DNA of 64,000 bases. Origin: Schistocephalus solidus (Eukaryota > Platyhelminthes > Cestoda > Diphyllobothriidea > Diphyllobothriidae). A model generated the notes under the pieces. It worked only from the letters and a program-made list of their open reading frames with translations, was not told the DNA's origin and did no database searches. The stretch lies in the NCBI GenBank assembly GCA_017591395.1, contig WEDG01007483.1, positions 62,001 to 126,000 on the forward strand, in the 5' to 3' direction. Below, piece by piece: positions 1 to 64,000 of this stretch. Numbering within the stretch: position 1 is the first letter of the stretch; each line of letters opens with the position of its first letter. Made by a program: the position numbers and the translations under genes.

Positions 1-514
1 TGTCCTCAAGGGCATTCACCACATGTACGAGACAAATGGAGCGACCAAATGCTATCTGTGTGGTGCTACCCCTAACAAGTACCCTACACCCCACGACAAA
101 CACACACACACAACAGCTCAACCTTCGTAGTCCTACGATGTCCACCATATGCTCCACAACATGGTGTTGCAGGGACGGTGTCATGACAGAGTCAAGATGA
201 CCGGAGATGGGAGAGGGCGCACTCGGCTGGCGTGGTCGGGGCCCCTAGGCCCTAGCCGCCCCAAGGTGTGCCACCTCACCCCTCATTTTCGGCTTTTGTT
301 ATGGGAGCCCAACCCGAATAACACCTGCCGGGCCCTGATGTGGCCCCCATGTTTGTCCAACGCATCTACCACATGGCCCGTTTAGCGGGCAGACACACAC
401 ATACACATGATTCCTCTATAAGCTACCTCATGGGTACAGAGAAATGTAGCCCATACGACAAGCATATTTGTCTTTTCCAAGCGTGTGCGACCGTACAAGA
501 TCGTGTGAGCTGGG
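1..514. other. No recognisable gene; GC-rich intergenic sequence
   Basis: I recognise no gene or element here. The part from about 180 to 340 is GC-rich and there is a short CA run near 105-113. Open frames are short and have no family resemblance. Confidence 0.5.
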
Positions 515-855
515 GTCGGCCATTCGATGCTGAGATTGGGTACGGTGGTTGACAGAGATTCTCGAGCTCCTCTAATTGGCCTGCAACCGAACTGGCCAGA
601 CCCCAGTTTGCACCAAGGTATATTCTTCGTACAGATGCGGGCGGTGTATATTCGGTGCGTGTTTTGGTTGATTTGGGGCAGAAGTACGTCATGTATGAGC
701 TGTTAGGGCTAGGTGTGATGTTGCCAACTTGATTTAACTGTTGATGTTTTGCGTATTTTAACTGCAGGGTTGTCTCGTACTATTATTATCTACGTGAGAT
801 TATGTTCGTGTTGACTTAGTAGCCCAATTCGTTCGCCGGCGTTTGCGTTGTGCAA
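515..855 (+). repeat. Direct repeat DR, left copy
   Basis: This segment matches 2358-2660 in the same orientation. Both start at GTCGGCCATTCGA and run through shared blocks such as CACCAAGGTATATTCTTCG and ATATTCGGTGCGTGTT to TTTGCGTTGTGC. The first ~282 bp align almost without gaps; the right copy lacks ~40 bp near the end. The two copies flank a 1.5-kb segment that holds a minus-strand Penelope-like fragment. They could be terminal repeats of a larger element or two independent copies of one dispersed repeat. Confidence 0.75.
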
Positions 856-1334
856 ACATAAACATAATTTGCGCACAAGTCACTGTCCCTGTACCACCCT
901 TCCGTCGAGCCTGCAGTGGACATCTTCGGACTACGACGTTCGAACTGACGACTGGTTATGTAACTGGGAGACTCGAACGATTTCGATTTCATTTCTTGTG
1001 CATCTAATCGATACGAACCACCAAGTCGACGCCAAAGAAGCCCTTCACCTTATCTACCGGGCACCCACACATTACTCTAAACGCCTACGCAAGTGGGTAC
1101 CAGCAACAGCTGAGGCAGTTACAAGTAGGCTGGCGAACCCAAAGCTCTTTTGTCAGAAGGCAGTCCGTCTCCCCTGGCCGACTCCAACTGATAATCGGAC
1201 GATACCCCAACCCCCTGATACCAGTCACACGCACTCCACGCGCTTTACGTACCAACATCGCTCACAGCGTACCCTAAACAACTTGAAGCGCTTCGCGCCC
1301 GTAATTCACACTAATAGTAGAGAAAATGCGATTC
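856..1334. other. Unassigned segment between DR copy and Penelope fragment
   Basis: A 165-codon plus-strand frame spans most of it, but the composition gives no family resemblance. It may be 3' sequence of the minus-strand Penelope fragment that follows. Confidence 0.3.
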
Positions 1335-2165
1335 CCAGGTGCTAAGTCGGAAGAAGAAAGAGCGTTCAGCGGGAGAGGTTTATTGGTTATCTGACGTTTT
1401 GAGTAGTTGTTTCGTCTACTCATTTTCAGAGACTGGATACACCATTATATGCCACCGTTCAGATTGCTCCTGGCCTGTCAACACTGGCTGTGTGCTGTGT
1501 CCCCTTAGTATCGCCGGTGTCTTCACCCCCACCGATTGCCTGTTCTGCTACGTCAGCTTGTGTCGGCCGCAGCGTCCCACTACGGCTTGGTCATCGTCAC
1601 ATCTGCTGCCGGGGGTTCACTGTGGTCTGGTCTAACGCCATCCTCGTTGGCCGCGGAGATAGTTGGTGGCCCCGGATATTCCATGCCGCTACTGTCTCCT
1701 GACAGGAAGTCTCTTAATAACATAAAGGGGGCTGGCAGATTAATGTGGCGTTTGACTGAGCAGTCGGTAGACTTCCAGGCTTCCTTTATCTGTCTCGAGG
1801 TGGGATCGTCACCTCAGCCCACAATTTCAGCGGCATTAAAGTTAAAGACGTTAACCGTCAGCGCAGCATGAGTTGCCACCTGTGACTTTGGGTCCAACCC
1901 TCGTACGTGCAACTGATGCTCGTGCATTCACGTTTGTAGCTGTCGCCCGGTTTCTCTTACATAGTTGCATATCCCGCAGCTGCACTGAAGTCGGTAGACG
2001 ACGGCTGACTTCTCCCGATTAGAAATGGGGTGTTTTGGCCGCATCAGTTGCTGACGGCATGTTGAGTAAGGCATGTGGGCAACTCATAGTCCAAGGTTTC
2101 GGAGGCACATTTTTATATACGGAATCCTCCGTTTCGATTTTTGTGGATCGCATATCGCGGCAGCT
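1335..2165 (-). mobile_element. Penelope-like element fragment (PLE-1a), C-terminal part and 3' region
   Basis: Read on the minus strand, this is collinear with the better copy at 3905-5640. The shared protein tract before the end of the element reads STSRQIKEAWKSTDCSV here against RTSRQIKEAWMSTKCSV in the other copy. This tract resembles the C-terminal end of Penelope GIY-YIG proteins. The noncoding tail is also shared, for example the TTTTGAGTAGTTGTTTCGT block near 1398. Frames are broken by several indels and stops, so it is a dead fragment with the reverse transcriptase missing. Confidence 0.7.
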
Positions 2166-2357
2166 TACCTATCTGTCCCGAGAGTATATATTTATCCTGG
2201 ACTTTGGTAGAGCATTCCTGTAGCGATTCGTAATTGAATCAAGCACATGCAACCTGCTGTGTTGTGGAGTTTGCTCAAAGTGTCGCGGGAATTAGCTCTT
2301 GAGAGTAGAACACACTACTTATTCTTTCTCGCATGCTTCAGAATGCCAATCGAGCCG

Positions 2358-2660
2358 GTCGGCCATTCGAGGATGACATTGGGTACGGTGGTTGACAGAG
2401 ATGCTGGAGCTCCTCTAATTGGGCTGCCACTGACCTGGTCAGACCCCAATTTGCACCAAGGTATATTCTTCGTACAGATGTGGACAGTGTATATTCGGTG
2501 CGTGTTGTGGTTGATTTGGGGTGGACGAACGTAATGCATGAGCTGCTAGGGTGAGGTGTGATGCCGCCGACTTGACTTTCCTGTTGATGTATTTGTGTAT
2601 TTGAACTGCAGGGTGGTCTTCTAATTTTAATATCTACGTGCTTAGTTTGCGTTGTGCGAT
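2358..2660 (+). repeat. Direct repeat DR, right copy
   Basis: Same-orientation partner of 515-855, with substitutions along its length and one ~40-bp gap near the 3' end. It lies beyond the N-terminal side of PLE-1a, so the pair brackets that fragment. Confidence 0.75.
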
Positions 2661-3904
2661 TATTTAGGCAAACGTATTCGAGGGTTTTTATTTGAATTGA
2701 AAATGCTAGGATATTCAGCTTCTGCGAAAAAAAAATATGGAAGATATCGAACACATACTTCCCCTACTAACCCTTGCATTTAAAGAAGCAAACAAATAGT
2801 CATCTCATGAGTTTGGTTTAACCCAACCAATAAAATATTCTTGCTTGTTTTATTCAGGTTAGCTGTGGCTCCTTAAAAGGTAACGATGAATGGCCATATT
2901 TTCATTTCAATTTGCAAAATAGAACAAACATTTATAGTGACATTAATGCTAAAAACACGGAGGCATATTCAAAAGATGTTAATACAACATTTATAGAGGT
3001 CTGAAGGTAAAATAATACTAATAATAATGTACTTTTTGGAAATCAGTGAATTAAAAACGTTTTGATTTTAAATGCAATTTGAGAACAAATATCCATGGCT
3101 CATCTGTGGTGCGACAAATTCGTACTTTATTTGCATAATCAGGGTGATTTTTCACATTTCTTCGGCATTAGAATGTAGGGCAAGAGCAGAATTCTCTTCG
3201 GTAGAATGCCATATGCAAGCTAAACACTTCCGGAGGTTAGCTAAGCTAGTCGGTGTCTAAAGCGACGTGCGTGAGCCAGGTGATGCGCACACACCGCACG
3301 CAGGCGGTGTTGAGCACTTAAGACGACATAGTCACGCTGCTGACCAAGGGCTGAACCAGCATTTGTGGCAGCCATGCTGTGCTGCGCAAAATCTGTCCTT
3401 AAAAGGCATGAGTATGGGAGGCTGCAGCATGCCAACTGTGAAATACCATTCATTTACGGCGATCGTAGGGCTAGGCTAGACGGAAGTGTACAAAACTCGT
3501 TGACTGCACCTCCTTTGGCTGCGCTAGATGCCTCATATTGACAGGAGGAGAACAACAGCAAACTTCGATAATGGTGAAACACCAACTGGATGCAAGTCAC
3601 AAGGAACAGACAAATCTCATGTAAAAAGAGAAGGCTAGTAGGGCTGTCGGATAGCCACATCCTTCATGCTGGGCCCTATAATCAACTGATCAGCCGCGAT
3701 ATCGTCAGCTGTTTCGTCTTTCTCATTCAATTTATAAGTACAGTTTACATTACCGTTAACTTTCTATCATAAAATGATTCAAGTGGTTTACAGAGGAATA
3801 ACTATAAATATAACCAGGAAATCTTAATTCAGTATAGCAAGCCTTTGCAGCGATTTGTAAGTAGGTGCATCAACAGAGCTCTGACCAAACACTGTCTTGA
3901 ATAG
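2661..3904. other. AT-rich intergenic stretch, no recognised gene
   Basis: Mostly AT-rich, with a GC-richer island at about 3240-3480. Short frames on both strands give no recognisable protein family. It ends where the Penelope 3' tail begins. Confidence 0.4.
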
Positions 3905-5640
3905 TAGATAAAATGCGATTCACACGTAGTTATTCACCGTGAGAGGTATATTGTTTGTCGGACTTTTTGAGTAGTTATTTCGTTAACCCTTCTTCAGAGA
4001 CTGAATATTAATGCTCGCAGCTCGGATAATATGCCACTGTTTGGATTACTAGTGGCCTGGGAATACTGGCTGTGCGCTTCATCCCCCTGTGTGGTCGCAG
4101 CCACCACCCCCGCCGATCACCTGTTCTGACGCGTCGGCTCGTGTAGGCCACCGCATTGCACACCTGATTGGTTCCCTTCGGCCGCCTTCACCCCTGCTGA
4201 CCTCCTGTGGTGCCGCATCAACCGGCGTCAAACGTATTTTCTACCCCCGTCGTCGTTAGCCCCTGGTAGTTGGCGGCTCCGGTTGTTCCATGCCATGACG
4301 GTCGCCTGGACGATTCTTAAAACCTGGTAGGGGGTAGGTAAATTTATGTAGCAGTTGACTGAACATTTGGTAGACATCCAGGCTTCTTTTATCTGCCTTG
4401 ATGTGCGATCGTCACCTCGGCTCACAATTTCAGCGGCATCAAAGTTTATCAAGAACCCCATCTGTGTACCGTGGCTTGCTACCTGACTTTGGGTCTAGCC
4501 TTCGTAATTTTAATTGATGATCGTGCATTCACGTTTGTAGCTGAAGGCCGGGATCTTCAACATAGTTGCACATCCCGCAGCTGCACTGAAGTCGGTAGAA
4601 GACGGCTGACTTCTCCCGATTAGAAATGGGGTATTTTGGCCCCATCACGTGCTGGCGGATTTTTGAGGTAGGCCTGTGGGCAGCTATTCCGAGAGCCGCA
4701 AGAGATCGAGCTACGGTTTCGAAGATTCCTTTCATGTATGGAATACTCTGCCATGACTTTGGCTGACAACGCTCTTCCTTTCGCGTTCTCGGTGGCATTC
4801 GATTCCGTTCACTGAACTTTCGTGGATAGCCTTTGGCTGCAATTTTTACCTTTAGAAGCGTCATCTCGTCCCGTTTAGCAGCAGTCGTGCTGCAGTGCGT
4901 TTCTACTCGTCGGTATAGCCTGCGCAAACAACTTCAATTGTGTTGCCGCGTGTGGTTGCTGTTGTAGCTCAGCAGTTGCAACGTGTTCTGCGGTTTTCGA
5001 TATACAGATGTCCCCATTTTGCCGTCCGGTTGGCTACAGACGAGATCATTCGAGAACGGAAGGCCGCCCTCCACTTCTTCTTTCATCCTGAACTGTAGGT
5101 CGGGTAAAATCGAGTTTAGCTGCTCTCTATAGTAGGCGATTCTATACTGATAGGTGAGGACGAAAGTATTACCAACGTGGTGTGCCTAAAAATTTGCGTT
5201 CGTGCTCTTTGAACAATTGTCTCTCGAGCTTGTGCTGAACCTCCTCGGCAATGAGCTCAGAGATTAGGGGCCCCATTGGTGTAACCTTGGTTTACTCAGA
5301 TGTGATCCATTCGAAAGCTCAGATGGTCTTGAGGCAATGCTCCATGAGTTCTATGAGATACTGAGCTGTGAGCTGACCGTGGTTTTCATTTAAAAGTTGA
5401 TGTACAAGGTTACAGATGGTTTAAACCATAAGGGCAGACGAAGATGGTAGAGGAAGGTTTGGGAGATGAAGCAACTACTCGAAACGTCAAACAATCACTA
5501 TACATTTCCCGGTGAAAGTTCCTTCCTCCTACTTCTTCTTCCAATACTGCCGTATCTAACGTAGACTGTTTAATCCCACTAGAAAATCATATTCATTATA
5601 ACCTCCGGTGGGCATGATTTTTTCCCGTTTAATAGCCTTG
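3905..5640 (-). mobile_element. Penelope-like retroelement (PLE-1b): RT remnant plus GIY-YIG-like C-terminus
   Basis: Penelope-like elements encode a reverse transcriptase followed by a GIY-YIG endonuclease. Minus-strand translation gives RT core similarity near 5210-5270 (TPMGPLISELIAEEV, then HKLERQLFKEH). The usual YVDD-type site that follows appears as HVGN in a shifted frame. Then come the linker (IPYMKGIFETVARSLAALGI, about 4670-4735), a Cys-containing GIY-YIG-like start (FYRLQCSCGMCNYVEDPGL) and the C-terminal tract AAEIVSRGDDRTSRQIKEAW near 4380-4440. Several frameshifts and stops separate these blocks, and the catalytic aspartates are gone, so the copy is inactive. The 3' tail reaches about 3905. 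Confidence 0.8.
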
Positions 5641-7689
5641 TAAGAGTTCGTAGGAGAGCGAACTAACAGGTTAAGATTCAAAGCCTCTTGCTATCTGCAA
5701 TTCCTTAACAAACCTAAATCGGTTTACTTTGAGTTATGGGCAAATATGCATGATCTTCTACAGAAATTCGAAATTGTGAGGGGTTTTGATTGTTGCCTTG
5801 ATTGTGAAATTTTCTATGGATTTTTTATCCAAACCAACGGTTGAGGTCACCCATTAAAACTATGCGTTCAGTAATGTAGCACCCGAGGATGTGGAGTTTA
5901 TTACTAGGAATAGCTTAAGTTATATAACGCCAGCAGGATCGTTAAGCACTTAATCAGGCACATATATATAGATAAAAAAGAGAATAAATTTATACGTAAG
6001 AGATCTATGTTAACAGCAAAAGATAAGTATAAAGGTAGAAGCAAATACTGGTGACCTGTACAGTCGATCCATTTGGAGTGGGAGGTGGTCACGAATGATC
6101 AGCTAGAAACCGGTGGTGAGTGCAGCGCTGTCGGCAACTGCTGGGAAGGGCCATGAGGGATGCTGATGGTCAGGGATTTGCGAGCAGTAACGGGAGGACA
6201 GATGTCAGCGGTAGGAAAAGAAGGAACACCGGCCATATTCTAAGACCAACGATTATACCATTCCCATCCGGGATCCGGTTCTGTTGTACGTTACAGTAAG
6301 TCAAGCTGGATGTGCCGAGGTCTTTTTCTCAGACGGAGTTGTAAAACCATAAAATGCTTTACCTGCAGATTTTGGGATGATAGCAGCAATAGAAAGCTCT
6401 TAAAGGAACCTTGATAGATTTACGCTCCAAAACAAGCCGGAACAATGACCGATTTAATCTAAACTTTGAAACTTGCACCCCAATTGTCATATTCCCTTTT
6501 CCTCTTTGAACTATTGTAAACTGCATGGTTTCTCAGCACAGAGAACTGAAGCTGACGTTGTAAACAGGGTACTCAAAGGTTCATGCCAACTTCCTTCAAA
6601 AACTGAACAGAAATAAGCGAAATCGTAAAGAAATCCTCTCATTTAGCCAGACCGGCTGATAACAATCAAATTTATTTTAGCAGGTAGGATGTTTTTAAAT
6701 GTAATTTACTAATTGAATGCTATGATGAACGAAATCAGTAAGGGTAAGTCATGGAAAGGTGGCAGGCTGTTTTAATATCCATAACTAACTACTATCTTTT
6801 CCTCAGAAGGTCTGACTTGGCACATTCTGTCAGAGCTATAGGAAAAGGACGTCACACGTTATGCATTACCTAGCAGATTGGTGGCACAACATTCGCAGAT
6901 TAACTTAAATATGACCTTCTTCTGTGACAAATTACTTTAGGCAATGTGGGTATTCATCATACAATAAGCGCTGCAAGTGTTATATCCCTATCACTTTCGA
7001 TCATGCTGGTTCCCAAAATCAAACGAGCACCGTAAGGTTTACTGGCTATGTTTACCGTATCTTTCTTCCCATGTAGTGCGTGGTTAGTCAGGTCTTCCTG
7101 GTGCCTTCATTCTATCACATTTATATCCTTAGTACAGTTTCCCGTTTTCAGTGCAAATTGCATAGTCTACTTGAAGTGTTACAGGCAATGCCCTGGATGA
7201 CCCTATCAATGCAAATTAACCACTGCAGTTTTACAGTCAACGTAAAGCTGTAGACATTCAAAATGTTTTCGAGTCAAAGCATAACAAAACTTCAAATAAG
7301 TTTCCGCGTTTCAATCTGAAACAGTGTGAAAGAAAAGTAGGGCCGGAAAAATTTCACAAGGCTGGCTTTAAGAAGTTATGCTATTAGAGTCGTGTTTGTA
7401 AAATATTACGCCACCAAGCCTTCATTTGAAATCAAATTGTATCGGTGGTAACCGTCTAGTTTGGTAGCGAGTTCCAAGGCTGCAGAAAACCGGTCTGAGT
7501 TCCAATCGCGTGAGTTCGCTTCTGGCTTTAATAATAATGCTCAACTGTATATTTAAGGCCCAGAGGCCGCCTTCATTACAAACTTAGTACCGTGGTATAA
7601 GTAAATACAAAGTGGATAATTGCTGCTCGGTGGGAACAACCATATGAAACAACAAAAATGAGTAGTATGGTAGGCAAATCCGATTCACA
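5641..7689. other. AT-rich intergenic stretch, no recognised gene
   Basis: About 2 kb without a supported gene. Frames are short. A weak plus-strand tRNA-like pattern occurs at about 7450-7510 (GTTTGGTAGCGAG, then GAGTTCCAATC), but I could not fold it convincingly. Confidence 0.4.
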
Positions 7690-8330
7690 ATGACTCGAAA
7701 TTTTTAAAACAATGGTCAACAATCTTTGGAATATAAGGTTAACTAGGAAAGAGGCAGTGAAAAAAATAACTTCTACGGGTGAAATCGTGGGCAGAGTTCA
7801 GTGAGCCCCTGACTTCTACGGATGACCGTGCAAGTGAGTTGTGCAGGCAACCTCGAAGAGATCCGCCAGTCTCAGAGAGGAACAATAACCACGGATAATC
7901 TGGAATATCTATATCAGGCTACATCGCAAGTTCCAGTAAGACAGTGGGAATAGGCAAACTTGTTAAGCCGGTCATGGTATGGTGAATCCTTAAAAACTTT
8001 GACCATCTTCGTTGTCCTTCATCGCAACTGCTCAAGGAGGTCAACATCATTCTTTATCCACGTTGTTCAAGCTGGCATTCCGTAATCTAAATAAGGTCTC
8101 ACTAACACACCAACTATTCTCCCTCAGAGATCAGGTGAGCATTTTAAACGCACGTCTTATTCAGCGCAATGCACAAGTGGTCTTCTTGACCGCTTTCTTA
8201 CAGTATTCTGACGGTATCAAGTTCGCAGTTGTCAACATACCCAGATATTTGTGCGTTACCGCATCTTTTAATACAGTGACATTCATATAATACTGGTGTT
8301 TCGGTGTTACACTTCCACCGAAACTAATTT
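7690..8330 (-). mobile_element. CR1-type LINE fragment, RT C-terminal region
   Basis: The coding sense is on the minus strand. Pieces such as KYLGMLTTANLIPSEYCKKAV (about 8150-8250) and DLFEVACTTHLHGHP (about 7820-7870) are typical of the region after the RT core in flatworm CR1 elements. The closest in-window match is the CR1 copy at 24295-25380 (for example TANLISSEQCKLAV). Frameshifts and stops are frequent; it is a short dead fragment. Confidence 0.7.
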
Positions 8331-8469
8331 TTAGACCACAAGTTCAGATACAATAAACTTAAGCAGTCACCTGGTTGATCAGACAATCATTTGTCAATAT
8401 TTGAGTGTAATCTGGATTAACCTTATTTTTGGCATTTGTCCATTTCTCACGCGTGTAAAGTGAAGTTGT

Positions 8470-8935
8470 GAGGCAAGAGCGTCATGTCAGAACACCGCTT
8501 TTGGATCACGGACGAGAAGAGGACAACAGTGAAACTGTTTTGCCCTGATTTTTACCCGAGATGAGGAGAATGTACTAGGCCTGCAGGATTGACCACCATT
8601 AGGGTTAAGTGATCACATTAAGCTGCACTTCGCGAACTCACTGTCTTCCAAACAAAATTTACCTGATAGGTGGGAAAGAAACATTTGGAAGGGAGAATAC
8701 TCACTTATGAGAAGAAAAATGTCAGAGGTATCCTGGGAAACAGAACTATACGGTGGAGCCCATAATTATTGGACGATGTTCAGCTCGTTATTGAAAAGGG
8801 TTGTTTACCTCAACTGTCCTCTCAGAAGAAAGACAACCACAAACCGCCCAAAGTGGATAAACTCAAACTTGTCAGCATCTTTCAAAAAGAAATCGCTTCT
8901 GGATGCGTTACAGAAAAACCAGCTCTGATGCTCGC
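8470..8935 (+). mobile_element. CR1-type LINE fragment (K): endonuclease end and linker
   Basis: Plus-strand translation gives the end of an apurinic-type endonuclease (FTRDEENVLGL, then PPLGLSDH with the conserved SDH intact). The linker to the RT follows (RNIWKGEYSLMRRKMSEV, then VVYLNCPLRRKTTTNRPKW). The same order is seen in the CR1 copy at 54110-54370 (RNMWQGNFGGMRAEL, NRPRWL). It stops abruptly where the family A segment begins near 9000. Confidence 0.7.
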
Positions 8936-8999
8936 TTACGGGAACATAAGCAACAACGCAACATTTGTAAAACCTTCCATGTTTGGTCATCGGCTAAGC

Positions 9000-9457
9000 G
9001 TCGGGATTTAATTCCGCCTTTACTTGACTTTAACAAAAATCTCGTAACAGAGGATTTTGGCAAAGCAGCATTGTTAACTTAGTGTTTTGCCAACCACTTT
9101 ACCACTGAAACTAGCCTCACTCCCTCAAATCCTCTGCATTTAAAATCAAATTCACTTCTAACAACCATTAATTTTTCGCCTTCAAGTACTCAAAAAGAAA
9201 TAGCTCACCTAAAAATTCAAATTCGGTTGGAACTGATAACATTCCAAAATCACTCATTAAACGTTTAAGAGATTTTCCCCCTCCACTAAGCAAATTATTT
9301 TCAGTATTTATCGAAAACGGTTTCTTCCTCGATTATTGGAAAACATCTATTACGGTGTTTATAAAATGCCCTCTCTTGCTAAACTCTTCGAAAAACTACT
9401 TGCAAAACAAATCACGGATTTTTTAAAACTATTAACTTTTCCCAACCCGGTTTTTCA
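9000..9457 (+). mobile_element. Family A LINE, 5' part of RT (A1-5')
   Basis: The translation includes LDFNKNLVTEDFGKAALL, then TDNIPKSLIKRLRDFPPPLS and VYKMPSLAKLFEKLLAKQ, which is the N-terminal RT region of a Jockey/CR1-related LINE. The same nucleotide sequence is found inverted at about 27380-27770. The match breaks at CTTTTCCCAACCCGG (near 9455). The missing continuation starts at 13126, 3.67 kb away. A ~30-bp internal deletion relative to the inverted copy lies near 9350. Confidence 0.75.
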
Positions 9458-10268
9458 CCGGACTGCCACATTGACTGCATCTTCGTTTCGTATTCGGATC
9501 TGTTCATTTGAACTACGTCTGTTCCTCTATCCGGTTTATTTATAAAGATTTCTTTGTTCTCTCGAAGCTGTTTTAACTTCTCTACGTGCTGTTTTGTTAG
9601 TAATCCTCGTCTGGTTCGATTCTTGTTCGGGTATTGATAACTACAATTCACCATTGTTGATTTAAAGTGTTGAACACAATCTGCGGAGGTGGGCTTTTAA
9701 GTCGTAAATTTGGTTGTAGAGATTCTCAAATTGGGTTTCCAACTCTAAATGATTAGCTTTCCGACCAGGCATGCAGAATTTAGGACCCAAGGATAAAGCT
9801 TCGAGCAATGTTTTATCCAGTGTCATATTTGTGTAAGTACTGATCTGAATCTTTGGGAAACCTTTATTGTGGTTTCATTTCATGCACCTTTTGAAGAAGT
9901 GACAATCTCTTTGCGTCTCCACGTTTTCTTCCTGTGGTCTGACTATAGCTGCTAAATTCTTTTCTCTCGTCTTCTGTCAGGGTGTCCAACACGACAGCGC
10001 GTTGACCCACATGATGCTCTAATTCTTTGATCTTCACACGCGTGCTTTGCAGTTGTTTCTCTGCGTATCTCCTCAGAGTTTCAGTGGTAACAACTGTGCC
10101 GTTGAGCCGCAGCGCTATCCAGTAGTGGTTCGGATACTCGTTTCTTTCAATACATTTCCCCAATAAAATTGGCCAGTACCGTCGCCCCCACAAGTCTAGT
10201 GTTGAAACGAGTGCCTTTAACACCACGGGATCTTTGGACTGCTTGAGAGTTGCCATAATTCCCATTCG
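9458..10268 (-). mobile_element. Penelope-like element fragment (PLE-2), N-terminal region
   Basis: On the minus strand a 133-codon frame (10265 to 9864, rich in Lys/Glu) is followed by LEALSLGPKFCMPGRKANH and QFENLYNQIYDL. After a frameshift comes CSYQYPNKNRTRRGLLTKQH and NKEIFINKPDRGTDVV. The pattern of FC-P---, RKGLL and IVI-KPDKG-VV is characteristic of the region before RT motif 1 in Penelope-like elements. The fragment stops before the RT catalytic core, at the junction with A1-5'. Confidence 0.75.
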
Positions 10269-10307
10269 TAAAATGGTGAAGGCTCAAATTGAAGTGCAAA
10301 GTGTTGT

Positions 10308-10390
10308 GCGGGACGGGATCGAGCCTGTGATCCCACTCCTACAAGACCGACGCTCACTCAACTGTGCCATTGCCGCACGGTCGGCGTAGT
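10308..10390 (-). other. tRNA-like sequence antisense to the following LINE
   Basis: On the minus strand an A-box-like TGGCACAGTTGAG (complement of about 10356-10368) is followed by a B-box-like GGCTCGATCCC (about 10314-10324). The spacing fits a tRNA-derived pol III promoter. It lies about 180 bp before the first ORF of CR1 copy B. Similar antisense tRNA-like stretches precede LINE copies E1 and I. Confidence 0.45.
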
Positions 10391-13125
10391 GTTCTAAAAG
10401 CCTTATTAATTGGTTACGGTCAGCGTGCCGGAAAAAACTGTTGTGGCGGTTGTTAAACGCTAGCCATGAAGTTAAAACAACTGGAGGAATAAATAAGGAT
10501 TATGTAGATATTTATACAACAGACTCTCGTTCAGATGATCGATTGCCAGCATCTACGCGTAGGATAACATGAGTAGAGCACGAGGCAACCTACACAACAA
10601 ATCTCCAGAAATTAACAATGTGGTGTCTAAGATACCAGTCAAGAATAGTGACGCAGAGCCTCCAGAAACACTTAAGAATAAGAAAAAGGCGAAAGGTAAG
10701 ACCACAGGGACGGGTCGCATAAACCTGAAGGGGATGATATCAAACTCACCAGAAAATCAGTCAAAGGTACTAAATGAAATTGATAAAGATATACCAAACG
10801 AAACACTGCAGATAATGATTAACGAATATAGTGTGCAGACCACACGCGCTTCGTCAGAGGCAAATAAAGAGGAGCATTTGTCCACCGAAAGGACGACAAA
10901 AAGTTGACCCAGAGCGGAAGTACCTACCCTTACGACTCCCCAAGCCAATGACATTGAAGCCAGTATTGAGGAAGCCCGAAAATCAGCCAGACAAATTATT
11001 CGACAGAACCGCCTGGATAGAGGTGCTGTGGACAGGTCAAAATGCATGATCCTCCATGGGCTCCGTGTATCAACCAATGATAACCCCAGATATAGAATAA
11101 ATGATGATATCATGGCCTTGCAGGAGTGTTTGTGTGAAATAATAAGAGAGGATGAAAAAAATAGGCTTTTCAAACTTTTGCGACTAAATAGTAAAGATGA
11201 CGCAAATTCTCAAACAAATACATCCAGGCCTTTAAAGGTCATTTTGGATAAAAAACCCCAGAGAGGCATTCTAATCGAGCGAACAGCAGGGGGAGTCCCC
11301 AGTCACAGACGTATTTTTTCAACTGGACTACTCCGTACAAAAGAGAATAAATTGGATGGCGCTAAAAGTGGAATTGGAGAACTTGAAAGAACAGGGAGAG
11401 CAGTGACTGGTAATAAGGAACGGAGTGATTTTTCGCGTACAAAAACGCATTCTGTAAATGACGACCGTCATTCTGACAAAAGTCTTCCGGTCAGGCAACT
11501 GATCCAATGCAAAATTCTACACAAAATCCACTTTATTGCGCAAATATGTAAAGAATCTTGAATACGGATGCATCCTATGCGTATGTCGATCCAGCTGCCA
11601 CAAAGGACGAAGTTAGTGACATAGCCGACTTGCAACACAAAAATAAACTAAAATTTATATATACCAATGTCCAAAGCCTACTCCCTAAATATGATGAGCT
11701 TAAGATTTACGTGTGCCAAACTTCACCAGATATCATTTCCATAACGGAAACGCGGCTGACTGCGAAGGTGGACGATTATGAGGCTCTTCTTCTGGTTTTC
11801 AGTTATTCAGACAGGATAGAACAGGACGTCAATGTGGGGCTGTGCTGACTTATGTCAGACATGGCCTGCTCGCGTCAGAAAAAACGGAAAAGCTCGCGTG
11901 CGAAACTGAAGCCATCTGGCTCACCATCAGAACGCCGGCGTCCCAAACACTTGAGATCCTAATGGTCAACCGACTACCGGGAAACGATCCGCAGTCAGAC
12001 AGTAGTCTGATAGATTATTTAGAAGCGTTTGCTAGTCGATCCAAAGCCATCATTATGGGCGACTTTAACGCTCCGAATATAAATTGGAATTTAAGCTCGG
12101 CACCAGGCTCGGAATTAAACTTCGATCGCCGCCTCCTAGAAGTAGCACGCAAACGCTTCCTAACTCAACACGTCCTTTCTCCAACCAGAATACGCGAGGA
12201 GCCACATGCCAATTGTCTGGAACTTGTATTGACCAAAAGCGACAGGCAGCGTAGATGTTGTGAACTGTCTATCCCCACTGGACAAAATTAATCACGTAGT
12301 CCTACAGTGGGAATATTCACTCTTCTCTGTCCCCGATCGAAGCATCAGAGGCAAACGCAACCTATGGCGTGGAGGTTTTACCCAAATGAAAATTGATGTG
12401 TGCCGTTTAGATTGTAACGAAACATTCACTGGGTTTATTCTCGAGGATTGGTTTGAATGTAAAGCCGTCTTACATGAACGTTTCACCAACTACTGTCCTT
12501 ATTCGAAAAAGGTCACCAGCAAGTCTCGGTGCCTATCGACAACACTGAACAGTGAAGCAAACCGCAAGCGAAAGCTGTGGCAAACTTATCTAAGAGAAAA
12601 GACGGTCATATTGCTGAGGAAGTACAAGACGCAGATAAACAGGTAAAAGGGCCTTATTTATAAAGCCCACCAAAGTTTCGAGAGTAACTTGATAAACCGT
12701 CAACAGAAAACCCGAAGCTCTTCTACAACTACATTAGGCAATGCGCTCGAAATAAAGACCCCAACCCCTTGTTAAAAACTGATGAAAAGTGACGAACGTT
12801 GCAAGGACGAGGAAAAGGCTGAGCATCTATCTGAGTTCTTCCAGTTGGTTATAACGAAAGAAGCTAATCTTACCGCTGATAACTATAGTATGGAAGAGAT
12901 CCCGACAATTGAATCAGTGGTCAAAACAGGTCATATTGTTCTAGAGGAGCTACTGAAACTGGAAGAAGCCCAATCGCCAGGTCCTGATATAACACCGGCA
13001 AAGTTGTTGAAGGAGTTGGCCATAGAGTTGGCAGAACCTTTGTGTTTACACTTTCGAGTCTTTCTAGCAGCAGGCAGATTGCCACCCGATTGGAAGACTG
13101 CGGCGATTTCCCCGATGCATAAACT
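10391..13125 (+). mobile_element. CR1-type LINE copy B, 5' part: ORF1, endonuclease, start of RT
   Basis: The order is as follows. ORF1 (10569-10907, Lys-rich; continued 11028-11561) has an RRM-like stretch MILHGLRVSTN ... RPLKVILDKK, like L1/CR1 ORF1 proteins. The endonuclease (11558-12300) has TNVQSLLPKYDELK, SITETRL (metal-binding Glu present) and MGDFNAPNINW. The normal SDH triad reads INH (near 12285), so a catalytic Asp is lost. The linker at 12300-12646 has NLWRGGF. The RT start (12782-13125) has SPGPDITPAKLLKELA and LPPDWKTAAISPMHK. Frames shift repeatedly. The sequence resumes at 14985 with SGSQATTTNYRLVIL, so an inserted family A piece splits it inside the RT. Confidence 0.85.
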
Positions 13126-14984
13126 TTTACCGGGCTGCTCTTTGTGAAACCTGCCACGTGTCTTTTCTAAATCTACTAACCTCTCTTTGTAATGATCAGC
13201 TATCAGTATTAGTTATCTATTTTGATCTTAGTAAGGCTTTCGATAAAGTGCCTCATAGACGATTTCTAGCTAAACTAGAAGCTATAGGATTTCGCAGTCT
13301 CCTTACTGACTTTATAAGATCATACCTAAATGATAGAAAACAAAAAGTGTTAATGAGGTCCTCATACTCAAATGCTATCCCGATTGTGAGTGGTGTCCTT
13401 CAAGGTACCGTATTAGGCCCTTTGTTGTTCTTACTGTATATAAATGATATTTCATCGATAGTTACACATTCCCAATCTTTTATTTATGCTGATAAACCTC
13501 AATGGCGTGTATTCTTTCTCTAACTCTATGACCGAACGATGCCTAGAACAAATTCATTCGAACTTGGACGCTCTTTCAAAGGGGAGCTCTATATGGCTAC
13601 TGGAGTTCTCACCTTCTAAGTATCGCTAAATGAGTTTTGGGCCTTTAAGGCTGCCGAAACCTGTTATTCTTAAAGGTTGCCCTATGACTGAATGTTCCTC
13701 CACCATGGACTTGGGTTTAAGCTACACCAATAAATAAGATCTTTTCGCCTCATGCTGATAGAATTACGACCAAAGCTGCTCAGATTTGCAGCTTTATTTC
13801 TTATAATTTCTACCTTCCTGGAATTAAATTAAGACTTTATCGTATGTTCGTACTTCCCATTCTTGAATTTTGCTGTCTTATCTTCGGTTTAAATGAACGA
13901 ATCGAAGCCGTTCAAAAATTGAAAATGTTCAGAGATATTTCATAAAATAACTCCTGTTTCCGACTCTTTCAAGTACTTCCTACTCAACAAGATGCCAGCT
14001 AACTAAGTTAAATTTTCTTTGGGTCAGGAGACTGGAAGCAGGCTTTTATCTCCTTTTCCGACTTAACAATTGCTCAACTCTCCCCAAGCTTTCTGTTATG
14101 ACCCCCGTTAGTCTTCTTTATAACCTACGAAATTCTGTACTAATTATGCATCTCCCTGCATCCTCCACGTGTAAACGCTCTCTGTTCTTTGCTTATAGGT
14201 ATAGCTTTCTTTGGAATAACTTGCCAGTTGAAATAAACTCGTTATTTTGTCTAAGTTCATTCAAGCGAAGACTGCACATTTATCTTAACACTAATTCTAT
14301 TAACCTTTTATTTTTCGCATCTTTTCCCAGTAGCTTTCCCCGTGACTCGGAGAAAGGACCATCGGGAATTTAAGTAACTCTCGTGAAACTATATTTTCGC
14401 TACCTCGAGTCGCCCATGAACCATGATGTCTCCTTATATCACAAGTCATCCAAACGGTGAAGTCATTCGGACGTACACATTCAGTGGTATACAGTCTAAA
14501 ATTGTGTCGTTTCTTTGGATACTAACCATCATTAGAATTCAATTCTGGATCCTCAGATGTTGAGGCTGCAAGTCCACTGTCACATTTTCGTAAGATGTGG
14601 TTTCATACGCCAAAGTGATCAAAAACGAACCATTTCGACGTTTCATTATCTCATTCTGAAATGCTACTGCAGTATTACCCTACTCTACCACCTGACCTCG
14701 TTTTCCTAAGCAGTTTTTTTATCCTGCCTTCTATTCAAAAATGAAGGCTCATTGAACTCTGCCTCCATTTTTAAATTTTGAGTTTTTTCCCTGACTATTT
14801 TTTCTAGCTCACTATTAATTTCAAAACTTCGCTTACTATTGACATAGCAGGACAAGTCCTGTCTACATTGTTAAGTATTTGTACATTTTATCTGCACACA
14901 TTGTCATAACTTTATTTCGTTAATAATGTTTTGTTTAGACAGCGTTTTACCGGTACTAACCAAATATAAATTTAAATTCTATAC
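13126..14984 (+). mobile_element. Family A LINE, 3' part (A1-3'), lying inside CR1 copy B
   Basis: RT motifs are visible: VIYFDLSKAFDKVPHRR (motif A, intact), VLQGTVLGPLLFLLYINDIS, and FIYAD followed by a frameshift where YADD should be (near 13490). A C-terminal stretch at 14098-14373 includes FLWNNLPVEINS. The nucleotide sequence is a close inverted match of 25545-27375. The 3' end is A-rich, ending near AACCAAATATAAATTTAAA. Its left edge (near 13126) and the right edge of A1-5' (near 9457) are adjacent positions in the inverted copy. Confidence 0.8.
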
Positions 14985-16435
14985 AAGTGGCAGCCAGGCT
15001 ACCACAACTAACTACCGGCTGGTAATTCTCACCTCCATAGGTTGCAAGATTCTGGAGCGAAGCATCAAACGATAACTGATGCAGTTTCTGGAGGGGCAGC
15101 ATCTTCTATCTGACGCGCAGCTTGGATACCGCAGATGAAGGTCCCGTGTAAACAATTTTCTCTACTGTATGGAACGATGGACCCGAGCAGTCGACAAAGG
15201 AATTGTGGTGCACGCTGTCTACATAGACTTCAAGAAGGCCTTTGATAGCGTGCCTTACCAGCATCTCCTAAACAAACTCAGCCGTATTGGGTTAGGGGCA
15301 ATCTTTTGTAGTTGATCGAAAACTTCTTGATTGGGCGATCTCATATTGTCCGTCTTGGTGATCAAAAATCGGCGGAGGTTGCATTCGAGAATGGGGTTCT
15401 TCAGGGCTCCATCCTTGGCCCTATCCTGTTCCTCATATACACTGATGACTGCGTAACTGGGTTGGACTGTGAAACCGCCATGTTTGCTGAAGATATAAAG
15501 CTTTGGAAGGTCATCCACAACAAAACTGATGAAGCAAATCTACAGGAGAACTTGTATCGACTCGAGGAATTATCACACAACTGGCTCCTCCAATTCAATG
15601 CTACCAAGTGTAATTTGCTGCGAAGAAGCAGAACCAGCTCCGTGCATCAGAGAATTGTCTCTCTGGACCACAAAACGCTAACAGAGGTAGCAGCTCAGAA
15701 AGATCTGAGAGTATGGATCATGCCCTCACTGAAGCAATCCCTCAATTGCTCAAAAGATGCAACTTTTGTCATGTCAAGCGGGCGTTTGCAAATTTCGACA
15801 AAGGGTGCTTAAATAAGGTCTTTTGGATGCTATTGCGACTACAAATGGAATTTGCCATACAAACTTGGAGACCGTGGTCTGTTAAAGACGACAGCACTCT
15901 TGAGAAGGTCCAAAGACGGGCAACCAAGCTTGTTCGGCGTCAAAGCTGTCTGCCTTACGAGACGCGATTGTCAAATCTTGATCTGTTTCCTCTGGACCAT
16001 ACACAGCTTCGCGGTGACCTAATACAAGAATTCGCTTGCTGTGGGGTCAGGATTGTTGGCTTTCATCTGGCGACTTCTTTGAGCTGGCAACTTCCACTAC
16101 TTTGAGAAGCTATCCTCTGCCTGCGGACATCATGTCCCCATCCGTTGACACTTTTAAGCGGAAGTTTGACCAGTACAGCCATATGTACCACCATGACATC
16201 AGGAAATAACAAATATTCACATTCCCAATTTACGCGTTATCTAACAAACTACTCCCTATTTTAAGTAATATTATTTTATAATTGTTGACTCCGATGCTCT
16301 ATAGAGGGACGGTGAGATAACCCTTTGTCCAACGTCCTTCATGTGTTGGCCTTTTTTAATCTGCAATGTCATTGAAATTAATAGGGAGTCAAAAGGCGTC
16401 GCCTACCCTTCCTTTAATAAAACTGAACTGATCTG
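14985..16435 (+). mobile_element. CR1-type LINE copy B, 3' part: RT and 3' UTR
   Basis: It continues the RT broken at 13125: SQATTTNYRLVILTSIGCKI, AVYIDFKKAFDSVP (motif A intact), then VLQGSILGPILFLIYTDDC. The active site reads FAEDIKLW (15484-15507), where FADD is expected. The C-terminal domain follows (ATKCNLLRRSR; KVQRRATKLVRRQSCLPYET near 15905-15965) and ends near 16208. The 3' UTR carries the terminal stem-loop at 16380-16420 and ends with AATAAAACTGAACTGA. In-frame stops are present, for example within the RT at 15076 and 15136. Confidence 0.85.
16380..16434 (+). promoter_or_regulatory. CR1 3'-terminal stem-loop (copy B)
   Basis: AGGGAGTCAAAAGGCG, TCGCCTACCCTTCCT: outer AGGG/CCCT-type and inner GGCG/CGCC pairing, followed by AATAAA and CTGAACTGA. 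LINE RTs recognise 3' structures, so this is a candidate RT-recognition element. Compare 25333, 56821 and 60795. Confidence 0.55.
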
Positions 16436-17769
16436 CAGAGTGACAGCATTCCCTTCCGGAATAAACGGCGAGCACTTCTTGTAGGTTCTACTAGGGTCTT
16501 TTGAGGTTAACCCTGGTTTTTATAACTTTAGTATTCGGTGATTATGTAGGTTTAGCTACCGTGGCAGACAATGAAACATGATTTTTGTTGCCCGCCATGC
16601 GATCGATTAAATGTTTTAGTCCTTTTACCTCTATCACGCTTCTGTTTTCTAAATTGTACTTCTGGCCTTACATTTTTGATGGTTTACCATGGCTTGGTTT
16701 GGTTTTGTCGGCTAGCTTCAGTTGTATCTATTTTACGAACCGTAAAATTTGCAATATTGGACTTAATAAGGATGTTTGGGTAAGCATTTACGGTTACCAC
16801 TATTGGGCTGCAGCAGGCTGAATCCCTGCAGCCTACAGAACCCCAGTAGTGGACTATCTACGCCATCTGTGTGGGCGTATGCTTGTGTATCCTTCCCCAG
16901 CTGGTTGCAGCCACAGGGCTCCAGACGCACGTAGCTGCAGCCTGCATGTCACATAGAAAAACTGGCGAAGAGGCGATTTCCAGATGCCATAAAGTCAGCA
17001 CGAGATAAAAGAGAGAGAGGTATTTTAACAGAAGTATTGCGTTTGTTTCCTGAAATTTCGACTTAAATGTCATTTAACTATTTTTAATGCATTTAGTGCC
17101 TTTGGCACATCCCTAACTGTATGGTTCATGAATTTCATTGGAAATTTAAGAAACGTCCAAATGGAAATGGATCCTCACTCCACCGTACCCTGGACCAAAC
17201 TTTAATATTAGATCGCGTCGATTACAAGTGATCCGAATGTTTCGCATCCTCACTGTCTCCTGTCAAAAAATTCTTAAATTTCGATAGCAAGATTGATGAG
17301 GAGACTTACTGTTTACACCTTAAAGATCCCATAGTATTGCATTTGCATTTGAATTTTATTACAGAATCATTACACAATCTAAAGGTAGTCCAAGTTCAAA
17401 CTCCGTTTCTTCTAAGGGGCATGTCTTGCCACTTCCAACTGTGGTTTAACTCCAAGAACATGAAAGTAATTTTTGTGCATATATGCTTCCAAATATTCAG
17501 TGTTTGTTCCCTCTTGACTGTGTTCCGGTCAATAACCAACTTCTCTCTACATCTCATTATGCACTATGTCTTTTGGTGATTTGCTGTGATATAAAACCAG
17601 CGGATTTCCGTGCAGAACGGTAAAACAGGTAAAAAGTCCATGATAATCTTATCATTCACATTTCAGGTATATTAATAAAACTATCCTTTCAGAGGCATCA
17701 CTGTTTCTGTACTCGGTACGAAGTACGACGAATTGCATTAAGAGTTTCTTGTCTTTCAGAGTACAGTGA
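16436..17769. other. Intergenic stretch with a small dyad; no recognised gene
   Basis: No recognisable gene. At 16798-16853 there is an imperfect inverted repeat with CCACTATTGGGCTGCAG on the left and CTGCAGCC ... CCCCAGTAGTGG on the right. The left arm lacks about 10 nt. The remainder is AT-rich. Confidence 0.4.
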
Positions 17770-17918
17770 GTTGTTTTTGGAAACTCAAGCTCGAAATGCG
17801 CATAAGTAGAAAATGGTGTTCCACAGGATTCTGTTTTGGGCCCGCAACTCTTCCTTACCTTCGTGAACGACTGCCTCAATGACCTAGATTGTGAACCTGT
17901 CGTTTTTGCAGATGCGGC
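17770..17918 (+). mobile_element. CR1-type LINE copy F, RT fragment before insertion E2
   Basis: VENGVPQDSVLGPQLFLTFV, then NDLDCEPVVFAD corresponds to RT motif B and the start of motif C (FADD). The sequence is cut after FAD by insertion E2 and resumes at 19483 with KIWTEVSCADDAKDLQSNID. The 5' part of this LINE copy is not present. Confidence 0.75.
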
Positions 17919-19482
17919 TCAGCATGGGTTTCTCGAAAGAAGATCTTGTGACACCTGCCAGCTCTCTTACTTTGATCATGTGCTACAATCTATAGAAAGT
18001 GATTTTGCAATCTTCACCGTATATTTTGACTTCACGAAGGCTTTTGGTCGTGTTGACCATGATCTCCTCCCACTGAAACTTACCTCCTTCGGCATAGGTA
18101 ACAAGTTTTTGAACTTAATATCCTCCTATTTGAATACTTGCACACAGCAAGTTAAAATTTTCGATGTTATCTCCAGCCCCACGCACGTGAGGAGTAGATT
18201 TATTCAGGGTAGCGTACTCGGCCCGCTTCTATTTCACGTTTTTGTGAAGGATGTTCCTGCTTGTTTTCAGTATGGTAGGCCATTTATGTACGCTGATGAT
18301 TAAAAAGTTGCCTATCGATATAAAGCGGCCCATCGCCACATCGTACTTGAGCTCCTATAAAACGATTTTCAAGCCTTCGCTCAGTGGTGTCGCACATGGC
18401 GCCTTTCGTTTTCTTGGCACAAGTGCTCCGTTATGGTAAGTGGTTACAACCATCAGCCTCATGTAAGCATAGACGGTCATGACCTTAATGTGCCCGGAGT
18501 TATAAAGGATCTGGGCATATCATATTCAAGAAGTTTTAATCTGTCAGAGCACTGCGCCCTGATTGTCTCGAAAGCACACCAAACCACTGGGTTTATTCTG
18601 CGAAATTTTAAAACCATCAATATTAGGACAAGCCTTTATAAAATGTATGTCAGACATAGTCTGGAATACTGCTCATTTCAATTTAGCCTTCTGCACGCGA
18701 GTGCACAGAGGAAGATAGAATCAGTCCAGCACTTCTTTACTAAATGAGTTTTCACTTTAGAGCACAGAAACCTGTCCTACCAATAACTCTGTGAGCTTAA
18801 AAGCCTCGACCCATTGTGGCTTCGTAGATTAAGGAAGGGACTATTTTACTGTTAAAACTTTTAAACAATTTTACCTTTAACCCCCTTTTATCCCTGAGGC
18901 AGCTCGACCACTCTCGGCACAGAGATGTAATCTTATTTCTTCCTTTGGCACGCACCGTTAGATATCGTCAGTTTTTTTGGTTAACGTTATATCAATCTGA
19001 AATAAACTACCCAAAAGTATTAAAATTCAGCAAAACTATCCTTTGTTTTACGAGAGCTGTCACTAGTTTTCTACATTCAGGACACCTTCCACGAATTTTG
19101 GGTGCTGATTCTCTGGAAGCTCTCTTCCGTTCTGATGGCGTCCACGGACTCTGAATCCTGTGCTGGACTTCATGGTGAAGGCAATATTGTTGGCTCTGCC
19201 GTCTATTATTGGGTTATTCCTCAGTCGACAGCGAGCAGCCGTTCACAGGTTTACCTGCTGCTTGTACAGAATACCAGATCTATAACACTAAAATGAGAAG
19301 TACTACACCGTGCACCTGTACCAAAAATTCCCTGTCGTGAACTTTAATCCGTTCAATAAGCTGCAGTTTTTCTCCTGAAAGCACTTTAAAGAACGATCAG
19401 GATTCTTTTCACTGTCAGCTCGACCCACTACTGTATATCACTTTTCACCTTGCCTGTAAACTGGCAATAAATAAATAAATAA
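17919..19482 (+). mobile_element. Family E LINE, 5'-truncated copy (E2) inserted in CR1 copy F
   Basis: It starts at AAQHGFLERRSCDTCQL, exactly matching an internal RT position of copy E1 (22732), and runs to a 3' (AATA)n tail at 19467-19482. Motif A reads YFDFTKAFGRVDHD (Asp to Gly after the Phe) and motif C FMYADD is followed immediately by a stop (18301). The conserved C-terminal stretch PGVIKDLGISYS and the 3' UTR hairpin (about 19372-19402) are present. This is the classic structure of a 5'-truncated LINE insertion. Confidence 0.85.
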
Positions 19483-19622
19483 AATATGGACTGAAGTCAG
19501 CTGCGCTGACGACGCAAAAGACTTACAATCAAATATCGACAAACTAAGTTCCTGGTGGCCGGGTGTCTTCTCAAGTTTAATGTATCCAAGTGTGTTCTCC
19601 TACATATAACTGGCGCGTCGTT
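19483..19622 (+). mobile_element. CR1-type LINE copy F, middle fragment
   Basis: WTEVSCADDAKDLQSNIDKL continues the RT after motif C, then KCVLLHITGAS. The match to CR1 stops near 19622 and resumes at about 24296 (EKDLGM), so E1 with its 5' region sits between. Confidence 0.65.
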
Positions 19623-19962
19623 TGAAATTCGTTTCGAATTTCAAGTCCCTCGAGCCTACGAGTTTTTAGTCTCTACCTCACTGTAGAAGACACGGTGCTG
19701 CAAAATTATTAAAGAATTGTCTTTATATTCCTCTGAGTTTGTAAATTGCGACTTGGACCCTCGATCTTTGCTGCTTTCTGAAACTCACGCCGGCTGTGTG
19801 CTCCCTGCATCTGCTCTCAATCGCGGAAGGGACTCAAACCAAAGGCTGAGTCCTTATATTTTCATATTCTTATTGTTGAATATCCTAACTGACTCTCTGT
19901 CAATTTTGTTGCAATTATAACATGCAAAACTCAAGTTCCATTAGTTTATTGTCACAAAAAAT

Positions 19963-20020
19963 TGGTCCACGACCAAGCTGCCTGGGACCGTCTATCGGCG
20001 CCTCTACCCACTCGGCCATA
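19963..20020 (-). other. tRNA-like sequence antisense to LINE E1
   Basis: The minus strand shows a good A box, TGGCCGAGTGG (complement of 20009-20019), and a weaker B box, GGTCGTGGACC (19963-19973). It lies 130 bp before the first ORF of E1. Confidence 0.4.
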
Positions 20021-20149
20021 TTGCAGGGGATCTTGTTAAGCAGTTTAATGGACAAGCAGAAAACAATTGTAACTAATTGTTCACCTCCCGCTTAACGGGG
20101 TGAAAGTTCAGTAAGCTTAACTAATGTAGCTTACGAAGACGAAACATGT

Positions 20150-21406
20150 ATGGGTTGTTTCTGCCTCCAGCAGAAATTCTCAGGGATGGAGCAGGAAATT
20201 AGCAATCTAAGACAAGAAATAGAAAACTTAAAAAAATCTATATCTTGCCCAACGGCGAAAAAAGCTCTTGTTCGTAATAAACCTACCACAAAGCGAAATT
20301 CGTATTCATTTATAGCTTCTTCAAGCTTACATAAAAGTCCCATTAAACATATCACGATTGCTGGACCCGGTAAACCAGAGGAATTTTTGCTAATTCCGAA
20401 GGGAGCCCCATCTAGTCCTTGCGCCACTCCACCGGTACTTAGTTCGGGTAGCATCAGCACTAATCTGGCTTTACCGCCCATCGCTACATCACTGGTAGAC
20501 GTTGCACCAACATGCGATGTTGAAGAGGTTGGCAAGTTTGTAAAGCCAAAGAAGAAAAGGTCTAAGAAGAACAAGTCGTGCAGAGATTTGGTTTCAGCCT
20601 GCCCAACACCCGGCTCATCTGGACCTATCAGGCAAAGTGAGCTGGTTACCAGTACTCACTCAGCTGAAAGATCTGAGTTACAAACGGGCCCTAGATTGAG
20701 TCGAAAACAGAATGTAGTCATTAAAGGTGTCCCAGAGTCAGCTTCAATTATTCCAAAGGAGCGAGTTAAACATGACTTGGAACTCCTTCAATTGTATGCA
20801 AAAACGCTGCTAACGGACGGCGAGTCCATTCACATTCTCAAGGCATATAGAATAGGGAAGGCTCTGTCTACACCCGATTCAAATCCTCGACCAAGACCTC
20901 TTAAAATCATCTTGGAAAACGAAGCACAGGCACAGGTCCTGCTACAGAGAAAATCAACCCTGCGGGGTCCGCATTCTGAAGTGTTTTTTCAACCGGAATA
21001 TGGGTTGAAAGAGCGAATGAAAATGCGACAGCTAATAATAGAACTGAAAAACACGAAAGACCAATGGCAAGGCAAATCTCAAAATAAGGGATGGACAGAT
21101 AGTTCAAGTGAAAAGAGCATTTCTCTGGCCGAAGGCATTCACTCTGACAGCCTAACTGTCCCGTTTCAGAAACCAAAAACGTGCCCGCTTAAACTAATCG
21201 TCCTCAATGCCAGATCTCTGCTTAATAAGATGCTAATAGTTACAGAGACATGGGCAACACCCTATGTATCCGACACCGAACTCTCTATTCTAGGCCACGC
21301 TTACATTCGGAATGATCGACACGAGGGCCGTGGCGGAGGAAGCTGTATCTATGTTCGGCAACCACTTACATTTTTCCATTGGACTATCGCCAATTTACCG
21401 CGGTAG
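20150..21406 (+). pseudogene. E1 ORF1 fused in frame to a partial endonuclease
   Basis: A 418-codon frame starting at an ATG. Residues ~1-40 are predicted coiled coil (EQEISNLRQEIENLKKSI). A low-complexity basic stretch (KPKKKRSKKNK near residue 138) follows. Residues ~185-300 form an RRM-like ORF1 domain (QNVVIKGVPESASI, IHILKAYRIGK, RPLKIILENEAQAQVLLQ). From ~345 the endonuclease begins (LIVLNARSLLNKM) but jumps directly to LIVTETWAT, so about 20 residues between these motifs are deleted. It then reads RGGGSCIYVRQPL and leaves frame near 21380. The catalytic Glu (TET) is retained. The fusion of ORF1 and endonuclease in one frame may be original or a consequence of decay. Confidence 0.75.
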
Positions 21407-21717
21407 AGGAGAGCTATTGGCTCCGAGTAGTTCTCAAAGATAACTACTCTTTACTCGTTGGCAGTGTCTATCGCCCACCCAATGCCAGCGAGGATTACGA
21501 TCTTTGTCTCTCGCTGGCATTTCACGCTGCAGCTGACTTAAATCTGAAGTACTGCTTGATTGCAGGAGACTTCAATCTTCCTGAAGTTCACTGGATTCCA
21601 ACTTCCGGTCCTGCAAAGTTCGAAGACCTACTTGAGGCCATAGATATAGGCATGTGGGACCAGGTAGTTGATTTTCCCACCCGAGGATCAAACATACTTG
21701 ATCTTATTTTTTTGTAG
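21379..21717 (+). pseudogene. E1 endonuclease, second part
   Basis: Continues the endonuclease after a frameshift: SYWLRVVLKDNYSLLVGSVY, RPPNASEDYD, AGDFNLPEVHW (catalytic Asp/Asn present), then VDFPTRGSNILDLIF and a stop. The SDH end of the domain is in the degraded stretch that follows (GNSDHTIV-like, near 21760). Confidence 0.7.
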
Positions 21718-22539
21718 AGGTTGTCAGCCATCGTCAGTGTCACCTTTTAGATCCACTTGGGAATTCTGATCATACTATAGTTCTTTTCTACACTAGAACT
21801 AGAGGCTGCTGAAACGTTTTCCAAAAAATATAGCTTTTTCCGTGATTTCATATCAGCAAATATGAGGGAATTGCTAACACACCTAAATTCCCACGACTGG
21901 ACTAACTTCTTTGTATGTTCGGATGTGAATGTTTGTACTGATACTTTTTAAAAAGTTCTAGGTCCACTCATTTCTCGTTTTATTCCCCGTAAGAAAATAA
22001 TTGATGTCAAGGATGAAGTCTGCCTCCCTTTATCATTCCGCCGTAGACTGCGTAGACTCTCCCATCGTTTTCCTCTACAAAACGACACCTCCATCCTGCC
22101 CTTGATCCAGCAAATCTTTGAAGAGGCTAAGAGGCTGTCTGACAAAAACGACAAGCCGATGAGGTAACCGTTGCCGAAAACCCTTCGTTAAATGTTGTGA
22201 AGATCTTTTCGCGCACAGTAAAAGCGCAGAGAAAAACGCAGCACCCCGTACTTCGAGATGCCTTAGGAAACCCAATAGCTGAAGCTAAATTGACTGATGA
22301 TAGCTTCAATGCTTTCTTGTCTAGAACTTTTAGTGAACATACTGTCTCCCCCTTTCCTAACATCCGGGTTTGGACCGGTAACGTCCTCGAAACCATAACT
22401 TTTACCCTCTGGGACGTGACCGTAGCCATTCGGCGTTTTTCGTCAATCATACAGTCCAGGACCAGATGGCGTCCCGGTCAGCGTTCTAAAGGCGGATGCA
22501 AACGATATTTTCCGTCCCTTCTGTATAAGATATTTAATC

Positions 22540-23874
22540 TTGCTCTTGAAAGTTAAACTTTCCCTATTTTTATGGAAGGAATCGCACATACTGCCTATTC
22601 CGAAACACGGCCGACCTACGTCATTTGACGACTTTAGGCCAATAAATACACTACCAGCAGTCTCGAAGATCTTCGAGACCTTGATCAAAGACAAGATGAT
22701 GTGTCACCTAAGAGAAAATAACCTACTTAATGCGGCTCAGCATGGTTTTCTCGAAAAAAGGTCTTGTGACACTTGCCAGCTCTCTTTCTTCGATCATGTG
22801 CTACAATCTAGAGACAGCGGTTTTGCAATTTACACCGTTTACTTCGATTTCACTAAGGCTTTTGATCGTGTTGACCATGATCTCCCACTGCTGAAACTTG
22901 CCTCCTTCGGCATAGGTAACAAGCTTCTGAACGTAATATTTTTCTATTTGAATGCTCGCGCACAACGGGTTAAAATTTCTGATGTTATCTCCAACCCCAC
23001 GCATGTGAGGAGCGGAGTTATTCAGGGCAGCGTGCTCGGCCCGCTTCTATTTTGCCTCTTTGTCAACGATGTTCCTGATTGTTTTCAGTATGGTAGGCCC
23101 TTTATGTACGCTGAAGATTTAAAAGTTGCCTTTCAATATAAACCGATTGATCGCAACATCGTGCTTGAGCTATTAACAACGGATCTTCAGGCCTTCGCTC
23201 AGTGGTGTCGCACATGGCGCCTCTCAATTTCTTGGCAAAAGTGCTTCGTTATGGTTATTGGCGACAACCATCAGCCCCACCTAGGCATAGATGGTCACGA
23301 TCTAAACGTGCCCGGAGTTATAAAGGATCTGGGCATATCATACTCTAGTAGTCTTAATCTGTCAGAGCACTGCGCCCTGATTGTCTCGAAAGCACGCCAA
23401 ACTACTGGGTTTATTCTCAGAAATTTTAAAACCGTCAAAATGTATGTCAGGTCGAGTCTGGAATACTGCTCGTTTCTATTTAGTCTTCTGCACGCTAGTG
23501 AACGAAAGAAGATAGAATCAGTCCAGCACTTCTTTAAAAAAAGAGTTTTCTATTCAGATCACCGAAACCTGTCCTACCAACAACGCTGTGAGCATACAAG
23601 CCTTGACCCGTTGTGGCTTCGCAGATTACAGAAGGGACTATTTTTACTGTTTAAACTACAAAATAGTCGTACATTTAAGCCCCTTACATCTCTGAGGCAC
23701 CTCGACCACTCTCGGCGCACCAGTCATCGATATGTATTTTTATTTTTTCCTTTTGCATGCATAGTTGGATACCGACAGTTTTTTTCGGTAAACGCTATAG
23801 CAATCTGGAATAAGCTACCTAGAAGTATCAAAATTCAGCAAAGCTATCCCTTGTTTAACGCCAACTGTCACTAG
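22540..23874 (+). pseudogene. E1 reverse transcriptase, long uninterrupted frame
   Basis: A 444-codon open frame with no stop, covering essentially the whole RT and C-terminal region. It has PIPKHGRPTSFDDFRPIN (region 0/1), HGFLEKRSCDTCQL (motif 2a), VYFDFTKAFDRVDHD (motif A intact), GVIQGSVLGPLLFCLFVNDV (motif B), then FMYAEDLKV where YADD is expected, and GVIKDLGISYS. The C-terminal stretch is LDPLWLRRLQKGLFLLFKLQ and IAIWNKLPRSIK. The Asp-to-Glu change at the active site probably inactivates the enzyme. No ATG begins the frame; it enters from degraded sequence upstream. Confidence 0.85.
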
Positions 23875-24177
23875 TTTTCTACATTCAGGACACCTTCCAA
23901 AACTTTTGGGTGCTGACTCTGTTGAAGCTCTCTTCGGTTCTGATGGCGTTCACGGACTCTGAATCCTGTGCCGGTCTTCATGCTGAGGGCAATATTACTG
24001 GCTCTGCAGACCTCAATCGGCTTATTTCTCAGTCGACAGCGAACAGCCGCTCGCCGACATACCTGCTGGTGCAGAATACCGGATCCGTAACACTGAATGG
24101 AGAGGTTCTTCACCGGGCACCTGTGTTAACGCGTCCCTGTCCAGAACTTTAATTACTCAATAAGCTGCAGTTTTTTC

Positions 24178-24208
24178 TCCTGAAAACACCTGAAACAACG
24201 ATCAGGAG
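24178..24208 (+). promoter_or_regulatory. Family E 3' UTR hairpin followed by T-run (E1)
   Basis: CTCCTGA ... TCAGGAG forms a 7-bp stem with a ~17-nt loop, followed by seven Ts. The equivalent in E2 (about 19372-19402) is TCCTGA ... TCAGGA. Candidate 3' recognition structure. Confidence 0.5.
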
Positions 24209-24294
24209 TTTTTTTCACTGTCAGCTTGACCCTCTACTGTATATTTTTGACCTTGCCTGTAAACTGGCAATAAATAAATAAAATAATATAAAAT

Positions 24295-25380
24295 AAGCAC
24301 CGGTTGAAAAGATCTGGGCATGTAGAAAACTGCAAATTTGATATCCTCAGAACAATGTAAGTTAGCAGTCGAGAAGGCAACATGTACACTGCATTGGATA
24401 AGACGTGCGATTAAAATATTCCTCCTCAGCTCTTTGGAAAGTCTTGAGCATCTTTGTGAGACCATATTCATCTTACGGAATACTAGCCTGGATACCGTGG
24501 AGGAAGATAGATGTTGACCTCCACGAACAGGTGCAACGGAGAGCAACAAAGATGGTCGACGGTCTTAAGGCTTTACCATACCAATACAGATTAAAAAACC
24601 TTAATTTATTTCCTCTTATCTACAGGCACTTATGGTAAAGCCTGCTATGGACATTCCGGAATATCCGGGGTCATGTTTCCTCCCTGAGATTGGAGGATTT
24701 CTTCAAATTTGCCTGCCCGATAGCCTGACTGCGCACAGTCACTCAGAATCCTCGCCTCCAAGATAAGTTAAAATTACTTATTATTTGAAGATATTGAGAT
24801 CTTTACAACCCAATTATCATCTCAAGTTATAAGAAGTGTACTTCTGTACCCTAGCTTCCAAGTTTTTGCATCTTTGTCATCTACCTTACAAGGCCAGACT
24901 GGCTGAACTTTATTTGTTTCCTCTCAATTACAGGCAACTACGCAGTGACATCATCCAAACCTACTGGATTGTCAGAGACTAGAGTGTGCCTAGAATTTGC
25001 AGACTTCTTCGAATTGGCTGGGATGGAACATCTGCGGGGTCATCCCTTTAAACTGCGTAGGAAGTTGGTCCACATGGACGTCTGTCGGAGCGGCTTTTCA
25101 CAGAGGGTCGTTCAAGCATGGAACGAACTCCCTGACGAGGTGAACTTTTCAGGAACTGTTGACAAATTAAAATGCAAACTAGATGCTAATTTGCTGAGAA
25201 ACTATTTTACATATAATGAAGATTGTGTCAGCAGCGGCAGCTTGCGCCTGGCCCACACATATCGATGACCCTGCATTTTCATTTGTCATATTTATTACTG
25301 TTAACGTTTATTCTATTGAAATTTTTGCATGCGAATAGGGAACTCAAGGGTGAAAGCCTACTTCCCTAAATAAATTGACT
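24295..25380 (+). mobile_element. CR1-type LINE copy F, C-terminal part and 3' end
   Basis: It resumes with EKDLGM, TANLISSEQCKLAVEKATC, then YSSYGILAWIPWRKIDV, EQVQRRATKMVDGLKALPYQ and, after an internal duplication or indel near 24640-24930, FADFFELAGMEHLRGHPFKL and RKLVHMDVCRSGFSQRVVQA to a stop near 25267. A second tract at 24885-24935 repeats the YRLKNLNLFPL-type motif (ARLAELYLFPLNYRQLR), pointing to a local rearrangement. The 3' stem-loop is at 25333-25367 and the end at about 25380. Confidence 0.8.
25333..25380 (+). promoter_or_regulatory. CR1 3'-terminal stem-loop (copy F)
   Basis: AATAGGGAACTCAAGGGTGA and AAGCCTACTTCCCT: outer AGGGAA/TTCCCT, inner AGG(G)/(G)CCT, followed by AAATAAATTGACT. 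Confidence 0.5.
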
Positions 25381-25544
25381 TAAAGCGACTTAAACTATCT
25401 ACATCCCTCATAAATTCATGTAACAGAAATATGACTGAAGCAAAAGTAACAATCGATAAACTAGATCTCTCAGCTATCCTACGTCTGCGAAATTTTATCG
25501 ACAAATATGAACATTGATTTACGATGCTCAACTTTTTTATTATA

Positions 25545-27775
25545 ATTAAGGATTTATCTTTGGTTAGCACTGGCAAGGCACTATCTAAACAAAAATTAGT
25601 AAGGAAATAAAGTTATGACAATGTGTGCATATAGAATGCACAAATACTTAATAATGTAGACAGAACTGGTCCTGTCAGGTCAACAGTTAGCGATTTTTTG
25701 AAATTAATGTTGTACTAGAAAAACATTGGCAGGGAAAAACTCCTACCTTAAGAATGGAGGCAGACTTCAATAGGCCTTCATTTTCGAATAGAAAGTAGGA
25801 GAAAAACACTGCTTAGGAAGATAAGGTGAGGTGGTGAGTAAAGTAATACTGCAGTAGCATTTCAGAAAGAGATATTGAAACGTCGAGGTGATGCGTTTTT
25901 GATCACTTAGGCGCATGAAACAGAATCTCACGAAAATGCGTCAAGGAACTTAAGTCCTCAGCATCTTAGGATCCAGAATTGAATTCTAATGATGGTTAGT
26001 ATCCAAGGAAACGGCAGCATTTTAGACTGTGGGCCACCGAATGTGTACGTCTTGATAACTTCATCGTTTGGATGACTAGTGATATAAGGAGACATCATGG
26101 TTCATGGGCGACTCGAGGTAGCGAAAATATAGTTTCACGAGAGTCACTTAAATATCCGATGGTCCTTTCACTGAGTCATGGGGAAAGATACTGAGAAAAG
26201 ATTCGGAAATATAAGGTTACTAGAATCAGTGTTAAGATAAATGTGCAGTCTTCGCTTGAATGCAGATAGACTAGTTAACGACCTAATTTCAATTTCAAAG
26301 TTATTCCAAAGAAAACTATACCTAGAAACAAAGATGAGAGAGCGTTTCCACGTGAAGGATGCAGGGGGAGGTATAATTAGTGCAGAATTTCTGAGGTTAT
26401 AAGGAAGACTAAGGGGGTAATGACAGCAAGCTTGGGGAAAGTTGAGCTATTATTTAGTCGCAAAAGGAGACAAAAGCCTGCTTCCAGTCTCCTGACCCAA
26501 AAACATTTGATCTTCGTTAGCTGGCATCTTGTTGAGTAGGAAGTAGTTAAAACCGTCGGAAAGAGGTTTTTTGCGAAGTGTCTCTGGACAGTTTCAATTT
26601 TTGAACGGCTTGATTCGTTCATTAAACCGAAGATAAGACAGCAAAATTCAAGAATGGGAAGTAAAACATACAATAAAGTCTTAATTTAATTTCAAGAAGG
26701 AAGAAATTATAAGAAATAAAGCTGCAAATATGAGCAGCTTTGGCCGTTATTCTATCAGCATGAGGCGAAGATCTAATTTATTGGTGTAGCTTAAGCCCAA
26801 GTCCATGGTGGAGGAACATTCAGTCATAGGGCAACCTTTAAGAATAACAGGTTTCGGCAGCCTTAAAGGCCCAAAACTCATGTAGCGACACTTGGAAGGT
26901 GAGAACTCCATTAGCCATGTAGAGCTCCAGGCTGAAAGAGCGTCTAAGTCAGAATTAATGTTTTCTTGGCATCGTGCGGTCGAAGAGTAAGAGAAGCAAT
27001 GCACGCATTTGACGTCAGCAGCACTAATAAAAGATGAAGAATGTTTAAATATCGATGAATTATCATTTATATACAGTAAGAACAACGAAGGACCTAATAT
27101 GGTACCTTGAATGAAACCTGTAACAATCGGGGATGCACTTGAGTATGAGGATTCCACTAAAACATTTTGTTTTCGATCATTTAGGTATGATCTAATAAAG
27201 TCAGTAAGGGGACTAAGAAATCCTAAAGCTTCTAGTTAAGCTAGAAGTCGTCTATGAGGCACTTTATCGAAAGCCTTACTAAGAGCAAAGTCGATAACTA
27301 CTACAGATAGATGATCATGACAAAGAGAGGTCAGCAGATTTAGAAAAGACATGTGGCAGGTTTCACAAGAGCGGTCTAACTAAAAGCCGTGTTGGGAAAA
27401 ATTGATAATTTGATTGTGTATGCAAAAATCCCTGATTTGTTTTGCAAGCAGTTTCTCGAAGAGTTTATCTAGAGAGGGCGTTTTATAAACACCTCGATAG
27501 TTATAAATGTCAGATCGGGAACCAGATTTAAAAATTTATTATAATAGAAGTTTTCCAATAATTGGGGAAGAAACCGTTTTCGAGAAATACTGAGAATAAT
27601 TTGCTAAGTAGAGGTGGAAAATCCCTTAAATGTTTAATAAGTGAGTTCGGAATGTTATCAGATTCAACCATATGTGACTGTTTTAGGTGAGCTACTTTTT
27701 TTAATACGTGAAGGCCAGAAATTACTGGTTTTTAGAAGTGAATTTGAATTTTAAAGCTGAACCTTAAATCACATC
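25545..27775 (-). mobile_element. Family A LINE copy A2 (RT and 3' region), inverted relative to A1
   Basis: Minus-strand RT: NSLIKHLRDFPPLLSKLFSV (27640-27580), a YRGVYKTPSL-type tract, NQHGF-like then CETCHMSFLNLL, VVIDFALSKAFDKVPHRR (motif A altered from YFDLSKAFD), then GFIQGTILGPSLFLLYINDN. The active site FISAADVKCV replaces FIYADD. The C-terminal region (26377-26673) includes LLPILEFCCLIFGLMN. It covers both A1 segments continuously and so shows that the A1 halves were once adjacent. It lies 10-17 kb from A1 in opposite orientation. Confidence 0.8.
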
Positions 27776-27779
27776 CTCC

Positions 27780-29815
27780 CATCTTGGGTGCTCTAACAAG
27801 CCCGTAGTTGCATCCCAAGAAACAAACGTGTGGCAATCGGCAATGGGGAAACACCACAACACCACCAAATTGGATAACGTTAATATCAGGACAACTTCAA
27901 TAATGCCTCGTCCAAAGGCAGTTCCGACTTCGGTCGTAACTTCTGCCGGCTATGTCAGCAGTTCTAAAGAGCCCCTAGTTGAGAGCGAAAAATACAATGA
28001 GTGGCGAGATAGAATAAGGTACAACATACAACGATTATAATGTTGAAAACAAACCTAATTAATCCCTCTAGTCATTCAGAGGAAAAATATGGTCGGCAGT
28101 GAATCAAAAGACGCCCTAGACAGTGAGAACTGCGAAGTTATCCAGGGCTTACCTGAATCAAATGCCCACACCTCAAAAGGAACGGATATCCGCTGATCTT
28201 GCTATGTTTCAGCACCTGCTAAATGATATACTTCATTCAGGAGAGACGATAATCGTTCGTGCTGCCTTCAGGCTCGGAATAAAGGGTATTGAACAGTCCC
28301 AAAATATGAGACCACGGCCTATCAAAATTGTCTTGGGACAACAAGGAAGAGGCTAAGCTACTGCTCTAGAGAAAAACCAACTTTCGAAACTTTCATAAGC
28401 AGTTTTTTTCCAGCCAGACTGCTCTCCAGCAGAACGTCTGAAATGCCGCGAATTAGTGATAGAAATGAACATGACACTTGCATCTGGAGACAACAATCTG
28501 GTGATTTACAGGGGATGCGTGATACAGAGAACAACATTGCTCTGGAACCAGCCAATGCTCATGATGGTTGCGGCAAAGTAGCATTGGCAAACTCGAGACA
28601 AGCGGAATTTGGCTCTGTTGACTGCTGCATACTTACATTTCTGTATACCAACGCCCAAAGTCTGTTTCTGAAGCTCAACGAACTGAGAATTCAGGTAGTG
28701 GTTCTGTCTCTCGATATTATAGCAATCACAGAAACATAACTGCCACAGAACATCTGCCATTGCGAAGAAGCCTTATCCAGGTACCAGCTGTTCAGGAGAG
28801 ACCGCACCCACCGCCAGGTAGGAGGAGTTGCGATGTATGTCAAAAGCAATTTCACAGTCTGTGAAATGACGGAGAAGATTAGCAATGGCATTGAGGCTAT
28901 TTGGCTGAAAATAAAGACATTGGGATCGCAGTCCCATGAAGTAATGACCCTCTACCGACCACCAGGGGCAGATACCGACGCTGATACTTTTTTGTTGGAG
29001 AACATAAAAATAGATTAGTAGTCTACCTGATTTTGTTCTCATGGGTGACTTCAATTCACCCAGCATTCGATGGAACTATCTGCAGGCGCAGAGCTCAAAG
29101 TTTTCCCTCGATCACCGTCTGCTAAAGACAACACTCTAGCTCTTTTCACACAACATGTATTTGTTCCAACGAGAGCGCGTGGAGGACAACAGGCTAGTTG
29201 TTAAGATCTCGTCTTCACTATCGATCCTGACCGTATAGACGAGGTACGCTGCCTACCTCCACTTGGTCGAAGTGATCATGCAGTAAATTTATGGGAGTAT
29301 GGTTTATATTCTGTGCCATCTGCAATAAATGAAACCAGACCAATCTATGGCGAGGAGACTTTTGCAAGATGAGAGCTGAGGCATCACGAATAGACTGGGA
29401 TCTTCCCTTCTCCGGGAATTTCACTGGGGACTGGAATTTATTTAAGTAATGTTTTTTTTGAATCTTATAAAATGCCACTGTCCGCCATCACAACTTAGGA
29501 TATCTAAGAGACCACAGTGGTTAACAAGGGATCTAAAATGAGAGATTAACAGGAAAGGAAGGCTTTGGAAGAAATTTTGCCGATCCAATGAAAATTTAGC
29601 CTTGCAAGCATACAAAACTCAAATGAACAAGGTTAAAAGCTTGATCTTCAAAAGCTGACGGGATTACGAGAGGGATTTGGTCCAGTGAGCAGTTCACAAT
29701 CCCAAATTGCTCTAAAGCTATGTAAGAAAAAGCACACGTAACAGTTTCAAAATATCAGAAATTAAAAACAAAATTGAACACTTTTCCCAGTTCTTTCAGT
29801 CGGTTTTCACTATAG
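27780..29815 (+). mobile_element. CR1-type LINE copy G: ORF1 and endonuclease, no RT
   Basis: ORF1 pieces: 27828-28040, then VIQGLPESNAHTSKG, HLLNDILHSGETIIVRAAFR and RPRPIKIVLGQQG (28120-28350). Endonuclease: LYTNAQSLFLKLNELRIQVV, IIAITET (28640-28735), GVAMYVKSNFTVC, a YRPPGADTD tract and MGDFNSPSIRWNY (29041-29080), then LGRSDHAVNLW (SDH intact, near 29265). It runs through the linker to HFSQFFQSVFTIEA (29780-29818), where the minus-strand element H begins, so the whole RT is absent. Multiple stops and frameshifts. Confidence 0.8.
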
Positions 29816-31443
29816 AAGCTGTTTTTATTCCATCAAGTGACGAGACTATGGGAGCGCCACTTATTTTTGTGAGGCTCTGCACTAGCTCACGGAAAAAGTT
29901 TGGATCGTTGATTGAAAATATTATATGCCAATCTTGAGTGCTTACGAAATTATTTATTATTTCATTGTTTGTGGTAGCAAAGTCTAGGTTTTTGCATTTA
30001 ACCTCAGGCTTCGTAAGAAGGGGAACTGGAAAACAACAGTGAATTATTGCGTGATCACTTGTGAATAGATCACGATAGAAATTCATAAAGAGAGAGTGGA
30101 CATCATTTGTAAAAATTAAATATACAATGTTTTCATTTCTAGTAACTTATCTGACCAGTTGGAACATGTTTGAAAAGTTAATAGTATCGACCAATTTCTG
30201 ATTTTTTGGTGGATAGAAATGTGCCTGCCTGTCAATGTCTGGCAGACTAAAATTGCCTACGAATACTGTGACATCAAATTGAGTCTTTCCAACTTTTTCA
30301 AATAGTTCACAGAGCTCGCTTTCATTGCCAGAATAACATGGACGATTAGAGACACAGCCAATTACCGCTTTTTATTGTGCGGGAGGATGACTGAAGCAAA
30401 GCATACATTTCCAGAAAAGGACGAAATTCTCAGCTGAAAAGGGAAATGTACAAAGGATGACTTAATGTAAAGGAGGCAACCACCGCCACGTTTTTTAGCG
30501 CGGTCTTGTCGGTACAAATTGAAATTATCTGTAGCAAGCGTCGAGTCAGAAATAAGAGTGTGATCCCAGGATTCAGTGATGCACAGCACATCTGGATCAA
30601 GCTGAAATGCTACTGTTTTAAACTGAGCCATCTTATTTACAACTGATCTCGCATTGAGTGAAACTAAGCTGAGCGTATTCCGGAGCTGCAGGTTACGCTC
30701 ATCAGAATTAATAAAAAGGAACATTTGGCTGCGGAGAAGAAAACTGGAAAGAAGAAACGAAAGGTGGGAAACAAAATTGCTCTGGTCTACAATTTGTTGA
30801 AATGCTACTGTTAAAAGAACTGAGATTATTGTACAACGGCATATTTGAATGAAAACCATGGAATTGAAGGCTATATTGTGGCGTGGGAAAGACAGGGGGT
30901 GGCATAAAAATTGGCGGAAAATGGGCATTTGAAAAGGGAATAAGTGATTTTGAAAAACGGGATAACTTTTTAATGAGCTCAGGGCGAAAGCCTAATTCCC
31001 TCAATAAAGTGACATAATTAGAAGGGTTAATTATTTGGGGATTTCGGATACCTTTTGAAATGGAAATGATGGTAACGTGAGCGTTCGCATCTGTTGTAGA
31101 TGCTGAGGTGTTAGCAGGTTTCCCATCGGTAATGAAATTACTGAGTTTTAATGCCTGGCTTAGCCAATGATTCAGATTTACTAGGAGTTTTCGTAGCTTA
31201 ACTAGATTTGGCAGCTATAGCAGGCGTGGTTTGCTTTGGAGTGGAAAGAAATGGCGTTGACACGATTTCCCTCGAACCAGGAACAAGGTTTATGGGTGAA
31301 GATTTAGCTGGAATTGAAATTCCTGTTGATCCGGAGGGCCGTGGGCTTGCATTAGCTGGAGGATAAAACCTATGAGAAAACTTTTGGTACTGAAGGTTTA
31401 GACCATAGGCTTCTCGTTTGCTTATGAGGGTAAAACCCGACAT
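29816..31443 (-). mobile_element. LINE copy H (minus strand): ORF1 remnant and endonuclease, possibly 5' half of family A
   Basis: The minus-strand frame 30928-30362 encodes the start of an endonuclease: LVSLNARSVVNKMAQFKTVA, PDVLCITESWDHTLISD (catalytic Glu present), YRQDRAKKRGGGCLLYIK. Below it, in shifted frames, come a degraded VGNFSLPDID tract (30250-30225) and LFTSDHAIIHC (SDH present, 30060-30030). Above it are Pro/Ser-rich ORF1-like pieces (31004-30708; 31443-31198). It has no RT. Copy A2, also minus strand, lies on the far side of copy G and begins in the RT. H plus A2 could therefore be one element split by G, but no overlap proves it. Confidence 0.65.
30968..31014 (+). other. Sequence resembling a CR1 3' end inside element H
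   Basis: CTCAGGGCGAAAGCC, then TAATTCCCTCAATAAAGTGAC is very close to the CR1 F 3' end (CTCAAGGGTGAAAGCC, TACTTCCCTAAATAAATTGAC at 25345-25380) and has the same orientation. It could be the 3' end of copy G cut off by H, or a chance part of H. Confidence 0.45.
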
Positions 31444-32579
31444 TCAATTTGGGTTTTATCCCTACAGGTAAGCAACTTGTTTTTTTTTAAAATATTGAGC
31501 TGAGTGCTCATGTCTAGAGAAAATAAGGTCCACTTCAATCGCCGAAATTTTTTACCAGAATTGGCGGGTTTTTGCTACGGGAAGACAGTCTTTTAGCTTC
31601 AGCGACTTTAAAGTTAAAGCCGCACGAGTAAAGGAAATGGAATGCAAAGTTCAGAGGGACTTTAATCTTGGGGACCTTTTTAGAAGAAAATTGAAACTTC
31701 TCTTATTTTTTATGTTGCTGAATTGACTCAGTATTGACCATGTTTATATCAGGCTATAGTTTCTCGAATTTTTGAGAAGTGAGTGAAGACAACTTTCCCT
31801 CAATAATGGTGCAAAGGATCGTAAAAAGAGAAATATAGTTTAAACATAAAGGTATTAAAGTTTTCCAGGGCGGCAAGGTCTTATTTCCTCATGCTTACGG
31901 TGGGTTGCTCAAGTGGAAGTTTTACGCGAAGAAGATGTTTGCGTCTAAGCACTGACTGGGGTTTCGTATTGATTTTAAAATATAAGTATTTTATCAAATC
32001 GATAATACGAAAGGAAAATTGTCACAAGTGACGTTTAACGGAGCAAAAGATGTAATAATTGAAATATGCGTTTTAAGCAAAGCACTGCAAGCAAAAATCT
32101 GTTTGGTACCGAGTTTAAACTGAAAATAGAATTAGCGAAGAGGCTATGCAGGATGAAAAATTAGATCAACTGGTATACCAGCTACTGCAAGTTATTTTTG
32201 CTGGAAATAAGGTAAAATTACAAAATTTTAATTTTATTTCTCGAATAAACCTTTAGATTCCGTCCTTTTGCATTAAACCTGCAAAACTTTAATGATGCTA
32301 TGTAAGGGGAAATAGTTTACAACCGTATATTTCTCCCTTTTGAAAAGTTCAATAACTGCAGTTGTGTGCAGTTGATATTGAGGTAAAAAATACAATAAAT
32401 TGTCAATAAGTAAGCCAATATTTTTGACAGGAAACGAAGAAATCGGTTTAAAAATTCGAGAATTCACTTATCTTCGAATTTGAACCAACCGCCTACTCAC
32501 TATTAGACTTAAAACTTTTTGCGACCAGCTTAGCAGGTGTACCATAAATAGAAAAGATTTAACACGTAGTCTTATCAGA
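31444..32579. other. AT-rich stretch, possibly 5' region of element H
   Basis: No recognisable product. Short frames only; the composition matches the neighbouring LINE debris. Confidence 0.35.
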
Positions 32580-32786
32580 GGTCACTGATAGATCCAAACG
32601 CAGGTTTATCGTCATTATCCGCAATATCCCCCACACAGTCAACCCAAAACCATCAATCCAACAACTCATACACTCGTGTGGCCTTAACGTCCGCATAGCT
32701 TCCACCAAAAGGCTTACCCCAACAAGCAAAAATAAGCCAGTTTTAGTGACCTTCTATTCACAAACCGACGCCGATCGAATTTTACC
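32580..32786 (+). pseudogene. RRM-like ORF1 fragment of a LINE
   Basis: RFIVIIRNIPHTVNPKPSI, LIHSCGLNVRIASTKRL and KPVLVTFYSQTDADRIL read in one frame with the pattern of an RRM-type ORF1 domain (an RNP2-like strand, a helix and a final strand). Frame and sense are plus. No endonuclease or RT follows; it joins a CR1 C-terminus directly. Confidence 0.45.
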
Positions 32787-33015
32787 AAATCCTGCTCTGT
32801 ACATTCCGGAATACCCGGACACATGATTCCTCCCTGAGATCGGAAGATTTGTTCGATTTGGCCTGCACAAATTATCTGTGTGGCCATTCGTACAGGGTCA
32901 GTAGCGAACGCATGCGATTGAAACTCAGAACTAATTTCAGCCAACGAGTTATCCGACCTTGGAACTCGGTACCAAGTGAGACAGTTACCGCCGACAGCAT
33001 TTCTGATTTTTAAAG
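32787..33015 (+). mobile_element. CR1-type LINE C-terminal fragment
   Basis: LWTFRNIRGHDSSLRSEDLF, DLACTNYLCGHSYRV and RLKLRTNFSQRVIRPWNSVP are the typical final segment of flatworm CR1 proteins. The nucleotide sequence is similar to 24640-24720. It ends near TADSISDF. Confidence 0.65.
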
Positions 33016-33577
33016 TAGGCTTGACAGAATGAGACTCTCACAATATGATTTCTTAAAAGCACCCTTACCTTTATATTGCTTGTTCATATTCAATAATAAC
33101 TTAACACTGATAGGGTCATCAAGTACAATGCATGTAGCCTTTCAAAATATACAAAGAAATATATCACATATCTCCATCAGCGACAGCGCTCGAAATCTCA
33201 AACAAGAACCGCCGGGAAACTGGATGGAAAACAGGCTAATAACGTTTAATTCCAAACTCCTAGGTATGTGTCAATACTAGAATTGGATTAGGGAGTATAC
33301 TGATCGAACCAAAAAGATGACAGGAGGAGCGGTACTTTGCATCTAATTCTATAGAGTTCGGTTGAGAGAAAAAACTACTGCTCGTTAAAAATTCAACAAA
33401 AACACCCCACAATTGTTCGCAGAAAAATAAAAATAAAAGCTTAGCAAGAGTACTAGATCTAGAATATATATGTATATACGGACAGGGATCTGGAGTTATA
33501 ATATTTATATCAAGATTTTACTATACTCAAATTCAGGCGGAATAGTCGAAGTATAACATAGTATATTGTTCTGCGTA
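33016..33577. other. Intergenic region upstream of the SMAP-domain gene
   Basis: AT-rich. A TATATATGTATATA run at 33465-33478 lies ~100 bp before the start codon and could hold a promoter, but no defined core promoter can be assigned from sequence alone. Confidence 0.3.
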
Positions 33578-34057
33578 ATGGGAAAGAATAAGCATGTTGA
33601 GGAAACAACAGATAAAAACAACCTTGGGATACGTAAAAAGTCGTCTAAGCACAGGAAAAGAGAAAGGCGTCTTAGCGAAGGCGATGTGGGCGAGATCAAT
33701 ATTCACTCAGCGAACGCGTGGGAGAATGTGAAATTTGAAACACCGGACCGAAAAGAAAAATTTCTACGTCTTATGGGCGCTGAAAAGTACAAAAAACAAG
33801 TTGCCGAAGCTAAGAAAGAGGAAAAAAGTGCTCAACATTCAAGAGCTGGCGTTGGTGTAGAGAAAATTGGAGAAAATTTGGAGCGTCAATTTCGCGAAGG
33901 TCTCGAACACAGGGCCCTTGGCGCTCAACATGTCGGACTCGGATGTCATTCTGTTGAACTTTCGCGGTCAGCTGATGACAATTTCCTTCCACTTGATAAG
34001 GATTCTTTGAAAAGGAAATATTTCAACGCATTTGTTCACGGCTCCAAAAAATCGTAA
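33578..34057 (+). CDS. SMAP-domain protein (small acidic protein family), single exon
   Basis: A 159-residue protein starting at the ATG MGKNKHVEE; the frame is open a few codons further 5' but has no other ATG there. Residues 20-31 are strongly basic (KKSSKHRKRERR), a likely nuclear localisation signal. Residues ~46-123 match the SMAP domain (PF15477-type, known from human C11orf58): AWENVKFETPDRKEKFLRLM, then GA near 67, and IGENLERQFREGLEHRALG followed by HVGLGC. The family function is poorly known. Unlike the vertebrate protein, this one has no long acidic C-terminus but ends basic (VHGSKKS). It is intronless and undamaged in a desert of dead transposons. That favours a functional gene or recent retrogene; which of the two cannot be told from one locus. 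Confidence 0.85.
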   Translation: MGKNKHVEETTDKNNLGIRKKSSKHRKRERRLSEGDVGEINIHSANAWENVKFETPDRKEKFLRLMGAEKYKKQVAEAKKEEKSAQHSRAGVGVEKIGENLERQFREGLEHRALGAQHVGLGCHSVELSRSADDNFLPLDKDSLKRKYFNAFVHGSKKS

Positions 34058-37000
34058 ATGTTACCGAATGTGACTTTGTAACTGTATTTCTGAATCACAG
34101 TTTTGTGGATTGCCTGTTTACGCACCTGTGGAGCTCGCAAAACAGTCATTTAGGTGCCTCTATTGTATTTTTGTAAATAGCTGCATAAAATATCTGCTGT
34201 CCATTTACTTGTACCTTTATAAGCCTGCAAGAGGTCTCCTTGATTCGGGTCGAGCCACCTTCTCCTAGACCATCTTAATTTTGCGCATTTCGATGTTACT
34301 GGTTACTTTAAAATTTGATTTTTATAAGAGGTACTTACTGATGCATCTTTTTAGCCACTTTTGGAGACTGGGGTTTCCCTTGGCATGTCAAGTACACGTG
34401 CACGTATGTGCGAACTTTCCTTAGGATATGAGGTTGTTTTTTTCCTTTCTATAAGGTATTTCCCAACGCTAGGGCCTACTCGTACTTACTAGGCGTATGA
34501 TCATGCGTGATCACCCCGGCCCTGACGGTGTCGCTGGTAGCCTCAGTATGTGCGACGGTCATAGTCAGCGAACCAGGTGTGCTCGCATCACGCCTCTCTC
34601 GGCGAAGGCCGAGTTCTGTTGTTTCAGACCACCTTTTAACAACCTTACAAGTTAGGTTTCCATTTGACCCACTGGCTTCCAGTTAGGCGACATTGGATTT
34701 AGGGTGGGCGTCGCCGACTATGGCTAAACCGCCTATTCCGTATTTCTAGAGGGGCGTGGCCTGATATATCTTTATCGTGTTGCAACATGTGTGGACTCAT
34801 TCTGTGTGCTTAGGTCGAAGGATCGGACTCAGATAACGCTGGTAGAAAGCAATGTTTTCGTTTGGATTCCACCACTACCGTCAATTTTCCTCAGTCAGAC
34901 TGATATCCTGCACACGTAGGTCGTTGTGCTGATTTAGGTGTTGGAACAGACCCATATCGCCGATAGTCCTTAAAAACTACGCTAACAGCATCGGTTAGGA
35001 GGAAGACGTCCTTGCTTAGTTTATTGACAACTTGATCCCGATGTGTCTTACTTCCCTCTTTTGGCTGATGCTGATAAGTCGTCGGGTTTTTTTTCTCATG
35101 ATCAGAGATGTAACTTTGAAATTCTTTGGCCTTGAAGCGTTCATATATAAACTAACAGGTGCATTTAGCTCGTTCATGACGGGCCCTACCACTAGGCTCT
35201 GTCAGGGTGACACAGCCAGCTTAGTCGACCTCAGGCAGTCTACGTGCTGGTACAGCAAAAGGTTCTTACGATTCATGGGTTTGTTCAACTACGTAGCTCA
35301 AATAGCAGGCATGGGATGCATCCCTTTGGAAAACAACCCGAAAGCAACTGTTTCGGGCTGTTATGGATAAGGATTAAGTTATTGGTTGGACACTGTTCGG
35401 TTTTGACCGCCGCCTATGCTTTCTGGCCTTTCTTTGGGTTCTTTTATCAGTCGCAATTACTAATGATGAGCGGACTCAAACGCTGCAGCAAAGCCAATAG
35501 GGCTCATGAAGATTTTCGAAAACTCGCTTTAGGAACTAATAGTCGTCTATGTTCAGCTCGTCCCCATACGTGGGTAAAAAAACCTTCGGTAATGCCGATG
35601 TGGTAGCTCTTGCAGGTCCTTTTATTTCCTCTGAGGTCTCTCCTGAAGATAACTGGGTTCTAGTCGGTTGGACCTGTATTCTGGCCTAGTCGTCGGTCGA
35701 GCAGCTCACGGAACCGGGACTCAGTCGTTAAAGCGGAAAGATAATCCTCGGGGCGCTCGATGTGCTTACGTGATTTTGACCGGGTTGTCAACTAAGTAGT
35801 AATGTGCTGCTGTCAGTACGAGGGGTCTGATATTGACGTGGTATGTATGTGAGAAGGGTTCTAGCGAATTACTCACGTCTGTTGGTCGCTGCACATACCT
35901 TATACTTTCACTCAATAATTCTTGCGTCTCCCTAATTTTGCCGTCATTTTGCGGGACTGAGTGGTGAAACCGTCGAGTTATTCAGTTGGAGCAGTCTTTC
36001 AAGCTGCTGTGGGGTTCAAGAGCTGCTTCCGTCACTGTAGTTAGCCAGAAACATCTCGCAGTCAGCTTCGCTGACCGAGTTTTCAAAATGGTGACTTATC
36101 TCTTCTTTCTCCCCTTTTCGTTACAAAGGAAGGGTGGTTTACTACGCTCGGATCCTCTCCCTTTCCATGACTTTGTACATCCATGTCAATAGGATGTCTT
36201 TCTAAGTATTTCCGACGTGGTAATAAGCTCAGCTATTTGAAAGCTGAAAGTAAAAACATGTCTCATCCGCACGTCTCACCGGCTTCATCTCCAACGAATA
36301 GTCAGCTGCCACGAACGCCATCGCGTAACCTTCAATTTCCTAGGCGGTATTTTATCGGTCTAGCTGCGTGACCTTGGTTGAAGCGTCACTTGGAAACACT
36401 GTTCGGTGATAAGCAACCTGTTCTATTCAGCATATATTACCAGGTCTCCACGGTAGCATCGGAAAACTATGTCTAAAATGAGCGAGTAGGTTGTTTCGAA
36501 GAGGTGAATGACCCAGTCCAGTCCTTTCAGCTGCTGGAAAAGATGAATGGACTACGACCACGGAGCTGTAAGTAGACTGTATCTTTACTGTGTCTGTCGA
36601 CAATCGATACCAGACAATAGGCAAGTTTCTAGCAAAGTTGATTTTCAGCTCTGCATACACCGGCTGCTCGTTATTTATACTAGTGTAAAGTCAACCGTTC
36701 TGAGAGTGATTTTATGGCATATAATATAGGCAAAAATATATGGCGAAAATATAGGATCATCGTTCTAAATTCAGAGCAGGAATTTACACCATGCGTCCCC
36801 ATCTTCTTGGGCATGAGTCTATCAAGAACTGTCTCGTCTGACTTTGGATTCCAGGGTTGTCATATTTAAGTATCCGTTATCGATGGTTTAGTCTCAATTA
36901 CAGTGTGACTAGTTTCCTTTTCAGTTTTAACGACAGACTAGTATTGCGGAGAGGCGTATTTTTTCACGAGCGCGGTAGTATTACTGGAGACTTTTCTCCC

Positions 37001-37640
37001 TAGACATCTTGAGAATGTTTGTTAATATCGGGTCCCTTACAGCCGCAACCTTCGGAACTAAATCGGCAGGCCGTGATCCACAATCCTCGGGGCCTCAAAC
37101 ATCGACCCTACACACCCTGACAGAACGTATTTTTTTAGTCTAACCCTACTTACTTACCATGCTAAATTTGAGTTATTTTGTAGTTAATTCTCCTCGAAGA
37201 CCCTTACGCTGCTAGACGTTTGTCAAGACGGTAGGTATCCCACAGATTTGCCGATGGCTAATCTAAATTATTATATTTAATCATCAGTTTAGTTTATGTT
37301 TTGCATACCCCTTTGGAAACCGTCAGATGGTGCTTATCTTCTCGAGTTCACTACACTAGGAGTCAGAGAACTGAAAACCACAATTTTATCTATGAGTTCT
37401 ACCAGATTATAGAGGCTACTTTAGAGTTCTCGCAGGCCTTGAACATGTGCAGGCTAGCGTTACTTAAAATACTTTGCATTCTTTTGTGGGTTGTATTATT
37501 TTTCAAGTACACCTAAGACTGAGGAAGACGACGAAGCCACTTAATCATTAAACACACACCGAATAGCTATACCCAACGTCTAAAGCATTAGTACTGATAC
37601 AGTGCTGGGTTTCCTGTCCCAACAAGTGCGAATACTTACT
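34058..37640. other. 3.6 kb of unexplained, non-repetitive sequence
   Basis: No recognised gene, repeat or mobile element. GC content is higher than in the AT-rich gaps elsewhere. The longest frames (35032-35370, 112 codons; 35244-35606, 120 codons) overlap in different frames and match no family I know. A phrase such as CWYSKRFLRFMGLFNYVAQ is vaguely like an LTR-element RT connection region but too weak to call. Could be a decayed element or introns/UTR of a gene beyond recognition. Confidence 0.35.
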
Positions 37641-37654
37641 CCAGTACTAGATTA

Positions 37655-37815
37655 CCAACAAGGACAAGGGAGACTGAAATTTTCAGTTCTGTATTATAAG
37701 TCGTCATCAGCTTGCCATACCAAACCCCCAGGTGTTACCACATCTGAGACTCGAATCTGCGACCTGTTAGTTAGAAGTCTTTCTGCCTATAATACACTAA
37801 CCACCGAGCAGCTGA
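37655..37815 (-). repeat. Diverged solo copy of the tRNA-derived 302-bp repeat
   Basis: ACAAGGACAAGGGAGACTGA, TCGTCATCAGC and GACTCGAATCTGCGACCT appear in the same order and spacing as in the array at 40858-51795. Strongly diverged, hence old. Confidence 0.6.
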
Positions 37816-38696
37816 TGGTGTGACTCGATAGTGAGTCCCAAGGCACAGCGGGACGATAGAGTTCCGTTAGCGATCGGTGGGTGCCTGCCCAGCAGATTTT
37901 ACTGCATCAACACCCTTTTTAGGGTACGAGTCTAACGTACAGATTTATAATGGCCCATTGGGACTGGAATCAGACCCCAGGCACGTCAACATCTGTGACT
38001 GCGCCGTCTTGGCTGATGATGCCTAATAAAGCAACAATTGCGCCTGCGATGATCCTAGTTGTTATCAATAGGTTAGTTTATTCCAAGGTTAGTCTTCCTC
38101 TTCCGTCTTATTTACTGCTTCTATCTGCCTCTGTGATTCAGGAGTTAGTTTTAATAAGCTGCCGACCCAGTCGCCCCGGTGGTCCAACCTGTGTAACTTT
38201 TGGGAAAAAAGTTGCAAAATCATCGATTTCTTACCTCCACATGGTTCTTGAGAGGAAGCCAGCAACAATGTTTTCCTTCTTTCGTAGCACTTTGAGGAGA
38301 AGCGTGCTGACTGCTGCAGCCAGATCGCTTGAATCAAGCGAAGGCTAAAAACTGAAGCAAACTATCGCCTTGATCGACTATGCCAAAAGTTTCACCTCCA
38401 CCAACCACTGTGCAGTTAATCCAATTCCCTGAACTGGTGTCAGCGTTTAGAAGTTTTCTCCTGCGGATCTCATTACCTAATTGTGTAGGATATTCAACTT
38501 CAAAATTCAAAAGATGCAAACACCGGACTGCTATAGCATTGCATTGCCTGAGTTCTTTGTAGGTTCTACGTGAGGTTAGCCGGTTGGTCAAATTAAACGG
38601 AGATGGAGACCGCATTAGAGTACCGTTGCCGAAAGCCGAATGTTCAAACAGGCTCACTGACTACACGGCTGCATCCTTGGTGGAGTCTGGCACGGG
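37816..38696. other. No recognised gene
   Basis: Short frames only. A plus-strand TTGGCTGATGATGCCTAATAA at about 38009 recalls the 302-bp repeat in the opposite orientation, but flanking similarity is too weak to call a copy. Confidence 0.3.
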
Positions 38697-38797
38697 CCAT
38701 CATAATCCGATGGACTATTCTGATATGCAGTTAGCGTATCACGACGGCAACCTATGTATGGGGCAGAAAACTGGTGGAAAAGATGATTTCTTAACAC
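38697..38797 (+). repeat. Inverted repeat block S1, left arm
   Basis: About 100 bp from ATAATCCGATGGACTATTC to GATGATTTCTTAACACTAT, found inverted at 39316-39418. Both copies run directly into (TA)n. Confidence 0.8.
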
Positions 38798-38818
38798 TAT
38801 ATATATATATATATATAT
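38798..38818. repeat. (TA)n microsatellite
   Basis: About ten TA units at the join of block S1 and a 302-bp repeat copy. Confidence 0.95.
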
Positions 38819-39040
38819 TGTTAAAGTGGAACCGATAAATACAAGGGAGACCGGAATGGCCATTTCTGGCTTATTAGCCGTCATCAGCTAGTCATACCCA
38901 ATCCCAAGTGTGGCACACCTGGGATTCGAACCCGCGACCTTTGGTAATTGAGTCGAACGCTATACCATTGAGCCACGGGCTCGTTTTTTTGTCGGTTGCG
39001 ATCGGGTATATGATGATAGTATGTTGCTCACCGATCTGCT
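38819..39040 (-). repeat. Solo copy of the tRNA-derived 302-bp repeat between two (TA)n tracts
   Basis: On the minus strand: GTGGCTCAATGGTATAGCG (A box), GGTTCGAATCCC (B box), then CTGATGACGGCTAATAAGCC and AGAAATGGCCATTCCGG. The tRNA-like head is the best preserved in the window. It ends at (TA)n on both sides and is about 80 bp shorter than an array unit. Confidence 0.85.
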
Positions 39041-39049
39041 TATATATAT

Positions 39050-39119
<70 letters not shown>
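39041..39119. repeat. (TA)n microsatellite
   Basis: About 39 TA units with one AAA interruption near 39063. Confidence 0.95.
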
Positions 39120-39124
<5 letters not shown>

Positions 39125-39149
39125 GAAAATAGGGCTCGCCGTATATATA

Positions 39150-39293
39150 TGGCTGGGTATAATACCGTACTTCCGACATAGGTACTAGCTAAAAGCCCAG
39201 ACACGTGAAATTTCGGGTCTTACCCTAAAAAGTCATGTCCGAATCATCTGACTCCATGTCCTGCACTTAATAATTTCAGAAATTATTTCCTTG
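39150..39293 (-). repeat. Partial unit of the hammerhead satellite, ribozyme deleted
   Basis: It matches the flank of the units at 39641-40562: ATACCGTACTTCCGACATAG, AAGCCCAGACACGTG, then jumps to AAATTTCGGGTCT and the CCATGTCCTGCACTTAAT tract. The ribozyme core between these blocks is missing, with the breakpoint inside the CACGTG of stem III. Confidence 0.75.
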
Positions 39294-39315
39294 ATATATA
39301 TATATATATACCCAC

Positions 39316-39418
39316 TTATAGTGTCAATAAATCATCTTTACCACCAGTTTTCTGCCCCATGCATAGGTTGCCGTCGTGATGCCCTAACTGCATATCAGAA
39401 TAGTCCATCGGATTATGA
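39316..39418 (-). repeat. Inverted repeat block S1, right arm
   Basis: Reverse complement of 38697-38797 with a few substitutions; bounded by (TA)n at 39294-39310 and 39418-39438. Confidence 0.8.
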
Positions 39419-39438
39419 TTATATATATATATATATAT

Positions 39439-39624
39439 CGTAACAGGATTCACGGCCCCCAAAACCCCCCATGGCGTCAGTCTGTCGATGTAACCTCTCG
39501 GCCCCTTAACCCTCCAGCGTGACAATCCCAACTCTTACTTCTCATTTCGTCTGACGACGGGTTGGTGTAACCAGCTTGAAAATTCACGAGTAAACCTCGA
39601 TTTTCCGACGAGCCTTCTTTCTTC
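39439..39624. other. Unassigned 186-bp block between two (TA)n tracts
   Basis: Single-copy within the window, GC-rich (CACGGCCCCCAAAACCCCCC), flanked by (TA)n on each side like the repeat blocks around it. Possibly another TA-bounded element. Confidence 0.4.
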
Positions 39625-39686
39625 ATATATATATATATATGGCAAAGACGTTATACCGTACTTCCGACATAGATACAAGCTAAAAG

Positions 39687-39758
39687 CCCAGACACGTGTT
39701 TCGCCGATGTTTCTGCTGCTGTGTGACACAGCAACGAGGGGTTCGGCTCCTCAGTGGG
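39687..39758 (-). ncRNA. Hammerhead ribozyme, type I (copy a)
   Basis: Minus strand: stem I CCCA/UGGG; core CUGAGGA; stem II GCCGA/UCGGC capped by a ~35-nt arm with its own GCUGUG-UCA-CACAGC hairpin; GAAA; stem III region CACGUG; cleavage after UC (complement of 39691). All invariant core bases are present. Confidence 0.9.
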
Positions 39759-40002
39759 TCCCCTAGCGTTCTCTATGCGGTTTCTGAAATAATTAAGTGC
39801 AGGACATGGAGTCAGGTGCTTCGGACATGACTTTTTTAGGGTCAGACCCGAAATTTCAATGAACATTTGGGTCGAAGACAATCAACCACTCTGGAATAAC
39901 CACGTAATGCCCATTCTACAAACAAGTAGTACTACAAAGTAGTATGAATCTTATATGGCAAAGACGTTATACCGTACTTCCGACATAGATACAAGCTAAA
40001 AG

Positions 40003-40075
40003 CCCAGACACGTGTTTCGCCGATGTTTCTGCTGCTGTGTGACACAGCAACGAGGGGTTCGGCTCCTCAGTGGGT
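40003..40075 (-). ncRNA. Hammerhead ribozyme, type I (copy b)
   Basis: Same fold and core as copy a. Predicted cleavage lies 316 nt from that of copy a. Confidence 0.9.
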
Positions 40076-40356
40076 CCCCTAGCGTTCTCTATGCGGTTTC
40101 TGGTATATGGACTCCAGAGAATAATCGGGTAAATAATTTCTGAAATAATTAGAGTGCAGGACATGGAGTCAGGTGCTTTGGACATGACTTTTTAGGGTCA
40201 GACCCGAAATTTCAATGAACATTTGGGTCGAAGACAATCAACCACTGTGGAATAACCACGTAATGCCCATTCTACAAACAAGTAGTACTACAAGTAGTAT
40301 GAATCTTATATGGCAAAGACGTTATACCGTACTTCCGACATAGATACAAGCTAAAA

Positions 40357-40429
40357 GCCCAGACACGTGTTTCGCCGATGTTTCTGCTGCTGTGTGACAC
40401 AGCAACGAGGGTTCGGCTCCTCAGTGGGT
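40357..40429 (-). ncRNA. Hammerhead ribozyme, type I (copy c)
   Basis: Same fold and core as copy a, with one G fewer in the stem II arm. Predicted cleavage lies 354 nt from that of copy b. Confidence 0.9.
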
Positions 40430-40557
40430 CCCCTAGCGTTCTCTATGCGGTTTCTGGTATATGGACTCCAGAGAATAATCGGGTAAAATAATTTCTGAAA
40501 TAATTAAGTGCAGGACATGGAGTCAGGTGCTTCGGACATGAATTTTTAGGGTCAGAC

Positions 40558-40562
<5 letters not shown>

Positions 40563-40654
<92 letters not shown>
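40563..40654. repeat. (TA)46 microsatellite at the centre of an inverted repeat
   Basis: Uninterrupted TA run, 92 bp. The ribozyme satellite lies on both sides in opposite orientation. Confidence 0.95.
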
Positions 40655-40656
<2 letters not shown>

Positions 40657-40796
40657 AGAAACCATAGAGAACGCTGGGGACCCACTGAGGAGCCGAACCC
40701 TCGTTGCTGTGTGTCACACAGCAGCAGAAACATCGGCGAAACACGTGTCTGGGCTTTTTAGTTAGTATCTATATCGGAAGTACGGTATAACGTCTT

Positions 40797-40798
<2 letters not shown>
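40655..40798 (+). repeat. Inverted single unit fragment of the hammerhead satellite
   Basis: Reverse-oriented partner of the 40312-40460 region, bounded on both sides by (TA)n. It contains ribozyme copy d. It carries an extra T in TTTTTAG and an extra GT in the stem II arm. Confidence 0.9.
40681..40753 (+). ncRNA. Hammerhead ribozyme, type I (copy d, plus strand)
   Basis: CCCA (40681-40684), CTGAGGA (40685-40691), GCCGA (40692-40696), a stem II arm with GCTGTGT-GTC-ACACAGC, TCGGC (40733-40737), GAAA (40738-40741), CACGTG (40742-40747), TC (40748-40749) with cleavage predicted after 40749, and TGGG (40750-40753). Stem I pairs CCCA with TGGG; G10.1-C11.1, A15.1-U16.1 and C17 are all satisfied. 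ACACGTGT is self-complementary. Confidence 0.92.

Positions 40799-40857
<59 letters not shown>
40799..40857. repeat. (TA)n microsatellite
   Basis: About 29 TA units separating the inverted ribozyme unit from the tRNA-derived satellite array. Confidence 0.95.
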
Positions 40858-40859
<2 letters not shown>

Positions 40860-41125
40860 CCGCCATCAACCCGTTATACCCAACGCCAAGTGTGGACGAG
40901 CTGGGATTTGAACCCGCCAGGTTTGGCAATGGAGTCGAACGCACTACGACTGAGCCACGTGCCCGTTGTTTTATTGGTTTGGATTTGGAATATAATGGTA
41001 CTGAGAGACCTCACCGATCTGCCTTAGTAACATGTATGTTCCGTTGTGCCCTGGAGCTCAATTTAGAGCACTCGCAGTCGGTCACATGGTGACATGTAGC
41101 ATATGTTTATAAGGTTGAACTGACA
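40858..41125 (-). repeat. First unit of the tRNA-derived 302-bp satellite array
   Basis: It shows the B-box complement GGGATTTGAACCC at 40903 and the A-box complement GACTGAGCCACG near 40949. It is not part of the duplicated 5-kb block. Confidence 0.85.
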
Positions 41126-44100
41126 AAGACAAGGGAGACCGAAATGGCCATTTATGGCTTATTAGCAGTCACCAGCCAGATATAACCAATCTCAGCTAAA
41201 GTTGACCTGGGATTCGAACCCAGGAACTTTTGTAATTGAGTGGAAAGCACTAACATTGAGACCTGGGCCCATTATTTTGTCGGTTGCGATCGGGAATATA
41301 ATGGTAATGTGTTGCTCACCGATCTCCGTAAGGATCATGTATGTTCCGTTGTGCTCTGGTGCTCACTTTTGTGCCCTCGCAGGCGGTCGCATAGCTATTT
41401 GTAGCATATGTTGATTAGGTGGAACCGACAAAGACAATGGAGACCGGTGTGGCCATTTTTGCCTTATTAGCTATCATCAGCCATTTTTATACCCAATCAC
41501 ATGTATGGATGAACTGCGATTTAAACACAGGAACTTTGGTAATTGAGTCAAACACCCTAACATAGAGCATTGGCCCGTTGATTTATCGGTTACTATGAGG
41601 AAAATGATCAGAATCTGTGCCTCGCCTATCTGCTTAAAAACATGTGTGTTCCGTTGCGCGCTAGAGCTCAATTTGTAACCCTCGTAGATGGTCGCATAGT
41701 GACGTGTAGCATGTGTTGCTAAGGTGTAACCTGCAAAGACAAGGGAGACCGGAATGGCCATTTCTGACTTATTAGCAGTCACCAGCCAGTTATATCCAAT
41801 CCCATGTATAGACGAACTGGGATTTGAAGCCAGCAAATTTGGTAATTGAGTGGAAAGCCCTTCCATTGAGCCCCACGCCCGTTATTTTGTCGGTTGCGAT
41901 CGGAAAAATGGTAATGTGTGGCTCACTGATCTCCTTAAGGATCATGTTAGTTCCAGTGTGCCCTGGAGCTCAATTAAGAGCGCTCGCAGGCGGTCGCGTG
42001 GCGACATGTAGCATATGGTGATAAGTTGGAACCGACAAAGACAAGGGAAACCGTTGTGGCCATTCCTGGCTTATTTGCCGTCATCAGCCAGTTATATCCA
42101 ATCTCATGTATTGACGAACTGGGATTCGAACCTAGCAAATTTGGTATTTGAGTCAAACACTACCATAGATATTCAGCCCGTTGATTTATCGGTTGCCATC
42201 GGGAATATGATGATAATGAATGCCTCGCCGCTCTGCTTAAGGAAAATGAATGTCCCGTTGTGCGCTGGAGCTCACTTTTGAACCCGTGATCGCGGTCGAT
42301 TAGCGAAGTGTGTCATTTGTTGATAAGGTGGAACCCACAAAGACAAGGGAGACCGGAATGGCCATGTCTAGCTTATTAGCAGTCATCAGCCAGCAGTACA
42401 TAATCTCAAGTTTGACGACGTGGGATTAAAACCCACGAATTTGTGAATTGAGTCAAAAGCTCTACAATTGAGCCAGTGGCCCGTTGTTTTGTCTGTTGCT
42501 ATCGGGAATATAATGATAATGTGTGGCTCACTGATCTGCTGAATGAACATGTATGTTCTTTTGTACACTGGAGCTCAATATATAGCCCTCATAGGCGCTC
42601 GCATGGTGACATGTAGATGATAAGGTGGAACCGACAAAGGCAAGGGAGACTGCTTTGGCCATTTCTGGCATTTAAGACGTCATCAGCCAATTATACCCAA
42701 TCCCATGTATAGACGAACTGCGATTCGAACCCAGCAAATTTTGTATTTGAATCAAACACTTTACCATAGAGACTCGGCCCGTTGATTTATCGAATGATAT
42801 CAAGAATATGGTGATAACCTGTGCCTCTCCGATCTGCTTAAAAAACATTCATGTTCTGTTGTGCGCTGGAGCTCAATTTATATCGGTCATAGTTGTTCGA
42901 AAAATGACGTGTAGGATGTGTTGATAAGGTGTAACCGACACAGACAAGGGAGACCAAAATGAAAATTTCGGGCTTATTAGCAGTCACCAGCCAGATATAC
43001 CCAATCTCAAGTAAAGATGACCTGGGACTCGATAGCAGGAACTTTGCTCATTGAGTGGATAGCCCTACCATTGAGCCCCGGGCCCGTTATTTTGTCGGTT
43101 GCGATCGGGAATATAATGGTAATATGTGGCTCACCGATCTGCTTAAGTAACATGTATGTTCCGTTGTGCCCTGGAGCTCAATTAAGAGCACTCAAAGGCG
43201 GTCGCATAGCGACTTGTAGCATATGTTGATAAGGAAAACCAACAAAGACAAGGGAGAACGGAATGGCCATTTCCGGCTTATTAGCCGTCATCAGCCAGTT
43301 ATACCCAATCCCATGCATGGACGAACTGGGATTCGAACACAGTTGCTTTGGTAATTGAGTCAAACGCTCTAACATAGAGCATTGGCCCGCTGGTTTATCG
43401 GCTGCTATCAAGAATATGGGGACAAGCTGTGCCTCGCCATTCTGATTAAAAAACATGTATGTTCCTTTGCGCACTGGAGCTAAATTTATAGCCATCGTAG
43501 ATGGTCGCATGGCGACGCGTAGTATATGTTGATAAGTTGGAACCGACAAACACAAGGAAGACCGGTGTGGCCATCTCTGGCTTATAAGCCATCATCAGCC
43601 AGTTATACCCAATCCCATGTATAGACGAACTGGGATTCAAACCCAGGAACTTTGGTAATAAAGTAGAAAACCCTACCATTGAGCCCCGGGCCCGTTGTTT
43701 TGTCAGTTGAGATCGTGAATATAATGGTAATGTGTGGCTCACCGATCTGCTTAAGGAATATATATTTTCAATTGCGTGCTGGAGCTCAAGTAAGAGCACT
43801 AGCAGGCGGTCATATGGCGACATGTAACATATGTTGAAAATGTCGAGCCAACAAAGACAATGGAGCCCAGAATGGCCATTTATGGCTTATTATCCATCAT
43901 CAGGCAGTTAAACCCAATCCCAAGTACAGATGAGCTGGGATTAAACCCATGAAATTTAATAATTGAGTCAAACGCTCTAACAAAGACCATTGCCCGTTGC
44001 TGTACCGGTTGTTATCAAGAGTATGGTGATAATCTGTGCCCCGCCGATCTTCTTAAGGAAAATGTATGTTCCGTTGCGCCAGCTATACTCAATCTCAAGT

Positions 44101-46128
44101 ATGACGACGTGGGATTCAAACCCAAGAAATTGGGAATTGAGTCGAAAGTTCTACAATTGACCCAGTGGCCGGTATTTTTGTCGGTAGCGATAGGGAATAT
44201 AATGGTAATGTGTGGCTCACCGATCTGCTTATGGAACATATAATATCAGTTGTGCCCTGGATCTCAATTTAGAGCACTCGCAGGTGGTCGCATGGCGACG
44301 TGTAGGATATGTTGATAAAAGTGGAACCGACAAAGACAAGGGGAGACCAGTGTGGCCGTTTCTGGCTTATTAGCTTTCATCAGCCTGCTACACCAATCTC
44401 AGGTATGGAAGAACTGGGACTCAAACCCAGGAAATTTGTGAGTAGAAAGCCCTACCATTGAGCCCCGGTTCCGTTATTTTGTCGGTTGCGAACGGGAATA
44501 TAATGGTAATGTGTGGCTCACCGATATGCTGAATGAACATGTATGCTCCATTTTGCCCTTTAGCTCAATTAAGAGCACTCGCAGGTGGTCGCATGGCGAC
44601 GTGTAGGATATGTTGATAAAGTGGAACCGACAAAAGACAAGGGGAGACCAGTGTAGCCGTTTCTGGCTTATTAGCTTTCATCAGCCTGCTATACCAATCT
44701 CAGGTATGGAAGAACTGGGACTCAAACCCATGAAATTTGTGAGTAGAAAGCCCTACCATTGAGCCCCGGTTCCGTTATTTTGTCGGTTGCGAACGGGAAT
44801 ATAATGGTAATGTGTGGCTCACCGATATGCTGAATGAACATGTATGCTCCATTTTGCCCTTTAGCTCAATTAAGAGCACTCGCAGGCGGTCGCATAACTA
44901 CATGTAGCATATTTTGATAAGGTGAAACAGACAAAGAAAAGGTAAACTGGTTTTGACATTTCTGGCTTATTAGCCGTCATCGGCCTGTCATACCCAATCT
45001 CACGTATGGACGAACTGGGATTTAAACCACTGAACTTTGTTTATTGAATCAAGCGATCTACCACAGATTCTCGGCCCGTTCTTTTGTCGGTTACGATCGG
45101 GAATATAATGATAAAGTGTGGCTCCGCGATCTGCTTAAGGAACCTGTATGTTCTGTTTTGCGATGGAGAACACTTTAGAACACTCGCTTGCAGCCTCATA
45201 ACGACGTGCAGCATATGTTGATAATGTCGAGCCGACAAAGATAATGGAGCCCAGAATGGCCATTCCTGGCTTAGTACCCGTCTTCAGCAAAGCATACCAA
45301 ATCCCATGTATGGACGAATTGGGATTCGAACACGAAAATATTGGTAATTGAGTCGAACCCTCTACCATTAGCCACAGACCCGTTGTTTGGTCAGAATCGA
45401 TTGAAAATAAAAATGATAGTGTGGCTCCCAGACCTGCTTAAGTAAAAATATGTTCCGTTGTGCGCTGGTGCAAACTTTTGTGCCCTTGCAGGCAGTCGCA
45501 TATTAATGTGTATCATATGCTGCTAATATGGAACTGACAAGAACAAGGGAAAACGGATTGACAATTTCTGGCTTATTAGCCGTCATCAGCCAGTTATACC
45601 CAATCCCACGTATAGATGAACTGGAATTCAAAGCCATGAACTTTGGTAATTGATTCAAAAGATCTAACATGGAGCATTCAGCCCAATTGATTTACCGGTT
45701 GCCATCAAGAACATAGTGATAATCTGTGCCACGCCGATCTGCTTAATGAAAAATGTATGTTCTGTTGCGCGCTGGAGCTCAAGTAAGAGCAGTTATCGCA
45801 GGTCGATCTTATGGCGACATGTAGCATATGTTGATAAGGTGGAGCCGACAAAGACAAGGAAGGCCGGAATGGCCCTTTCTGGCTTAATAGCCGTCATCAG
45901 TCAGTTTTACCCAATCCCAAGTATGCATGAACTCGGATTAAATAACCAGAAATTTGTTAATAGAGTCAATTTTTCTACCATAGAGACGCGGCACGTTGAT
46001 GTTAATCTGTGGCTCACCGATCTGCTTAAGGAACATGTATGTTGCGATGTTCGCTTGAGCTCAATTTAGAACCCTCACTTGCTGTACCATAGCGACAGGT
46101 AGAATTTGTTGATATCGTGGAACCGAGA
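41126..46128 (-). repeat. tRNA-derived satellite, higher-order repeat copy 1 (about 5003 bp, 17 units)
   Basis: B-box positions (variants of GGGATTCGAACCC on the plus strand) are at 41209, 41515, 41819, 42121, 42422, 42720, 43024, 43328, 43632, 43937, 44111, 44416, 44717, 45017, 45321, 45622 and 45935. That is a ~302-bp unit with one short step of 174 bp. Minus-strand unit order: tRNA-like head (TGGCTCAATGGTAGAGCG, GGTTCGAATCCC), CTGATGA hairpin GAAA motif, CTTGTCTTTGTCGGTTCC, GTCGCCATGCGAC dyad, GAGCTCC, GGAACATACATGTTCC dyad, GATCGCAACCGACAAAA. Neighbouring units differ visibly, but the whole set recurs 5003 bp further on. No protein is encoded; frames within it are repeat shadows. Confidence 0.93.
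43266..43334 (-). ncRNA. Hammerhead-like motif in the tRNA-derived repeat (best copy)
   Basis: Minus strand: UC (43331-43330), CCAGUU (43329-43324), a 23-nt loop, AACUGG (43300-43295), CUGAUGA (43294-43288), CGGCU-AAUA-AGCCG (43287-43274) and GAAA (43273-43270). Stem I has 6 bp, stem II 5 bp and all core boxes are present in type III order, but stem III would have only two base pairs. Most other units have one or more changes. Candidate only. Confidence 0.5.
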
Positions 46129-49100
46129 AAGACAAGGGAGACTGGAATGGCCATTTATGGCTTATTAGCAGTCACCAGCCAGATATAACCAATCTCAGCT
46201 AAAGTTGACCTGGGATTCGAACCCAGGAACTTTTGTAATTGAGTGGAAAGCACTAACATTGAGACCTGGGCCCATTATTTTGTCGGTTGCGATCGGGAAT
46301 ATAATGGAAATGTGTTGCTCACCGATCTCCGTAAGGATCATGTATGTTCCGTTGTGCTCTGGTGCTCACTTTTGTGCCCTCGCAGGCGGTCGCATAGCTA
46401 TTTGTAGCATATGTTGATTAGGTGGAACCGACAAAGACAATGGAGACCGGTGTGGCCATTTTTGGCTTATAAGCTATCATCAGCCATTTTTATACCCAAT
46501 CACATGTATGGATGAACTGCGATTTAAACACAGGAACTTTGGTAATTGAGTCAAACACTCTTACATAGAGCATTGGCCCGTTGATTTATCGGTTACTATG
46601 AGGAAAATGATCAGAATCTGTGCCTCGCCTATCTGCTTAAAAACATGTGTGTTCCGTTGCGCGCTAGAGCTCAATTTGTAACCCTCGTAGATGGTCGCAT
46701 AGTGACGTGTAGCATGTGTTGCTAAGGTGTAACCTGCAAAGACAAGGGAGACCGGAATGGCCATTTCTGACTTATTAGCAGTCACCAGCTAGTTATATCC
46801 AATCCCATGTATAGACGAACTGGGATTTGAAGCCAGCAAATTTGGTAATTGAGTGGAAAGCCCTTCCATTGAGCCCCACGCCCGTTATTTTGTCGGTTGC
46901 GATCGGAAAAATGGTAATGTGTGGCTCACTGATCTCCTTAAGGATCATGTTAGTTCCAGTGTGCCCTGGAGCTCAATTAAGAGCGCTCGCAGGCGGTCGC
47001 GTGGCGACATGTAGCATATGGTGATAAGTTGGAACCGACAAAGACAAGGGAAACCGTTGTGGCCATTCCTGGCTTATTTGCCGTCATCAGCCAGTTATAT
47101 CCAATCTCATGTATTGACGAACTGGGATTCGAACCTAGCAAATTTGGTATTTGAGTCAAACACTACCATAGATATTCAGCCCGTTGATTTATCGGTTGCC
47201 ATCGGGAATATGATGATAATGAATGCCTCGCCGCTCTGCTTAAGGAAAATGAATGTCCCGTTGTGCGCTGGAGCTCACTTTTGAACCCGTGATCGCGGTC
47301 GATTAGCGAAGTGTGTCATTTGTTGATAAGGTGGAACCCACAAAGACAAGGGAGACCGGAATGGCCATGTCTAGCTTATTAGCAGTCATCAGCCAGCAGT
47401 ACATAATCTCAAGTTTGACGACGTGGGATTAAAAACCCACGAATTTGTGAATTGAGTCAAAAGCTCTACAATTGAGCCAGTGGCCCGTTGTTTTTGTCTG
47501 TTGCTATCGGGAATATAATGATAATGTGTGGCTCACTGATCTGCTGAATGAACATGTATGTTCTTTTGTACACTGGAGCTCAATATATAGCCCTCATAGG
47601 CGCTCGCATGGTGACATGTAGATGATAAGGTGGAACCGACAAAGGCAAGGGAGACTGCTTTTGGCCATTTCTGGCATTTAAGACGTCATCAGCCAATTAT
47701 ACCCAATCCCATGTATAGACGAACTGCGATTCGAACCCAGCAAATTTTGTATTTGAATCAAACACTTTACCATAGAGACTCGGCCCGTTGATTTATCGAA
47801 TGATATCAAGAATATGGTGATAACCTGTGCCTCTCCGATCTGCTTAAAAAACATTCATGTTCTGTTGTGCGCTGGAGCTCAATTTATATCGGTCATAGTT
47901 GTTCGAAAAATGACGTGTAGGATGTGTTGATAAGGTGTAACCGACACAGACAAGGGAGACCAAAATGAAAATTTCGGGCTTATTAGCAGTCACCAGCCAG
48001 ATATACCCAATCTCAAGTAAAGATGACCTGGGACTCGATAGCAGGAACTTTGCTCATTGAGTGGATAGCCCTACCATTGAGCCCCGGGCCCGTTATTTTG
48101 TCGGTTGCGATCGGGAATATAATGGTAATATGTGGCTCACCGATCTGCTTAAGTAACATGTATGTTCCGTTGTGCCCTGGAGCTCAATTAAGAGCACTCA
48201 AAGGCGGTCGCATAGCGACTTGTAGCATATGTTGATAAGGAAAACCAACAAAGACAAGGGAGAACGGAATGGTCATTTCCGGCTTATTAGCCGTCATCAG
48301 CCAGTTATACCCAATCCCATGCATGGACGAACTGGGATTCGAACACAGTTGCTTTGGTAATTGAGTCAAACGCTCTAACATAGAGCATTGGCCCGCTGGT
48401 TTATCGGCTGCTATCAAGAATATGGGGACAAGCTGTGCCTCGCCATTCTGATTAAAAAACATGTATGTTCCTTTGCGCACTGGAGCTAAATTTATAGCCA
48501 TCGTAGATGGTCGCATGGCGACGCGTAGTATATGTTGATAAGTTGGAACCGACAAACACAAGGAAGACCGGTGTGCCATCTCTGGCTTATAAGCCATCAT
48601 CAGCCAGTTATACCCAATCCCATGTATAGACGAACTGGGATTAAAACCCAGGAACTTTGGTAATAAAGTAGAAAACCCTACCATTGAGCCCCGGGCCCGT
48701 TGTTTTGTCGGTTGAGATCGTGAATATAATGGTAATGTGTGGCTCACCGATCTGCTTAAGGAATATATATTTTCAATTGCGTGCTGGAGCTCAAGTAAGA
48801 GCACTAGCAGGCGGTCATATGGCGACATGTAACATATGTTGAAAATGTCGAGCCAACAAAGACAATGGAGCCCAGAATGGCCATTTATGGCTTATTATCC
48901 ATCATCAGGCAGTTAAACCCAATCCCAAGTACAGATGAGCTGGGATTAAACCCATGAAATTTAATAATTGAGTCAAACGCTCTAACAAAGACCATTGCCC
49001 GTTGCTGTACCGGTTGTTATCAAGAGTATGGTGATAATCTGTGCCCCGCCGATCTTCTTAAGGAAAATGTATGTTCCGTTGCGCCAGCTATACTCAATCT

Positions 49101-51131
49101 CAAGTATGACGACGTGGGATTCAAACCCAAGAAATTGGGAATTGAGTCGAAAGTTCTACAATTGACCCAGTGGCCGGTATTTTTGTCGGTAGCGATAGGG
49201 AATATAATGGTAATGTGTGGCTCACCGATCTGCTTATGGAACATATAATATCAGTTGTGCCCTGGATCTCAATTTAGAGCACTCGCAGGTGGTCGCATGG
49301 CGACGTGTAGGATATGTTGATAAAGTGGAACCGACAAAGACAAGGGAGACCAGTGTGGCCGTTTCTGGCTTATTAGCTTTCATCAGCCTGCTACACCAAT
49401 CTCAGGTATGGAAGAACTGGGACTCAAACCCAGGAAATTTGTGAGTAGAAAGCCCTACCATTGAGCCCCGGTTCCGTTATTTTGTCGGTTGCGAACGGGA
49501 ATATAATGGTAATGTGTGGCTCACCGATATGCTGAATGAACATGTATGCTCCATTTTGCCCTTTAGCTCAATTAAGAGCACTCGCAGGTGGTCGCATGGC
49601 GACGTGTAGGATATGTTGATAAAGTGGAACCGACAAAGACAAGGGAGACCAGTGTAGCCGTTTCTGGCTTATTAGCTTTCATCAGCCTGCTACACCAATC
49701 TCAGGTATGGAAGAACTGGGACTCAAACCCAGGAAATTTGTGAGTAGAAAGCCCTACCATTGAGCCCCGGTTCCGTTATTTTGTCGGTTGCGAACGGGAA
49801 TATAATGGTAATGTGTGGCTCACCGATATGCTGAATGAACATGTATGCTCCATTTTGCCCTTTAGCTCAATTAAGAGCACTCGCAGGCGGTCGCATAACT
49901 ACATGTAGCATATTTTGATAAGGTGAAACAGACAAAGAAAAGGTAAACTGGTTTTGACATTTCTGGCTTATTAGCCGTCATCGGCCTGTCATACCCAATC
50001 TCACGTATGGACGAACTGGGATTTAAACCACTGAACTTTGTTTATTGAATCAAGCGATCTACCACAGATTCTCGGCCCGTTCTTTTGTCGGTTACGATCG
50101 GGAATATAATGATAAAGTGTGGCTCCGCGATCTGCTTAAGGAACCTGTATGTTCTGTTTTGCGATGGAGAACACTTTAGAACACTCGCTTGCAGCCTCAT
50201 AACGACGTGCAGCATATGTTGATAATGTCGAGCCGACAAAGATAATGGAGCCCAGAATGGCCATTCCTGGCTTAGTACCCGTCTTCAGCAAAGCATACCA
50301 AATCCCATGTATGGACGAATTGGGATTCGAACACGAAAATATTGGTAATTGAGTCGAACCCTCTACCATTGAGCCACAGACCCGTTGTTTTGTCAGAATC
50401 GATTGAAAATAAAAATGATAGTGTGGCTCCCAGACCTGCTTAAGTAAAAATATGTTCCGTTGTGCGCTGGTGCAAACTTTTGTGCCCTTGCAGGCAGTCG
50501 CATATTAATGTGTATCATATGCTGCTAATATGGAACTGACAAGAACAAGGGAAAACGGATTGACAATTTCTGGCTTATTAGCCGTCATCAGCCAGTTATA
50601 CCCAATCCCACGTATAGATGAACTGGAATTCAAAGCCATGAACTTTGGTAATTGATTCAAAAGATCTAACATGGAGCATTGCTAATTGATTTACCGGTTG
50701 CTATCAAGAACATAGTGATAATCTGTGCCACGCCGATCTGCTTAATGAAAATGTATGTTCTGTTGCGCGCTGGAGCTCAAGTAAGAGCAGTTGCAGGCTA
50801 TCTTATGGCGACATGTAGCATATGTTGATAAGGTGGAGCCGACAAAGACAAGGAAGGCCGGAATGGCCCTTTCTGGCTTAATAGCCGTCATCAGTCAGTT
50901 ATACCCAATCCCAAGTATGCATGAACTCGGATTAAATAACCAGAAATTTGTTAATAGAGTCAATTTTTCTACCATAGAGACGCGGCACGTTGATGTTAAT
51001 CTGTGGCTCACCGATCTGCTTAAGGAACATGTATGTTGCGATGTTCGCTTGAGCTCAATTTAGAACCCTCACTTGCTGTACCATAGCGACAGGTAGAATT
51101 TGTTGATATCATGGAACCGAGAAAGACAAGG
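46129..51131 (-). repeat. tRNA-derived satellite, higher-order repeat copy 2
   Basis: Near-identical to 41126-46128 at an offset of 5001-5006 bp, including the 174-bp short step (48943 to 49117 region) and the nearly duplicated units around 49300-49890. Differences are scattered single bases and small indels, for example 43268 against 48272 (GGCC against GGTC) and 45785-45815 against 50788-50812. Confidence 0.93.
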
Positions 51132-51795
51132 GAGACTGGAATGGCCATTTATGGCTCAATAGCCGTAATCAGCCAGCTATACCCAATCTCAAGTATGTAC
51201 GACCTGGGATTCGAGTTCACGAACTTTGGAAATTTAGTCAAAATGTCACCACGTGAGCCACGGGCCCGTTGTTTTGTCGGTTGCGATCGGATATAAAATG
51301 GAAATGTGAGTCTCACCGACTTGTTTAAGGAACATGTATGTTCCGATGTACCCTGGAGCTCAATTAAGAGCACTCGCTGGCGGTCGAATAAATACGTGTT
51401 GCATATGTTGATATGGTGGAACTGACAAAGACAAGGGAGAACGGTGTGGCCCTTTCTGACTTTTGAGCCGTCATTAGCCAGCTTTACCTAATCCCATGTA
51501 TGGATTTACTAGGATTTGAACCCAGGAACTTTGGTAATTGAGTCAAACGCTTTACTATTGAGACACGAGTTCGTTGTTTTGTCGGTCGCAATCGGGAAAT
51601 CAATGGTACAATGTGCCTCACTGATCAGCCGGAGGAACATGAATGTTCCATTGTGCCCTGGAGCTCAATTTAGAGCCCTCGCCGGCAGTCGTATAGCAAA
51701 GTGCAGCATATGCTGATAAGGTGGAACCGACAAAGTCAAGGGAGGCCGGTAAGGCCATCTCTGACTGGTTAGCAGTCATCAGCCAGCTATACCCT
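51132..51795 (-). repeat. End of the tRNA-derived satellite array, two further units
   Basis: B-box complements at 51206 and 51512. These units differ from those after copy 1 of the 5-kb block, so they lie outside the duplication. The array ends inside a unit after CAGCCAGCTATACCC. Confidence 0.88.
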
Positions 51796-52333
51796 GTGAA
51801 ACTGAACGGGTACCACGCGGTTTGAATTTTCAAGAAGCAAGAAGACTGATTTTAATCGAGTCTTTGCACTGAAACAAACAGTCCACAGACATTGATTGAT
51901 TCACAGTATTGAATCAATTAATTGAATCTTCCATCCAGTTGCCTTCGGAACCCTCATTATTTGACCAGGAGAGGTCTCCAAATCGAGCACCCTGCCAAAA
52001 ATCTTTGCTTGGCCTACACAACCTACCAGTCCAATCTAGTCTCATCAGGGTTTCTGAAGACTATCTACAAAACAGGCTGAGTGGTTCATTATCCATATTC
52101 TGTCTAACTGATTGTGAAATGTATATCGAGTAACTCGTTATAACAAATACTTCCAAAACCTACCACTAGCAGACGTAATTAAGTACGTTTAGAGGGCTTT
52201 AATTAATTTGCAAAAAAGACGGAGTAGATAATTTATATACTGCTTGTGTAAAACCGCTGGTAGTGTAACCTAAACCTAAACATAGCCACTCCTTAGTTCG
52301 TAAGTCACCACACAAGAATTCAAAAAGTAAAGC
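51796..52333. other. Intergenic spacer before LINE copy I
   Basis: No recognised gene. It may include the 5' UTR of LINE I. Confidence 0.35.
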
Positions 52334-52400
52334 CGCAAGCCGGGATTTAGCCCGCGACCACCAATGCAATGGTGACGCTCGTTAACCACTCGACCGTCTC
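52334..52400 (-). other. tRNA-like sequence antisense to LINE copy I
   Basis: Minus strand: GACGGTCGAGTGGTTAACG (A-box-like) followed by GGGCTAAATCCCGGC (B-box-like). Third case in this window of an antisense tRNA-like stretch at a LINE 5' end. Confidence 0.45.
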
Positions 52401-53390
52401 ATCATGGCGGCGGGCGCTCTCTCAAATTAATATTCACGCTATTGACGGCACTGCCATTTGTGGTGGCTGTCAGAAACTGTCCATGAAGCTAAACCAGCTC
52501 GAGGATGAGTTAAGAAAAATAAAATCTGCATTAAAAGGCACCTCTAATGCAGTAGATGTCACTCAGGAGTCCACTGAGCGACTTATCAGGAGCAAAACCA
52601 TTAATACTCAATCAAAGGGTATTAAAGGGGCAGCTGCCACGGCAACCGCACAACAAGTAGCAATGGCGCAGGACAAAACAGTCCGCCTGAAACAAAAAAG
52701 CCTTCTAAAACGCAAATCTGGGCAATGTTAATGGGCAACCGACTTCGAGAGATGCCTAAAAAAAAGCTCGAACAAGGGGCTTCGACCATTGCCTTGCGAT
52801 TCAAAATCGTCGAAGCCGTGGACTTCACCGAAACCATAAAAACCAGATCAAAGCCAACATATATCCAATCAGCATCTGCTCCATCATAACCAGTGCGCAA
52901 CGTGAAACCTTCCCACCAGATAGTGGGAGACAGCACCGTAAGTACAAAAAATGCCACTGACAGCAAAAAGGTTTCATAATACAGGGACTACCTGAATCAA
53001 CAGCTACAACTCCAGTAGACCAATATTCCGAAGACATAAACCACTTTCATGAACTTTTGAACAATATGCTGGAACCAAATACACCGATTGAACTAGAAAA
53101 AGCCTTTCACCTTGGAAAACGGCCCAGAGAGCCAATTTGAATCAACACGTCCTAGGCCTCTAAAAGTTATCTTGACCAGTAGCCATGAAGCCAGTCTCAT
53201 TCTGTCTAGGCACTTTAATTTTAAAAACTCAAACCCTGGAGTTTTTTAAACAGGATTTATCACCAGCGGAGTGGAAAAAACGCCATCAACTTGTCATCGA
53301 ACTGAGATGGCGGCTCAGTGAAGGGGAAACAAATTTGGTTATTTACAACAACCAAGTGATCCATCGTTCATTGTTCTCCCCCTGAAGAGG
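52401..53390 (+). pseudogene. LINE I ORF1 (broken)
   Basis: The first frame (52369-52731) starts with a zinc-finger-like CGGCQK and a heptad-rich KLSMKLNQLEDELRKIKSAL coiled coil. An RRM-like part follows in shifted frames: GLPESTATTPVDQYSEDIN, HFHELLNNMLEPNTPIELEK and AFHLGKRPRE near 52980-53130, then RPLKVI, and TLEFFKQDLSPAEWKKRHQL near 53235. Domain order equals that of E1 and G. ORF1 proteins bind the LINE RNA. Confidence 0.7.
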
Positions 53391-53480
53391 CCCGTTCCGG
53401 ATAACCACACTGTCAGCCCAGTAAACGGGGGCTCGCACCCGACCGTAAGCACTTCCCGGGCAAACCGAAAACTAAAATGC

Positions 53481-54130
53481 ATGTACACAAATGCACAGAG
53501 TATGCTATCGAAGCTTGACGAGCTTAAGATTCATGTCTGCGATCTATCTCCTGATATAATTTCCCCGACAGCAACTTGGTTGTCCCAACGTGTGGACGAC
53601 CGGGAGGTATCTATGGTTGGCTACCAACTTTTTAGAAAAGACACGAAAGAGCGTCAAGGAGGTGTCGTACTCGCATTTGTAAAAAGTTAACTTACAGTTT
53701 CAGATAAAACTTATTAACTGGCGTCTACTTCCGAGGCGATATGGCTATCCATAAAAGTGCCATGTTTATCAAGTCTAGATGTCCTGACAGTCTACCGTCC
53801 ACCAAGAAGAGACCCCGTAGTCGATGCTTACCTGCTAGAGGAGCTTTAAAAGATTGCTACACTGTTGAATATCATTATCATTGGTGACTTCAATGCACCT
53901 CACATCGACTGGAGCTCGGCCTGCGCACAAAGTTCTGATCTAGCCTTTGACGGTTGCCTTTTGAGCACGACGCTAAAGCTACTTCTCACACAGTATGTCA
54001 CTTTTCCAACAAGGGTTTGCGAAGGACAACAAGCCAATTGCCTGGACCTAGTTCTCACGAAGTCGCAGGACAGCATCGACGAAGTGTCATGTCTACCGCT
54101 GCTAGGTAAAAGTGAGCACGTGGTACTGCG
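53481..54130 (+). pseudogene. LINE I endonuclease, catalytic residues altered
   Basis: MYTNAQSMLSKLDELKIHV, then DIISPTATWLS, where the expected TET shows Ala in place of the metal-binding Glu. GYQLFRKDTKERQGGVVLAF follows. After a frameshift and a stop (53690-53865) come IIIGDFNAPHIDW (Asp/Asn present), FPTRVCEGQQANCLDLVLTK, and LGKSEHVVLRWEYSLF, with SEH in place of SDH. Two of the key residues are therefore lost; nicking activity is unlikely. Confidence 0.8.
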
Positions 54131-54647
54131 ATGGGAGTACTCACTATTTTCTATACCAGAAAGACCCACAACGGTCAGAAGGAATATGTGGCAGGGCAAT
54201 TTCGGTGGAATGAGGGCCGAACTCACGCGCACTCAGTGGGAACCTTTATTCATTGGAAACATGACCGAGGACTGGGAAACGTTCCGGGACATACTGCACA
54301 GACTCATCGAAAATCACTGTCCGATTTTGAGAAAAAGGTTAACGAACAGGCCGCGATGGCTTACACAGGCCTTAAAAATCGAAGTTAACAAAAAGCGGAG
54401 ATTGTGGAAAAACGCTTACGGACGGAACTTCTGCATCTCTAAATGCATACAAAAAAAGCAGAGAAATCGGGTTAAGGGCCTAATTGTTAGAACAAGACAG
54501 GATTTCGAAGTGGACCTGCTGAACCGGGCCATCATGAACCCGCAAATGTTTTACGGTTACCTCAGGCAGAATACACAGAACAAGGATCCGATTACCCTGC
54601 TGAGGACCGCCGAGGGTATAGACCTTACTGAAGACTGCAAAGGCTGA
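53865..54647 (+). pseudogene. LINE I endonuclease C-part and linker, 260-codon frame
   Basis: A long open frame from IIIGDFNAPHIDW to a stop at 54645. After the endonuclease it contains the CR1 linker RNMWQGNFGGMRAELTRTQW, DILHRLIENHCPILRKR, NRPRWLTQALKIEVNKKRRL and NPQMFYGYLRQNTQNKDP. This segment is diagnostic of flatworm CR1 LINEs and lets the fragments at 8470 and 12300 be aligned. Confidence 0.75.
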
Positions 54648-54724
54648 TCATCTTTTCGGAATTTTTTTCCGGTCTGTTTTTCACAAAGGAAACGAGATAC
54701 GATTACCCTACCGATGGCTTCGAA

Positions 54725-55720
54725 ATGGCTACAATAGTCGAGACTGTTCATTTCACCGGGACTATTGTCCTCAAGGAACTTTTGGGGCTAAAGGAATCTA
54801 AGTCACCGGGTCCCGATGAAGTACCTATAAAGCTGTTGAAAGAGCTGGCAAGAGAACTGGCAAAATCACTCTCTACGCTTTTCCAAACATCCTCCAGACC
54901 GGAAGTCTACCATTTGACTGGAAATCCGCATGGATTACGCCGCTCTATAAGGGTGAAAACCGGGTCTCTGCAAACAATTATCGACCGGTCAGCCTAACTT
55001 CAGTTTGCTGCAAAATCATGGAAAAATAATTAAGCAACAACCAATGCAGTTCCTAGAACATAACCAACTGCTTTCCAAGGTCCATCACGGTTTCCGTAGA
55101 GGCAGGTCCTGCGTCACAAATTTGCTCTACTGTTTAGAACTTTGGACTGAGGCGGTCGATAGAGGAAATACGGTGCACGCAGTCTATATCGAATTCAAAA
55201 AGGCTTTTGATAGCGTGCCGCACCACCGCCTTCTTTATAAACTCAATCGCATAGGAGTAAGAGGTAGACTACTGACATGGATAGAAAACTACTTAACTGG
55301 CCACTCACAAACTGTCCATATCAGCGACAAATAGTCGACCAAGGTTGAGGTTCAGAGTGGTGTTCCCCAAGGCTCTGTTCTCGGCCATATTTTGTTCATT
55401 GTCTACATCAACGATTTTGCAAAAGAACTGGACTGCGATATTGCCATGTTTGCCCATGACCTCAAACTTTGGCGTGTCATTCAAACTGTGGCTGAAGAAG
55501 AGAACTTGCAGGCAAACTTAAATCGACTCCAGAAATGGTCGAATGACTGGCTCTTGCCGTTTAATGAGAGCAAGTGCAACATCATACGAGTCGGGAAAAG
55601 CGATCCTTTGAACCGTACGGTTTACTGTCTACATGGCATTCCATTGAAGGAAGTGGATGCCCAAAAGGACCTGGGAGTCTGGATCACGCCATCGCTTAAA
55701 CCCTCCTACATTGCGCAAAG
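54725..55720 (+). pseudogene. LINE I reverse transcriptase, catalytic aspartates replaced
   Basis: KESKSPGPDEVPIKLLKELA (region 0), FDWKSAWITPLYKGENRVSA (frame 3, ~54910-54970), HHGFRRGRSCVTNLLYCLEL, then AVYIEFKKAFDSVPHHRLL, where motif A has Glu for the first Asp. A stop at 55332 replaces the codon after SDK. VQSGVPQGSVLGHILF and IAMFAHDLKLWRV follow, with FAHD for FADD. NESKCNIIRVG and EVDAQKDLGVWITPSLK follow. At least two catalytic metal ligands are changed. Confidence 0.85.
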
Positions 55721-55735
55721 GTAGCGAAGTTCGTC

Positions 55736-56268
55736 ATGTTGATTCTGTACCTCGTTAAACGAGCTTTTGCAGCCTTCACTACCAACTGCTTCGCTAAAGT
55801 CTTCGGAACATTCTTGTGGCCGCAGTTGGAGTCCGCTACCCAAGCTTGGAGACCCTGGGCGGTGAAGGACATTAACATCCTCGAAAAGGTCCAAAGGCGA
55901 GCAACCAAACTTGTCCTTGGACAGGGCTCACAGCCTTATGAAACACGGCTGTTGAATCTCAATCTCTTTCCCTTGCGCTATAGACAGCTTCGGGGAGACC
56001 TGATACTAACATTCCGCATTCTACGCGTCCAGGACTGTTGTCTCGTCCCAGGTGATTTCTTCGAGTTAGCAACAACAACGAACTTGAGAGTTCATCCTCT
56101 CAAATTACGTGTGACTCGAGCAAGGCTAGACAATCGGAAGTAATTCTTCTCCAAAAGAGTAGTCGAAGCTTAGAATAATCTTCCTCTGGATGTTGTTATG
56201 TCGGACTCCTTGGAGGTTTTTAAGCGAAAGTTAGATCGATATAATGGTGCGAGCTACAACACGAACTG
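55736..56268 (+). pseudogene. LINE I C-terminal domain
   Basis: YLVKRAFAAFTTNCFAKVFG, LESATQAWRPWAVKDINILE, KVQRRATKLVLGQGSQPYET, YRQLRGDLILTFRILRVQDC, DFFELATTTNLRVHPLKLRV. After a stop (56141) comes SLEVFKRKLDRY to the end near 56268. This region follows the RT in CR1 elements; its function is not established. Confidence 0.8.
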
Positions 56269-56379
56269 AAAGATGCTAGAGTGACGTCAGAAAATAAGGT
56301 ATTTAGGATACTATTAGCTATATTTGAGTAACATTTCTTTATGTTTATTATTTTCGTTCGAGGGCTTGCACTCTCCTAT

Positions 56380-56790
56380 AATTCCCATGTTGAGGTCCCC
56401 GAGGTCTTCGCTGTTTAATTATTTGCACACCTTGGTGATACCGTGAGGGTTCGCATCAGCTGGACCTGGCGGCCATCGTCCATGCGGTGTATGAACGTTC
56501 TCCCTTCGTTTTAACCGCAACGGACCGAGGATGATCTGGGCGGATATCTCCGCCTTTGAAATTCAATCAACGGACTCTGCAATCAGCAAGGGAGCATCTG
56601 GCTGCACCTTCCAAACTTCGATGCTGATTCATGTGACCTCCGCGATGCCTCCCGTTGGACCCCCTCCCCAAGGGTGACAGCTTTTTTCTCCTAAATATCA
56701 CCGGGAGTTTTTTTTCTCTGTCTGCTCTTTTTCAACGATGTTCCAGCCAGTTGGCTCATATCAATTGGCCTTGCAAACATATCGAGATAC
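56380..56790 (+). mobile_element. Probable E-type 3' end or SINE inside the LINE I 3' UTR
   Basis: It ends with CAGCTTTTTTCTCCTAAATA, TCACCGGGAGTTTTTTTTC, CTGTCTGC and GGCCTTGCAAAC. The same order appears at the family E 3' end (GCAGTTTTTTCTCCTGAAAA, TCAGGAGTTTTTTTCACTGT, GACCTTGCCTGTAAAC). The remaining ~300 bp do not match E. A SINE using the E 3' end is one explanation; a diverged E fragment is another. Confidence 0.35.
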
Positions 56791-56820
56791 TATTTTTTGA
56801 TACCACAACTTGCATGTACA

Positions 56821-56880
56821 AATAGGGAAATCAAATGTGATTCACCTACATATCCCTCAAATATACTGATACTGATACTA
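56821..56880 (+). promoter_or_regulatory. CR1 3'-terminal stem-loop (copy I)
   Basis: AATAGGGAAATCAAATGTGA, TTCACCTACATATCCCT: outer AGGGA/TCCCT and inner TGTGA/TTCAC-type pairing, followed by CAAATATACTGATACTGATA. Confidence 0.5.
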
Positions 56881-58440
56881 GAACGCTGGGTGGCACACGA
56901 AGGAGCCGAAACCCTCCTTGCTGCCTCACTCAACAGTCAAAACATTGGTAAAACATGTGTCTGGGCTTTTCGCTACTACCTATGTTGGAAGTACATTATA
57001 GCGTCTTTGCAAAATAGGAGTAATACTACTTGTTAGTAGAATGGGCAGTACGTGGTTATAACACAGTGGTTCATTGTCTTCGTCGCAATTTTTTGGTGCA
57101 GTTTCGGTTCTGAAACTTTTAAAGTTATGTCTGGATCACCTTCACCGTTGTTCTAAACTTTTTATTTTCAGCAATTATATTCCTTGATTATTCCCTGTAG
57201 TTCATTTACACGAAACCGTATAGACAACGGTTGGTGCCCAACTAAGGAACCGAAACCCTGGTTGCGGCATCAGGCGCAAGTAGAAAAATCGGATATAGAC
57301 AAATCAGGGCTTTTAAATACTACCCATATCGGAAGTGCGGCATTAGGTTTTTCCCATAAAATATTCATAGTACTAGTTTTTAGAATGGGCAGTTCGTGGC
57401 TAGTCGCCCGTCCATCATTAATTTCGTCCCAAATGTTCATTAACATTTAGCATCTGAGCCTAAAGAGTATAGCTCCAGTCACGTAGCACCATGTCCTGAT
57501 ATTAAGTCTTCAGCAATTATTTCCTTTATTATTCTCTGTAGTTCATGTACACGAAAACGCATGGAGAACGCTGGGGGCAAATAATGAGCTGAAACCCTCG
57601 TCGCAGCGTCCGACACCATTAGAAACATTGGCAAAAGACATGTACGGGCTTTTAACTTCTACCCATGTCAAGAGTACGGTAGTAGGTTTTTCCCATATAA
57701 GATTCCCACTACTTGTTATTAGAATAGGCAGTAGATGGTTATTCCACAGTGGTTCATTTTCTTCTTTCCAATTTTTCGTTGTATGTTTTGGTCTGAAACT
57801 TATTAATTATTGTCCGGTTCACCTTCACAATTGTCCTCCACTTTGTAATCGCAGCAATTATTTCCCTGATTATTCGCTGTATTCCATATACCAGAAACTG
57901 CAAGGACGACGCTGCGGGCCAATTAGTGTGCCGAAACTCTCGTTGCGGCGTCTTTTGGCAGTAGAAACATCGGCAAAATACATGATCAGCCTTTTAGCTT
58001 CTAGCCATGTCGGAAGTACGGTATTAGCTTTTTCCTAAATAAGATTCATACTACGTGTTAGTAGAATGGGCAGTACGCAGTTATTGCACAGTTGTTTATT
58101 GTCTTCTTCCAAATTTTTCATTGTAAGTTCGTGTCTTAAACTTATTAAGTCATGTGCGGTTCAACTTAACCCTTGTTTTTGACTTCTTAATTTCAGGACT
58201 TCTTTCCTGGATTATTCTCTGCAGTTCATATACCAGAAACTGCATGGGGAACGCTGGGTGGCAAATAATGAACCGAAACACTCGTTGTTGCATCAGGCGC
58301 CAGTAGAAAGATCACCAACCATGCGTCTGGGCTTTTAGCTACTACCCATGTCGGAAGTACGGAATTATGTTTTTACCATATAAGATCCATTGTACTTGTT
58401 TGTATAATGGTCAGTTCGTGGCTAATCAACGCATGCACAC
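56881..58440 (+). repeat. Hammerhead satellite array 2, old and decayed (about 343-bp units)
   Basis: Units begin near 56881, 57225, 57566, 57906 and 58249 with variants of GAACGCTGGG. The same landmarks as array 1 recur: GAGCCGAAACCCT, CTGGGCTTTT, GGAAGTAC, TTAGTAGAATGGGCAGTACG and CAGTGGTTCATTGTCTTC. The ribozyme core is damaged in every unit: the CTGAGGA box reads CGAAGGA, CTAAGGA, or is lost, and GAAA reads TAAA, AAAA and similar. Units differ strongly from one another, so the array is much older than array 1. Confidence 0.85.
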
Positions 58441-58499
58441 TGCGATGGGTGTCTTGAGCTTGCGACGAAAATAGGACATTGATAGGCAAGCCTCGACGT

Positions 58500-60845
58500 T
58501 CTCTCAGCGATAGTAGCAGTGCTCATAAAGCACAACAATATTATCCCACCAGATTCAGAGAACTCGGTCTACACCCACCTGACAGAAAGTAACAGCATCA
58601 CTGAACACAACCTCGTGTGGAATCCGAAAAGGCAAAGAACAAAGTCCTTGCAAAAAACTCCAGACTTGTTGGGAGTACAATATAAAGGCTGGCAGACTCA
58701 GTGTACTGCAACAAAAACCATGTGTCTCCGCAAAATCCGAGTCTAAGAAGGCCGCATGCAAGTGCATACACCAAGAGAAGGCGGCTGCCAAGCAGCCTGC
58801 TAAAAGCCGACGTAAGCTCTCAGTCCTACAGCCATGTGTGCACAAAATGTGAACGCAAACCAAGCAAACAACTTTAGAGTGAGATTTCTAACGAAACGAA
58901 GGCTGCACTGAGCAACGGGCAACGCAGTAAATTAGAAGAAAGCACAAAAAATCCGGTTGATCGAATCGTTCATGGATTTGGACTTTGTGAGCTCTGTGGC
59001 CAGCCTTTCCACAGTAAATGAAATTAGTGAACTTGGAAATGAGAGTTCCGTTAGTTGAAATATGTGATGCGAAAATAGCAGGCGCTCGGTTACATAGCAA
59101 ACAAAATACAGTTATAAAAGTGGTCCCAGAATCAATGGGAGCAATTCCCAGGGAGAAAGTTAAACACGACCTAGGTCTTCTCAACAGCATGTTACAGAAT
59201 TGTTAAGAGACGGCGAGTGGATTAACATTTTAACAGCATATTGATTAGGGAACGCTCAGTCGTCAGTCGGTCCAAACCCTCATCTTAAAAACGGAAGAGT
59301 AGGCGCAGCACTTGCTACAAAGAAAGTCGTCTCCGCGGATATGCATGCCAGTGTTTTTTTAACTGCACTACGAGCCAAAAAACGAACGAAAATGACATAA
59401 CTGATAAAGGAACTGAAAGACCGAAGGAGTAAGGGCAAAACAGGAAAATCAGAGAGAGGGGGGGGCATAATTCACACCAAAAGAGACTTTCTTTGGCAGA
59501 AAGCAGGCAGGCTGACAGCTTAAACAATATCAAAATGCCCGCTTTTGAGGCTGCCGCAAGCAATAGTGGCCGCTGTCTCAAAATATACCATACCGATTGC
59601 CACAGTCTCTTCAACAAACTCGATGGGCTCAAATCCCTAGCCTCTGAGCAGAAACCGCACATAATTGCATTGAAAGAGGCGTGACAACTGAAAAAATAAG
59701 CCTTAGCGAAGTCAGCATCGGGGGTTACCACATGTTCTGTTGTGACAGATTTCAACATTGAGGTGGAGGCTTGACATGTTACATATCCCAGGAACTTTCT
59801 TCATGTCAGAGGGTAATATCCAACGAAGTACTCCGAAGCCATAAAATAATTTATTGCAAAATTAGAATTTAAACAAGTACCGTCGCTTAACTTATGTGTT
59901 GTCTACCGGCCTCCGAGCTCGAACGAAAGCGATGACGTGGAAATTCTAATGCCGTTCTCCATCTGTGTCCAAATAATTATCTTCCAACTGACAACGTAAG
60001 GGCATATTAACTGAAACAACAGTCAAATTCCCATCACAGCTTCACAGAAAAACCTCGGTGTTTGGATACGGAGCAATCTAAAGTCATCATTGCAATGCAT
60101 CAAGGCTGCAAAGACCACCATGTGAGTACTGCAAGAGATCAAAAGGACGTTTGTGTCTTTTGACGAAGATCTCTTTGGTAAAATCTACGGCACCTTCGTT
60201 CGACTTCACCTAGAATATGGCATACAGGCGTGGTGGCCATGGCTCGCAAAAGGCAAAATATATCTCGAGGAAGTGCAACGTCGTGTAACAAAGCTAGAGA
60301 GAGAGGTCTAGAACACCACCTTTGTAAAGTGCTTCGGGCATGCTCAAATTTATTCCCTCTCTGTTACAGGCAGCAATGAGGCAATTTTCTCTTAGTTGAC
60401 AAGATAAAACACGGCCTTGAGCAGGGGTTGCGCTTTGAGGGCATTCTTCAGTGGCACCTCTCTTCTTCTTCGTGAATACGAAATGAAGTTGAGCACGAAA
60501 ATGTCCAGGCTAAACCTCCGCTCTGAATTCTTCACGCAGCGGGTAGTAAAACAGTGGAATGATCTCCCGCAACCAGTCGTGGAGGCAACGTCCCTACAGC
60601 TTTTCAATAATCGCTTGGATAATTAAATGTATCACTTGTTTTACCTCGACGATCTTAACCTGAAGTAATACCACGTCATGTCCAGACATTAATTATGTGT
60701 AAAATCAATGCTACTTATATTTTGTAAATAATATTTGTATAGTGTACGTTATTACGAGTACGTACACGGATGCATGGCACATTGGTATGTAAGCAATAGG
60801 GTTTTCAAAGGCGATGCCTATCACCCTCACCAAATAACTGAAATG
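58500..60845 (+). mobile_element. CR1-type LINE copy J with the RT core deleted
   Basis: ORF1-like N-part (58519-58746, basic), then QNTVIKVVPESMGAIPREKV and HDLGLLNSML (59018-59206, very like E1 ORF1), the endonuclease start YHTDCHSLFNKLDGLKSLAS and HIIALKEA (59590-59685), a YRPPSSNESDD tract near 59900, and then directly a C-terminal segment from KNLGVWIRSNLKSSLQCIKA (60050), GTFVRLHLEYGIQAWWPWLA, EEVQRRVTKLERE, and EFFTQRVVKQWNDLPQPVVE (60520-60580). The entire RT palm and the end of the endonuclease are missing. The 3' stem-loop is at 60795-60840. Confidence 0.75.
60795..60845 (+). promoter_or_regulatory. CR1 3'-terminal stem-loop (copy J)
   Basis: AATAGGGTTTTCAAAGGCGA, TGCCTATCACCCT: outer AGGGT/ACCCT and inner AGGC/GCCT, followed by AAATAACTGAAATG. 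The outer pair G-T/A-C differs from the other copies yet stays paired. Confidence 0.55.
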
Positions 60846-61977
60846 CTGTAAGATGCTCAGTACTGACACGCGTGAAGAACTCTGTTTTGTCACAGTGGCG
60901 GAATCTACTGACGAAGGAACACCATCAGGATATTCCTCGTGCATGCTCGTTGGGGCAAAGCAATCATCGGAAATCGTAAAGATAGCTTGGTATTCAAATT
61001 TGCTGTAATTTTTACGTGACCGTAATCAGAAACACTAAGTTAAAAATTTTCTAACCTATCACTGACCTCTTGACTCTTTCATAGTGCTCGAACTGCTCTT
61101 GCACTGCAGCCCATTGAGACTTCCTATTTGTGCATGTAAATAGTTAGAGTAACAAAGGCAAGGAGGCAGAGTGTTTTATCTGCGAGATTCCACGTAATCC
61201 CTATTCATTCTACTTGCACCCTTATTTTACCCTTCTCGGCTGTTTTAATATTTCTTTGAATCACGTTTTTAGAAGATGTTCTGCCGATTACCTTAATGTG
61301 GACTTACCATTTTGCTACAAAATTAACGGAAAATTAAGGACGTTGGGTACCCATCTCTCGTTTATCATTCCCCTTTGTTCAAATTATGGGAGGGCATGAA
61401 ATACCTTGAAAGCGATCAGGCATTTTGGAGTCAATCAATCCTGCTGTCTACGCAACTTAGAAATTTATACTCCGGAAGCCATATATTAAAAGACAGAAAA
61501 TGCATAGCTAGTTTAATCTTTGAGCTGCATATAATGCCAGGCTGACTGTCTCATATAAATAAAATTCTTCCTTCTCCGGATCAACTTTCTGGAAAGGGCT
61601 ACAGCAAAGAGAGGAAACGCAAATGGTAAGGTATTCTAGGAGTCTTTATTTCGTCTGAATAGAAGCAGAAAAAAACAGAGGTACACAGAGTATCAATTTA
61701 TTTGGTGTTCAGCTCAGGTTTTTCTGTAATTTTGGGCAGACGCCAGGTGGTACAGTTGTTTCCAATGACGTAAAACCTACAAATGTCTAAACATGAATTT
61801 TAAGGCAAAAAAAAGTCTGAGGTCTGGTCAGCCTACATTTTAAAAGCTCATTGTTGGCGGATAATATAGTCGAAGAAAGGTGCTGGGTAAGGATGACTTT
61901 TATAGCCACCAAATCAGGATACAGGAACAGGAACCACCCGCAATGGATCAGGCTTTTCTTCCGATTCTGGGGAACGT
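60846..61977. other. AT-rich intergenic stretch, no recognised gene
   Basis: Short frames only. Nothing supported. Confidence 0.35.
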
Positions 61978-62140
61978 AGGTGAGGGTTTGGCTAATTTTG
62001 TGGTTAGGTTTAAGGTTAGGGTTAGGCTCAGACTCAGGGTTAAGCTCAGGAGTATGGTAAGTTTTGCGTTCTTGTTAACTGTTGGATTAAGGTTCAGGGG
62101 AAGGTCAGGGTTTAGGTTAAGGTTACGGTTTAGTGTTATG
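61978..62140 (+). repeat. Degenerate telomere-like tract, G-rich on plus strand
   Basis: GGTTAGGTTTAAGGTTAGGG, TTAGGCTCAGACTCAGGGTT and GGTCAGGGTTTAGGTTAAGG: TTAGGG-related hexamers with many variants. Flatworm telomeres are TTAGGG, so this is an interstitial or eroded telomere-like tract. Confidence 0.7.
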
Positions 62141-63515
62141 TAAGGATTAAGCACCGCGAATTGATACCCTTCCCGAAATTTACTGCAAGGCCACATATGC
62201 TAACTGAGCGGACCGTTCATATTCTCGTGTCTTGCTTGAGCTGCCATACGAGTCATTCTTACCCGATGATGCTCATAGTCCTAGCCTTGTTCCACTTCAC
62301 CTGGAAAACATTAAAGTTGTCTCAGTATCCGCCGTATAGGGAACTATCACCGTGCCCTTAGTCTATTTCCCAAATTCAGAAGATGCGCTTCTAGGGCTGC
62401 AATCCACTTTCCTTACAAAGTGAAAGTAACCTGGCTACGTCCGCTAATCCCTGCGCCGTTTACTCCCTAGCAGAGTTAATTTCTATGCACAAATGCTCGC
62501 AGTCATCTATGATCTAACTGGCTGGCCTCGAGAGCCTACCTCAAAAATCTATGCACACAGTGCCGAGAAGCGCACTCAGTGCGCGAGCTGTGGCGCGTTG
62601 ATATAAATCCGGCGGTGTCAGTGGGTTGGGAAAATGTTTGGTCCAAGGGCGTCATTGCGTGACTGCGATTGGCTCGCGCATAACCCAAAGCGTGCTCGCT
62701 GAAACGATCGAAATCGGCCTTTGTCAGTCACTAAACTGAATAATCTACGCCTGTTAGGTCAGCAGGACAATAGGCGCATGTGGAAATCGGTCTCGCGACT
62801 CTCATTTTCGACGCGCTTAACTTGAAGTTTCTGTCGTCGTCCTTGGCTTTCTGTTTTAATGTGCTGTGTTAGGGTGTGAACTTTGCAGCCAGTCGGGGAG
62901 TAATTTCATGGGCTCTTTTATTCTACTGGGAGAAGGGTGAAGGGCAGGCAGCGTTCTAGTGAGCGTGAAGACTGTTTCTCTGACGCAACATGATATTTGG
63001 CTGTAAGAGCAACGTATCTGTTTCGACCCATTTGCATAAAAAATCATAACAACTACATTTAATATTTTTTTAAAAACCCGGCAGCGTCTGGAAAAACAGA
63101 GAAGGGCTTGACAGAATAACTGCAAACTCAGTTAGCAAATCAGGAAGCATACGGATAGATTTCTTCAAGTACCATATGAAGGGATGGGTAGAAACCGAAA
63201 GATGGATGGTTAAAACCCAGTGAACAAAAAATGGTGCATTGGATACAGGTAGAATGATAACCTGTGGTAATATAGTACAGTCGCGGAAGTATTTGTCACA
63301 GTTGACCTCGAGAGGATTCCGAAGTTCGAGGACATCAAAAATCTTAAAATCGACAACAGTGACAGCATTATAAAAATTTCAACAAAATCCACTCCTTTCT
63401 GAGCTTGTAGTCATTGATATCGAAAGGATTACTTATAAGGGCCCCTAAGCAGGACACTGGATTACGAAAGCCCTGCCCGAACAATAAAGGTGACCCGTAC
63501 ATAATTCCAGGAAGG
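62141..63515. other. Segment between two telomere-like tracts; no recognised gene
   Basis: It includes a perfect 7-bp hairpin GCGCACT-C-AGTGCGC at 62570-62584, shortly before GATATAAATCC (TATA-like, about 62600). No frame with family resemblance follows, so a promoter cannot be claimed. Confidence 0.35.
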
Positions 63516-63870
63516 ATAAAACATTCCCTTGCCCTAAACCTAACGCTAGCCTTAACGCAAACCTGAACCACAATCCTAATCTTATATCTTACCCTTCCTT
63601 AAACCGTAACAGTATGGTTAATAGAAATCCTAGCCTTAGCCCTAAACGTATGCTCAGTTTACCTTAACACTCACATTAACGCAAACCTGAACCGCAATCC
63701 TAATCTTATATCTTACCCTTCCTTTAACCCTAACAGTACGGTTAATAGAAATCCCAGCCTTAGCCCTAAACGGGTGCTCAGTTTAACCTTACCACTTACA
63801 TTAACCGTACGCTTAAATCTAACCCCAAATTGAACCCTAACCCTAATGGTAAACCAAACCCTATTTGCCC
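63516..63870 (-). repeat. Degenerate telomere-like tract, C-rich on plus strand, with a 124-bp duplication
   Basis: CCTAAACCTAACG, AACCCTAACCCTAATGG and similar. Two copies of a ~124-bp block start with TTAACGCAAACCTGAACC at 63552 and 63676 and share CTAATCTTATATCTTACCC and TTAGCCCTAAACG. Orientation is opposite to the tract at 61978-62140. Confidence 0.75.
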
Positions 63871-64000
63871 TGCAATTTGGCGCTAAGACATCTCTATTGC
63901 GGGTGGTTCATGTTCTCATGGCTTGTTTAGGAGGCCAAATGTCTTTGGTTTACAAATCTTCAAAGAGTTATGAGTGCCGGTGGCGAAATATGCTCCAATT

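What the first reader, a model, noticed from the sequence alone, without database searches (positions are those of the whole stretch)
39641..40798. Tandem satellite in which every complete unit carries an intact type I hammerhead ribozyme
Four copies (three minus-strand, one plus-strand) show CUGAGGA, a GCCGA/UCGGC stem II, GAAA, a UC cleavage site and a CCCA/UGGG stem I, with no core mismatch. The stem I halves lie 65 nt apart yet match perfectly, so chance is very unlikely. Units of 316 and 355 bp without coding capacity fit retrozymes, small non-autonomous retroelements that spread as circular RNAs cut by their own ribozymes. The near-identity of the copies suggests recent activity. Known before: hammerheads occur in schistosome SM-alpha repeats, Penelope-like elements and metazoan retrozymes. 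Whether this particular family has been described I cannot tell.
Basis: partly seen in the sequence, partly recalled or inferred. Interest (0 to 1): 0.95.

Follow-up and report, generated by a model that had tools for sequence, protein, structure and literature searches.

The report
Tapeworm ribozyme repeat with Penelope-like insertions
A repeated piece of what is probably tapeworm DNA carries a self-cutting RNA motif, and the way its copies sit in the genome looks like the work of a known jumping-gene family (Penelope-like elements), which bears on how such 'retrozymes' move.

Summary
Four copies (three minus, one plus) carry an intact type I hammerhead; 165 of 209 copies in fetched loci and window keep the strict core. 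Three Rfam hits are full length but below cut-off (22.8 against 34 bits); pair counts give no covariation support.

The family is dispersed over a 604-Mb genome, tapeworm by protein hits. 3' ends fall at two internal sites, A and B (29 of 38), each followed by (TA)n; 5' ends scatter. Genome-wide, 3' against 5' junctions: A 408 to 3; B up to 641 to 13. Eight head-to-head pairs occur. Arrays of 0.1-15 units run through the cleavage site. PLEs of this genome (RT plus GIY-YIG) show two-site (TA)n 3' ends and head-to-head starts too.

Best reading: a metazoan retrozyme copied by PLE reverse transcriptase, probably from circles. Circular RNA, ribozyme activity and PLE dependence are untested. The element type is known; the junction evidence appears new within my searches.

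The parts
39636..39951 (-). Retrozyme unit 3 of the array (316 bp, internal deletion against the 355-bp unit); its 3' end is site B, next to (TA)n at 39626-39639
39952..40306 (-). Complete retrozyme unit (355 bp)
40307..40558 (-). 5'-truncated retrozyme unit (starts at consensus position 103)
39685..39760 (-). Type I hammerhead ribozyme, copy 1
   Evidence: RF00163 22.8 bits, below cut-off 34; direct reading; strict scan
40001..40076 (-). Type I hammerhead ribozyme, copy 2
   Evidence: RF00163 22.8 bits, below cut-off; direct reading; strict scan
40356..40430 (-). Type I hammerhead ribozyme, copy 3
   Evidence: RF00163 22.8 bits, below cut-off; direct reading; strict scan
40681..40753 (+). Type I hammerhead ribozyme, copy 4; predicted cleavage after 40749
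   Evidence: direct reading; strict scan; not listed by cmscan
40655..40799 (+). Short 'solo' form (consensus about 203-349) with (TA)n on both sides; same form complete in 6 of 8 loci fetched at such junctions
39162..39288 (.). Head-to-head pair of retrozyme fragments: minus-strand piece 39162-39207 and plus-strand piece 39206-39288; outer ends at a changed stretch running into GCCATATATATA (site-B-like, left) and at site A (right)
39626..39639 (.). (TA)n next to the 3' end (site B) of the minus-strand array
40563..40654 (.). (TA)46 between the minus-strand array and the plus-strand fragment
40799..40857 (.). (AT)n next to the 3' end (site B) of the plus-strand fragment
56880..58382 (+). Old array of the same family (5 copies, 73-79% identity), ribozyme cores decayed
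4315..5315 (-). Penelope-like element fragment (relative of the proposed moving machinery)
   Evidence: tblastn with L026 PLE protein
1571..2155 (-). Second Penelope-like element fragment
   Evidence: tblastn

Best explanation
The repeat is a metazoan-type retrozyme of a tapeworm (host group inferred from protein hits): a 354-nt non-coding unit with one type I hammerhead. Shown from sequence: intact ribozyme motifs, genome-wide copies, two favoured 3' ends with (TA)n, scattered 5' ends, head-to-head pairs, and PLEs of the same genome with the same junction types. Inferred: tandem transcripts cut themselves, monomers are ligated to circles (known in other animals), and the reverse transcriptase-endonuclease of Penelope-like elements nicks short AT-rich DNA, starts cDNA synthesis on the RNA at a fixed internal site (B, 50-55 nt past the ribozyme cut, or A), often from both strands, and runs round the circle a variable number of times before joining. 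The (TA)n is then either made at the start step or grows later.
For: 3' ends: 11 of 38 at site A, 18 of 38 at site B, 2 at a third TATA, 7 elsewhere; (TA)n beside 31 of 38. 5' ends: 36, scattered; Fisher 5e-8. Background (TA)4 in random 30-mers: 49 of 9333. Genome-wide junctions, 3' against 5': A 408 vs 3; B up to 641 vs 13 (the 641 are for a pattern covering B and C, and the 100 that were listed are all B or close variants). Site C reads CCATATA like B, yet gave 0 of those 100 3' junctions and 75 exact 5' junctions, so TA homology alone does not set the start. Eight head-to-head pairs. Arrays 0.1-15 units, non-integer; 22 of 32 exceed one unit; no 5' end within 5 nt of the cut (nearest 292 and 308; cut at 299). 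Within-array heterozygosity 0.077 against 0.170 permuted. PLEs: RVT_1 and GIY-YIG, both sub-threshold; 8 of 12 3' ends at two sites about 40 nt apart, 7 of these 8 beside (TA)5 or longer; an inverted PLE 3' piece at the start of 6 of 9 truncated copies; junction counts 170 and 58. One position of the 305-bp satellite was hit by retrozymes in four loci and by a PLE in one. The Anolis PLE starts cDNA internally at two sites, cuts AT-rich DNA and extends both strands (PMC11167929). Ribozyme cut to start: local PLE 42-44 and 81-85 nt, Anolis 82-89, retrozyme B 50-55.
Against: No sequence likeness between PLE and retrozyme start windows (closest of four pairs matched by 359 of 1000 shuffles). Site A lies 235-237 nt past the cut, which the spacing idea does not explain. 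7 of 38 3' ends are elsewhere, and 3 of the 16 outer ends of the head-to-head pairs. Some arrays (L010, L023, L024) are about as mixed inside as between arrays, which fits linear multimers or later recombination as well as circles. LINEs are also present; the genome-wide LINE control did not complete and the local one is small. Loci were among the best-scoring copies, a biased sample. The degenerate 5' patterns had non-zero reversed controls (62, 14), though the texts counted are exact. No RNA data.
Confidence: 0.72

Rival explanations
1. Satellite DNA spread by unequal crossing-over, with a relic or neutral hammerhead. The (TA)n tracts are microsatellites grown from the unit's own TATA motifs.
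For: Long head-to-tail arrays; some arrays as mixed inside as outside; the unit contains CATATA motifs.
Against: Junctions are strongly one-sided (A 408 vs 3, B up to 641 vs 13), and two equal CCATATA motifs behave oppositely (B at 3' ends, C at 5' ends). TA growth inside a unit should give both sides alike. Short single insertions and head-to-head pairs at dispersed sites.
Confidence: 0.12
2. The element is moved by a LINE reverse transcriptase as an ordinary SINE-like parasite.
For: LINE-type reading frames occur in the window; 5' truncation and inversion also occur with LINEs (recalled).
Against: No poly(A) or LINE tail seen at the 3' ends; in a small local check of segments around LINE frames, 1 of 38 alignment ends (19 rows, some pairs twice, many not true element ends) lay beside (TA)4, and that one is a retrozyme site. 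PLEs share the junction type.
Confidence: 0.12
3. A variant of the best reading: linear multimeric transcripts, not circles, are the PLE template (as Frangieh et al. propose for PLE itself); the ribozyme is not needed for integration.
For: Arrays with mixed haplotypes (L010, L023, L027); Anolis ribozyme mutants still integrate in vitro (PMC11167929); the local PLE ribozyme mostly reads CCGACGA, a changed core.
Against: Within-array heterozygosity is less than half of permuted; L016 has a private variant in 14 of 14 units; intact retrozyme ribozymes should cut long multimers (inference).
Confidence: 0.35

Closest known systems
Metazoan non-LTR retrozymes (Cervera and de la Pena 2020, PMC7229834; parts 1-4 of 6 read)
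   Same: Type I hammerhead, 2-bp stem III with tetraloop, ~350-nt non-coding unit, low GC, dimers to long multimers, PLEs in the same genome
   Different: Two favoured internal 3' ends with (TA)n, head-to-head pairs and a 150-nt solo form; none is described in the parts read
Penelope-like elements: Poseidon of Anolis (Frangieh et al. 2024, PMC11167929; parts 1-3 of 4 read) and Adineta Penelope (PMC3846280; passages read)
   Same: Internal start at two sites, AT-rich target, both strands used, inverted pieces at the 5' end, partial tandems, hammerhead upstream of the start site
   Different: This unit codes for no protein, its two sites are 172 nt apart (not ~40), and its start windows share no sequence with the local PLE
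Schistosome SM-alpha and W elements (PMC8490949; passages read)
   Same: Flatworm repeats of similar size with type I hammerheads
PLE hammerheads (minimal type I; Cervera and de la Pena 2014, not held, known through citations)
   Same: Type I, short stem III, core CTGANGA
   Different: Here stem II is long with an internal loop, and stem III has two base pairs

Membership tests
Hammerhead ribozyme type I (RF00163) | Score at or above the Rfam gathering cut-off | tested here: not met
   22.8 bits against 34, though model 1-45/45 is covered
Hammerhead ribozyme type I (RF00163) | Conserved core CUGANGA, GAAA, UH cleavage site, three stems opening in stem I | tested here: met
   Direct reading; 165 of 209 copies with strict core; no strict hit outside arrays in 241 kb nor in 400 kb of shuffles
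Hammerhead ribozyme type I (RF00163) | Covariation of the stems | tested here: inconclusive
   Does not beat shuffled controls in 28 hand-picked copies of one species
Hammerhead ribozyme type I (RF00163) | Self-cleavage | not testable with these tools
   needs in vitro transcription
Metazoan retrozyme | Non-coding unit of about 170-400 nt with one type I hammerhead in dispersed tandem copies | tested here: met
   354-nt consensus; 119 match rows on 39 contigs, many of the rows ~50-nt flank pieces
Metazoan retrozyme | Circular and linear monomer RNAs | not testable with these tools
   no transcriptome available
Metazoan retrozyme | Retrotransposed rather than only recombined | tested here: met
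   favoured 3' ends, variable 5' ends, head-to-head pairs; no clean empty site shown
Non-autonomous partner of Penelope-like elements | PLEs present in the same genome | tested here: met
   RVT_1 and GIY-YIG, both below their Pfam cut-offs; 89 matches from 87 scored of 37,219 loose first-look candidates; relatives in Spirometra and Sparganum
Non-autonomous partner of Penelope-like elements | Same junction architecture as the PLE | tested here: met
   two 3' sites plus (TA)n and head-to-head starts in both; same satellite position hit by both; spacing of the two sites differs
Non-autonomous partner of Penelope-like elements | Shared start-site sequence | tested here: not met
   no likeness above shuffles
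SM-alpha family | Sequence homology to SM-alpha | not tested
   no schistosome sequence in the collections used

The most novel reading that the evidence does not exclude
The hammerhead region is the docking and measuring device for PLE reverse transcriptase: the enzyme binds there and starts cDNA a set distance downstream, on circles, from both nicked strands. At the start it adds (TA)n by slippage, as its relative telomerase adds repeats. In the 305-bp satellite 0 of 11 unfilled copies of the window have (TA)4 at the target, while filled sites carry 10-52 nt of TA at four retrozyme ends and 68 nt at a PLE end. Retrozymes would then keep the ribozyme fold in order to be copied, not only to be cut.
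Probability: 0.22. Interest if true: 0.82.

Novelty: new variant of a known kind. Interest (0 to 1): 0.62.

Why it matters
[quoted passage not shown] About a thousand pattern-matched 3' junctions in one genome (408 and up to 641) give a fingerprint that resembles PLE biochemistry. That turns a guess into something a purified PLE and a 354-nt RNA can test. It also offers a reason why PLEs and retrozymes both keep hammerheads upstream of a cDNA start.

Tried and rejected
Element ends read from the first genome search looked like an element starting at the ribozyme cut.

Covariation as proof of the ribozyme: tried, does not beat shuffles; dropped as support.

Sequence likeness of PLE and retrozyme start sites: tried, none.

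A second hammerhead in the neighbouring 305-bp tRNA-like satellite: suggested by regular expressions (54 of 91 copies with CTGANGA...GAAA) but not listed by Rfam in L041, with a C.A mismatch at the base of stem II and a rival hairpin; left as a lead.

(TA)n as a pre-existing microsatellite target: weakened by unfilled satellite copies (0 of 11 with (TA)4) and by three LINE copies with only a short TATAT or GATAT where L025 has (TA)10. The other flank of L025 did not match, so no clean empty site was obtained and this stays open.

RF00163 search of the whole genome: not completed. Genome-wide LINE control: not completed. Species name: not given by any tool. Model R1 was built and not used.

Rows dropped: arrays under 85% identity were left out of the end tally, and so were ends within 15 nt of a locus edge; units 6% or more from consensus were left out of the within-array test (153 of 166 kept); L001 was left out as a duplicate of the window. 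Of the 39 contigs, 31 were examined (window and L002-L031); C124, C7584, C1018, C7691, C4613, C1772, C366 and C837 were not fetched. The 166 units come from 27 loci and the window, the end tally from 30 loci and the window. Lists capped at 100.

Full report
Observation. The window stretch 39641-40798 holds a head-to-tail array on the minus strand (units starting 316 and 355 bp apart) and a plus-strand fragment. Each of the four copies reads CTGAGGA, GCCGA/TCGGC, GAAA, a two-base-pair stem III with the palindromic loop ACGT, a UC cleavage site and CCCA/TGGG. Rfam lists no hammerhead at its gathering cut-off and three full-length type I matches at 22.8 bits against 34 when relaxed; the fourth copy was not listed. 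A strict structural scan found 136 distinct cores in 241 kb (30 loci and the window), all inside the family's arrays, exactly four in the window, and none in 400 kb of shuffled sequence. Over loci and window, 165 of 209 copies keep a strict core. Pair counts on 28 hand-picked copies do not beat shuffles, so covariation is no support.

Where it is. The window lies in a 604-Mb genome of 8019 contigs. A conserved protein of the window has six hits, of which the three named by a source are tapeworms; the PLE proteins resemble those of Spirometra and Sparganum, up to 85%, and of Schistocephalus. The host is therefore probably a diphyllobothriid-type tapeworm; no tool names it. The 355-bp unit gave 119 match rows on 39 contigs, many of the rows being ~50-nt flank pieces, and only 40 of 1016 candidates were scored. 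166 complete units from 27 loci and the window give a 354-nt consensus; the median unit is about 1.1% from it. Older, decayed relatives lie at 56880-58382.

Ends. For 38 array 3' ends away from locus edges (30 loci and the window, arrays of at least 85% identity), 11 fall at consensus 175-185 (site A, ACCCGAT) and 18 at 354 (site B, TTTGCCATATA), 2 at another TATA, and 7 elsewhere; 31 of 38 have a (TA)n beside them. The 36 5' ends are scattered, 11 beside (TA)n (Fisher p 5e-8). Random 30-mers outside arrays hold (TA)4 in 49 of 9333 cases. Genome-wide counts agree: 408 exact 3' junctions at A, reversed control 0, against 3 exact 5' junctions (among 30 matches, reversed control 14); 641 matches of a pattern made for sites B and C, reversed control 0, of which the 100 listed were all B or close variants, against 13 5' junctions at B. 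Site C also reads CCATATA, yet shows 75 exact 5' junctions (of 96 matches, reversed control 62) and none among the 100 listed 3' ones. Growth of a microsatellite or simple TA annealing would not give opposite behaviour at two equal motifs. My reading of C is that 5' joining is helped by TA microhomology (inference).

Shapes. Eight head-to-head pairs occur (L003, L012, L017, L018, L019, L020, L025 and window 39162-39288); three of their sixteen outer ends are not at A, B or the third TATA. Thirty-two arrays with both ends visible span 0.1 to 15 units, not whole numbers; 22 exceed one unit, so cDNA passed the ribozyme cut. No 5' end lies within 5 nt of the cut at 299 (nearest 292 and 308) and one 3' end (304) lies near it. 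A short form, (TA)n, consensus 203-349, (TA)n, is complete in 6 of 8 loci fetched at site-C junctions; the window's plus-strand copy has this form.

Template. At variable sites, heterozygosity inside arrays is 0.077 against 0.170 when unit labels are permuted (153 units, 500 permutations, minimum 0.1465). L016 has a private variant in 14 of 14 units and L021 in 11 of 11. This fits one circle copied round and round. But L010, L023 and L024 are about as mixed inside as outside, so linear multimers or later recombination are not excluded.

Machinery. An open reading frame with reverse transcriptase and GIY-YIG matches (both below their Pfam cut-offs) lies beside the array of L026. A genome search gave 89 matches from 87 scored of 37,219 loose first-look candidates. 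In 12 such Penelope-like loci the 5' ends vary, and 8 of 12 3' ends lie at two sites about 40 nt apart, 7 of these 8 running into (TA)5 or longer; the other four end elsewhere or run on. In 6 of 9 truncated copies an inverted piece of the PLE 3' end sits at the 5' end. Exact junction counts in the genome are 170 and 58, reversed controls 0. Retrozyme arrays lie beside 4 of the 12 PLE loci, one of which was chosen through a retrozyme. One position of the 305-bp satellite was hit by retrozymes in four loci (L003, L012, L019, L051) and, in L012, by a PLE ending at its first site. These are features reported for Penelope elements: internal start at two sites, AT-rich target and extension of both strands in the Anolis PLE (PMC11167929, parts 1-3 of 4 read), inverted pieces and a 31-bp tail in Adineta (PMC3846280, passages read). 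From ribozyme cut to cDNA start I count 42-44 and 81-85 nt in the local PLE, 82-89 in the Anolis template printed in that paper, and 50-55 for retrozyme site B. Site A, at 235-237 nt, does not fit this spacing, and the start windows share no sequence.

The (TA)n. Filled sites in the 305-bp satellite have 10-52 nt of TA at four retrozyme ends and 68 nt at a PLE end, while 0 of 11 satellite copies of the window have (TA)4 there. Three LINE copies read only a short TATAT or GATAT where L025 has (TA)10 beside the retrozyme, though the other flank of L025 does not match. So the tract is probably made at or after insertion. Slippage by the PLE enzyme is one reading, later microsatellite growth another. 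In a small check of segments around LINE frames, 1 of 38 alignment ends (19 rows, some pairs listed twice, many not true element ends) lies next to (TA)4, and that one is a retrozyme site.

Compared with what is known. The element matches published metazoan retrozymes in size, ribozyme type, tandem copies and company of PLEs (PMC7229834, parts 1-4 of 6 read). Those authors proposed PLEs as candidate movers; a review of December 2024 still says LINEs or PLEs (PMC11722881, passages read). My paper searches listed no study of retrozyme insertion junctions or of a tapeworm retrozyme: 25 of 31 papers listed; 20 of 47; 11 of 11; 15 of 2,380; 15 of 31; 7 of 7. Subscription papers, preprints and supplements were not searched. 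Flatworm hammerhead repeats as such are known (SM-alpha, W elements; PMC8490949, passages read).

Verdict. Real, and a family of a known kind of element, new as far as these searches show. The added value is the insertion fingerprint, which supports PLE-driven copying and makes it testable. Activity, circles and PLE dependence remain to be shown at the bench.

Noticed in passing
window 40860-51794 (minus-strand sense): An 11-kb array of ~305-bp repeats with tRNA-like text: one copy reaches the Rfam tRNA cut-off (29.3 bits), three matches in L041 lie below it. Its consensus also reads like a weak hammerhead (CTGATGA..GAAA, palindromic stem III), 54 of 91 copies with both motifs, but Rfam does not list it in L041.
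   Followed up: partly
window 40944-50963: Within the 305-bp array a block of about 5 kb seems duplicated: the series of copies at 40944-45969 recurs nearly unit by unit at 45997-50963.
   Followed up: no
L044 (G000:C7481:11000-14000), L043, L037: The local PLE has an ATG inside a minimal hammerhead next to its start sites, as in Anolis; nearly all copies listed read CCGA(C/A)GA, and only L037 keeps CTGACGA.
   Followed up: partly
window 38798-40857: All (TA)5 or longer tracts of the 64-kb window lie in this 2-kb cluster.
   Followed up: partly
window 39540-39625 and L046 left flank: By eye, the same dispersed host repeat leads up to (AT)n and a retrozyme in both places.
   Followed up: no
L028 1-3812 and L018 1373-2955: Older subfamilies (about 80-93% identity) lie directly next to young copies in one array, as if new insertions joined old ones.
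   Followed up: no
window 63552-63805: Two copies of a 124-bp repeat, 92% matches, near the window edge.
   Followed up: no
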